Source of the DNA: a virus
Reading direction: 5' to 3' (one strand)
IMG/VR virus record: IMGVR_UViG_3300034168_000204
Coordinates: 1 to 38,352 of that record
Length of the DNA stretch: 38,352 nt
Shown: in pieces, positions 1-38,352 of the stretch
Numbering within the stretch: position 1 is the stretch's first letter
Layout: each line of letters opens with the position of its first letter
Notes under the pieces: generated by a model
The model's input: only the letters and a program-made list of their open reading frames with translations
Told to the model about the DNA's origin: nothing
Databases searched by the model: none
Translations under genes and position numbers: made by a program

Positions 1-1417
1 CAGCCCAGCGCGTAGCTGGCGCCCAAACCTTACCGCTGGCAAACAAATCAGATACAGAATTGATCCTCACCATCTTATCATTACCTCTAGACGGCGTAAA
101 CTCTTGAACAGGTATCCCCATCGCCCTGAGTTCATAAATCAATGGCGCTCCGGACGCCTTGGCCTCAACGATAAACGCATCTGGCTCCCACTCTTTATAG
201 TGATTAAAGGCTTTCTCTTTTAACTCTGGGAATTCCATGCGCTTTTTAAACGCATCTAACAAAATAATATTCGCATCGTTCTGGTTCTCGTTCAAATAGA
301 AAACCCCCCAAGTCGTACAAGCTGAATAGTCAGAGCGTTCGTTTTTAGTAAACGCCGTATCCCAAGACTGGATCACAAACTCGCACTTAGGCGGGTCTTC
401 GTCTGTCCATTCTTTCCACCACTCCCGCTTAACAATCGCGCCTTGTTCACTAGTCGGGCTCTGTTGATACTGGGCATTCCACTTAGCCGCAGGCAGTTCA
501 GACTGTAGGGCGTGTAGTTCTTCTAGGCTCCAAAACTCTGGCCATAAAGGATTTCCCGATGGGAGAATTGCAGGGAAGTCAATTACTTCCCAGTCATCGT
601 TTCCGTCTTTATCAATCGCAGACTGCAAGATCCGGCCAGTCAGATCCCTCTTGGCCCAGCGCGTCATCACGACAATAATCGCACCACCCGGCTGAAGACG
701 TTGACGAGGGCCAGAGGTGTACCACTCATAGACTTTATCAAAGACAGAGTTATCTCCTTGGGCCAAGGCGGCTTCTTGTTCAGAGTGGGGATCGTCAATG
801 ATTAATAGATCAGCACCTTTACCTGTTACTGTACCGCCTACCCCGATAGCAAAATACTCTCCGTTTTTATTTGTAGACCAACGTCCAGCGGCTTTACTGT
901 CTGACCTTAAATTAACATTGGGGAATATCTTAGAGAACGGCTCACTGGCTACTAAGTTACGAACCTTACGGCCAAAGCCCACCGCGAGTTCTGCTGTATT
1001 GGAACACTGGATGATCTTCTTACTGGGATCCCGTCCCAGAAACCAAGCCGGCAACATATACGAAGCAAACTCAGACTTCGTATGCCGTGGGGGCATATTG
1101 ATGATCAAGCGTTTAATCTTTCCAGTCGCGATCTCTTCAAACTTCTTAGCCATGACTTTATGGTGGCGGCCATCAATGAACCCCGGCCACATAGCATGGG
1201 CGAACTTATTAAAGTCATCAAAGGCTTCTTCTCTTTGTTGGCTGGCTTCTAATGCGTCAAGGTCGTCAAGGTAAGAGGCTTGTTCGTTAGAAGGCATCTT
1301 AAAGAAAGTCACAGCGGCGGCCTCGGCTTCTGGTTTCGTAAGGTTAAGAGCAAACATCACCCTCCTTACAAACAGGTCGCGCTCCTCTTGCATCTCCAGT
1401 TGTTGTTTTTTGTTCAA
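1..1417 (-). CDS. terL: Terminase large subunit TerL (3' end beyond window)
   Basis: ATP-driven DNA packaging motor and headful/cos nuclease. Read from the TTG at 1417, the protein has a Walker A-like loop PPRHTKS at about residues 109-115, Walker B LLIIDD at 204-209, the coupling motif MTRW at 251-254, and the start of the RNase H-like nuclease with Asp353 (IQSWDTAF) and Glu418 (FIVEAKASG). About 470 residues are present, and the last part lies outside the left edge. The TTG start is preferred because GAGG sits at a normal distance before it and the TTG shares bases with the stop of the upstream gene (TTGA). The ATG at 1393 has GGAG directly abutting it, which is too close. It is cotranscribed with the wHTH gene and TerS. 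The family is certain; the start is moderately sure. Confidence 0.95.
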   Translation of the reverse strand, partial: MNKKQQLEMQEERDLFVRRVMFALNLTKPEAEAAAVTFFKMPSNEQASYLDDLDALEASQQREEAFDDFNKFAHAMWPGFIDGRHHKVMAKKFEEIATGKIKRLIINMPPRHTKSEFASYMLPAWFLGRDPSKKIIQCSNTAELAVGFGRKVRNLVASEPFSKIFPNVNLRSDSKAAGRWSTNKNGEYFAIGVGGTVTGKGADLLIIDDPHSEQEAALAQGDNSVFDKVYEWYTSGPRQRLQPGGAIIVVMTRWAKRDLTGRILQSAIDKDGNDDWEVIDFPAILPSGNPLWPEFWSLEELHALQSELPAAKWNAQYQQSPTSEQGAIVKREWWKEWTDEDPPKCEFVIQSWDTAFTKNERSDYSACTTWGVFYLNENQNDANIILLDAFKKRMEFPELKEKAFNHYKEWEPDAFIVEAKASGAPLIYELRAMGIPVQEFTPSRGNDKMVRINSVSDLFASGKVWAPATRWA

Positions 1418-1698
1418 GGAAGGTTCCTCAACTTTAAGTAAGACGGGCGCACACTACGTGCCGAATGAACACTGCGCCTGCATATCCCTAAGTCACAGAG
1501 CTTCTTCACAACCCTGTGTACATTCCCCCGCCCTCTATCTCCAGTATGAAACATGATGTCATCTATAGAAGGCCCATATCCATAGTTCCTCCAATACTCA
1601 TCTATCACAAGGAACACAGTCCTTTGCTTCTCAGTCATACACGCCCCTATACACGCCTCTAACGTTTGCTTAATCGCTTCTTTATTCTTATGTATCAT
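1414..1698 (-). CDS. Small LexA-type winged-helix DNA-binding protein
   Basis: A 94-residue protein. Residues about 20-75 follow the pattern of the LexA N-terminal DNA-binding domain: TEKQRTVFLVIDEY, then GYGPSIDDI (LexA has GYPPSIREI), then a recognition-helix region with VHRVVKKLCDLGICRR. There is no C-terminal peptidase domain, so it cannot self-cleave like LexA. It sits between terS and terL and overlaps the terL start by 4 nt. A palindrome with 11-nt direct repeats (1710-1752) lies just upstream of its start, so it may autoregulate or bind that element. It could instead help packaging by marking DNA near the terminase genes. The fold call is good; the role is inferred. Confidence 0.7.
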   Translation of the reverse strand: MIHKNKEAIKQTLEACIGACMTEKQRTVFLVIDEYWRNYGYGPSIDDIMFHTGDRGRGNVHRVVKKLCDLGICRRSVHSARSVRPSYLKLRNLP

Positions 1699-1709
1699 TG
1701 TAAGAATCT

Positions 1710-1752
1710 GTAAGTTTCATGTAAGTTTCACTATCGTCACTGACAGATGTGG
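1710..1752 (-). repeat. Palindrome + iteron element, copy A
   Basis: Read on the minus strand this 43-bp stretch has a degenerate palindrome around CTGTCAGTGAC followed by 11-nt direct repeats TGAAACTTACA TGAAACTTACA and a third weaker copy ending in CTTACA, just before the ATG of the wHTH gene. It matches copy B (6038-6080) in the opposite orientation at 35 of 43 positions. Its place in the leader of a DNA-binding protein gene suggests an operator. An origin or packaging site is also possible. Confidence 0.6.
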
Positions 1753-1798
1753 AAAAAATATACCCCACCCCTTTTTGTATACATAAACATAGGGGGGG

Positions 1799-2551
1799 TC
1801 ATTCTGTATCAAAGTCGAGGATCTGCTCATCTGGATTTTTGGAGGGCCCCCCCTCTTTTTTTTCTGGTGTTTGAATGTCAGAGTCTAATGTTTGAATGTC
1901 AGAAACAGTATGTGATAGGGCGCCCGGCGCGCGGGGGCCTGCAGGCGGGGCCCCGGGTGCGGTGGGTGCGCCGCTGGCAGCCTCCGAAGTGGCAGCCCCT
2001 CGAATTTCTTCCATCAATTCCAGAGCATCGGTGACCGGGCCAGCGCTGGGCGCCCGCTGCTGCAGCCTATCGAGCAGCCGGGCCCGTATGTCAGCGCTCT
2101 TGTGCACGATGGTGCTCTCTTTACGCTCAAGGAAGGCTCCGACTTCGAATAGGTTACCGATCAGCTGCAGCGCTCGCATACGCTGGGCCGGTGGGAACTC
2201 TGGGTTTAGTGTGTGCTCTACCAGCTGCTGCACCAGCAGGGCCTTCAATTGTGCAGGGGTTCGATGTTTCTCCGCTTCTATTGCCAGCTTATACGCTTCA
2301 ACCTCACGCTGTATTCTAGGATCGGCCGCGAGCTTATATGGCGCCGTCACAATGGTTGACTTGGCAGGCTTTGGGTTATAGCTTTGCCGGTATGCTGCAG
2401 CCTTAGTGTTACCGAGTGCAACGGCATGAGCGAAGGCCTTAGCCTTGCTGCTGATCTTGGGTGTTCTACCCTCTCCGCTGCTTAACAGCGATTCAATGGG
2501 GACTTGCTCAAAGCCGGCTTTTATTTGCGCGCGTGTTAACTTTTGAACCAT
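1799..2551 (-). CDS. terS: Terminase small subunit TerS
   Basis: A 250-residue protein. After a short leader it has a helical block typical of phage terminase small subunits: KAKAFAHAVALGNTKAAAYR, then a second helix with APYKLAADPRIQREVEAY. These small subunits recognise viral DNA for packaging with TerL. A Pro/Ala/Gly-rich linker (about residues 195-225) leads to an acidic tail with two SDIQT repeats. The ATG at 2551 is chosen because the only longer in-frame start is a TTG at 2608 without a ribosome site. Even 2551 has a poor Shine-Dalgarno. Base composition is GC-rich like the divergent plus-strand operon and unlike terL. It lies about 100 nt upstream of the wHTH gene. Confidence 0.75.
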   Translation of the reverse strand: MVQKLTRAQIKAGFEQVPIESLLSSGEGRTPKISSKAKAFAHAVALGNTKAAAYRQSYNPKPAKSTIVTAPYKLAADPRIQREVEAYKLAIEAEKHRTPAQLKALLVQQLVEHTLNPEFPPAQRMRALQLIGNLFEVGAFLERKESTIVHKSADIRARLLDRLQQRAPSAGPVTDALELMEEIRGAATSEAASGAPTAPGAPPAGPRAPGALSHTVSDIQTLDSDIQTPEKKEGGPSKNPDEQILDFDTE

Positions 2552-2727
2552 GGTGTTTTCAATGGGTATGAAATAAGAATCCCGAACATAGCAGACCACG
2601 CGCAGCAATGCAAACCACCACGGCCCAGCTGGCCATCATGGCCTATCAGCTCACCAGCTGCAGCAGCTCACCCCTCCCCAGGATTATTGCCGGCCAATTT
2701 ATTTTGCATTAACTGTAAAAAAACCCC

Positions 2728-2757
2728 TTGACAAGTCAACACATGACATTATGTAAT
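2728..2757 (+). promoter_or_regulatory. Predicted sigma70 promoter of the plus-strand GC-rich operon
   Basis: TTGACA at 2728-2733 and TGTAAT at 2752-2757 with an 18-nt spacer, 37 nt before the first start codon. The -35 lies inside the short palindrome TTGACAAGTCAA (2728-2739), a possible operator. The region 2552-2727 between the divergent terS and this promoter holds no gene I can support. Confidence 0.6.
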
Positions 2758-2794
2758 CGTTATTCATGTTTTAACCACCACCGAAAGGAACCCT

Positions 2795-3439
2795 ATGAAA
2801 CCTCTCTACCTTATCGCCTGCAGTAGCGCCAAGCTGGGCCACGCTGCACCAGCTGCAGAGCTGTATCAGGGCCAAGCGTTCAAGCTGGCCATGGCCGCAG
2901 CAGAGCGGGCCGGCGCTGATGTAATCATCCTCTCGGCCCTACACGGCGCCGTGAGCCCCACGCGCCAGCTGCAGCCCTACGATCGCGCGCTGTGTGACAT
3001 GAACACCCAACAACGCAAGGTCTGGGCCGGCATGGTCGCGCAGCAGCTGCAGCAGCATAAAGACCGCGCTATAACTGTGCTGGCCGGTAAACACTACGCC
3101 GCCGCCGTTGACTATTTCCCGAACGTATCGCGCCCGCTGGCCGGGCTGGGTATCGGCCAACAGCTGGCAGCGCTTAAGAACCTAAACACAACGACCGAAG
3201 AGCTGGAAGCGCTCGAAGAGCTGGCCCTTGCCGACTACAGGGCCGAAGAGGCCGACCGCCGGGCCGCTTGGGCCGCCGGCTGGGATATTGGCAGCGGCGC
3301 CGTATTGCTGGCTAAGGTTCGACTCGGGAAGATACGCGACCAGCTGCACGACCTCGACCACGAAGGCCGGCGCGAACTCGAGCGCGAAGCCCGGGCCGAC
3401 TACGCCGAGCGCGCAGCCCTCATGCTTGACGATGCATAA
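2795..3439 (+). CDS. DUF6884-like protein
   Basis: A 214-residue protein starting after AAAGGAA. The N-terminal 120 residues have the pattern of the DUF6884 family: IACSSAKLGHAAPAAELYQG, then DVIILSALHGAVSP, then a PYDRAL segment. This family is found in phages and bacteria and has no firm biochemical role known to me. A distant link to YaaA/DUF328-type or nucleic-acid-modification proteins is only a guess. Residues about 130-214 are a charged, mostly helical tail rich in Glu, Arg and Ala, probably a coiled coil. It is the first gene of the operon. Codon use is strongly GC-biased, with many CAGCTG and GGCC words. Confidence 0.6.
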   Translation: MKPLYLIACSSAKLGHAAPAAELYQGQAFKLAMAAAERAGADVIILSALHGAVSPTRQLQPYDRALCDMNTQQRKVWAGMVAQQLQQHKDRAITVLAGKHYAAAVDYFPNVSRPLAGLGIGQQLAALKNLNTTTEELEALEELALADYRAEEADRRAAWAAGWDIGSGAVLLAKVRLGKIRDQLHDLDHEGRRELEREARADYAERAALMLDDA

Positions 3440-3464
3440 ACCCCAACCAACCAAAAGGAAAACC

Positions 3465-3632
3465 ATGGAACCAATGAAACACCACCAACACCGACAGCAC
3501 TACAGCCCGGCCGCCGAGCGCGCCGAATCACGCGCTGCAGCCGGTGCAGACTTCGCGGCCATTTTGCTAGTGGCCGGCGCCCTGACTGTGGGCGCCCTTT
3601 TTTACTTCGACATTTTTACAAAGGGGTTTTAA
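3465..3632 (+). CDS. Small single-pass membrane protein
   Basis: A 55-residue protein starting at the ATG after AAAAGGAAAACC. A longer in-frame reading from 3228 is discarded because it runs through the previous gene. Residues 1-29 are polar, His- and Arg-rich. Residues about 30-50 (AAILLVAGALTVGALFYF) form one membrane helix, with a short charged end. The function is not recognised. Small phage membrane proteins of this kind often act on the host envelope or in superinfection control, but nothing here proves that. Confidence 0.65.
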   Translation: MEPMKHHQHRQHYSPAAERAESRAAAGADFAAILLVAGALTVGALFYFDIFTKGF

Positions 3633-3634
3633 CC

Positions 3635-4033
3635 ATGGGAAACAGAGCCGTTTTAACTTTCAACACCGCCCGCAATGCGCCTGCAATTTATCTGCATTGG
3701 AACGGAGGCCGGGCCAGCGTTCAGGGCTTTATAGACGCGGCCCGCGCGCTGGGCCTGCGCCATGCGCCAACAGCTGCAGCACAAGCCGAAGCGCTCGACC
3801 AGCTGGCCGAAATGATGGCCCGGCATTTTTTCCGCTGCAATGTGGGGATGACAGTCTACCGCCAGCAATACGGCACCAGCGACCGCGACAACGGCGATAA
3901 CGGCACCTATTTACTGGGCCGTGATCTATCCATTATCGAGCGCCTATACAAAGCCGGCCCCGATGAAATAAACCCGGCCAAAACCGCCGCAATTGTCGAA
4001 CAGATCACGGCCACCGCGCCCGCATTTAACTAA
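3635..4033 (+). CDS. Phage protein of unknown function (MGNRAV family)
   Basis: A 132-residue protein that begins MGNRAVLTF and has AIYLHWNGGRASVQGFIDAA at about residues 17-36. I recognise this start as recurring in hypothetical phage and plasmid proteins without an assigned function. The middle has a helix rich in Ala and Leu (residues 33-65), followed by a conserved-looking GTYLLGRDLSIIERL segment. It follows the membrane-protein gene by 2 nt and has a ribosome site in AAAGGGG. It contains only one Cys, so a metal site is unlikely. It appears cytoplasmic. Confidence 0.65.
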   Translation: MGNRAVLTFNTARNAPAIYLHWNGGRASVQGFIDAARALGLRHAPTAAAQAEALDQLAEMMARHFFRCNVGMTVYRQQYGTSDRDNGDNGTYLLGRDLSIIERLYKAGPDEINPAKTAAIVEQITATAPAFN

Positions 4034-4042
4034 GGGGCTGCA

Positions 4043-4735
4043 ATGCTTTACACATTCATTCGAAATAGCGGAAACCGCAAAACCGGCCCGCTGCCTGTTA
4101 CTTACAACCTCCGCGACACTTGCCCGCCCGGCTGCGCCCTTTACCGGGCCGGCTGCTATGGTGAAGATTTTCATACCCGCATGAGCTGGGACAAGGTACC
4201 CCAGCGCGGCGCCCCGGTGCAGCAGCTGGCCGGCCACATTCAAAGCTTACCGCCCGGCCAAGTGTGGCGTTTTGCTGTAGTGGGTGATCTGCCCGGCAAG
4301 GGTGAAGCAGTAGACGCCCACGCGCTGGGCCTGATCGTGAAGGCCAACCGGGGCCGGCGCGGGTTTACCTACACGCACAAACACCAGCCCGAGGCCCTGC
4401 GCTGGGTGAAACACGCCAACGCTTGGGGCTTTACGATAAACCTAAGCGCCGACAATGCCGGCCACGCCGACAAGCTGGCCAACACCGGCGCCGGGCCCGT
4501 TGTTGCCGTTGTGCCCATGGATACGCCAAAAGTCAGCCACACCCCAGCCGGGCGCCTAATCGTGGTCTGTGAGGCCCAAACCCGAGACGAAATAACGTGT
4601 GAGTCATGCGGGAATTTCGAACCATGGTGCAGCCGGGCCGATCGTGATTTTATTGTGGGTTTCCGGGCCCATGGCAGCAAGGCCAAGCAAACCGACAAGC
4701 TGGCCCGCCGAGTCATTCCAATTTTGAAAGGTTGA
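4043..4735 (+). CDS. Cysteine-motif protein of unknown function
   Basis: A 230-residue protein. Near the N-terminus is a cluster TCPPGCALYRAGCYGE (about residues 26-41) with three Cys, and near the C-terminus CESCGNFEPWCSR (about 187-199) with three more. Between them lie a repeated hydrophobic/aromatic region and HKHQPEALRWVK. The paired Cys clusters suggest a metal site, zinc or iron-sulfur. The first cluster resembles the CxxxC...C pattern of phage Gp37/Gp68-type (DUF5131) proteins, but the overall match is weak and no radical-SAM CxxxCxxC is present. It is in the middle of the GC-rich operon. I do not assign a reaction. Confidence 0.55.
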   Translation: MLYTFIRNSGNRKTGPLPVTYNLRDTCPPGCALYRAGCYGEDFHTRMSWDKVPQRGAPVQQLAGHIQSLPPGQVWRFAVVGDLPGKGEAVDAHALGLIVKANRGRRGFTYTHKHQPEALRWVKHANAWGFTINLSADNAGHADKLANTGAGPVVAVVPMDTPKVSHTPAGRLIVVCEAQTRDEITCESCGNFEPWCSRADRDFIVGFRAHGSKAKQTDKLARRVIPILKG

Positions 4736-4738
4736 ATT

Positions 4739-4990
4739 ATGCTTAAAACAATGCGCGCAAAATACCCCGGGAAGTGCAGCCTATCAGGCGCCCGCATAAA
4801 CCCCGGGGATTTCATCATTTACAACACAGAAACCCGAACGGCGGAGCTGGAGCCTGACGCCGACACAATCCAATTTTCAACCACCAGCCCGCGCGTGAGC
4901 GATGTTTACAACTTTTCGGGCCGCGAGTTCTACCGCAACAAAAAGGGCCGTTGTGAAGACGCGCCATGCTGTGGCTGCTGCACCATATGA
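4739..4990 (+). CDS. Small Cys-rich protein, unknown function
   Basis: An 83-residue protein. Residues 8-25 read KYPGKCSLSGARINPGDFI, a pattern seen in small phage and bacterial proteins that resemble zinc-binding entry domains (a CxxxG with a following INPGD turn). It ends with the unusual CCGCC run. Its stop overlaps the next start as ATGA (4987-4990), so translation is probably coupled. The function is not recognised. Confidence 0.55.
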   Translation: MLKTMRAKYPGKCSLSGARINPGDFIIYNTETRTAELEPDADTIQFSTTSPRVSDVYNFSGREFYRNKKGRCEDAPCCGCCTI

Positions 4991-5199
4991 ACATCACAGA
5001 ACCGCGCACCATGGCCCAGCTGCTGGCCGATGGATACACGCGCGACCAAGTTTATAACGCAGTTAAACGCGGGCAATTGGTAAACCTTGCAGCCCGTGAC
5101 GCTTGGGGCCGCCGTACCCACGGCCCGGGCCTATTCTCAAACCCTGCAGCGCCGGCCTACAACGCCGGCCCGCTGCTTTCCGCATGGAGTCAATCATGA
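4987..5199 (+). CDS. Small protein with possible helix-turn-helix
   Basis: A 70-residue protein. The ATG at 4987 is chosen because it forms an ATGA overlap with the upstream stop; a longer in-frame start at 4966 lies inside the previous gene. Residues 8-36 (TMAQLLADGYTRDQVYNAVKRGQL) look like a helix-turn-helix of the transcriptional-adaptor type. The rest is Ala/Gly/Pro-rich and probably disordered. It overlaps the next gene by 4 nt. A regulatory role is possible but not shown. Confidence 0.5.
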   Translation: MNITEPRTMAQLLADGYTRDQVYNAVKRGQLVNLAARDAWGRRTHGPGLFSNPAAPAYNAGPLLSAWSQS

Positions 5200-5315
5200 C
5201 AGACCAAGAAATAATCAACTATTACTACGGGCCCCGGCCCGGGTTAACGCTGCAGCAGCTGGCCATCATGACGGGCCGCACCACCGCGCAGCTGTGCAAA
5301 ATTTTATTCAACTGA
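5196..5315 (+). CDS. Very small protein, possible helix-turn-helix
   Basis: A 39-residue protein starting at the ATG of an ATGA overlap with the preceding gene. LTLQQLAIMTGRTTAQLCKIL (residues 18-38) fits one helix-turn-helix, preceded by an acidic/aromatic NYYYGPRPG segment. The overlap on its left, the GC-rich codon use shared with the operon, and a ribosome site before the next gene 8 nt downstream support it as real. It is too short to classify. Confidence 0.4.
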   Translation: MTDQEIINYYYGPRPGLTLQQLAIMTGRTTAQLCKILFN

Positions 5316-5323
5316 GGCCCATC

Positions 5324-5512
5324 ATGAAGCAAACTGAACACACCTATATTCAAGCCGGTTACAAAGTGGCCCGAGCCATCAAAGCCGGAAGCGCAGCGCG
5401 CGCCCGGGCTGCAATCCAAAATTTTGATCTGCTGCTGGCCCTTGAAGCAGAAGCCGACAGGGCCGAGGCCCGGCGCCTTTATGTGCTGGGTTATAACGAA
5501 GGCCAGCACTAA
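5324..5512 (+). CDS. Small helical protein, unknown function
   Basis: A 62-residue protein starting at the ATG at 5324. It is rich in Ala, Arg and Glu and is predicted to be nearly all helix (about residues 8-55), ending with LGYNEGQH. It is the last gene of the GC-rich part of the operon, 8 nt after the previous stop. No family is recognised. Confidence 0.5.
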   Translation: MKQTEHTYIQAGYKVARAIKAGSAARARAAIQNFDLLLALEAEADRAEARRLYVLGYNEGQH

Positions 5513-5533
5513 CCGCCCGCCGCCCACCACGCA

Positions 5534-5549
5534 CCGGCCCCCGGGCCGG
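5534..5549. other. GC-only hairpin after the GC-rich genes
   Basis: CCGGCCC and GGGCCGG form a perfect inverted repeat with two central bases, 21 nt after the stop of the preceding gene. No T-run follows, so it is not a classical terminator. It marks the point where base composition falls from GC-rich to AT-rich and may weaken transcription into the next two genes. Confidence 0.35.
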
Positions 5550-5611
5550 ACAGGCCGCCCGCAAGACCAGCGCACAAGCTGGCAGCACGAGGCTATTTAT
5601 CCAACTATTCA

Positions 5612-5636
5612 AGCCAGTAAAACGAGGCTATTTTTT
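5612..5636 (+). repeat. 25-bp direct repeat, copy 1
   Basis: Matches 6162-6186 at 22 of 25 positions, including the exact 14-mer CGAGGCTATTTTTT. A third, shorter relative (ACGAGGCTATTT) lies at 5587-5598. Copy 2 is inside the primase gene, so this copy may be a recombination remnant of that gene. Confidence 0.6.
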
Positions 5637-5663
5637 AACTCAACAAACGGAGATTTTTAAATC

Positions 5664-5849
5664 ATGACTGTATCTAAGATGATTATTGAGCAAATTCAAT
5701 GCGTTTATTTTGATTTGAGCGACCTACTGGAAAAGCTGGATTGTGCAGCGATCAAGCTTGAAGACTTTGAAGAATTCGAGAACTTACAAGAATTCATCAT
5801 TGAACAAAAGCAAAAGATGGCTGACCTTGAAATTTCTTTAACGGAGTAA
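5664..5849 (+). CDS. Small acidic coiled-coil protein
   Basis: A 61-residue, strongly acidic protein. Residues about 8-58 form one long helix with heptad-like Leu/Ile spacing (DLSDLLEKLD, EFENLQEFIIEQ). The start follows CGGAG with a somewhat long spacing. Codon use is AT-rich, unlike the genes upstream, and the gene sits after a 150-nt gap. It is probably a protein-protein interaction or inhibitor type of protein; no family is recognised. Confidence 0.55.
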   Translation: MTVSKMIIEQIQCVYFDLSDLLEKLDCAAIKLEDFEEFENLQEFIIEQKQKMADLEISLTE

Positions 5850-5853
5850 ACCC

Positions 5854-6036
5854 ATGAAATACGATGTAACAATTCAGGCTATTGTCACCAAAACCTACAC
5901 AGTTGAGGCCGACACCGAAGACGAGGCCTATCAAGTGGCAAACAATTATTTTAGTCTTACCGAAGAGTTCGGCGTGTTCGAAACTTATCAGCAAGACACA
6001 ATCGAAATCCAGCCATCCGAAACCGAGGAGGCCTGA
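5854..6036 (+). CDS. Small phage protein with beta-alpha-beta pattern
   Basis: A 60-residue acidic protein starting after ACGGAG, 4 nt from the previous stop. MKYDVTIQAIVTKTYTVEAD is an amphipathic beta-hairpin, then EDEAYQVANNYF is a helix, then a last strand DTIEIQPS. This pattern recurs in small phage and bacterial hypothetical proteins without a known function. It is the last gene of the plus-strand operon, ending 41 nt before the convergent primase stop. Confidence 0.6.
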   Translation: MKYDVTIQAIVTKTYTVEADTEDEAYQVANNYFSLTEEFGVFETYQQDTIEIQPSETEEA

Positions 6037-6037
6037 T

Positions 6038-6080
6038 CCACTTCTGTCAGTGACAGATGTGAACCTTTCACGAAACTTAC
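6038..6080 (+). repeat. Palindrome + iteron element, copy B
   Basis: Contains the near-perfect palindrome CTGTCAGTGACAG, extended by matching flanks, followed by the 11-nt motifs TGAACCTTTCA and CGAAACTTACA. It is an inverted copy of 1710-1752 (35/43). It lies exactly where the plus operon and the minus operon converge and overlaps the primase stop codon. Possible roles are an operator, a binding site for the wHTH protein, a cruciform that stops both transcripts, or an element boundary. Confidence 0.6.
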
Positions 6081-6862
6081 AAAAACCCGCGCAGGGATTC
6101 GGCAGCCAACTGGGTGCCAATCCTCTGCTCGGTATCGTTGAAGTCCTCTCCAGCCTCGCCTAACCAGTAGACCGAGGCTATTTTTTTGGCCGTGGCCACG
6201 CCCATAGCATCGTTATCGGCAATCACTAGTGGATCACGAACACCCTTGGCGATTTCTAGCATATTCCCCGCAGAGAAACACACATGAATCGTATAGCGTT
6301 CGCGCAAATACTTCATTGCCCTACGCACAGACATACCCGTGGCAAACCCCTCACACAGAATATTGCGGCCTTTGGCATCAATGACCAGACTGGCGCCTTT
6401 GGTCTGTTGCCCTGACAAAAAGCGTTTTGTGCCGTCTTCCTGAATGAGCTGGCACCCAACCAAGTGCTGACCCACCCTCATTGGCAACACCAGTAGATCA
6501 TTCCACACTAGGCCTCGATCAGGAAACCCTTTGCGGATCAAGTAGGGGTGCTGCTGCTTGACGGCATTGTTCAGAATGAATGCGGCCTTATCTGCAGCCT
6601 TACGCTGACGCAGCTGGTGCTCGCGCTTGGCCGCCTCACGCTTGGCCGCAGCATTAGGATCGGGCACGAACGGCTCGCTAGATTTGTAAAGTATGTGTCT
6701 GTCATGTACGGCAAAGTTAATGATTGCGCCTTTGTGGCCATCAAAGATGTACGCGCCGTTCTGCTTTCTCGGGTGATCATCAGTGCCAACACGCACCCAG
6801 CGATCCAACACAAGGTCTTTGATCATGAGGCCATGATCCCTTGCAAACTCTTCAAAGGTCAT
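6077..6862 (-). CDS. Toprim-domain DNA primase
   Basis: A 261-residue protein that makes RNA primers for replication. The C-terminal half is a Toprim fold: ILCEGFATGMS with catalytic Glu171, FSAGN at 196-200, the DxD motif IADND with Asp216 and Asp218, and GEDFND at 238-243. The N-terminal part (residues 1-60) is a short domain with GAYIFDGHKGAIINF, and residues 70-95 are a charged Ala/Arg/Lys helix. No four-Cys zinc module is seen. The start overlaps the helicase stop as ATGA, so primase and helicase are probably translated together and act as a pair. It is shorter than cellular DnaG, as usual for phage and plasmid Toprim primases. Confidence 0.85.
   Translation of the reverse strand: MTFEEFARDHGLMIKDLVLDRWVRVGTDDHPRKQNGAYIFDGHKGAIINFAVHDRHILYKSSEPFVPDPNAAAKREAAKREHQLRQRKAADKAAFILNNAVKQQHPYLIRKGFPDRGLVWNDLLVLPMRVGQHLVGCQLIQEDGTKRFLSGQQTKGASLVIDAKGRNILCEGFATGMSVRRAMKYLRERYTIHVCFSAGNMLEIAKGVRDPLVIADNDAMGVATAKKIASVYWLGEAGEDFNDTEQRIGTQLAAESLRGFL
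6162..6186 (+). repeat. 25-bp direct repeat, copy 2 (inside primase)
   Basis: Lies within the Toprim region of the primase gene (codons around KKIASVYW). It matches 5612-5636 at 22/25 in the same orientation, so the two copies bracket the two AT-rich small genes and palindromic copy B. Confidence 0.6.
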
Positions 6863-8331
6863 GCTTTCCCCTTTGATTTAAGCCAAGCAATGTTGCGCGA
6901 CTTGATCCATGAAACTGTTTTGTGAGTAATTGGCGCGGGGTTTGTATGCAGCCCTCGGGGGTAGACGCCATACTTTTCTTTGTACTTCACAGCCGCATAG
7001 CCCTCTTTGTATCCCTTCGCTTTTGCAAAGAAGATCAGCTCAGAATAAAACTTCTGATTTTCAGACACGGCCTCGCGCTTAGTAATCTCCAGTTCTGTCA
7101 GCTGGCCCGGCACGTTGAGCAGCTGCTTCTGAGCTTTCTCAAACCCGCACTCACCACAAACCCGATCAGGCCAGACCCATAAAGTCTTACAGGCCGGACA
7201 CTTGGCCTCGGTCTTTTCCTTTTCTGTGGGCTCTTTCTTTGCAGTCTCGGCGCCATTCTGCAGCTCGGTCACGCCCTCATCAAAAAGCTTGTCCCATTCT
7301 TTCCTAAACCGGAGGTAATTACCCGAATGATCAAGCCACAGGCCGTATTTTTTTCCCTCATAAGGCCGCATGATCCGACCCATTTGCTGCACATGACTGC
7401 TGAACGACTTAGAAAACGGCCTAGCCGACACGCCAATCATCACATCAGGGACGTCAAAACCTCTGGTCAGTATGTCTGTGGCAATTAGTCCGTTGATTTT
7501 CGTGTCAGGCCTGCTGAAATCCTCGATTGTCTCGGCTTTAAAGTCGTCATCCTCTTTGTAACTGATCGACACAAAGTTATAACCGCGCTCATTAAACTGG
7601 CGCACAAGGTCGCGGCCATGCTCAACACCGGAGGCAAAGACAACTGTCTTGCGTGGGCCACCGAACACTTCATTTGTTTTATTGATCCACTCTTCGACAA
7701 TGTCGCCCGTGATCTTCATGCCGCGCTCAGACACATCATCAGATGACCACTCTCCGGCAACCTTCTTGGCGCCTGTCATGTCGATTTCTTTGGCAATGTA
7801 GATCTTCAACGGAGTAAGCCACTTGTTCTCGATCAGCTCGCCAGTAGGCTTGGCACCTACTACATTCGTGTAGGTATCACCCAGCCCATTCGTAAAAGGC
7901 GTGGCCGTGAGGCCGATCACCTTCATCTCTGGGCGGTCTTTGATGAACTGAACAATCTGCTTGCGCTGAACATGACACTCGTCAATGATGAGCATAGACA
8001 CATCAGGGAAGTTGTCCCTGCTTTCTAGTGTCTGCGCGCTGCATACTTGGATCTTTTCATAAGGCCTGTAGCGCCAATGATCCGCCTGCATGACACCATG
8101 ATTGATTCCATAGTTACCAAGGCGGGTACTGGTTTGGTTTACCAGTACGATGCGGTCAAGCACCATCGCTACATTCTTAAGCTGCTTGGCCTGTTCTAGC
8201 ATGATGGCCATCGCCACCTCTGTCTTGCCAAACCCTGTGGGTGCGTAGAGTAGTTGGCTTGTGTGGCCATCCTTAAAACCCTGAGCGAGCTTCTCCACGA
8301 CTTCCGCTTGATGCGGTCTTAAACTGAGCAT
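6859..8331 (-). CDS. SF2 DNA helicase (DEAD/DEAH-like)
   Basis: A 490-residue helicase. Motifs are in order: Q-like RPHQAEVV at 5-12, Walker A APTGFGKTEV at 30-39, DECH at 117-120, TATPF at 142-146, TRGFDVPDV in the second RecA domain at 289-297, and motif VI QQMGRIMRP at 315-323. A zinc ribbon follows with Cys378, Cys381, Cys392 and Cys395. A basic C-terminal tail could bind DNA. This is a replicative or recombination helicase of the RecG/UvsW-like SF2 kind rather than a hexameric DnaB. It follows a ParB-like gene and precedes the primase with a 4-nt overlap. The ribosome site AGGAG is clear, with a small hairpin just upstream. Confidence 0.92.
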   Translation of the reverse strand: MLSLRPHQAEVVEKLAQGFKDGHTSQLLYAPTGFGKTEVAMAIMLEQAKQLKNVAMVLDRIVLVNQTSTRLGNYGINHGVMQADHWRYRPYEKIQVCSAQTLESRDNFPDVSMLIIDECHVQRKQIVQFIKDRPEMKVIGLTATPFTNGLGDTYTNVVGAKPTGELIENKWLTPLKIYIAKEIDMTGAKKVAGEWSSDDVSERGMKITGDIVEEWINKTNEVFGGPRKTVVFASGVEHGRDLVRQFNERGYNFVSISYKEDDDFKAETIEDFSRPDTKINGLIATDILTRGFDVPDVMIGVSARPFSKSFSSHVQQMGRIMRPYEGKKYGLWLDHSGNYLRFRKEWDKLFDEGVTELQNGAETAKKEPTEKEKTEAKCPACKTLWVWPDRVCGECGFEKAQKQLLNVPGQLTELEITKREAVSENQKFYSELIFFAKAKGYKEGYAAVKYKEKYGVYPRGLHTNPAPITHKTVSWIKSRNIAWLKSKGKA

Positions 8332-8343
8332 TTGATTTCTCCT

Positions 8344-8358
8344 ACCGGGTACCGCCCG
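8344..8358 (-). promoter_or_regulatory. Hairpin before the helicase ribosome site
   Basis: On the minus strand CCGGG and CCCGG form a 5-bp stem with a 5-nt loop between the ParB-like stop and the AGGAG of the helicase gene. It may isolate the ribosome site from upstream structure or protect the mRNA end. There is no T-run, so it is not a terminator. Confidence 0.35.
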
Positions 8359-8366
8359 GCTTCGGT

Positions 8367-9212
8367 TTATTTAGATTCTAGTGCCTTTTCTGACCTCTCA
8401 GCGCGCTTCTTCCAATAATTCATTTGCTTGATCATCTCAGCATTTTTGTTCTGGAATTCATTGCGTGATTGGGTCATTGTGCGAAGCTTAAACTCAAGGT
8501 CTTTGACCTCGGCTCGCAACGACTCTATGGTTTCTTGAACCTCTGCGCGCGCTTCCTCAGACACAGGCAGCGTCTTGATGGCCAGCATATCTTTGAGCTT
8601 TGTATTCTCTTCTGTCAATGCGATCTGCTCAATAGCCAGCTCATGCATCTTGTCATCTTCGGTGTACTCTGGCTCTGGCGGAGGAGGGGGCGCAGCTGAA
8701 CGGCCAATGTTTGTCGTATTCATTCTGCGACCATTCTTGTCAACCACAGATGTCTTCTCTAAACCCAACATCTTTTTGACACGGCCAACTGTAGAAATGG
8801 AAACATCGCATAGCTCGGCAATAAAAGCATCGGTTGAATTACCGTATTCAATGTCTTCCAAGGCCATCTGAACCACATAGCGGCGTTCTTCTGGGGTACG
8901 TGGCTTACCATGCTTGCTGTTGGCCTTTAAACAGGCTTTGAAAGCATCGCGCTTGGTGCCTTGATTGATGACCGCCTCAATGTCCAAGAACCCTGCGCGC
9001 TTGTGTGCGTGAAACCTATGGAAACCATCGCTTGGCCAGTAGGACTTGCCATCAAACCATAAATCAATAGGCGGGAATGTGTCTTTACCCTCAAGCAATA
9101 TCTCGGTGTAGTGTTGGACTAAGGGCTCGTCAATTTCTTTGCGGGGCTGGGTGCCGCCGTCTAAACGAATCTTTTGGAGCTTGACTCTCTCAATAATAAT
9201 TTCTGTTGTCAT
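8367..9212 (-). CDS. ParB/Sulfiredoxin-fold protein with HTH and coiled coil
   Basis: A 281-residue protein starting at the ATG after AAAGGAAAATA; a longer in-frame start at 9275 lies inside the upstream gene. Residues 1-90 are a ParB N-terminal-like domain with the signature SDGFHRFHAHKRAG at 61-74. Residues 105-150 contain a helix-turn-helix (TDAFIAELCDVSISTVGRVKKML). A Pro run (about 195-203) leads to a coiled coil (about 210-275). Such proteins bind specific DNA sites, and some are CTPases or nucleases. In phages they occur as partition-like or transcription regulators beside replication genes. No parA is visible. The start overlaps the preceding stop as TAATG. Confidence 0.8.
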   Translation of the reverse strand: MTTEIIIERVKLQKIRLDGGTQPRKEIDEPLVQHYTEILLEGKDTFPPIDLWFDGKSYWPSDGFHRFHAHKRAGFLDIEAVINQGTKRDAFKACLKANSKHGKPRTPEERRYVVQMALEDIEYGNSTDAFIAELCDVSISTVGRVKKMLGLEKTSVVDKNGRRMNTTNIGRSAAPPPPPEPEYTEDDKMHELAIEQIALTEENTKLKDMLAIKTLPVSEEARAEVQETIESLRAEVKDLEFKLRTMTQSRNEFQNKNAEMIKQMNYWKKRAERSEKALESK

Positions 9213-9400
9213 TATTTTCCTTTTGTTGATGTTCTTTTGGATGCGCGGCCTGCCCAGCAAGCGGCGCAGTGCCATTTTGTGTGGCCTAGTTGGATGCCAC
9301 CCTCTGGTGGTTTCATTTCATTGCAACTATTGCACTCCTTGTATTGATGTACCGGCTGCTTGCTGCCGATTGATAGTTGTTGGTTAGCAAATCCATTCAT
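9212..9400 (-). CDS. Small zinc-finger protein
   Basis: A 62-residue protein with CNSCNE (about residues 23-28) and CAACW (about 45-49), a CxxC...CxxC zinc-ribbon pair, followed by a basic tail. This is a common small phage protein type, and DNA or RNA binding is likely. The start overlaps the upstream stop by 4 nt, and its stop overlaps the ParB-like start, so the three are translated as a unit. Confidence 0.65.
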   Translation of the reverse strand: MNGFANQQLSIGSKQPVHQYKECNSCNEMKPPEGGIQLGHTKWHCAACWAGRASKRTSTKGK

Positions 9401-9600
9401 TTCTTCATGTTCCTTATGTAAACCGTGAAACTGTCTATTGTGACCTGCCCAAAGGCCGTCATTTTCTCTATCTCTTTGGCAACCTCTTCGATTGTGTCGT
9501 TGCGTATCTTCTGTGATACCTCGTTGATCTGTGACTTAACCATTTGCCGCTTGCGCCAGCCCATAGCCTTCTCCCATATATTTAATTCTGGTTCACTCAT
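9397..9600 (-). CDS. Small helical protein, unknown function
   Basis: A 67-residue protein starting after AAAGGAGAAAAACTCAT. The N-terminal half is basic (GWRKRQMVKSQ), the middle is a Glu/Lys-rich helix (RNDTIEEVAKEIEKM), and it ends in a predicted beta strand TIDSFTVYIRNMKK. It overlaps the zinc-finger gene by 4 nt. No family is recognised. Confidence 0.6.
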   Translation of the reverse strand: MSEPELNIWEKAMGWRKRQMVKSQINEVSQKIRNDTIEEVAKEIEKMTAFGQVTIDSFTVYIRNMKK

Positions 9601-9632
9601 ATGAGTTTTTCTCCTTTAGCTTGACTTTGATA

Positions 9633-10088
9633 TCATGCCCTAGCCTCCTCTTGAGCTTTGCTGCGCTGCTTGAGCTCGTAGTCCAACTTCACAATCAAGT
9701 CTGCAATATCTGAATCAATCAGGTGCAGCTTCTTAGTCCAGCGCGAAATCGTCAGCTTAAGATCATGGATAAACTCCTCTTTCATAGAGTCATCCGTCAT
9801 CACATCGACCATTAGCCTGTAGCCGCCGCCAGTGCTTCTGTCAGTTGGTAAGCTGACAAATGCGCGAACGTGTGTTGGCTCATCGGCCAATATCGTAATC
9901 CGGCACCGTTGAATCAGGGTTCTAGCCTGATCCCTTCGGTAGTTAATTGCCGCCTCAGTATCATCCCATTCAAAGTGGCTGTGAAGAATGCTTGATTTAT
10001 CAGCAGCCTCCATGATTACATCGTCAATCATCAGAACGCCGCCATTACGCCGCGCCATTTTCTCTAGTAGTTTCCGTTCTGCATCCAT
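9633..10088 (-). CDS. Conserved phage protein, unknown function
   Basis: A 151-residue protein with a good AGGAG ribosome site. It contains HSHFEWDDTEAAINYRRDQA at about residues 37-56, a motif (FEWDD-x-AA-xx-YR-xxQAR) that recurs in hypothetical phage proteins near replication genes. A C-terminal charged helix follows (about 105-148). The function is unknown. It is the first gene downstream of the pentanucleotide array in the same transcription direction, so its mRNA may carry the array as its leader. Confidence 0.65.
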   Translation of the reverse strand: MDAERKLLEKMARRNGGVLMIDDVIMEAADKSSILHSHFEWDDTEAAINYRRDQARTLIQRCRITILADEPTHVRAFVSLPTDRSTGGGYRLMVDVMTDDSMKEEFIHDLKLTISRWTKKLHLIDSDIADLIVKLDYELKQRSKAQEEARA

Positions 10089-10105
10089 AAGTTTCTCCTT
10101 GTTAA

Positions 10106-10795
10106 ATGCCTGCTAATCCCCGCCTTGCCAGACCTGTCCGATCCTCGCCATGCCTGCCATACCTTACAGCGCCTTGCCCCGCCGATCCAATCCGTGCCCT
10201 GCCTGCCGATCCGCGCCTTACCCTACCTCTCCGTGCCTCGCCTCTCCGTGCCTGCCTTTCCACGCCACTCCCGACCGATCCAATCCGCAACGAGCCATAC
10301 CTGCCATGCCGCGCCTAGTCATACCGAGCCGCAACCCTCCGTGCCTGCCGATCCAATCCTCACCTTTCCGTAACACGCCCAGCCTCGCCTGCCTCGCCCC
10401 ACCACGCGCGTCCCAGACGCTCCGTGCCATGCCTGCCCCGCCTTGCTTCGCCATGCCTTGCCACGCCACACCTGCTATACCGCGCCCCACCGAACCCGTC
10501 CACTACGGGCCATGCCTGCCGTGCCTTGCCTTGCCCCGCCCAACCAAATCGGGCCTCTCCACGCCTGTCCTGCCATTCCGTGCCGCGCCTCACGAAGCCA
10601 TGCCTCGCCTATCTCCGCCCCGCCTGCCTTGATGCGCCAAACCTCTCCGCACCGGGCCTTACCAGTGCTCGCCTTGCCACGCCTGCCATGCCTTGCCAGT
10701 CCTCGCCCAGACAATCCGCACCGCGCGTTGCCCCGCCATGCCTGCCTTGCCGGGCCGGGCCATACCGTTCCGGTACGAGCCCCGCCTCGCCTGCG
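10106..10795 (-). repeat. Degenerate pentanucleotide array, about 690 nt
   Basis: The stretch between two minus-strand genes is built of 5-nt units of the form CCNNN on the plus strand (GGNNN on the minus, transcribed strand), with occasional 4-nt CCTG units that shift the phase. Frequent units are CCATG, CCTTG, CCGTG, CCTCG and CCGAT. The 12-mer CCGATCCAATCC occurs at 10182, 10275 and 10348. Because 5 is not a multiple of 3 and few stops occur, every frame on both strands is open over long distances. These frames give repetitive Arg/Gly/His or Pro/Cys/Ser strings and are not genes. The minus strand has GG about every 5 nt, which would allow many two-tier G-quadruplexes. No gene is seen here. 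Confidence 0.85.
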
Positions 10796-10799
10796 GCGA

Positions 10800-11465
10800 T
10801 TAGTGGATACTAAACTTGGATTTAATTGTTTCCTCGCGGTCGCTCTCCACTACTTGGAACAAGCCAAACCCACAGCCAGCGCTTGCTTTGCTGTCTGGCC
10901 GGCCTGCTCCAATCCCTACCTGTAAGCCGCAACGGCTCACAAGGTTAATTACGTCAACAGTTTTAAACTGATCCATGTCAAAACGAACGCGCAGCTTAAC
11001 TGCCCATTCTTTGTACATCGGGCGTGATCGCACATCCACTACGCCAGTAGCGTTGCGGGTGTGAGCCGTATACACATCACTCTTGCCATAGACGCGCACA
11101 AGTGGAATGCCATCTTGCTTGTCCCAGCCGTCAGCCTCAACGAATGTTGAGAGCTTTGCCAGCGTCATCTTGAAGCCAACCAATCGGCAGGCCGAGATCA
11201 TTGCAGCGCGGAATGATGCAGCATTCACACCCTCCCAGCCATCCATGCTGCGGTAGCGGGCATCTTCTGCCTCTTTGTCATAGTCGCGGGCATCGCGCAC
11301 CTTCCTATTGCCTGCAGACTTGCCCTCCTGCATCTTGGCCATAAGCTCGGCCTTCTTGCTAAAGCGCTCGACAACCAGAGGCGCAATACCTTCAAGGTAA
11401 AGATCCACAGTTGCGAACTTGGGCGGTGAAATTACGTATGTGTTTTCGACTTGTTTGGTAGCCAT
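10800..11465 (-). CDS. Conserved phage protein with RAMP/Cas7-like features
   Basis: A 221-residue protein starting after AAAGGAATAAATC. The sequence order resembles RAMP (Cas5/6/7-type) proteins. It has an N-terminal strand with DLYLEGIAPLVVERFS (about 21-36), an internal NAASFRAAMISACRLVGF (about 81-98) like the SSLRG-AxR-helix of Cas7, a KLRVRFDMDQF strand segment (about 156-166), and a C-terminal glycine loop VGIGAGRPDSKASAGCGFGL (about 183-202) like the RAMP G-rich loop. I recognise it as a widespread hypothetical phage protein without a settled function. The RAMP link is my reading and has not been tested. It sits directly upstream of the pentanucleotide array in the same transcription direction. 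Confidence 0.6.
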   Translation of the reverse strand: MATKQVENTYVISPPKFATVDLYLEGIAPLVVERFSKKAELMAKMQEGKSAGNRKVRDARDYDKEAEDARYRSMDGWEGVNAASFRAAMISACRLVGFKMTLAKLSTFVEADGWDKQDGIPLVRVYGKSDVYTAHTRNATGVVDVRSRPMYKEWAVKLRVRFDMDQFKTVDVINLVSRCGLQVGIGAGRPDSKASAGCGFGLFQVVESDREETIKSKFSIH

Positions 11466-11521
11466 GATTTATTCCTTTGTTGAAAAATTAAAATTATTTT
11501 GGGTGTCGTTGCTTTTTTACG

Positions 11522-11821
11522 TCATTGGTTCTTCTCCTTAAACTTTTCCTCAACCAGCACCTTGAAGATGAATGTGTTCAGGTGATCTGTTGGCCAGCTG
11601 GGTAGCTGCTTGATAATTGCCAAAGTCTCTGTATTGGTCAGGTTCTTCCAGCGCTTCTTGGGCTTTCTGGGCGGGAATACGGGCACCCTTGGGTCAGAGA
11701 AGAAGTTAACATTGTCAGACCATGATGCCCAAGTAAACAGCCAGCGCCACATCATGTCTTGATTGCGGCATTTGTATTGGTACTCTGCCATTCGCAGGCA
11801 AGCTTCTTGTCCGGGCTTCAT
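11522..11821 (-). CDS. Phage protein of unknown function
   Basis: A 99-residue protein. It is rich in Trp and aromatic residues at the N-terminal half (MMWRWLFTWASWSDNVNFF), with a basic Pro-rich PPRKPKKRWK segment (about 51-60) and a helical C-terminus ending in Lys/Glu. It starts within an ATGA overlap with the upstream gene and has a GAGGGAAGC ribosome site. No family is recognised. It is probably a small cytoplasmic early protein. Confidence 0.6.
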   Translation of the reverse strand: MKPGQEACLRMAEYQYKCRNQDMMWRWLFTWASWSDNVNFFSDPRVPVFPPRKPKKRWKNLTNTETLAIIKQLPSWPTDHLNTFIFKVLVEEKFKEKNQ

Positions 11822-12096
11822 GCTTCCCTCGCTTTCATCATGTCGTCTGCCAAGGCGTAAGCATATTCAGCAATCAAATTCATCGTATTGCCACCAAAGT
11901 CATCTCTACCCTCTGCATTTCTATCCTCTGCATCTGGATGGTCTGGATGGTAAAAATCATTTATCCAATACTGGTAACAGATTGGCATAGCCTTGGCCGC
12001 AAAGTAATCCCGCAGATCCATACCGCCTTCACCGCCTACAGCTGTGACACGCGCTTCATCATTGATGCTAAATGTTGGTGTTGGGAATGCTTTCAT
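11818..12096 (-). CDS. Conserved early phage protein (MDLRDYFAAKAM type)
   Basis: A 92-residue protein with GGMDLRDYFAAKAMPICYQY (about residues 25-44) and a C-terminal NLIAEYAYALADDMMKAREA. The combination GM-x-LRDYFAA-xA followed by AYxxADxMxxAR is a recurrent small early protein of many tailed phages, with no established function. An acidic Asp/His-rich insert (about 47-68) lies between the two parts. It overlaps both neighbours by 4 nt, which fits a tightly coupled early operon. Confidence 0.7.
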   Translation of the reverse strand: MKAFPTPTFSINDEARVTAVGGEGGMDLRDYFAAKAMPICYQYWINDFYHPDHPDAEDRNAEGRDDFGGNTMNLIAEYAYALADDMMKAREA

Positions 12097-12260
12097 ACAT
12101 GGCTCCAGAACAGAATGATCCCAGCAATAATCACAATGAAGAAGATCGCATATGCCGGCCAGATTGGCTCGCGTCCATACGGCCCACTGATGGGTTCACT
12201 ATCGCAGTTAAACGCTTCGTGCATAGTGCGTGGGAAACGCTTTGTTGTATCATTTTCCAT
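12093..12260 (-). CDS. Small membrane protein, first gene of the early operon
   Basis: A 55-residue protein with the excellent ribosome site AGGAGGT 5 nt before the ATG. Residues 9-17 read FPRTMHEAF, a start shared with small early phage proteins, followed by GPYGREPIWP, then one membrane helix (about residues 36-52, AYAIFFIVIIAGIILFW) and the end SHV. It overlaps the next gene as ATGA (12093-12096). It lies 21 nt downstream of the -10 of the predicted early promoter. Its role is unknown; the N-terminus should face the cytoplasm. Confidence 0.75.
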   Translation of the reverse strand: MENDTTKRFPRTMHEAFNCDSEPISGPYGREPIWPAYAIFFIVIIAGIILFWSHV

Positions 12261-12280
12261 ACTTACCTCCTGTTTTAAGA

Positions 12281-12309
12281 ATATAACTCATGAATTAACG
12301 ATGAGTCAA
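12281..12309 (-). promoter_or_regulatory. Predicted early promoter of the minus-strand replication operon
   Basis: On the minus strand: TTGACT (12309-12304), a 17-nt spacer, TTATAT (12286-12281). The inverted repeat ACTCAT...ATGAGT covers the spacer and the edge of the -35 and could be an operator. The first start codon follows 21 nt beyond the -10. Confidence 0.65.
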
Positions 12310-12321
12310 CTACTATATCAT

Positions 12322-12742
12322 CATTTAAACAACCTCTTACCCGTTGACCCTCCCTCCCCCCAAGGGGTGGACAGTCTTCGACTCTTTATCAAGGAGCTTT
12401 GCCCAGTTGTTAAATGAGCTACCGGCCAGCCAAGCCGCCCTCCCCTGAGATCCCGATAAGGTCAGTTTTCACCATCCTTAACGATCAACTCCCAGCGTAC
12501 TAGGGTATGTGTCTTTTTAAGACGTCCTTGTTTATTCCGTTCGATTACTCTACTTGGAGGCGCGGGTCACGCCGAGGTTCTTGTGTTTCTTGAGTTCAGC
12601 CCATACAGGCCATTAGCTAACGCGCTCTGACGGCTGCGTAGGAGGAGAGACTGGGACGTTCACATGAAGCAGTGTTTTTCAAAACTACATTTCGTCCACT
12701 TTAGGAGCTTGCGGCGCTAACCCGCAACACAATCCCAGTCTC
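12322..12742 (-). ncRNA. Structured gene-free region, candidate large RNA
   Basis: No minus- or plus-strand frame here looks like a gene. The sequence holds several strong stems: GAGACTGGGA with TCCCAGTCTC (12733-12742 with 12647-12656, 10 bp) enclosing TTGCGG/CCGCAA (12709-12714 with 12722-12727); a hairpin 12449-12486 that, on the minus strand only, ends in a GAAA tetraloop inside GGT-GAAA-ACT, with a TAAGG/CCTTA stem and an outer GATC pair; GTCTT/AAGAC near 12515; and CATTTAACAAC pairing with GTTGTTTAAATG (12406-12416 with 12322-12333, one bulge). The GNRA-type loop favours the minus strand as the RNA. It could be a phage large structured RNA or a leader. No match to a named class was tested. 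Confidence 0.4.
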
Positions 12743-12869
12743 AAAAACAAAAAAGGCTGCTTAGAAGTGCGCCCGGTCGGAGCCTTGCTTAATGACTCTC
12801 CCCACAGAAAGCATTAAGTAAAGCGGAACGCACATCTAAACAGCCTAATCCATTGCCTCCGACAGCAAC
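12743..12869 (-). ncRNA. Predicted small RNA with terminator-like end
   Basis: On the minus strand, a promoter at 12904-12876 is followed by about 127 nt dominated by one long hairpin. AGGCTGTTTAGATGTGCG (12846-12829) pairs with CGCACTTCTAAGCAGCCT (12771-12754) at 17 of 18 positions including one wobble. An inner stem TTTACTTAATG/CATTAAGCAAG closes a loop with a further 5-bp helix. Directly after the long stem comes TTTTTTGTTTTTG (12754-12742), like a Rho-independent terminator. The rod shape recalls 6S-like RNAs, but length and sequence do not let me name it. The 5' segment GTCGGAG (12863-12857) can also pair with CTCCGAC (12782-12776) inside the hairpin, a possible switch or pseudoknot. Confidence 0.5.
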
Positions 12870-12875
12870 AACCCG

Positions 12876-12904
12876 TTTATATCAAAGATATTTGCGTTGT
12901 GCAA
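12876..12904 (-). promoter_or_regulatory. Predicted promoter of the small RNA
   Basis: On the minus strand: TTGCAC (12904-12899), a 17-nt spacer, TATAAA (12881-12876). It lies between the terminator of the resolvase gene and the long hairpin, so it would start transcription near 12869. Confidence 0.5.
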
Positions 12905-12914
12905 TACCCTTATG

Positions 12915-12947
12915 AAAAAAAATCCCCGAGGGGTTAGCTCAGGGATT
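12915..12947 (-). terminator. Rho-independent terminator after the resolvase gene
   Basis: On the minus strand AATCCC pairs with GGGATT (or CCCC with GGGG inside), followed by a run of eight T (12922-12915). It lies 57 nt beyond the stop of the RuvC-like gene and separates that transcript from the RNA region. Confidence 0.7.
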
Positions 12948-13003
12948 AAGGACAATCCAACAAAGGAGATGGCAACTGCAAAGAAGCCGGAGTTAATTCT
13001 ACA

Positions 13004-13465
13004 TCAATCTCCGTAAAGCGCAATGAATGCTGCATCAGCATAGGCCTGACCCACGCCCTTCTTGTCCAGCTCACGCCAGTAAGGCCACATCTGGATGGCC
13101 AATGTCCTTGACGCATCTTTATCTTTACCCATCAACCCAGCGCGCTTTTTCCATGCTTGAGGCGTAACCATCACCACAGGAATTTCAAACGCACCCAGTA
13201 CACCTTGGATCACGCCAGCCGAGTGACCAAACGAAAACATTGAAGCCACCCCTTGGCCCGGCATACTGCCCACCAGCTCAACATACGCCCTGATGTCATC
13301 ATCCCCATACATACGCGCCTTAATGATTCTTGCCAACGCTGCCGCATTCACTCTGTTAGCAGCACCAATCTTCATTGTTGGCATCTTGTGCCACTCAACA
13401 GGAGATTCATCACGCGAAAAAACTATGGCGCCAGACAGGCCGGGGTCTATTCCAATCCTTAACAT
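13004..13465 (-). CDS. RuvC-like Holliday junction resolvase
   Basis: A 153-residue enzyme that cuts branched DNA. It starts MLRIGIDPGLSGAI with catalytic Asp7, has YVELVGSMPGQG with Glu63, and FSFGHSAGVIQGVL (78-90), VTPQAWKK (100-107) and a C-terminal YADAAFIALYG with Asp144, the usual acidic set of RNase H-fold phage resolvases. The start at 13465 is chosen because the family begins with this strand; the in-frame extension to 13591 crosses the divergent promoters. The ribosome site AGAAAG is weak. The gene is divergent from the recombination operon and probably resolves junctions made by the ERF pathway before packaging. Confidence 0.85.
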   Translation of the reverse strand: MLRIGIDPGLSGAIVFSRDESPVEWHKMPTMKIGAANRVNAAALARIIKARMYGDDDIRAYVELVGSMPGQGVASMFSFGHSAGVIQGVLGAFEIPVVMVTPQAWKKRAGLMGKDKDASRTLAIQMWPYWRELDKKGVGQAYADAAFIALYGD

Positions 13466-13484
13466 AAATTTCTTTCTAAAAGTA

Positions 13485-13514
13485 TTGCAAGACATGAAAG
13501 TATGTAGGTACAAT
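13485..13514 (+). promoter_or_regulatory. Predicted promoter of the plus-strand recombination operon
   Basis: TTGCAA at 13485-13490, an 18-nt spacer, TACAAT at 13509-13514, 28 nt before the GTG start. It overlaps the leader of the divergent resolvase gene, whose own perfect TATAAT lies on the minus strand at 13529-13524. Confidence 0.55.
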
Positions 13515-13523
13515 GTGTTGCCG

Positions 13524-13529
13524 ATTATA
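13524..13529 (-). promoter_or_regulatory. -10 box of the resolvase promoter
   Basis: A perfect TATAAT on the minus strand 59 nt before the resolvase start. The best -35 (TTGTGA) is 19 nt away and overlaps the 15-bp palindrome at 13540-13554, so a bound protein there could repress this promoter. Confidence 0.45.
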
Positions 13530-13539
13530 CAGGAGCAAA

Positions 13540-13554
13540 TTGTGATCATCACAA
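13540..13554. promoter_or_regulatory. Palindrome covering a GTG start codon
   Basis: TTGTGAT-C-ATCACAA is a palindrome with a single central base. It contains the GTG start of the nuclease gene and the possible -35 of the divergent resolvase. It is a candidate operator controlling both directions, though a chance palindrome cannot be excluded. Confidence 0.4.
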
Positions 13555-14435
13555 ACAAATACAACTTACCACAGACCTTCGTGAACATCATGAAGCGGCC
13601 TACCTATTCCAAGGGTAAGGCCAACATATCAGCCACCGAGCTGATCAACTCACCGCGCATCGTCCAGCTGCGTAAACTGCACGAAGACAAGATCGAGACT
13701 GACGTTACAGAGATGGTCTGGTCTATCTTTGGCACGGCTATCCATGGCGTCCTTGAGCATGGTGCCGATGAGAACCACCTGATCGAAGAGCGCTTACACA
13801 CAAAGATTGACGGCTGGTCTATCTCTGGAGCTATTGATCTGCAGATCGTCAACGAAGATGGCACCCTGACAATCAATGATTACAAGACTACAGGCGCATG
13901 GTCTGTAATGAATGAGAAGATTGACTGGGAGTATCAGCTCAACATCTACGCTTGGCTTGTGGAGAAAGTTAAACAGACCAAGGTTTCCAAGCTGGAGATC
14001 GTGGCTATCATCAGAGACTGGTCACGGCGGGACGCAGCCATGAAGGCCAACTACCCTGACGCACCGATCAAGGTGATCCCCATTCGCCTGTGGCCAATGG
14101 AAGAGCGCGAAGCATTTATTCAGGAACGAATTAAAGAACACTCCAACGCATTATTTGACTTGGAGACAGGGGATGAGCTGCCATTTTGTACGCCCGACCA
14201 GACTTGGGAGAAGCCTACAACATACGCAGTGAAAAAGATTGGTAATGTCAAAGCAAGAAACGTTTGCGCTACCGATGAGGAAGCTCAGGCCAAGGTGGCC
14301 GAGTATGGAAAGGATTACGAAATCATAGTCAGGCAAGGGGAGAGAACGCGCTGCGCGGAATTCTGCTCTGTCAGTAGGTTTTGTAACCAATACAAAGAGT
14401 ATTTAACAACAAAGGAAAACAATGTCAGTTCATAA
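13542..14435 (+). CDS. PD-(D/E)XK nuclease of the Cas4/RecB type
   Basis: A 297-residue protein. The start is GTG at 13542, with AGGAG 6 nt upstream. A longer reading from 13293 overlaps the resolvase on the other strand and the promoter region. Nuclease core: FGTAIHGVLEHG with His68, SGAIDLQI with Asp99, and LTINDYKTT with Asp113 and Lys115. At the C-terminus Cys271, Cys275 and Cys281 (CAEFCSVSRFC) form a Cas4/AddB-like iron-sulfur pattern; a fourth Cys upstream (in PFCTPDQ) could complete it. Such nucleases resect DNA ends for annealing. It is directly followed by an ERF protein with a 14-nt overlap, so the two probably act as an exonuclease-annealase pair. No Cas1/Cas2 or CRISPR is present. 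Confidence 0.85.
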   Translation: MIITNKYNLPQTFVNIMKRPTYSKGKANISATELINSPRIVQLRKLHEDKIETDVTEMVWSIFGTAIHGVLEHGADENHLIEERLHTKIDGWSISGAIDLQIVNEDGTLTINDYKTTGAWSVMNEKIDWEYQLNIYAWLVEKVKQTKVSKLEIVAIIRDWSRRDAAMKANYPDAPIKVIPIRLWPMEEREAFIQERIKEHSNALFDLETGDELPFCTPDQTWEKPTTYAVKKIGNVKARNVCATDEEAQAKVAEYGKDYEIIVRQGERTRCAEFCSVSRFCNQYKEYLTTKENNVSS

Positions 14436-15129
14436 AAAACTTATGCAAGCGAGGGTCAAGCTTCTGTCTGTAGAGATGAAGAAGTCTGGCCAGAACAAGT
14501 TTGCCGGCTACTCATACTTTGAGCTGGGCGACTTCATCCCCCATGTTCAGAACATCTTTAACGACCTTGGCCTGTGCGGTGTCGTGACGTTTAGCACCGA
14601 GTATGCCCAGCTCTGCATCACCGATACAGATGACGGCACAGTCATTGTGATCACCAGCCCAATGGCCGAGGCAAACCTCAAAGGCGCACACCCCATCCAA
14701 AATTTGGGCGCCGTTTTGAGCTACCAACGCCGTTATTTATGGATGGCCGCCATGGAGCTAGTCGAAGGGGACGCAGTAGATTCCGCACCTCCTGTAGAAG
14801 CGCCAAAGCCTGCGGCCACACAAACCCCTGCGCCAGCTGAAAAACCCGCCCAAAAGCCCGTTAAACAGCGCCCAGACCCTATTCCACCCCAGCACGTGGA
14901 GCCCCCGGACTGGACGATCATTGTTGATGCTCCTGAAAGTTCAGAAGAATGGATTGACCTGATGGTTCGCATGAACAACTTAAAGATGGGTTTGGCCACC
15001 AGTGCCGACCAGCTCAAGCAGATGTTTCAAATCAACAAGCCTCTATACGACAAGCTCAAAACGCTGAACCCAATTGTTTATGACAACGTCATTGACAACT
15101 TTACAAAAGCTAAGAAATCATTTTTTTAA
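14422..15129 (+). CDS. erf: ERF-family single-strand annealing protein
   Basis: A 235-residue recombinase that anneals complementary single strands. The ERF core is residues 1-120: KFAGYSYFELGDFIPHVQNI at 26-45 and the signature LGAVLSYQRRYLWMAAM at 95-111. A Pro/Ala/Lys linker (about 121-165) follows, then a helical C-terminal domain (about 166-235) with a Lys-rich end. The ribosome site is AAAGGAAAACA. It partners with the upstream nuclease and the SSB-like protein downstream for recombination-dependent replication and genome circularisation. Confidence 0.9.
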   Translation: MSVHKKLMQARVKLLSVEMKKSGQNKFAGYSYFELGDFIPHVQNIFNDLGLCGVVTFSTEYAQLCITDTDDGTVIVITSPMAEANLKGAHPIQNLGAVLSYQRRYLWMAAMELVEGDAVDSAPPVEAPKPAATQTPAPAEKPAQKPVKQRPDPIPPQHVEPPDWTIIVDAPESSEEWIDLMVRMNNLKMGLATSADQLKQMFQINKPLYDKLKTLNPIVYDNVIDNFTKAKKSFF

Positions 15130-15139
15130 GGAGTAAATA

Positions 15140-15403
15140 ATGGACTATCCAAATCGCGGAACCTTGTGGACTAACAGCTACAAGAAGACAGACATACAGC
15201 CAGACATGAAGGGCGACCTCAAGATTGAGCTTGACCTTTTCAAAGAGCTGCTGGCCAGCGCAGAGTCAGATCACGTTGTTATCAAGTTGGGTGCATGGCT
15301 TGGCAAGGATAAGGACGGCAACCGCAAGGTAAGCCTGAAGCTGGATAACATGAAGGCGGCGCCCCCTGCAGCCTCTAGCGCAAAGGATCCATGGGATGAC
15401 TAA
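15140..15403 (+). CDS. Small SSB-like protein (DUF736-like)
   Basis: An 87-residue protein after AAGGAG. The start YPNRGTLWTNSYKKT and the KLGAWLGKDKDGNRKVSLKLD block look like an OB-fold-like small protein of the DUF736 kind. The C-terminus is KDPWDD, an acidic tip with an aromatic residue as in single-stranded DNA-binding proteins, which use such a tail to recruit partners. Its place right after ERF fits a role in coating single strands. The fold is inferred from pattern only. Confidence 0.6.
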   Translation: MDYPNRGTLWTNSYKKTDIQPDMKGDLKIELDLFKELLASAESDHVVIKLGAWLGKDKDGNRKVSLKLDNMKAAPPAASSAKDPWDD

Positions 15404-15620
15404 AGCCAAACAAAAATCCCACGCTGAGTGGGTGAAGATCTGCACCAATCTGAACAGCGCTCTTGAGTCGCAAATGAAAGACGAGATGAAGTTGCGCGCC
15501 GACATTGACAACCTTGAAGGCCATATTGCCAAGCTAGAAGAGCAGCTGACCATGTCCGTAGGCGTGATCAAGTACTTGGAGTTACAAATTGTCCGATCCA
15601 ATCCAGTTCGAAGCAATTAA
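15396..15620 (+). CDS. Small coiled-coil protein
   Basis: A 74-residue protein starting in an overlap with the previous stop. Residues about 15-62 are a continuous helix with Leu heptads (LNSALESQMKDEMKLRADIDN...LEGHIAKLEEQL shortened here). It is basic at the start. The 32-nt overlap with the next gene is large. No family is recognised; it might be a scaffold or accessory to the SSB-like protein. Confidence 0.5.
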   Translation: MTKAKQKSHAEWVKICTNLNSALESQMKDEMKLRADIDNLEGHIAKLEEQLTMSVGVIKYLELQIVRSNPVRSN

Positions 15621-16011
15621 GACGGGCCTGAAGCAATCCAAGGACGGCTATATGCTGTCTTTGGCTGTTCACCCTGACGAGCTGCACAACGACCTCATGC
15701 GCGACTTTGTAGGCTCGCGCTATGTTGTTGTGATGGTCAGACTGGGTGATGACGAACAACCAATGAACCGGGAGAATGAGTTTCCCGGTGATCATGCGGT
15801 GAAGATGGCTGGCATTCTGTGCCGTGACCCAGACTTTTGGGAGTGGCTGCACCAGAAAGAGTGGCTATTGGAGAAGAACGAGAAGGCTTGTGCCGAGTGG
15901 GTTTCATCCTATTTGGACATAGAGTCCCGCAAAGAGCTGAAAACCAACGAAGAAGCCCGCCATTTATTTAACCAATTGCGAACCAGCTTCGAAGCTTGGA
16001 GGAAAGCATGA
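15589..16011 (+). CDS. Conserved phage protein, unknown function
   Basis: A 140-residue protein starting with TTG, with GGAG 7 nt upstream. IQFEAIKTGLKQSKDGYMLSLAVHPDEL (shortened: VHPDEL at about 27-32) and DFVGSRYVVVMVRL (about 39-52) are features of a hypothetical family common in phages of proteobacteria, located with recombination genes. The C-terminal half is helical and Trp-rich (DFWEWLHQKEW). The function is unknown. Its stop overlaps the next start as ATGA. Confidence 0.65.
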   Translation: MSDPIQFEAIKTGLKQSKDGYMLSLAVHPDELHNDLMRDFVGSRYVVVMVRLGDDEQPMNRENEFPGDHAVKMAGILCRDPDFWEWLHQKEWLLEKNEKACAEWVSSYLDIESRKELKTNEEARHLFNQLRTSFEAWRKA

Positions 16012-16280
16012 AGAAACTAATCCCTTACAGCGTCTACTTGCCAGTGGAGTATTACGACAAGATCAAGGAGCTTGCCAAGCAGCGTAAAGCATCTTCTATG
16101 GTGCGTGACGCCATTTGCATGATCGTTGATGGTGACGATAACTTCAAGTCCGGGTACAACAAGGCGCTCAAAGACTGTGTCAAAGAGATTGATGCCTGCA
16201 AAGAGATCGAGCACATTGCCATTCGTGGCAAGTACTTGGCCGATGTGCTGGCAGATCAGATTAAAGAACTGGAGATGTGA
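16008..16280 (+). CDS. Small ribbon-helix-helix-like DNA-binding protein
   Basis: A 90-residue protein starting after GGAGGAAAGC in an ATGA overlap. Residues 4-40 (IPYSVYLPVEYYDKIKELAK, then RKASSMVRDAICMIVD) fit a strand followed by two helices as in RHH/CopG regulators. The rest is a helical tail. It is probably a regulator of this operon or of late genes. The family call rests on pattern only. Confidence 0.55.
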   Translation: MKKLIPYSVYLPVEYYDKIKELAKQRKASSMVRDAICMIVDGDDNFKSGYNKALKDCVKEIDACKEIEHIAIRGKYLADVLADQIKELEM

Positions 16281-16504
16281 TGGAAGACATTACCGACCAA
16301 GTTATAGCCATGGACAAAGCTTTGAGCTCTGCCCTAATGAACACAGAATGCAGCGATCCAATCGTTGCAGTCATTTCATTGAGCAAGCTTCTTTGTGAAT
16401 TGCTGGTGGAGCTGGGCATGGACGATGACGAGCAGGCAACGGCTGCTTTCCGCGACACGCTTAGAAATATCCGCAAGGAACACACCGATAAAGAGGTTCA
16501 CTAA
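16280..16504 (+). CDS. Small acidic helical protein
   Basis: A 74-residue protein starting at the ATG of TGATG, with GGAG 5 nt upstream. It is almost wholly helical, acidic, with two hydrophobic stretches (PIVAVISLSKLLCELLVELGM). No membrane helix is long enough to be sure. It shares a base with the next start (TAATG). No family is recognised. Confidence 0.5.
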   Translation: MEDITDQVIAMDKALSSALMNTECSDPIVAVISLSKLLCELLVELGMDDDEQATAAFRDTLRNIRKEHTDKEVH

Positions 16505-16713
16505 TGACTGAACACGACACCAATCTGCGAGATCTGGCGTCTATGTTTGCTTTGGCCGGCCTCATCATCCGTAATAGGGAAGGTGAGAATCTGGCCGAGG
16601 CAGCATACGAACTAGCCGATCAATGGATGGAAGCGAGAAAAGAACCCGAAGAAGGACTGGCCGCAATCAAGAAAGGCAAACGCAATGTCAGAAAACATGA
16701 GGATCTACGGTAA
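16504..16713 (+). CDS. Small helical protein, unknown function
   Basis: A 69-residue protein. The first 45 residues are a helical pair (LRDLASMFALAGLIIRNREG, ENLAEAAYELADQWMEARKE). The C-terminus is basic (KKGKRNVRKHEDLR). The AYxLADxWMxAR ending recalls the end of the early protein at 11818-12096, perhaps a shared interaction helix. It overlaps the next gene by 29 nt. Confidence 0.5.
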   Translation: MTEHDTNLRDLASMFALAGLIIRNREGENLAEAAYELADQWMEARKEPEEGLAAIKKGKRNVRKHEDLR

Positions 16714-16879
16714 ACGCTACTGCGCTACCTGTGAGCATTCCAAACCCTTAGACCACGGCAAACTTGTAGATCCAAAAGGCAACCGCTGGGTGTGCTATGA
16801 CTGTAAACCAAATGTATCGAAACGAAAAACTTCTAAAAGCCGCAAGGCTCCTGCCGTGCCAGCACTGCGGGGTGAGTGA
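16685..16879 (+). CDS. Small zinc-finger protein
   Basis: A 64-residue protein with CATCEH (about residues 13-18) and CYDCKP (about 37-42), a CxxC...CxxC zinc ribbon, then a strongly basic tail rich in Lys, Arg and Ser. DNA or RNA binding is likely. It overlaps the following HNH-like gene by 83 nt in another frame, so the tail and the start of the next protein share DNA. Confidence 0.55.
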   Translation: MSENMRIYGKRYCATCEHSKPLDHGKLVDPKGNRWVCYDCKPNVSKRKTSKSRKAPAVPALRGE

Positions 16880-17099
16880 TGGAACAGTGGTAGCCGCCCA
16901 CAGTAACCAGCTGCGGGACGGCAAAGGCCGTGGCCTCAAGGCTCACGATTACCGCATAGCGTCATTGTGCTATCGGTGCCATATGGAGTTAGATCAGGGC
17001 TCTAAGATGGATAAGGCCCAGCGTGTTGAGATGTGGGAGGACGCACACCGCAAGACACTGGGCCTATTCTTTGAGCAGGGGATTATTGGCCCCGTCTAA
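16797..17099 (+). CDS. HNH-like protein (DUF1364-type)
   Basis: A 100-residue protein. CQHCG at about 21-25, AAHSNQ at about 33-38 with the HNH His, GKGRGLKAHD, then LCYRCHMELDQG at about 57-68. The order CxxC, AH, CxxCH is that of the DUF1364/HNH nuclease-like phage proteins found among recombination genes. The start could also be the ATG at 16812; neither has a good ribosome site, and the gene lies within the tail of the previous one. It ends convergent to, and overlapping by 17 nt, the giant virion gene. Confidence 0.65.
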   Translation: MTVNQMYRNEKLLKAARLLPCQHCGVSDGTVVAAHSNQLRDGKGRGLKAHDYRIASLCYRCHMELDQGSKMDKAQRVEMWEDAHRKTLGLFFEQGIIGPV

Positions 17100-20000
17100 C
17101 CTGATTGTTGAACTCAGTCATCTTTCTTAAGATCTCGTCTTCTTTGCGCTTGACCGCCTCCCTTGGGGCATCCTTTTCAATCAGCGCTTTCTTTTCTTTA
17201 TTCAGCTTAACGATCTGATTTTCAACATTGTTAGCCCGCTGCCAGAGTCTGGCCTCCGGGTTAGCCTTGACGTAATCAGCTGGGCTCACCCTGTCTTTAC
17301 GCAAGCCCTTAATCTCATACTCATGCTTGGCCATTGCGGTTACATTTTCATAGAACCTTGATCGAGTAGCAGCTGGTGACTCGGCCTCGCCGTAGAAGCG
17401 GCCAACAACAGGGAGTCTGTAGGCTGGAATTTCCTCTTGAGTGACCGCCTTTGACTTGGCAAACTCACCAATCTTCATGATCTCTCGACCAACACCACCG
17501 GTGATCTGACCAACGAAGTAATCAATTTCATCGGCAGTAGGACTAAAGAATCCTTTGGTGTGCTTGGTGCCTGCTGGCGAAGTTACATAGTTAATTGCCT
17601 CGGCAAGCTTCTTACTCAAAATGCTGGCGTTCTCACGCGAACGCTCGTAGCCGGGCGTAGGCGCTGTTCCCCTGTCTTCTCTGTAGATTGGGCGCCCAAA
17701 GGAATCTTTGTTGGTGTAGATCGCAACAAGCGGATCGGCAATCGTAGGGAAAGCCATCAACAAAGGATTACCAGAACCACCCAGCGGGTTGAACGCATCA
17801 AACACCAAAGACACCGCGCTCATAACTTTATCGCCCGGGCCTTTTCGACTTCTGATCATGCCGGTTTCAATGAGTAATGTCTCCATGGCAAGGCGACCAA
17901 AGCCGGGGAACATATTAAAACCTAGCGGCATTGGAATAGACAAATACTTCTTCTCACCACCAATACCGAAGGTAGGCAGGATTAAGTTCTTGTCTTTGAC
18001 AAACTCTGGTGGTTCATCGTCATCAAACCCAGCCATGGCCAAAGCAATGGCCTGCATAGATCCAAGGAACATACCGCCAAAGATGATCTTCTTACCCATA
18101 GGCCCGCGCAGTGTTTCCACCATGCGAGCGCTACCCTGAATTGCAGCGTTAAAGAACGCATACAAGGCAGAGATAAGGCCAGTCTTAGCGCCCTTACGGT
18201 TGAAGTTAACAGTCAGGTTCTTGGCAATGCTGGCCGCCTTGTCTTCGCTTAAACCGCTTTCAACAGCAACTTTAAACGCAGACAAACGAATCGAATTCTC
18301 AATGGCATCGTTGTAGTCTGACAACCAGTCAAATATCGCATCAACAGACTTTTTGACGTTGCCACGGTTGAGGCGCTTCAGCTCTTGCTCAACAACATTA
18401 CCTTTACGCTTTGTCTCTGCAAACTGATTCTGATAACCAGTCTGACCGCCGGCCAGTTGGAAACGCTCAAACCAATCCTGCATTTCTGCCATCGCTTCGG
18501 TAGTCGCACCCTTGCCGCGCAGATCACGATAGATCGCGCGCAGGGCCGGCAGAACGTTGGCCCGCACTTGCTTTTCCTTGCCAGCAATCTCTGTCGTTGA
18601 CAAGTTAAGGGACGCAGCACTAAGGTCGCGTAAGAAGTTAACAGCACCAAACACAACGTTGTACTGGGTATTAACAGAAGCAAACCAGCGAGTGACCATA
18701 CTGGCCATACCAATTGCATCGCTTAGTCTTTCGGTGTCAAGGTTCCTTATTGACTCAACCATACGCAATGCACGGGGGTCATTGGGGTTAAAGAAGATGA
18801 AGCGGTCTTCGCCGTTAATACGGACAGGGAAAACGTTAGGACTGTCGCGCAGCAGGGGGTTAACCTGATACTTAACCTGACCAGTCTTTTTGTCAAACAT
18901 TGGCTGGCGCGGCTCTTGGATAATGTTCCGAGCATCTTCAGGCGTAAGGCCCAGAGAGATCAGCTCGGCTTCCAACTTGTCTTTGTCTTTGATAGCATCA
19001 GGATTGATGGCCAACCAGAAGCCGGGGTTTGGATGCTTGATAGCCATGCCGTACAAAGCACGACCAACACGGGCCTGCTCAGACCTACGCAAGGCGCGCT
19101 CACGCTGCATAGCGATGTTGGCAAAGATGTCAATGACAGGCTTATCAGAACCAACACGGCGCTTAGAAGCTGAACCACGGGTAGCAAAGCCACCCATCAC
19201 GCCACGGCCAGTGTGCACAAAATCCAGCTGGTCACGCATCAAAGGAACGTAGTTCTTGTATGTCTTGTTCCACTCGTCAATTGTGTCCTGAGTCTCAAGG
19301 CCATTGGCCACCAAAACGCGCTGAGTCTCCTTGACAATAGCATCGACCTTAGCTGCAAGGGCCGTAAGATCTTTGCGCTTCTCTGGCGTCAAAGCCTTCA
19401 TGTAGGCATCGGCATCGGCGTCAGAAACGCTAGAGCCAGCTTCAGGGAAGCCAGTCGGATTGATCTTAGCAATGTATGCGTTGGCTTCTTTGGCGTGGCG
19501 GTTGAGCAAAAACGTTTCGAGCTCATCCAGCGTCACGTTTTTCTCTTGCATTTCCACAAGCACTGGGCGCATTTCATCATTAAGGAAGCTATCAGTACGC
19601 TTGGCTAGACGGCCATGGTAGTTCTCTTCCTTCATGTAGGCATCAAACTGCTCGTTGAGCTTCTTGCCAGTGCTTTTGATTGATTGAATCAAACGCTTGG
19701 TGTCGATGAGCTTATCGCCATACTTGTAAATCACATCGTCCATGAACGACATCTCTGGGATTTCCATGTCTGGCTCTGGAGCCTCTTCACCCAGATAGTT
19801 ACGGCGAGTCGTATTTGGAGGCGCTCGGCCACCAATGTCTTCAGACGCAAACAAAGGAATCTGATCTCCCGTAAAAACTTCTGTTGGATCTGTCAAGTCA
19901 GTAACGGACGATACTTTCTCTAAGTACTCAACAAAGGTTTCATTGGGCAAATACTTGGAAGCCTGAGCTTTACTAAAGAAGCTGCGGATAGCCTTCCCTA

Positions 20001-23000
20001 GTCTTGAGAAAAATTGCTCCACTACACCAACTGGTTTGGTGTTTGTAGTAGCCCAGCGGGATGTTTGATCGGCATACCATTCACCAAAGCTAAACCAGTA
20101 TTGGCGTTTTTGCATATCCAAAGCACGAATGTCCATGTCACCCTTGGTTGCTCTGGCCATACGCTTGGCGCGCATTGATTTAATTAGCTCACCAGCTGTG
20201 CCGGCCTTACTTTTCTCAAACCATTTATTAAACTCTCTGATTACCGCATTCTTTGTATCGGCATCAGCCTTCTCAAACGTTTGGCCTTGGTGGATGTGGC
20301 CAAGCTCGTGCGCCAATACTTCTAAAGTCTTGCCGGTGCTTGTGCTCTTACGAACAACAACAATGTATTCATCTGGGCCTGTCTTCTTGACCATGCCGGG
20401 CTCACCCAAGAAACCGATATAACCAATTGCACGATGTGGGCCAGTAAACTTATCCTTGTCCCGCAGCGCTTCCTCATCGGTCATCACATGGATGTTGCCA
20501 GTCAGGTTAAGCATCTTTGCCCAGCCCTTGGTGACCGACAGAACATTACCCGGAATGCCTTTGCTACCAGTGACGCCCTCACCCATCTTTAGGAATGGGG
20601 TTTTCTCGTGCTTTTCAATGGCGGCCTGCTCAAGGTCACGCTTGGCATTGACCAACTTTTGATAGTCAGCGTCAGACAGCTTAAATGACTTGGCAGGGAA
20701 CTGTTCAATGTCATTCCTGAACATCGCGTCCTTGACGTATGGAACGTACAGGGGTTCGCCGGTTCTTTCGCCGTAAGCCAATACCAATCCCAAGTCATCA
20801 TCGCCAAACACAACTTCACCGTTGTATTCTTTGGCAAGTCTTTCGATTGTTCCAAGTGCAGGCTGAAGATCTGGCGGCTCCTCAGATGGCTTTTCTTTTG
20901 CAGCAGCTCTTGCAGCCCTACCTTCGGCAGCAGTTAACTCGCCTTGCAGCTTGGATATTTCTGAAACAAGAGACTTTCTCTTGTCTTTGTTAAATTCAAT
21001 ATCAAGTTCATCTTCCAAATCTTGGAGTTCTTCGCGAATTTCTTCAACGCTTCGCTGCTTAACTTTTGGCTTCTCAGCTTGCTTAACTGGCGCCCTACCT
21101 TCAAGATCATCAAGACGTTTACTGATCTCGGCCATGCGAGCTTCTTGCTCTGGGGTTTCCTGCAAGCCGGCTTTAATAATTTGACGTATTAAAACTTTCT
21201 GCTCTGCGCGTAAGTCAGCGATCTCTTGCTTATTGTCTACAGGCGCCTCTTCAGCTGGCGCCTCGGCAAAGATGTCCTTCTGGCCACGGGCTGCAGCTTG
21301 GTCGGCCTCACGCTTACTACCAGTCAGAACAAAGTCTTTAGCCTCTTCATCGGCCTTGGCTTTTCGTTCAGCCTCTTTTGATAGGCGTTCGTTCTCTTTG
21401 CTCAAACGATCAATCTCGTCTTGCTTAGACTTCAGCTCATCTTTTGTAGGGGCTGTGAGTTCAAGCTCTCCCGCCGGTCTTTCGCTTGGTTCAGCAGCGC
21501 GATCCTCGCCTTCGGGCTCAACGATCTCAGCAGCTTGATCAGCTTCTCTTTGTTCATCAAAGGCGATTTGGAGTTCACGATTCTGTTCCTCAATAGTTAG
21601 GTATTCGTCAATCAGGTCGCCAAATGGCTCAACACCTTCCTGAATATTCTTGATCTCTTCTTTGACATCGTGTGGCAGATAGTCTTTATTGCCCACCAGA
21701 TCCTTGATGTACTGAGCTGATTCAGCCGCATCAAACCGGCTTGACTCATGACGCATAGCCGGTGGCAAGAATGGATCTAAAAGACCGTCAGCCGCCAGCT
21801 CTGTAATGTATGTGCCGCGCTTACCGCTTTTCTTTGTGACTTGTAGCTTCTTGTTACCAAGACTTGGGTTTCTGCCAAAGATTTCCCTGACCTCTTCAGG
21901 ATCAAGCTTGCCAGCCAATGCACTCCAAAGACTGCCCGACTTGTAAGTCAGCTCGTCTATTTGCTTGCCAGCTTGTGACAACACCCCTCTGGCTTCGACA
22001 ACTTCTTGAGGCTCTGGAATAGAACGCTGTAAAGACTTCTGCGCCTCGGCTGCACCAACCTTGGCCGCTTCAATGGCCGCATCCAAGTTTTCTTGGTTCG
22101 TTGTTTTCTTACTGCGGTTAAAGCCTTTATTTAAGGCCTCAAACTTATTAATTAGTATTGAACCATTGGCCGAAAGGGTTTGAATCTGGCTGCGTAGATC
22201 TTTAATATCCTTGGGCACATTCAGATCGGAAGCGCCATACATGGTATAGCCTTCATCATTCAAACGATCTGTGACGGCTTGTATTGAATCTGTGATGGTT
22301 TGTAAGGCCTGCTTAGCTTCGGGCTTGGCTTTACTGTTAAACAGTTTAAGTTTGTCCTGACCCTTTGGTTCATCGCTGTAAAAATTAGACCAGCTCCACT
22401 TCTCGGATGGGCGCTCAACACCCTCTTCAAGAGTGCCTTGCTTGGCTTGTTCTTGCTTAAGCTTGCTGCGGTAAAACTCAAGGTTCTTTTCGGTAACTTG
22501 GTTCTTCTCAATTGCAGTACGCATTCCACTTACAAACGGCTTCTGACCAAGCCCTTCAAGCCTGTCTGCAATATCGGTAGCTTCTTGTTGAATAGGATTT
22601 AACTCAGCCTTGGGAACCGATGCTTGATACTCGGCTTTTAAACGTGCGTAATCAGATTGAATCTTGTCGTACTGCTCTTGATTAATGCGGCGCTCACGGA
22701 AAGCATCAGAAGCCACAAAATTAAGCTTGGCCGCTTTGTCGTATTGCTCTTTAAGGGTAGGTTCTGCGGGCGCTTCTTCTTTGGGGGCCTCGGCAGCTGG
22801 AGCCTCAATAGCTGGAGCCGGCTTCTCTTCTGCAACCTCCTCCTCTTGTAAGTTTGGAGTAAGTTCCACTTCTTTCACTGATATAGTGGGAGCCAAAAGT
22901 TCTTGCAACATAGCGTCTGTATCTTGAGACGCAGATGGCGGGGCAACCTCTGGCGCAATTGGGGCAATTGGGGCAACTTCTGGGGCAATTGGGGCTGCTG

Positions 23001-24165
23001 CCTCAGTCGGCATAGGAGTTTGTGTAGCTTGTTTCCTGCGGCCTCCTGCAGCCGTAGCGCCAACACCCATGGTGGCACCAGTTACAAGGCCCATACCGGC
23101 AGCTTCAGGCACACCCTCTAATAAGGGTTTGTCTGTAGCGTAGTTCATCCACATTGTCTCTTGTGCAGACTGTGGCATTTCCTCAAATACACCTTCAGAG
23201 ATGCCAGATGCGGTAGCTCTTGTGGCAAAGTCTTTAACTGACTTGGAGCCAGTTTGCGCTCCACCACCAACTAGCAACGTATCAATATCATCAAAACCAA
23301 ACTTTTTAGCTAATTTACCGCCGGCCACACCAAATGCGGCTGTGCCAACGCCAGAGCCAACGGCAGACAAAGCCTGCTTACCCGTCAACAGCTTGTCCTC
23401 AGTGCCTTGACGTATTTGCTCTGCAGCTGCACCGGCACCAAGCACACCTTCGCCAGCCGCGCCAGCAAGGTATGGAGACAAGGCCGGAGCAGCCTTTAAT
23501 ATGCCTCGGGCCACGGCAGCGCCGCCTAGCATTTGCGGAAGTGATTCTCCAACCGCTGTAGCAATCGTGCTTGGGTTTTGGAGTGCTGCACCAATCGTTG
23601 GCAAGAAACCTTTTGTCTCTTTAACTTGGCGGTTTGCATACTGCTGGGCTTCGGACAAATAAGTGTCCAAAATTGCTTTGGCTTCCTTAGGCCTGTAACC
23701 GGCCTGCTCAAGAATTTTTCCAGCATAGCCTAGTGTAGGTATATCAGCCAATCCAACAAATGCTTCAGGCAGGCCAATAGCACCCTTGAGGAGGGTGACC
23801 CCTGAATCTATAACTGAGCCGCCTAACGTCCTGTCATAGCCCTTAGCTTCTCTTGCTGCAACTTGGGCGCGGTACTCATCCGCAGTCATGGCGTTTAATC
23901 CGCCTGTTGATGGCTGTAAAGCTTCTTTGCGTGGAGCTATGGATTCAATGCCGCCTTCAGATGGAGCACCAACAGCTCCCATCATCTGTTCTTCAGGAGA
24001 GAGAATGGGCTCTGGAAGACGGGCGGTTTTTACAACTTCCCACCTATTACCAACTAGATATGCCGTATCCCCTGCGTCATTCTTAGCTGTTTGTGCTGGA
24101 GGAGTCCATTTGTTGTCAACAAGAAACAGCACCTCCCCAGTTTGAGGATTAACAGCACGTTGCAT
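17083..24165 (-). CDS. Giant polyvalent virion protein with metallopeptidase motif
   Basis: A 2360-residue protein. Order: two short repeats at the start (VDNKWTPP, VGNRWEVV); a Gly/Ala-rich hydrophobic region (about 105-360) of the membrane-insertion type; an Ala/Pro/Glu linker near 380-470; long charged helices including a coiled coil near 905-940; a zinc-peptidase site HELGH at 1286-1290; more helical domains; and near 1980-2030 NLTVNFNRKGAKTGLISALY and FFNAAIQGSARM, the pattern of large polyvalent protein-associated domain 38, then a hydrophobic stretch (IIFGGMFLGSMQAIALAMAG). Such proteins are packed in the virion and ejected with DNA, where they act on host targets or the cell wall. The target is unknown. 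It is the last gene of the late block, converging with the recombination operon. Confidence 0.85.
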   Translation of the reverse strand: MQRAVNPQTGEVLFLVDNKWTPPAQTAKNDAGDTAYLVGNRWEVVKTARLPEPILSPEEQMMGAVGAPSEGGIESIAPRKEALQPSTGGLNAMTADEYRAQVAAREAKGYDRTLGGSVIDSGVTLLKGAIGLPEAFVGLADIPTLGYAGKILEQAGYRPKEAKAILDTYLSEAQQYANRQVKETKGFLPTIGAALQNPSTIATAVGESLPQMLGGAAVARGILKAAPALSPYLAGAAGEGVLGAGAAAEQIRQGTEDKLLTGKQALSAVGSGVGTAAFGVAGGKLAKKFGFDDIDTLLVGGGAQTGSKSVKDFATRATASGISEGVFEEMPQSAQETMWMNYATDKPLLEGVPEAAGMGLVTGATMGVGATAAGGRRKQATQTPMPTEAAAPIAPEVAPIAPIAPEVAPPSASQDTDAMLQELLAPTISVKEVELTPNLQEEEVAEEKPAPAIEAPAAEAPKEEAPAEPTLKEQYDKAAKLNFVASDAFRERRINQEQYDKIQSDYARLKAEYQASVPKAELNPIQQEATDIADRLEGLGQKPFVSGMRTAIEKNQVTEKNLEFYRSKLKQEQAKQGTLEEGVERPSEKWSWSNFYSDEPKGQDKLKLFNSKAKPEAKQALQTITDSIQAVTDRLNDEGYTMYGASDLNVPKDIKDLRSQIQTLSANGSILINKFEALNKGFNRSKKTTNQENLDAAIEAAKVGAAEAQKSLQRSIPEPQEVVEARGVLSQAGKQIDELTYKSGSLWSALAGKLDPEEVREIFGRNPSLGNKKLQVTKKSGKRGTYITELAADGLLDPFLPPAMRHESSRFDAAESAQYIKDLVGNKDYLPHDVKEEIKNIQEGVEPFGDLIDEYLTIEEQNRELQIAFDEQREADQAAEIVEPEGEDRAAEPSERPAGELELTAPTKDELKSKQDEIDRLSKENERLSKEAERKAKADEEAKDFVLTGSKREADQAAARGQKDIFAEAPAEEAPVDNKQEIADLRAEQKVLIRQIIKAGLQETPEQEARMAEISKRLDDLEGRAPVKQAEKPKVKQRSVEEIREELQDLEDELDIEFNKDKRKSLVSEISKLQGELTAAEGRAARAAAKEKPSEEPPDLQPALGTIERLAKEYNGEVVFGDDDLGLVLAYGERTGEPLYVPYVKDAMFRNDIEQFPAKSFKLSDADYQKLVNAKRDLEQAAIEKHEKTPFLKMGEGVTGSKGIPGNVLSVTKGWAKMLNLTGNIHVMTDEEALRDKDKFTGPHRAIGYIGFLGEPGMVKKTGPDEYIVVVRKSTSTGKTLEVLAHELGHIHQGQTFEKADADTKNAVIREFNKWFEKSKAGTAGELIKSMRAKRMARATKGDMDIRALDMQKRQYWFSFGEWYADQTSRWATTNTKPVGVVEQFFSRLGKAIRSFFSKAQASKYLPNETFVEYLEKVSSVTDLTDPTEVFTGDQIPLFASEDIGGRAPPNTTRRNYLGEEAPEPDMEIPEMSFMDDVIYKYGDKLIDTKRLIQSIKSTGKKLNEQFDAYMKEENYHGRLAKRTDSFLNDEMRPVLVEMQEKNVTLDELETFLLNRHAKEANAYIAKINPTGFPEAGSSVSDADADAYMKALTPEKRKDLTALAAKVDAIVKETQRVLVANGLETQDTIDEWNKTYKNYVPLMRDQLDFVHTGRGVMGGFATRGSASKRRVGSDKPVIDIFANIAMQRERALRRSEQARVGRALYGMAIKHPNPGFWLAINPDAIKDKDKLEAELISLGLTPEDARNIIQEPRQPMFDKKTGQVKYQVNPLLRDSPNVFPVRINGEDRFIFFNPNDPRALRMVESIRNLDTERLSDAIGMASMVTRWFASVNTQYNVVFGAVNFLRDLSAASLNLSTTEIAGKEKQVRANVLPALRAIYRDLRGKGATTEAMAEMQDWFERFQLAGGQTGYQNQFAETKRKGNVVEQELKRLNRGNVKKSVDAIFDWLSDYNDAIENSIRLSAFKVAVESGLSEDKAASIAKNLTVNFNRKGAKTGLISALYAFFNAAIQGSARMVETLRGPMGKKIIFGGMFLGSMQAIALAMAGFDDDEPPEFVKDKNLILPTFGIGGEKKYLSIPMPLGFNMFPGFGRLAMETLLIETGMIRSRKGPGDKVMSAVSLVFDAFNPLGGSGNPLLMAFPTIADPLVAIYTNKDSFGRPIYREDRGTAPTPGYERSRENASILSKKLAEAINYVTSPAGTKHTKGFFSPTADEIDYFVGQITGGVGREIMKIGEFAKSKAVTQEEIPAYRLPVVGRFYGEAESPAATRSRFYENVTAMAKHEYEIKGLRKDRVSPADYVKANPEARLWQRANNVENQIVKLNKEKKALIEKDAPREAVKRKEDEILRKMTEFNNQVRRGQ

Positions 24166-24179
24166 AATGAAATCCTAAA

Positions 24180-25721
24180 TTATTTAACAGGAGTAAAACC
24201 AGCTGGTAGCGGAGGAATGGTTCCGGGAGCTGGTCTACCTGAAATTTTATCCAAAAATGTTCGTGTATCTACGGGTGGTTTTGTGGGTTCTGGAATAATT
24301 TGTCCAGATTGAACTAATTTTGCAGCACTAACCATTTTTTGCGCCGTTTGCGCTAATTCTTCCATATCTACGCCCGGATTATCTTTTACAAGAATTCTCA
24401 TAGCATCTTCAAACGTCAAAGTTCCAGACTTAGCTTGCCCTTGCATTTGCCTAAACAGATCTGGATCTTTACGCAAAAGCGCAAGCTCTTCTTGGAACCT
24501 TGAGGGTTTGTCTGCAGTACGTTTGGTCTGGTCGTACATACGCTTCTCATGCGCTTCCTGTGCCTTGTAGCGCGCTTCTTGAGCTGCGCGCTGGGCCAGT
24601 TTGTCAGCTTGATTAAGAACCTCTGTAGCGCCAGTGCCTTTGAGCTCTTCAATCTTAGCCTTACGGGTATTGATCTGCTCTTTGAGCTTCATGGCTTCAT
24701 CAACACGGCCTTCAGCAAACGCACGTTGCATTTGCTCAATATCCGCTTGGAGCTTCATTGTCTCAATAGTCTGAGCACGTTCCATAGCCTGTTGTTTAGC
24801 GGCACGTTCTTCTTGTGCGGCAGTAGCAGCGTTATAAGACTTACCAAAGCCACCAAATGCGGCTCCAATGCCTCCCATACCCTTTTGGCCACGGGTAGCT
24901 TCACCAGCGGAAATCAAAGCCTGCGATAAAGCGGCAAGACCTTGCCGGCCTTCACCTTCTTGGAACCTAGAGCGTTGGGCTGTGTTCTGCAGCTCAAGCT
25001 GGGCGGCCAACTTAGTTAATGTATCGCCGGGGATTTTGTCAATAATGCCGGCAAGCTGTGGGTTCTTGGCCAACACTTCAGCGCGAACTTGATCACGGCT
25101 AACTGGCTCGGGCAGATCTGTTTTACCTTGCAAACGATCCATCAAAATCTTGTTGGCCAAACCTACAGGGAGTTTGTCAGCAGTCTGTTCATCTGAGTAT
25201 GTGCCTGACACAGATTCGCCGGGAGGTAGAACCAACTGCTCATCAGGGCCAGCAAACGCCACAATACCGCCGGGCGCGTAGTTAAACATACGATTGCTGA
25301 TAGGCAGATTAGCCAATCCACCACCAGCCATGCCGGGTGCGCCAGCTGGAATAGAGCCGGGTCGTGACATTTGTTGTGGGGGCATAGGCCGAGCTGCTGG
25401 CGGCACTTGCATGGGTTGCATCTGAGGAGCCATCTGGGGCTGTACTGCAGGCATAGGACGGGGCATCCCTGCAGGATTCATCCTCATGTTCATACCCTGA
25501 CCAACGCCGGGAAGTGCCACTTGCTGGTTAAGCTCGCTCTCAAGCTTCTCTTTAACAGAAGAATCAGGTGCTTGAGCTGCGCGTTGCTCCATAGACTTTC
25601 GGCGGTTCATTTCGCCAAGAGCCATGTACGGGGGAACCTGCGGGTTCTGCCCATTAGCGTAAGCCATGATCGCCGGTGTTGGCAGATCTTTTAAGTGCTC
25701 TTGGATTTGAATGAGATTCAT
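24180..25721 (-). CDS. Probable virion protein, Pro/Met-rich
   Basis: A 513-residue protein. Residues 1-40 (MNLIQIQEHLKDLPTPAIMA, then NPQVPPYMALGEMNRRKSM) are a start I recognise from virion proteins of uncultured phages. Residues about 75-125 are very rich in Pro, Met and Gln. GGLANLP and YAPGGIVAFAGP follow (about 134-158), then a long coiled coil (about 270-400). It probably belongs to the internal or tail-associated proteins with its neighbours. Its start overlaps the upstream stop by 4 nt. The exact position in the virion is unknown. Confidence 0.6.
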   Translation of the reverse strand: MNLIQIQEHLKDLPTPAIMAYANGQNPQVPPYMALGEMNRRKSMEQRAAQAPDSSVKEKLESELNQQVALPGVGQGMNMRMNPAGMPRPMPAVQPQMAPQMQPMQVPPAARPMPPQQMSRPGSIPAGAPGMAGGGLANLPISNRMFNYAPGGIVAFAGPDEQLVLPPGESVSGTYSDEQTADKLPVGLANKILMDRLQGKTDLPEPVSRDQVRAEVLAKNPQLAGIIDKIPGDTLTKLAAQLELQNTAQRSRFQEGEGRQGLAALSQALISAGEATRGQKGMGGIGAAFGGFGKSYNAATAAQEERAAKQQAMERAQTIETMKLQADIEQMQRAFAEGRVDEAMKLKEQINTRKAKIEELKGTGATEVLNQADKLAQRAAQEARYKAQEAHEKRMYDQTKRTADKPSRFQEELALLRKDPDLFRQMQGQAKSGTLTFEDAMRILVKDNPGVDMEELAQTAQKMVSAAKLVQSGQIIPEPTKPPVDTRTFLDKISGRPAPGTIPPLPAGFTPVK

Positions 25722-26698
25722 GATGTCTTCTGTCCTAAATCAAGACCGAGGCTGGTTAATAAATCGCCTACGTTTTTGTATCCTAATGCACTAGCCGCCG
25801 CCGTGCCACCGCCTAGCACTGATAACAGTGATCCAATACCAGACATCTGGCCGGGTGTATTTTGTACAGATCCAGTGGGTAGACCAGAGATCATGTCACG
25901 CTGAAACTGTACTTGTTGGTATGGATACTGACGTTGCTTCTCAAACTCAGCCAGATCAGCAGCCACGCCTTCAGCAGTAATGCCGCGCTCTTGTGCTCCG
26001 CCTGCAAGCTGTTGTTGCAGATTGCTGAGGTTTGCTTGGTTCGCAATGTTACCCAAGTTACCTTGAGCTTGAGCCGCCTGTAAGCCCGTCTGTAGGCCTT
26101 GCAAGCCAAAGCCAGCACCATACTGAGCTTCTTGCATTTTGCGTTGCTGGTCAGCGTTAAACTGCTGTTGTGCATTGTTAAATGCGCTGCTATAGCCTTG
26201 GCCAGTAATGTTAGCTTGTGTGTTGGCAAGGTTACGCTGTGTCTCTGCATCAAGGATAGCCTGACGAGATCCACCAAACCCACCGGCCTGAGTCATTTTG
26301 GCGGCGTTCTGCTGTTGGGTAATCTGAGACTGACGGCGGGCTTCATCAAGTTGAGGATTAAGTGCAGCCTGCAGATACGGGTTCATGTAGTTCTGAGCCT
26401 GAGTGGCATCGAACGATTGAGTCGTAGGCGTGTAGTTCAGGCCTTGAGCTGTTGTGCCAATCGTGCCAGCCGTAGTGGCCGCAGTTCCAATGCTCGATGG
26501 GACAGTCAAAGAGCCAAGACCTTGGAAAGCCGTGTTCTGTAGGTTAGACGCGCCAGCAGTCAGTGGCCCTTGGTAGGTCTGATAGGGTGACTGGGATAGG
26601 GCTTGAGCCTGTCCCAAGTAGTTGGTGATGTACGGCGAAGCCCAATCGGCTAGGCCTTGGGTGTTTGTCGATCCTGTGGGTAGGGTTTCTCCGGCCAT
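25718..26698 (-). CDS. Probable virion/tail protein, Gln/Ala-rich
   Basis: A 326-residue protein. Residues about 1-90 are Ser/Thr/Gly-rich. Residues 105-260 form Gln/Ala/Asn-rich helices (YMNPYLQAALNPQLDEARRQ, then GGFGGSRQAILDAETQRN). The C-terminal end is a Gly/Ala-rich hydrophobic helix (GIGSLLSVLGGGTAAASALG). Proteins with the YMNPYLQ-x-ALNPQLxEARRQ segment are common in virion blocks of podovirus-like phages, where a tail-needle or ejected internal role is likely. The ribosome site GGAG is good. Confidence 0.6.
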   Translation of the reverse strand: MAGETLPTGSTNTQGLADWASPYITNYLGQAQALSQSPYQTYQGPLTAGASNLQNTAFQGLGSLTVPSSIGTAATTAGTIGTTAQGLNYTPTTQSFDATQAQNYMNPYLQAALNPQLDEARRQSQITQQQNAAKMTQAGGFGGSRQAILDAETQRNLANTQANITGQGYSSAFNNAQQQFNADQQRKMQEAQYGAGFGLQGLQTGLQAAQAQGNLGNIANQANLSNLQQQLAGGAQERGITAEGVAADLAEFEKQRQYPYQQVQFQRDMISGLPTGSVQNTPGQMSGIGSLLSVLGGGTAAASALGYKNVGDLLTSLGLDLGQKTS

Positions 26699-26707
26699 AA
26701 CAGCTCC

Positions 26708-28237
26708 TTAAGCGGGTAAGTATTTGTGTGCTTTTGTATCAGCAGCTACGTTTTTAGTCTTGCGGCGCGCGCCTTGAACACGATCCATCATGTCGTAAAG
26801 CTTCTGAGCGCCTGCGTTTGTAGAGCCGTTACCTAGTTCAGATACAACTCTTGCTGGTACAACAAACTCACCTTCTGCCAAGCGGGCTGGTTGTTTACCA
26901 CCGATTGTCGCAGGAATTGAATCTGATACGCCGTCACCGGGGCCACGTAGTAAACGTCCACCATCTGAGTAACCACCCAGATCAGAGATGCCACCACCGC
27001 CATACATCATTCCACCGCCAGCGGCTCGCTGTGTATAGGTGGTGGGTGAGAAGTAAGTAGTTCCACCAGCTCCGGGACGCGCCTGTGAACCAGATATTGG
27101 GCCGTATGGAAGTTGTGTACGATTGGCCTGTAAAGATGGGATTGTCCCACTTGAACCCTTGGAGCCACCGCCACCCTTATTCATCATGGCCATCAAAGCC
27201 AACAATGCCATGAGCATATTGTTGTTGTCTTTTTTGCCAGTTGGTGTTTTAGGTGTTGTTGGTGTTTTAGTTGTTACTGCGTCTTTAATAATTTTTTTGG
27301 TATCTGTTTCAATTCTTTTATCGTTAACGTCAACCTTCTTCCCAGTATCAGTGACTGTTCCGTCTTTATCAACTTTTAAAACTTTTCCGTCACCAGTGAT
27401 AACGGTCTTTGTGCCGTCAGCATTGGTAATAGTTTTGCCGCCACCGGGAACATAGCCTTTGCCGCCCGTTGCATCCACGTAACCGGAACCTTTGGTATTA
27501 AGGGTGCCGTTAGCAATTAACGCTTGGGTCTGAGCTTCGTTTAAATACGATGTTTTTTCAGTGGTTGGGTTATAAACTGTAGCTGTACTTCCGCCAACCG
27601 GGTCATCATTGATCATGACCTTGTTGCCGCCAACATCTTGCCACTGACTGGTAAACCCGCCCTTGTCTCGCATGATGTCGGTCATGTTCCTGTCGTACTC
27701 GTCAAAGTACTGCATGACATCAGCGCCGCCAAAGTCTTGGGTTTTATCCTTGTAAAAGTCCATTTGCTTTTCACGGTTAGCAATTTGCTCATCCGTTAAG
27801 CCTTCGTTATACAAAGCATTAAAGTCTGTAGCTGCAAGATTCTCAGCTGAACTAGGGTTCATTGAAGTCAAAAGCTCTGCAATATTTGCTGGAGGAGCTG
27901 CTTGATCAAAGTCACCGGGGCCTAGGAGATTTCTTTCATACTCATCAAGGTTGACTCTTTTTGAGCCAAGGCTACGGTTTAACGCTTCTGTATCACCACC
28001 CAACAAGCTGGCAATATCAAAAGCTTCTGGGCCTAAATCTATGCCAGATAAGTCAATCCCACTATCGCCACCCACTAAAGCAGATAGGTCAATGCCCTCA
28101 AGGCCGGACAGATCCATGGCGCCGGGGCCAGCATCTAAAGACCCAAAGTCAATCCCACTGTCACCGCCCAAAAAGCTGGAAATATCAAAAGCACCCTCGC
28201 CAGCGTCTAGGCTACCAAAATCAAATTCGTCACCCAT
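26708..28237 (-). CDS. Virion protein with DFGSLDAG repeats
   Basis: A 509-residue protein. Residues 4-82 consist of imperfect repeats of DFGSLDAGxGAxDxS and LGGDSGIDxS. The middle (about 240-340) is a Lys/Thr/Asp-rich linker with repeated KVDKDGTVTDTG-like turns. Then come Gly-rich stretches. The C-terminus (about 425-490) reads GGRLLRGPGDGVSDSIPATI, GEFVVPARVVSELGNGSTNA, KLYDMMDRVQGAR, a block I recognise from virion proteins of freshwater phages. Repeats and composition suggest an elongated, partly disordered virion component. It shares the NFGSLDAG element with the next gene upstream. Confidence 0.65.
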   Translation of the reverse strand: MGDEFDFGSLDAGEGAFDISSFLGGDSGIDFGSLDAGPGAMDLSGLEGIDLSALVGGDSGIDLSGIDLGPEAFDIASLLGGDTEALNRSLGSKRVNLDEYERNLLGPGDFDQAAPPANIAELLTSMNPSSAENLAATDFNALYNEGLTDEQIANREKQMDFYKDKTQDFGGADVMQYFDEYDRNMTDIMRDKGGFTSQWQDVGGNKVMINDDPVGGSTATVYNPTTEKTSYLNEAQTQALIANGTLNTKGSGYVDATGGKGYVPGGGKTITNADGTKTVITGDGKVLKVDKDGTVTDTGKKVDVNDKRIETDTKKIIKDAVTTKTPTTPKTPTGKKDNNNMLMALLALMAMMNKGGGGSKGSSGTIPSLQANRTQLPYGPISGSQARPGAGGTTYFSPTTYTQRAAGGGMMYGGGGISDLGGYSDGGRLLRGPGDGVSDSIPATIGGKQPARLAEGEFVVPARVVSELGNGSTNAGAQKLYDMMDRVQGARRKTKNVAADTKAHKYLPA

Positions 28238-28238
28238 A

Positions 28239-28937
28239 TCAATCTCCAGTTAATGAGCCAAACACCCTGTTAGCCGCCATGTTCTTGCCGGTACCTAACA
28301 AAGAATTTCTGACCATTGGTGCTAGTGATCCTGTGTTACCAGTCAATAACGCCGCTACCAATTGAGCCCCCACATTAGGAGCCGCCTTACTTAAATACTC
28401 TTCAACCAGTGACGGGTTCTCACTCTTAGGCAGTAAGCTTGAGATACCTTCAGCCGTCCTACCGCCAGCTTCTGACAGTGCCGTATTGATCAGTGCTTGC
28501 TGGGGAGTTGCCCCGCTTAACAAGCTGGACGTTCCAGTTTGAGCCAACTGGCCTTCTTTGCCGCCAATAGCATTACCTACAACACCAGACAATTTATCAA
28601 TCAAAATAGCTGCTAGAGGATTGGGCGACATTAGATAAGGCCCATACTCCTTGGCGTAATCCATAAAGCCCTTTTGAGCCGGCATACTTCCATTGAGCTG
28701 GTTCAAGTAAGCCTGATCTACACTGGACAACTGTGTGGCCGCTGGGCCTGCATCCAAAGAGCCAAAGTTATATTGACTCATATCAACCGTTGGCATGGCG
28801 TAGTTGACCGGAGCCATGTCGGGCAAGTTAAGCAAGTTGGGCGTGAAGTCCATACTGCCAAAGTCAAAATTAGACGGCATTGTTTCCTGACCGCCGTAGC
28901 TGTCAAGCATATCGTCAAAGTTGTATTCTTCATCCAT
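28239..28937 (-). CDS. Virion protein related to the preceding repeat protein
   Basis: A 232-residue protein. It contains NFDFGSMD (about 23-30) and YNFGSLDAGPAA (about 56-67), the same element as the repeat region of the neighbouring 509-residue protein. The C-terminal part has Gly/Leu-rich helices (LAAILIDKLSGVVGNAIGG). The two genes probably exchanged or duplicated these segments. The ribosome site is weak. A role in the tail or internal virion proteins is inferred from position. Confidence 0.55.
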   Translation of the reverse strand: MDEEYNFDDMLDSYGGQETMPSNFDFGSMDFTPNLLNLPDMAPVNYAMPTVDMSQYNFGSLDAGPAATQLSSVDQAYLNQLNGSMPAQKGFMDYAKEYGPYLMSPNPLAAILIDKLSGVVGNAIGGKEGQLAQTGTSSLLSGATPQQALINTALSEAGGRTAEGISSLLPKSENPSLVEEYLSKAAPNVGAQLVAALLTGNTGSLAPMVRNSLLGTGKNMAANRVFGSLTGD

Positions 28938-28938
28938 A

Positions 28939-31900
28939 TTAAGCCGCTTGTGTCATTTTTTTCAACATTGCTTCACGGATTGCTGGAGGCTGCTGATTAA
29001 GCAATTTTGCCACCAAGCTACCACCAAGCCCATCAAAGGCAGTCTTATCTGTAAGTGTATCCTTGCCACCATTCTTTATCAAGCCGGGTAATGATGCAAG
29101 ACCCCCGCCGGCCTTACCAATTACGTCTTTGTTTAAGTTCAACTGTGAAGCTACTTGAGCAATAGCAGCCATGGGGTTCTTAGACTCCAAAGCTTTTATC
29201 AAAGACAAACCTTTTGCAGCTGTAACGGCATCCGAGCTTCCAGACATCTGGGCGCCAATATTTGCCAATGATGTCAGATCTTTGTTTTCAATAGCCTTGG
29301 CAATAGACGCGCCAGACAATAAGTCTTTGGTTGATAAGTTGCCAACAACATTTGCGCTAGGATTAAACGCATCTGGGCCAAACAAATTCTTATCGGAAGC
29401 TAAACCCGCGCCACTCATGGCCAGACCCAAAATATCTTTGTTGTCAATAGCATTTGCCACGTTGGCAATCTTAGAAGCCGTACCAATGTTAGACAACGTT
29501 CCTGCACTAGCGCCAAGCGTCTTTGCAATCTCTCCGCCCACAGGTAGCGCGCTTAACAAAGCCTGCTTCCAGTTACCTTCGCTTGCCGCATAAAGCGCAT
29601 TAATGGCCTGTGCAAATGGTGCAACACCGGGAATGAACGATGCTACGGCCAAGAGTGGTGCAAGCTGCCCCATATCACTGCTAGACGCGCCACTTGTATA
29701 AAAAATAGGGTTGCCGTCTTTAAACTGGACGTTGTAGCCGGTGTTGCCTTTACCCCTGAACGTGCCAGACCAAGAGTTACCACCAGTGCGTTCGGCATAA
29801 TTGGATGCCTTGGATAGTAATTCACCAGTGACTTTGTTACCAGCCGCTGTGCTAGTTTGGGTAACTATTTTTCCATTTTTATCTTTTGTTAATTTTGATG
29901 AGTCAACTGGTTCAAGGTAGCTACCATACTCACCACCATCTTTAGAAAGACCATACACAGATTCAAGTTTTGCATCCTTGGGAACCGCAACCATACGCAT
30001 TTCAGGGTATTCGTAATCTCCGCCGTCTCCATAACTACCCGTTACCATTTTCCCTGTAGGCTCGTAAATATAACTAGAAGTTTTGCCGTCCTCATCAGTT
30101 TGGGTGCGAATTTGTTTCCCGTTGTACGTTTTATACATTTCTTCTACAGGCGTATAAACAGGAATTTCACCAACTTGGCGAATGTCAGTAATACCAGCCG
30201 CAACAAGGTTCTTGGCCATGTCTTCAGTCATTGCATCCAACGATCCAAAGCCGCCCTTCTTACCCCCACTAGCCCCACCTTGGTAGTACTGAGCTGTGCC
30301 AGCGGCTTGCTGGGCTTTGAGCTGTTCTAGAACCGTACTAACAGCAATAGGGTTTAGGCTTTCGTAGTTCTTGCCGCCGTATGAACCAGAGTAATCCTTA
30401 GCAGCCTTTTCGCTGAACTTTTGCAAAGCCGCGCCGTAAATTCCATCAACGGCTGGGTTGGTTTTAAGTTCTTCAATCTTTGCCCTGATCTCTGCCGCCG
30501 ACATTTTGGTGTCGTTCATCAAAGCTTCAAGAGTCTTTGGAGCTTCTTTAACAGGGTTTAAGTAGTCTTGGACTGCCTTGACTGTGGTGTTTCCAGCTTT
30601 GGCAAGGTCTTCATCTGTGACTTTGTACTGGCTTTGGAGTGCCAGCATGGTCTTGGCTTTGTTGGCTTCAGCTTCGGACAGGGCTGTAGCGTCTGTACCA
30701 GCCTTAGTCTTAGCCTCCTCAAAACCCTTGGCAAGGTTAGCAAGACCCTTGTCGTAAGCATCAAACAGGGAATCTACCCCGTCTTTTTTTAAACCAGAGT
30801 ACTTGGCTATTTCTGACGCATCAAGACCTCGAGTCCGGGATTCATTCTTAATGGTGGCTATTTCATCAAATGTAGTGCCCTCATCCTTGGCCAGTGAGGT
30901 TGTAATAAAAGATTTAATCTGACTGCCGTAATCCTTACGATATGCATCAGCAGCTTCTTTGCCAAAAGCTTTGTCAATAGCGGCGTCATCCATGCCATAA
31001 GACTGAGCAGTTTCAAAGATCTTGTTGTTCTTGTCAAAAGCCGACAGCGTTGTGTCTTTAGCAATGGTGTCTGTAATTGACTTAAGAAAAGTAGGCGCTA
31101 CAAATTTTGAATAGGGATCATCTTTCCTGTCAATTAAAAACTGGTTAACTTCCGTGTTAAATCTTTGTTTTAGTTGTTCTGGTGTTAGTCCAGAGCCGGC
31201 AATCTTATTCCAGTATTCAAACCCACCTTGATCAATTTGGTTGATTTCAGTGCCCATTCCAGTACGGCCAATAGACGCATACAAATCATTAACTGCTTTT
31301 GTATTGGTTTTTTCAGTGTTTGCAGCAGCTTCAAATCTAGCAATTTCAGATGGGTCTAAAGAATCACCAAACTCTTTCTTCCAATAATCTATTACGCTCT
31401 GTGAATCAGGGGCTCGGCCAAGGTACTGTTGGTATAACGAAGCAACATCTGTAACTGGGTAGCCCTCTTTATCAATGAGGCTTCCGTTTGCAGTTCTAAA
31501 CGTTCCATTTCCTAAATCAACAGGCCTAAACATACCTCCAACCGTGTGATGGGAAAAGTCAATATCATTTTTAAAACCTTCTCCACCTGTGTCTATTGGT
31601 TTTGGCGGAAGAGATGCAATCCCGTCACTTACAATGCTACGACCCTCAGTTATAGCTCGCTTTTGTTCCTCATCAATAATTCGTTTTTGAACGCCTTGAG
31701 GAGACAGGTTGGTTACTGTTTGATTGTTTACAAGGTTGGGAGCTAACTGCTGTTGTTCAGTTACAGAGCGATTGGCCAGCTCTCCTTGAGCCGCTTGCAT
31801 AAAGCTGGCTTGCTGTTCTGGTGTTACAACGCCCGTACCAAACGCACCTTGCCAATACTGAAGACCGCCTTCATCAGGAGCTCGGCCAAGATACTGCGTG

Positions 31901-32061
31901 TACAGATCGTTAACCGTCATTGCTGGCGGCGCTGGAGAAGGCAACGCTACAGGAGCTGGTGTAGTTGCCACGGGTGTAGGTATGGGGGCTGGAGTTGCAG
32001 GCGATGTATCTTCAAATACATCTTTTCCAAATTGTTGTGCAAAATAATCAACTGGCATCAT
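28939..32061 (-). CDS. Large virion protein with DUF4214 repeats
   Basis: A 1040-residue protein. The ATG at 32061 is chosen because it forms an ATGA overlap with the upstream stop and has GGAAGG before it; a TTG 12 nt upstream is less likely. After a Pro/Thr-rich lead come DUF4214 units: LYTQYLGRAPDEGGLQYW (about 50-68) and LYQQYLGRAPDSQSVIDYW (about 212-230), with a weaker third (about 262-295). DUF4214 occurs in surface and adhesion-related proteins. The middle is helical and Lys-rich, and a Tyr/Gly-rich region with YGDGGDYEYPEM follows. The end is Gly/Ala-rich and hydrophobic. It is probably a tail or internal virion protein. Confidence 0.7.
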   Translation of the reverse strand: MMPVDYFAQQFGKDVFEDTSPATPAPIPTPVATTPAPVALPSPAPPAMTVNDLYTQYLGRAPDEGGLQYWQGAFGTGVVTPEQQASFMQAAQGELANRSVTEQQQLAPNLVNNQTVTNLSPQGVQKRIIDEEQKRAITEGRSIVSDGIASLPPKPIDTGGEGFKNDIDFSHHTVGGMFRPVDLGNGTFRTANGSLIDKEGYPVTDVASLYQQYLGRAPDSQSVIDYWKKEFGDSLDPSEIARFEAAANTEKTNTKAVNDLYASIGRTGMGTEINQIDQGGFEYWNKIAGSGLTPEQLKQRFNTEVNQFLIDRKDDPYSKFVAPTFLKSITDTIAKDTTLSAFDKNNKIFETAQSYGMDDAAIDKAFGKEAADAYRKDYGSQIKSFITTSLAKDEGTTFDEIATIKNESRTRGLDASEIAKYSGLKKDGVDSLFDAYDKGLANLAKGFEEAKTKAGTDATALSEAEANKAKTMLALQSQYKVTDEDLAKAGNTTVKAVQDYLNPVKEAPKTLEALMNDTKMSAAEIRAKIEELKTNPAVDGIYGAALQKFSEKAAKDYSGSYGGKNYESLNPIAVSTVLEQLKAQQAAGTAQYYQGGASGGKKGGFGSLDAMTEDMAKNLVAAGITDIRQVGEIPVYTPVEEMYKTYNGKQIRTQTDEDGKTSSYIYEPTGKMVTGSYGDGGDYEYPEMRMVAVPKDAKLESVYGLSKDGGEYGSYLEPVDSSKLTKDKNGKIVTQTSTAAGNKVTGELLSKASNYAERTGGNSWSGTFRGKGNTGYNVQFKDGNPIFYTSGASSSDMGQLAPLLAVASFIPGVAPFAQAINALYAASEGNWKQALLSALPVGGEIAKTLGASAGTLSNIGTASKIANVANAIDNKDILGLAMSGAGLASDKNLFGPDAFNPSANVVGNLSTKDLLSGASIAKAIENKDLTSLANIGAQMSGSSDAVTAAKGLSLIKALESKNPMAAIAQVASQLNLNKDVIGKAGGGLASLPGLIKNGGKDTLTDKTAFDGLGGSLVAKLLNQQPPAIREAMLKKMTQAA

Positions 32062-32405
32062 CCGACCTTCCAATTAGTTCCATCTGAGTAAACGGGCACA
32101 GCTACTGCCCCGCCAGTTACCACGGTTGCCCCAAACGTTGGGCCTAAAGCATCTGTTACAAAAGACCTTGCGCCCTTACCAGAAGTGACCGCGCTGGGTA
32201 GCGTAGCCACAGTGTAATTAACCAAGGGAGGCACTACGCCAGAAGTCATTAACTGAGTTGTTAAAGCATCAAGCCTATTAAAATACAGACGCAAAATGTT
32301 TAGCATCTGATCAAAATACACGCGGTCGTATTCCGTTGGAGGCAACGGCAGATTAGGCGCGGCTACCTTGTTTAGTTCAAAGTCGGTGGTAACAAGAAAG
32401 CTCAT
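32058..32405 (-). CDS. Small virion protein
   Basis: A 115-residue protein. The N-terminus MSFLVTTDFELNKVAAPNLP leads to a helix with DQMLNILRLYFNRLDALTTQ (about 32-51), a pattern recurrent in small structural proteins next to tail genes. The C-terminus (TLPSAVTSGKGARSFVTDAL, AVPVYSDGTNWKVG) is the short beta segment found at the end of many phage fibre proteins. It may be a fibre cap or an attachment subunit. It overlaps both neighbours by 4 nt. Confidence 0.6.
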   Translation of the reverse strand: MSFLVTTDFELNKVAAPNLPLPPTEYDRVYFDQMLNILRLYFNRLDALTTQLMTSGVVPPLVNYTVATLPSAVTSGKGARSFVTDALGPTFGATVVTGGAVAVPVYSDGTNWKVG

Positions 32406-34489
32406 CGTCTGCCGTCCGGTCTGATGTCAATACGGGTAGCACCCAACTGCCATGTTGTTCCAAGGTTGTCTGAACTAACCTTCAAGATTAACTGCCTGCC
32501 CCGCACACGGGTATTAATTTGGCCTGTAAAGCCTTCAGTCACTGTGTACTGAGCGCCCGTTAATTTATCTACATCTTTGTTTACCGCCGTGCCAGTACCA
32601 GAACCTGAGTTCTGCATAGGATACAAAGTGTACGTAACTTGCGGAGTTGGAGAAGCGTCTGAGCCTGAGAACGTTAAGTCAGGCAGCATTCTCCAAACAA
32701 AACCAAAGTGCTCGCCATCTTCAATGTCAAACTCTGAGGATGAGATGTAAGCCTCAATACCTGCGGGCGTACCTGTCTCATTATTGTCTAAGCCAAACTC
32801 TTGATCGACCAAGTTGTAGTTGTACGTAGCGGCAATAGGAAAGTCTCTTAGGCCAGAATCAAGCCAAGCTGTGCGCTCCATAGTGCCGTAGTACCAGATT
32901 TTCTCAAGGTAGTTGTACACCACATAACGGTTGGCAACTAAACTGCCAGCCGAGCAATAGAACCACCAGACTTCATTAAAGCCTTCGTTTGTACTGGCAA
33001 AAACCTGTTGGTTTTGCTGGAGGTTAATGTCTTGGTAAACGTACCGGCGAAGGTCGCATGGCAAAGTTTGCAAACGTCCATCGTACAGATAAAACTTATC
33101 CACACCCATCCAGTACACCACACCAGAAGCTTGAGCCGCTGCGTTTTGACCAAGGATAGAGATGTTATCTCCCATCAACTGGCTAGACCAAACCACTGGC
33201 GGGCCAATGTATTGGAGAGAATAAATGGCAGAATCAGTCCACACCAAAATCTCTTGGCGGGTTTGAATGGCAGTTACGATGCTTGAGCCGTGAGACAACG
33301 TAACACTACCGGCCTGATTAGTAGCAGAGGGTGTCCAGTTAACTACAGACTCCTGATCCGACCAGCGAATCAACATAGGATTTTGTGTGGTAGATCCTAG
33401 ATCATTACAGCCAAACGCAAAAACAAACCGACTAATGTCAGATACAAATACAAAGTTCTGAATGATTGGGCAGTCTGATGCACCCGCCAAACTTGCAATG
33501 TCTACACCATTAGGCATGATGTAGTGATCACCAGACTGCGTTCCTGTCGTGGTAATAGCCGCGCCGCCAACAGTGGCTGCTAGGTTAAATGTATTGCCAC
33601 TAGAGTTAATGACGTAGTAAATGGTTCCGGGAGACAAACCTGTAGGCAAAGCAGCAGGATACCCGCTGTTTGTAAGTATGACTGGAGAACCATTTGGCAA
33701 ACTATAAGCGGCAGTGACCACCGCAGGAGAAGCTATGGTAATTGAAGCTAAGGCAGCGTCTACGCCATAACCAGCATCCCAGTAGTAGATTGGGCCACCA
33801 CGGAAACCATAAACCAAGTCTTCACCAAAGTTGTTCTGGCTCCATAGACGAAGAGCAGAGGTAGATGTACCGCCAAATCCCCAAGTTCCTGCGCCCCACG
33901 TACCAGCACCCCAGCCGGCCAGTGGAATCTCGTATGGATCGCCTACGTTGATTTGATAGATTGCATTAACAGTCGAGCCACCACCAGCCGCTACAGTAGA
34001 AGTAGCCGCGCTAGAAGCTGTAATAGTGTAGGTATTAGCATCAACGTAAGTAATAGAATACTCACCGTTTAAATCAAGGCCACCTACGGGAGCTACGTTG
34101 CTAAACGTTACAAAGTCACCCGTGATTGCGCCGTGGGCTGCGTCTGTAACTGTAACTAGGGTAAGCAGGTTAGTTGTGGCAAACGGGTTACTTAGGATAG
34201 CCGAAGCGCGAATAGGCGTAATATCGTTGTACTCACCACCTAGTTCAAGGTAAAACTTTAAGTTAGTGCCTACACCAATTAGGTTTAAGTTGTCTAGCGT
34301 GATCCAGTTCCATAAGGAACGGCACAGACCTTGGAATGTAGACGCAGATATACGTGCCCAGCCACCAATCTTTTCAGGCGAGCCTTGGCGGAACCGCACT
34401 TTGTCAGACTCATACCAGCCACCTTCGTTGGTATAACGGGTGTTCTCCCGGTTAACTCCCGGTTTCAGTATAAGTTTTTTAAGTGCCAT
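32402..34489 (-). CDS. Large beta-rich tail/virion protein
   Basis: A 695-residue protein. The start NRENTRYTNEGGWYESDKVR and FRQGSPEKIGGWARI (about 13-47) is recognisable from tail or connector proteins of freshwater podovirus-like phages. The rest is mostly beta strands with many Gly, Thr and Asn, aromatic turns (VYNYLEKIWYYGTMERTAWL) and a C-terminus of RGRQLILKVSSDNLG, WQLGATRIDIRPDGRR. No enzyme motif is seen. It may be part of the tail tube/nozzle or a stabilisation protein, as its place beside the fibre-like gene suggests. Confidence 0.6.
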   Translation of the reverse strand: MALKKLILKPGVNRENTRYTNEGGWYESDKVRFRQGSPEKIGGWARISASTFQGLCRSLWNWITLDNLNLIGVGTNLKFYLELGGEYNDITPIRASAILSNPFATTNLLTLVTVTDAAHGAITGDFVTFSNVAPVGGLDLNGEYSITYVDANTYTITASSAATSTVAAGGGSTVNAIYQINVGDPYEIPLAGWGAGTWGAGTWGFGGTSTSALRLWSQNNFGEDLVYGFRGGPIYYWDAGYGVDAALASITIASPAVVTAAYSLPNGSPVILTNSGYPAALPTGLSPGTIYYVINSSGNTFNLAATVGGAAITTTGTQSGDHYIMPNGVDIASLAGASDCPIIQNFVFVSDISRFVFAFGCNDLGSTTQNPMLIRWSDQESVVNWTPSATNQAGSVTLSHGSSIVTAIQTRQEILVWTDSAIYSLQYIGPPVVWSSQLMGDNISILGQNAAAQASGVVYWMGVDKFYLYDGRLQTLPCDLRRYVYQDINLQQNQQVFASTNEGFNEVWWFYCSAGSLVANRYVVYNYLEKIWYYGTMERTAWLDSGLRDFPIAATYNYNLVDQEFGLDNNETGTPAGIEAYISSSEFDIEDGEHFGFVWRMLPDLTFSGSDASPTPQVTYTLYPMQNSGSGTGTAVNKDVDKLTGAQYTVTEGFTGQINTRVRGRQLILKVSSDNLGTTWQLGATRIDIRPDGRR

Positions 34490-34519
34490 AGCTTATTTTC
34501 CCATCAATTTGGGTGTGCA

Positions 34520-34948
34520 TCAAGCATACAGCCGAGTGCCTTGTTTGTCGATGATTAACGCTTGTTTTCTAGGTGCTCGGCTGGGCTCGTTTGGAATGCT
34601 CAAATGCGTCCAACGATCAAACTCACGTATCACTTGGTCGTAAGGTAAACCAGAGGCAATGATGGTTTTGACTACTTCATCTGGTGTTAGTTGAGGTACT
34701 CTGATGTCCACAGCACAACCAATGCGATGCTGGCTAGTATCTTTAGAACCCACAGCATCATTAACTTGCTTACTGCGAAAAGCTGAGTTAACCATAATTG
34801 GTCTTCCGCCCAAGGCAGTTTTGACCTCCTCAAGGAAGGCCGCAAGACGTTTGAGGTTTTCAAGTTCGGCTTCATTTGGGATATTGTCAAACTGGCGGTG
34901 GTCAGTGTGGGTTAGTTCTTCAAGTGTAAAGTGTTCAGTTAAATTCAT
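34520..34948 (-). CDS. M15 peptidase endolysin
   Basis: A 142-residue peptidoglycan peptidase of the M15A (D-Ala-D-Ala carboxypeptidase-like) family. NSAFRSKQVNDAVG at 54-67, SQHRIGCAVDIR at 72-83 with zinc ligands His74 and Asp81, and DRWTHLSI with His115. Length is typical of single-domain phage endolysins without a wall-binding domain. It has no signal peptide, so release depends on the holin encoded just upstream. The start overlaps the holin stop (ATGA). Confidence 0.9.
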   Translation of the reverse strand: MNLTEHFTLEELTHTDHRQFDNIPNEAELENLKRLAAFLEEVKTALGGRPIMVNSAFRSKQVNDAVGSKDTSQHRIGCAVDIRVPQLTPDEVVKTIIASGLPYDQVIREFDRWTHLSIPNEPSRAPRKQALIIDKQGTRLYA

Positions 34949-35352
34949 TTCTTCACCCTATCTGCAATTTTTTCCATAGTTCGGCCACCAAAGTAAAACG
35001 ACATTACCAGCATTCCCCACTGGCCGAGCAGCTCAACGTAAGCTCCGCGAGTCTCAAGTTCAAAGATAGAAGCAATCGCAAAGCCAGAATAGGCTACCAA
35101 CAAAAAGATTAATGTCATTGGGCGTATGTTCTTGGACAGCCAAGAATCACTGGACATATCAGCTTCAGTGCGTCTGGTGACATTCTCTTGCTCAACCTCA
35201 TATAACTTGGTTTCATTGGCCAACTTAGCCAGCTCGCCGTCTTGAGCCATCTTGGCCAGCTCAAGCTGCGCCTTGGCTTTGGCTTCTGGATCAGGAATTA
35301 ACTTGTCAATCAGCTTACCACCAACTTGTAGAAGTGCGTCTAGTCCTAGCAT
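34945..35352 (-). CDS. Holin (3TM gene-transfer-release type)
   Basis: A 135-residue protein. An N-terminal amphipathic helix (LDALLQVGGKLIDKLIP) is followed by a charged helical region, then two membrane helices at about 79-97 (MTLIFLLVAYSGFAIASIF) and 106-122 (VELLGQWGMLVMSFYFGG). The arrangement with RPMTL before the first helix and FGGRTMEKI after the second matches the GTA_holin_3TM family. It forms the membrane hole that releases the M15 peptidase. The ribosome site AAGGAT is good. Confidence 0.85.
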   Translation of the reverse strand: MLGLDALLQVGGKLIDKLIPDPEAKAKAQLELAKMAQDGELAKLANETKLYEVEQENVTRRTEADMSSDSWLSKNIRPMTLIFLLVAYSGFAIASIFELETRGAYVELLGQWGMLVMSFYFGGRTMEKIADRVKK

Positions 35353-35627
35353 TTTGTATCCTTTTTAGTGTCATCGTTCTGCATGAGTTTGATACCAGAC
35401 AGGAACCCAATCATGCCGCCGATAAGAGTAGAAAAAGCGGGTGAAATCATTTTGAAAATCTCTGCGTTGTCCACTTCCTTGGCCCACAGACCCAGCATAA
35501 AGCTGACCACCATGGCCAACACGGAGATACATAGGGTTGTGCTTACCATGAGGGTGACCCACAGCGTCAGCTTTTCCTTTGTCTCCATCTGAGGTTTCAC
35601 TGGAGTTTGTGTTGGTTTTCTGGTCAT
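35346..35627 (-). CDS. Two-helix membrane protein, lysis accessory
   Basis: A 93-residue protein. A polar, Lys/Thr-rich N-terminus (residues 1-19), membrane helix 1 at about 20-48 (LTLWVTLMVSTTLCISVLAM start), membrane helix 2 at about 60-80 (MISPAFSTLIGGMIGFLSGI), and a polar tail. Its position before the holin suggests a second holin or antiholin. It overlaps the genes on both sides, as in tight lysis cassettes. Confidence 0.65.
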   Translation of the reverse strand: MTRKPTQTPVKPQMETKEKLTLWVTLMVSTTLCISVLAMVVSFMLGLWAKEVDNAEIFKMISPAFSTLIGGMIGFLSGIKLMQNDDTKKDTKC

Positions 35628-35863
35628 ACAAGTTTGTCAATCTCGCGTTTAAGGTTTGTGATGTCAATGTTTATTGTGATCTGCCGCATCCTGTATTCAT
35701 AAATCTCATACTCATATTGGTGAAACTTCTTCACCTGCTGGTCAATCTGTGCCTGCACCGCCCTCTCAGCGTCTAAACGTTCCACCCGTTTGGCAAACAC
35801 CTTGGACTGCATTGGTGGGTTTGGCTGCACCACCGGATACCATTTGTCGTAACTGATCTTCAC
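35624..35863 (-). CDS. Small coiled-coil protein, possible spanin-like partner
   Basis: A 79-residue protein starting with GTG in a GTGA overlap with the upstream stop. Residues about 25-79 form a long coiled coil (ERLDAERAVQAQIDQQVKKF, then ITNLKREIDKLV). There is no signal peptide or membrane helix, so it is not a classical spanin. It could instead be a cytoplasmic regulator of the lysis proteins. The role is inferred from position only. Confidence 0.5.
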   Translation of the reverse strand: MKISYDKWYPVVQPNPPMQSKVFAKRVERLDAERAVQAQIDQQVKKFHQYEYEIYEYRMRQITINIDITNLKREIDKLV

Positions 35864-36147
35864 TTCTTTTCCCGATCAACTGCATCTTTGTATCCACGAA
35901 GTATTAGCCCTCTAGTTTCTGCTGAATCCGCTGTACCCGCCCATGAAGGCAAGTTGTTCCAAATGACCACATAGTCTTCGGATTTGCAATAAGGCGCATT
36001 GTTCTTTAACCACAGCACCATTTGAAGATGCCGTTCTGTGGGGTTGTGGATTGTGTAACCAATTCCATAGAACTCGCGCACATGGCATCCATTCTTGGCT
36101 ACGGCTCCAACTAGCCCTAACAGCATTAACAGAATGAGCCAGCGCAT
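35860..36147 (-). CDS. Small exported protein in the lysis cassette
   Basis: A 95-residue protein with an N-terminal hydrophobic segment (LILLMLLGLVGAVA, residues 4-17) that could be a signal peptide or anchor. The rest is soluble with HPTERHLQMVLWLKN-like features (NPTERHLQMVLWL at about 36-48) and YVVIWNNLPSWAGTADSAET (about 59-78). I have seen this start-and-middle pattern in freshwater phage lysis regions without a function. It has two Cys that could form a disulfide. A periplasmic role is inferred. Confidence 0.55.
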   Translation of the reverse strand: MRWLILLMLLGLVGAVAKNGCHVREFYGIGYTIHNPTERHLQMVLWLKNNAPYCKSEDYVVIWNNLPSWAGTADSAETRGLILRGYKDAVDREKK

Positions 36148-36156
36148 TAATGCCCT

Positions 36157-36912
36157 TCATTTCAGCGTCCTGTTCAGTTTGGTCATGTCAGCACACGTAT
36201 ATTTTTGATACCCATTTAATATAGGCATCGGAATAATCTCTATTTTGGCTGAAAATTCATCTGCTGCCAAGCGAGCCACATCCGCAAATGACATAGTCTG
36301 GCCAGTCCCAACATTCCATATTCCAGACTCAGGGATCTTAAAGAACTTCTTGTGAACATCAATGACCCGATCCACATGAATAAAGTCGCGTTTAAAGTCC
36401 TCACTACCTTCAAAGATTTTAATACATCCCGTCTTTGCTTGCTCGCGAAACTTGTGGAATGGCGAGGCCTGATCCCCTTTGTGATCCTCATGCGGGCCAT
36501 AGACGTTAAAGTACCTAAAGATCTGAACTGGAGATATAGGACTCATCATTTGAAAGTACCGTTCAATCAAATGCTTTGATTCGGCATAAAGATTAGCCGG
36601 CACTACTGGGTCATCCTCTTTAAAAGTTGCATTGTTTGGGCCGTACACAGAGGCAGAAGATGCAATTTGAAGCGGGATTTTGTACAGCTGGCACCGTTCC
36701 ATTAAAGTAATAGTAAACCCTACGTTTTGTTTACGCAGTGCCACCCAGTCATTACAGCGCGTATCTGAGATGGCACCCAGATGGATAACCCTATCTATTC
36801 CATAGAGGGAATACTCATCACCCCATTCACACAGATCTAGGTCGTGATCTGACAGGGCTTTGACCATGTTCTGGCCAATAAACCCTTTGTATCCAGTAAT
36901 TAAGATACGCAT
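36157..36912 (-). CDS. hldD: NAD-dependent epimerase, HldD-like
   Basis: A 251-residue short-chain dehydrogenase/reductase. Rossmann fold: MRILITGYKGFIGQNMVKAL with the GxxGxxG pattern at 7-13; HLGAISDT at 44-51; IASSASVYGP at 83-92; catalytic Tyr109 and Lys113 in YAESK; and RYFNVYGP downstream. The DHxxD, AISDT and SSASVYG segments point to ADP-L-glycero-D-manno-heptose 6-epimerase rather than GalE. It is shorter than cellular HldD (about 310). The ATG at 36912 is chosen, with AGGGG before it; an upstream reading from 36933 has no ribosome site. It follows the kinase gene with a 13-nt overlap. Confidence 0.8.
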   Translation of the reverse strand: MRILITGYKGFIGQNMVKALSDHDLDLCEWGDEYSLYGIDRVIHLGAISDTRCNDWVALRKQNVGFTITLMERCQLYKIPLQIASSASVYGPNNATFKEDDPVVPANLYAESKHLIERYFQMMSPISPVQIFRYFNVYGPHEDHKGDQASPFHKFREQAKTGCIKIFEGSEDFKRDFIHVDRVIDVHKKFFKIPESGIWNVGTGQTMSFADVARLAADEFSAKIEIIPMPILNGYQKYTCADMTKLNRTLK

Positions 36913-37610
36913 ACAGCCCCTATGCTCTGGCAAGATATTGCCGCTTTCTCATTGGCAAACGGCAAAGCTTGGCCCATGTCGCCAGTTTCTAAATGCTTGT
37001 AGACCATAGCTGCTAGGAATACGTCCCCTGCCCCGCAAACATCCACAACTTCTATCACCTTAGCCGGGTAGAGTGATTCTTTATATCCACATCCCTTAGC
37101 CCCGTAGGTAACAATTAAATGTTCTGGATCTGGGATAGACGTAGATTCGTACAGTTCCCGCTGGTTAATCTTGATGTAAATGCCGGGAAAGTCTGCCAAG
37201 TTCTTCTTCTTGGTATCCATGTAGATTGGCCCACGAAACTTCTGACGAAACTTCCAGATAACTTCGTCAGTTATAAAACCCTTATCATAGTCAGAGATAA
37301 CTATGGCATCGAAAAAGTACTTACTGCCGGTTTTATATGGCTTGGCTCGCACATCATGATCTACTCTGAGTAGATGTTCCCCCGTCCTGCGGTCTATGTA
37401 CCTGATCTTGCGCGAGATCTCCTCACTAACGGACAGGGTGACATTAGCCCCAAATGCCTTAAGATTCTGGGCTACGTTAAACGCCATACCCATCTTCTCT
37501 TCGCTATCCTCAAAGTTCAACAACGGCGCAGTGGATTCTGGATTTACTCTCCGGATTTCACCGTATCTGTACTCATCTATACAAACATCACCAATTACTA
37601 GAATGTTCAA
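36900..37610 (-). CDS. hldE1: PfkB sugar kinase, HldE kinase-domain-like
   Basis: A 236-residue ribokinase-family kinase starting with TTG after GGAGG. Residues 1-50 match the start of heptose-7-phosphate kinases (ILVIGDVCIDEYRYGEIRRV, PEST, GMAFNVAQNLKAFGANV), DAIVISDYDKGF at 101-112, and VVDVCGAGDVFLAAM at 188-202, with the PfkB anion hole and catalytic Asp196. Length is about 80 residues short of the usual kinase domain, so a lid segment is missing. The adenylyltransferase half of bacterial HldE is not fused but appears as a separate gene at the right edge. Its place in this cassette supports D-glycero-D-manno-heptose 7-phosphate as the substrate. Confidence 0.75.
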   Translation of the reverse strand: MNILVIGDVCIDEYRYGEIRRVNPESTAPLLNFEDSEEKMGMAFNVAQNLKAFGANVTLSVSEEISRKIRYIDRRTGEHLLRVDHDVRAKPYKTGSKYFFDAIVISDYDKGFITDEVIWKFRQKFRGPIYMDTKKKNLADFPGIYIKINQRELYESTSIPDPEHLIVTYGAKGCGYKESLYPAKVIEVVDVCGAGDVFLAAMVYKHLETGDMGQALPFANEKAAISCQSIGAVCVS

Positions 37611-37896
37611 AGTAAGCCTCCGCTTCTATTGCCTTGTCATCTATCCAAATATCATAGGTAGGTTTGTTGAAATTTAAAGTGGTGTACTTGCAGCCCCAGT
37701 AAGCAAGTTGTACTTTAGTAAATTCAGACCAATCTTTACCACTATTGCCGCCCCGGGCAGTCCAGTAATGGATCTCATTGCCTTGGTCAAATAGCTCGTT
37801 AATCTTAGTAATGCGCTGCACAATAGGCATTGACTCTGAATAGTTGCTAGATGGGCTGTTACAGATAGTGCCGTCAATATCAACCATGTATTTCAT
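37588..37896 (-). CDS. Small HAD phosphatase, possible GmhB role
   Basis: A 102-residue HAD-fold hydrolase. VDIDGTIC with nucleophile Asp6 and Asp8 (motif I), YWTARG with Thr46 (motif II), a Lys near 78, and IWIDDK with Asp86 and Asp87 (motif IV). It is a minimal, cap-less HAD. In heptose pathways a HAD phosphatase (GmhB) removes the 7-phosphate between the two HldE reactions; this gene lies between kinase and cupin, so that role is plausible. Known GmhB is longer (about 190), and this one could act on another sugar phosphate. Confidence 0.7.
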   Translation of the reverse strand: MKYMVDIDGTICNSPSSNYSESMPIVQRITKINELFDQGNEIHYWTARGGNSGKDWSEFTKVQLAYWGCKYTTLNFNKPTYDIWIDDKAIEAEAYFEHSSNW

Positions 37897-38246
37897 TGGC
37901 TGTCTCCCGGCTCAACTCGATAGTTGTCTTCTACGGAATCAGCAGTTGAGACTTCCAAGATCACACCTGCTGCTAGGCAAACTAGCTGGTGAGGGAGTAA
38001 TGGTGGGTTGTGCCATGTATCCCCTACGTTGAGTATCTTTTCATGGCGGCTGGCATCTTTGGTGTCAATCCAAATAACCTTGAATAGACCACTTTGGACT
38101 AGCCAAGTCTCATCTTTCTCAGCGTGGAAGTGCATAGAAAACTTAGCACCCTTGCGGAAAGTCATTAACTTCCCGCAGTATTTATCGTTGGTAGCCCAGA
38201 TTAGCTCCGACCCCCAGCCCTTTTTCACTATTCCTTTGAGTTGCAT
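37893..38246 (-). CDS. Cupin-fold sugar-phosphate isomerase-like protein
   Basis: A 117-residue protein with the cupin metal motif HFHAEKDETW (His39, His41, Glu46), preceded by KGWGSELIW and YCGKLMTFRKG as in mannose-6-phosphate isomerase-type cupins. The second half has GDTWHNPPLLPHQLVCLAAG. It probably binds a sugar nucleotide or phosphate. Small cupins of this type accompany heptose-modifying gene sets. It starts inside the tail of the upstream gene with a large 65-nt overlap. Confidence 0.75.
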   Translation of the reverse strand: MQLKGIVKKGWGSELIWATNDKYCGKLMTFRKGAKFSMHFHAEKDETWLVQSGLFKVIWIDTKDASRHEKILNVGDTWHNPPLLPHQLVCLAAGVILEVSTADSVEDNYRVEPGDSQ

Positions 38247-38352
38247 TGATTATCCTTGTTGATGAATAGCCATCTAGGAAAGGAATGATAACTGTCTGTT
38301 TGACCAAGGTGAACCCAACAACCTGCTCAGGCTTGTAATCTCCACCTTTTGT
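38182..38352 (-). CDS. hldE2: C-terminal end of heptose-1-phosphate adenylyltransferase (partial)
   Basis: Only the last 56 residues are inside the window. TKGGDYKPEQVVG, then VIIPFLDGYSSTRIINA, is the closing part of the nucleotidyltransferase domain of HldE/RfaE2 (typical KGGDYK...G.STT.II). The domain adds AMP to heptose 1-phosphate. It is a separate gene here, unlike the fused cellular HldE. A non-typical tail of about 16 residues after the ISOLEUCINE-rich end reads through the start of the cupin gene. The rest of the gene, and any GmhA isomerase, lie to the right of the window. Confidence 0.75.
   Translation of the reverse strand, partial: TKGGDYKPEQVVGFTLVKQTVIIPFLDGYSSTRIINATQRNSEKGLGVGANLGYQR

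Follow-up and report, generated by a model that had tools for sequence, protein, structure and literature searches.

A GG-pentanucleotide array beside a Vipr-family gene in a viral genome as a probable RNA-guided VIPR locus

The DNA analysed here (hereafter the window) is the IMG/VR virus record IMGVR_UViG_3300034168_000204 at its full length of 38,352 nucleotides. On its minus strand, a gene for a 221-aa protein stands upstream of a degenerate pentanucleotide array, downstream of which a 151-aa protein is encoded. The array lies in the gap between these two open reading frames, and we took the minus strand as its sense (mRNA) strand, which is also the coding sense of its neighbors. The positions of all features are collected in Table 1.

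Table 1. Positions of the genes, array elements and candidate target discussed in the text.
Feature	Position	Strand	Basis or remark
Candidate vap (Vipr-accessory) gene, 151 aa, phrog_15946, helical model	9633..10088	-	Conserved linkage to vipr and array
Intergenic stretch with putative vrRNA guide array	10089..10799	-	GG every 5 nt, GGCA slips; parsed part 10115-10791, 13 segments between twelve slips
First GGCA slip, putative cassette boundary	10743..10746	-	Unit parse
Further slips (lowest base)	10684, 10625, 10571, 10517, 10439 (GGCG), 10390, 10346, 10302, 10253, 10204, 10155	-	Unit parse
Example of a putative guide cassette, 11 units	10688..10742	-	Unit parse
vipr, predicted RAMP (Cas7/Csm3-fold) protein, 221 aa, phrog_4652	10800..11465	-	Profile against PDB 36pp_D, hhalign with SUSP2 homologue, predicted fold
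Candidate target, DNA polymerase gene	L227:3045-5114		Sites near 3558-3580 (-) and 4437 (+) for two guides of the L178/L186 array

Over positions 10106-10795, the identity at a lag of five bases was 0.502, whereas 1000 dinucleotide-shuffled versions averaged 0.320 (z 11.4). Pairs of CC starts five bases apart numbered 92, against 32 in the shuffles (z 12.8), and the signal returned at the harmonic lags of 10, 15 and 20. The array of CCNNN units (GGNNN on the transcribed strand), which had been proposed from the letters alone, is consequently real. Nor is it confined to this contig: an identical array is carried by two other contigs (L185 and L193), and the same grammar is found in dozens more.

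The minus strand was parsed into units by dynamic programming, which yielded 124 units of 5 nt, 12 of 4 nt and one of 9 nt. Among the 5-nt units, 117 begin with G and 113 have G as their second base, while position 3 was C in 69, A in 30, T in 24 and G in a single unit, and positions 4-5 (hereafter NN) were mixed in base content. Since A occupies position 3 in 30 of the 124 units, the motif is not strictly GGY but GGH. The 4-nt units, or slips, read GGCA in 11 cases and GGCG in one, and are spaced 44-59 nt apart with a single exception of 78 nt. The 9-nt unit lies inside this longer interval and ends in AGCA, which we interpret as one more slip, the thirteenth, whose first G has changed. The sequence-only reading had mentioned a few 4-nt phase shifts; these are present, at regular intervals and almost all with the same letters. 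The segments that they delimit mostly comprise 8-11 units, and longer words do recur, as had been noted: CCGATCCAATCC (sense strand: GGATTGGATCGG) is present in three cassettes. The claim that the region is open in all frames, on the other hand, was wrong, with 3, 5 and 3 stop codons in the sense frames and one in each antisense frame of the parsed part. The array contains no long identical repeat unit of the kind that would make up CRISPR direct repeats between spacers, and a tandem-repeat search of it returned short fragments only, not the near-identical units of a microsatellite or tandem copy array, in agreement with the earlier view that it is neither. No Rfam family matched the window at gathering scores, and promoter and terminator scans gave results around the level of shuffled sequence.

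VIPR systems, first described in 2026, consist of the RAMP protein Vipr, a vap gene and vrRNAs (PMC13142463). A profile built from 22 relatives of the 221-aa protein matched PDB chain 36pp_D, "SUSP1 Vipr protein", at E 5e-29, the next chain being at 0.17; the window protein by itself matched SUSP1 Vipr at E 0.027, and L040, a relative fetched by array pattern, matched 36pp_D at 6e-33. By hhalign, the family profile and the SUSP2 homologue were related with a probability of 99.5, and both this homologue and the window protein belong to PHROG 4652, a family of unknown function in PHROG. The AlphaFold2 model of the window protein (pLDDT 83.5) was matched by Foldseek to Csm3/Cas7 chains of type III and VII CRISPR complexes (best E 3.1e-5), and VIA-align against Csm3 chains gave Z 10.5 with an rmsd of 3.2 over 149 residues; 36pp was not among the Foldseek matches listed, from a structure library reaching up to April 2026. 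The family also shares a conserved glycine-rich C-terminal stretch. Judged from these profile matches and the predicted fold, the product of the upstream gene is a member of the Vipr family and a Cas7/Csm3-like RAMP.

The 151-aa downstream protein (PHROG 15946) was modeled with a pLDDT of 84.8 and a pTM of 0.44, and a Foldseek search of this model against the PDB found no match below E 1. Neither it nor the window Vipr matched anything in Pfam or PADLOC. Published accessory genes are vap1-6 (PMC13142463), and hhalign between the 151-aa protein and the gene after vipr in SUSP2, taken to be vap1, gave a probability of 0.2. The candidate accessory gene of the window locus thus differs from that of SUSP2, and its candidacy comes from its conserved linkage to the other two elements. 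It was found in all 45 vipr records that were searched whole and in 70 of 71 loci fetched with the Vipr protein, lying directly past the array in 66; in three of the 71, its open frame reaches back over part of the array. L192 has it ahead of the array, and the L183 contig breaks off within the array. A sense-strand array was located 3' of vipr in all 71 Vipr-fetched contigs, a set that includes duplicates and in which the array of L185 and L193 is identical to that of the window. The distance was below 200 nt in 69 of them, the outliers being L173 (228 nt) and L192 (449 nt). Whether the array keeps its place beside the same gene in other phages, a question put by the sequence-only reading, can hereby be answered in the affirmative.

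The same association was seen when the array itself served as the query. At least 120 IMG/VR contigs were returned by a scan for twelve GGNNN units, and of the 120 listed, 79 had a vipr relative (profile E up to 1e-3), with 58 of these outside the profile's members; the array was on the strand of vipr in 78 of the 79. Vipr relatives accompanied 31 out of 35 listed contigs with an array score of at least 100 and 50 out of 64 with a score of at least 60, the other 14 having none in the sequence examined. By comparison, neither array nor vipr occurred in 25 control contigs retrieved with guide patterns; some of these overlap, and together they amount to 212,812 bases. A separate array scored by the GGNNN scan (L098:5147-5396) alternates GGTYC and GGCCA, has no stop in six frames and no vipr in the sequence examined, and is probably a coding repeat, i.e. 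a false positive of the scan.

Bacterial genome contigs contributed 14 vipr loci from one scan with closer alignment, 12 of them with an array. Four of the 14 are not titled as MAGs or bins, namely those of Azohydromonas, Bradyrhizobium, Roseococcus and a Rhodanobacteraceae strain. In a phage collection, the window protein retrieved 31 records, distributed over Mycobacterium (25) and Gordonia (5) phages and one cyanophage. Gene order differs in the seven cluster F mycobacteriophages examined, where the array comes before vipr. The relatives in M. smegmatis phages, among them the array-bearing Saal and DRBy19, would provide a laboratory model. In Cyanophage Cy-LDV1, two separate GGCA-slip arrays (L003:4779-4924 and 5537-5726) flank the gene after vipr, which is a relative of the candidate vap. 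Some annotated genes overrun or cover the noncoding array, e.g. gp52 of phage Philus (L296:17617-18549) and gp48 and gp49 in L001. Moreover, vipr is annotated as 933 nt in Philus and 600 nt in DRBy19, and the overruns in these two phages are likely start-site misannotations.

The unit grammar of the window was shared by 55 unique arrays, its own included. In these, G mostly occupies positions 1-2, and 386 out of 461 GGCA-to-GGCA intervals measure 39-64 nt. The entropy of positions 4-5 is about 2 bits, apart from slip-adjacent units. G at position 3 occurs in 0-3% of cases in the nine units preceding a slip and in up to 18% farther off. The unit preceding a slip is biased to YAA/YAC, and the one following it less so. 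Besides GGCA and these unit biases, no constant sequence was found from -10 to +14 nt of the slip start over 473 boundaries, and no constant 3' tail was seen after the cassettes, whereas each of the separate vrRNAs of type II (SUSP1-like) systems ends in a structured tail that does not vary. With the same repeat finder, the repeat runs of SUSP2 and L040 were seen to give way to non-repeat sequence, in keeping with the published tails.

Slip-bounded segments of at least 30 nt numbered 668 in 71 arrays (window included, L183 omitted for its short array, near-duplicate contigs kept), with 363 distinct at 88% identity and 150 recurring. After removal of duplicates, 53 arrays remained, in which 82 cassettes were present with a follower in two or more arrays; for 50 of the 82, the follower was not the same throughout. 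Cassettes are gained, lost and reordered among phages. As the window cassettes recur in L185 and L193 only, whose arrays are identical to its own, the conservation of NN was measured on relatives. Over all pairs of cassette copies, substitutions at positions 1-5 amounted to 105, 84, 273, 64 and 98, respectively, in 1464 units each. With only the most divergent pair taken from each of 69 shared cassette families and the last unit left out (611 units), the counts were 32, 26, 92, 22 and 26. Position 3 thereby holds 92 of the 140 substitutions among positions 3-5, a binomial p of 5e-15 against an expectation of one third, which presumes independent sites and equal mutation rates. The changes at position 3 are mostly between C and T (102 of 141). 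NN letters, which differ between cassettes, are kept inside a cassette common to different phages. Together with the drift of position 3, this suggests that the variable bases carry information and fits the prediction of a guide code, thereby supporting NN as what is read. The sequence-only reading was right that the GG spacing is kept, but by treating the remaining bases as free to vary it missed the information in NN. Within the units, NN was altered in two of 69 first, 42 of 542 inner and 19 of 69 last units, from which a guide seems to start directly after the slip, with a looser last unit.

In published VIPR systems, the vrRNAs contain 9-16 YNNGG repeats, the NN of which reads double-stranded DNA with one base skipped; this reading mostly puts the skipped base over codon wobble positions (PMC13142463). 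The Vipr members studied bind RNA of alternating GGY and NN, the inferred natural targets include satellites and prophages, and the authors place VIPR before CRISPR, whose RAMPs interrupt pairing at every sixth base (PMC13142463). The window locus resembles these VIPR systems (reference structure PDB 36pp, SUSP1 Vipr) in its homologous RAMP, its sense-strand intergenic GG-pentanucleotide array with hypervariable NN and its minimal phage locus of two genes. While SUSP2 has repeat runs and then non-repeat sequence, the window has one continuous array of several cassettes with GGCA slips. Its guides would mostly be 7-10 units long if the last unit is punctuation, at or below the published range. 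Most likely, the window locus belongs to a VIPR type other than II. The main text of the VIPR preprint refers to "staggered arrays with overlapping vrRNAs" (fig. S18), to which the slip-punctuated continuous architecture may correspond, and cassette shuffling and the position-3 signature are absent from that main text (PMC13142463). Our search of an open-access library listed no further relevant paper on VIPR or phage pentanucleotide arrays.

Class 1 CRISPR systems share with the locus the RAMP fold (by prediction), the glycine-rich C-terminal stretch and, by analogy, a filament formed on guide RNA. The window locus differs from them in lacking CRISPR repeats and spacers, in its 5-nt guide unit, in being phage-borne and in having a single RAMP gene. 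TIGR-Tas systems are likewise phage-associated, RNA-guided and distinct from CRISPR, but differ in protein family and array format.

We consider it very probable that the locus is a phage-borne VIPR system, the array of which encodes guide RNAs against the DNA of competing mobile elements. On the minus strand, vipr is followed by the putative vrRNA array and then by the candidate accessory gene. The array would be transcribed as a (GGHNN)n RNA, on which Vipr subunits of Cas7/Csm3 fold would align, one per 5 nt, gripping GGH. The NN pairs of about 7-10 successive units would then form a gapped DNA address, with two bases read and one skipped, and the ribonucleoprotein would bind to a competing mobile element where its DNA matches this address, and silence it. 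GGCA slips would part the cassettes, each probably corresponding to one guide, such that the first unit after a slip would be part of the guide and the last unit before the next slip its punctuation. We infer the production of the RNA, its binding, the 1-nt skip code and repression from the published work on SUSP1 and P. fulva; for repression of a rival in particular, we lean on these published relatives because target searches gave no firm target. A more far-reaching proposal, which we hold with slightly less than even confidence, is that the arrays of this clade are guide libraries exchangeable from phage to phage. GGCA-bounded cassettes would recombine, and immune memory would be shared without Cas1-like acquisition. 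The slip would break the reading frame, so that one guide filament stops and another begins within a seamless transcript, in place of the structured type II 3' tail, and guides lying over codons would read conserved protein motifs, e.g. of rival DNA polymerases.

In the searches run, no target was found for the window guides. Against its own genome, the best matches were 14/20, 13/16 and 10/12, none of them good. Exact 18-base scans with two window guides gave one and three matches (two distinct sequences). The match in L292 is in the wobble register of a 403-aa frame, but its tenth unit fails, and the others are out of register with the longest open frame. When the remaining window guides were compared to the three whole matched contigs, none exceeded the control skips; the second best score was 6.5 at skip 1, with controls reaching up to 6.6.

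The guides of relatives, in broad searches overall, showed no clear excess at the 1-nt skip. A total of 525 guide strings searched against the collected loci produced 305 weak matches (mismatch bins 0-5) at skip 1, compared to 205-237 in seven controls (skips 0, 2 and 3 plus shuffles), with no top match above the controls. For 459 trimmed guides against 5.25 Mb on both strands, a count from which L210-L230 were omitted because they had been fetched by guide pattern, there were 275 matches at skip 1 and 217-300 in eleven controls, i.e. no excess. The 41 guide strings of cluster F mycobacteriophages and Cy-LDV1 had 0, 9, 11 and 8 matches in 11 phage regions at skips 0-3, respectively; the best was 16/18 at skip 1 in the cyanophage, about what chance gives for the number of trials.

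Exact 1-nt-skip scans of viral_contigs found no match for one shared guide and 21 matching contigs for another, which is present in 12 arrays and spells the peptide DYAT(V/I/M)KDY antisense. In four of the 21 (L213, L215, L221 and L227, which are 92-99% alike across most of their shared length), the site lies within a gene for DNA polymerase. In the array of the relatives L178/L186, this first guide is accompanied by a second, whose site is in the same gene, about 880 bases away on the opposite strand. The two match at 17/18 and 18/20, both in the codon wobble register and with the 1-nt skip only; the second guide scores 8.8 (-log10 p), against at most 5.4 for skips 0, 2 and 3. From a third array (L125), one guide fits the same polymerase contigs at 13/14. 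The nearest named relatives of these contigs are Pelagibacter phages, e.g. HTVC027P. When units were permuted in the L178/L186 array against that element alone, none of 400 permutations reached the observed pair, while 25 out of 400 (about 6%) did so with the 12 first-guide arrays and all 21 contigs. The G+C content is 56-57% in the array contigs and 33-34% in the polymerase target, and long reading frames elsewhere (L210, L211/L220/L223 and L214) fit the first guide as well. In view of this wide permutation, the differing base compositions and the other frames, the polymerase pair is a candidate only, suggesting that the L178/L186 guides may hit a phage DNA polymerase gene. Around that polymerase, 82 loci (80 from IMG/VR and two phage records) gave 270 matches at skip 1 and 161-234 in fifteen controls, but the best skip-1 score of 7.9 was below the controls' best of 9.9.

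The want of a firm target is also what one would expect if the GG lattice were a binding scaffold without guide function, where Vipr or another filament protein coats RNA or DNA every five bases and leaves the rest free, and GG is indeed the strongest constraint in the arrays. With such a scaffold alone, positions 3, 4 and 5 should drift equally, whereas NN is kept within shared cassettes while position 3 drifts. Furthermore, cassettes move as units, and published relatives read NN (PMC13142463), which together make the scaffold improbable. The suggestion of an RNA scaffold or a sequence-periodic binding protein had nevertheless come close, given that the neighbor is a Vipr RAMP of a GGY/NN-binding family; what it left out was the guide information.

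It is still harder to credit an operon regulated by two-tier G-quadruplexes or R-loops of its G-rich transcript. The sense strand, with its GG every 5 nt, could in principle form such quadruplexes, but these need neither a strict 5-nt phase, nor a 4-nt slip of a single sequence, nor a G-poor position 3, and would not predict conserved letters in the loops, i.e. in NN. Very little weight can likewise be given to the array as a recombination hotspot or mosaic boundary kept for the exchange of flanking genes. The reshuffling of cassettes between arrays does show that recombination or copying takes place there, as the hotspot idea put forward earlier would have it, but guide turnover accounts for this exchange without such a reading, and since the same accessory gene comes directly after the array in 66 of 71 loci, the array is not usually a mosaic boundary. 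Before Vipr was matched, we had also weighed helical-phase (10.5 bp) and recombinase-footprint readings, which were dropped.

VIPR has only recently been added to the known routes of RNA-guided DNA recognition, and the window locus and its relatives offer an independent test of its code from sequence comparison, in which the letters thought to be read are conserved and the ignored letter drifts. Cassette shuffling, in turn, makes the origin of VIPR guides testable.

A few further configurations were encountered. Nearly slip-free GGNNN arrays of 715-1558 nt adjoin vipr relatives in L057:7605-9162 (-), L019:6301-7015 (+) and L102:4354-5152 (-), flanked on their other side by an SF2 helicase related to the window gene at 6859-8331; possibly these are a VIPR type with a helicase accessory. 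In L091:3331-5318 (+), arrays are found beside vipr with a relative of the window's ParB-like gene (8367-9275) between. Lastly, the window itself carries a cysteine-dioxygenase-like gene at 37893-38246 (-) (phrog_7851, E 1e-40), here in a phage contig.
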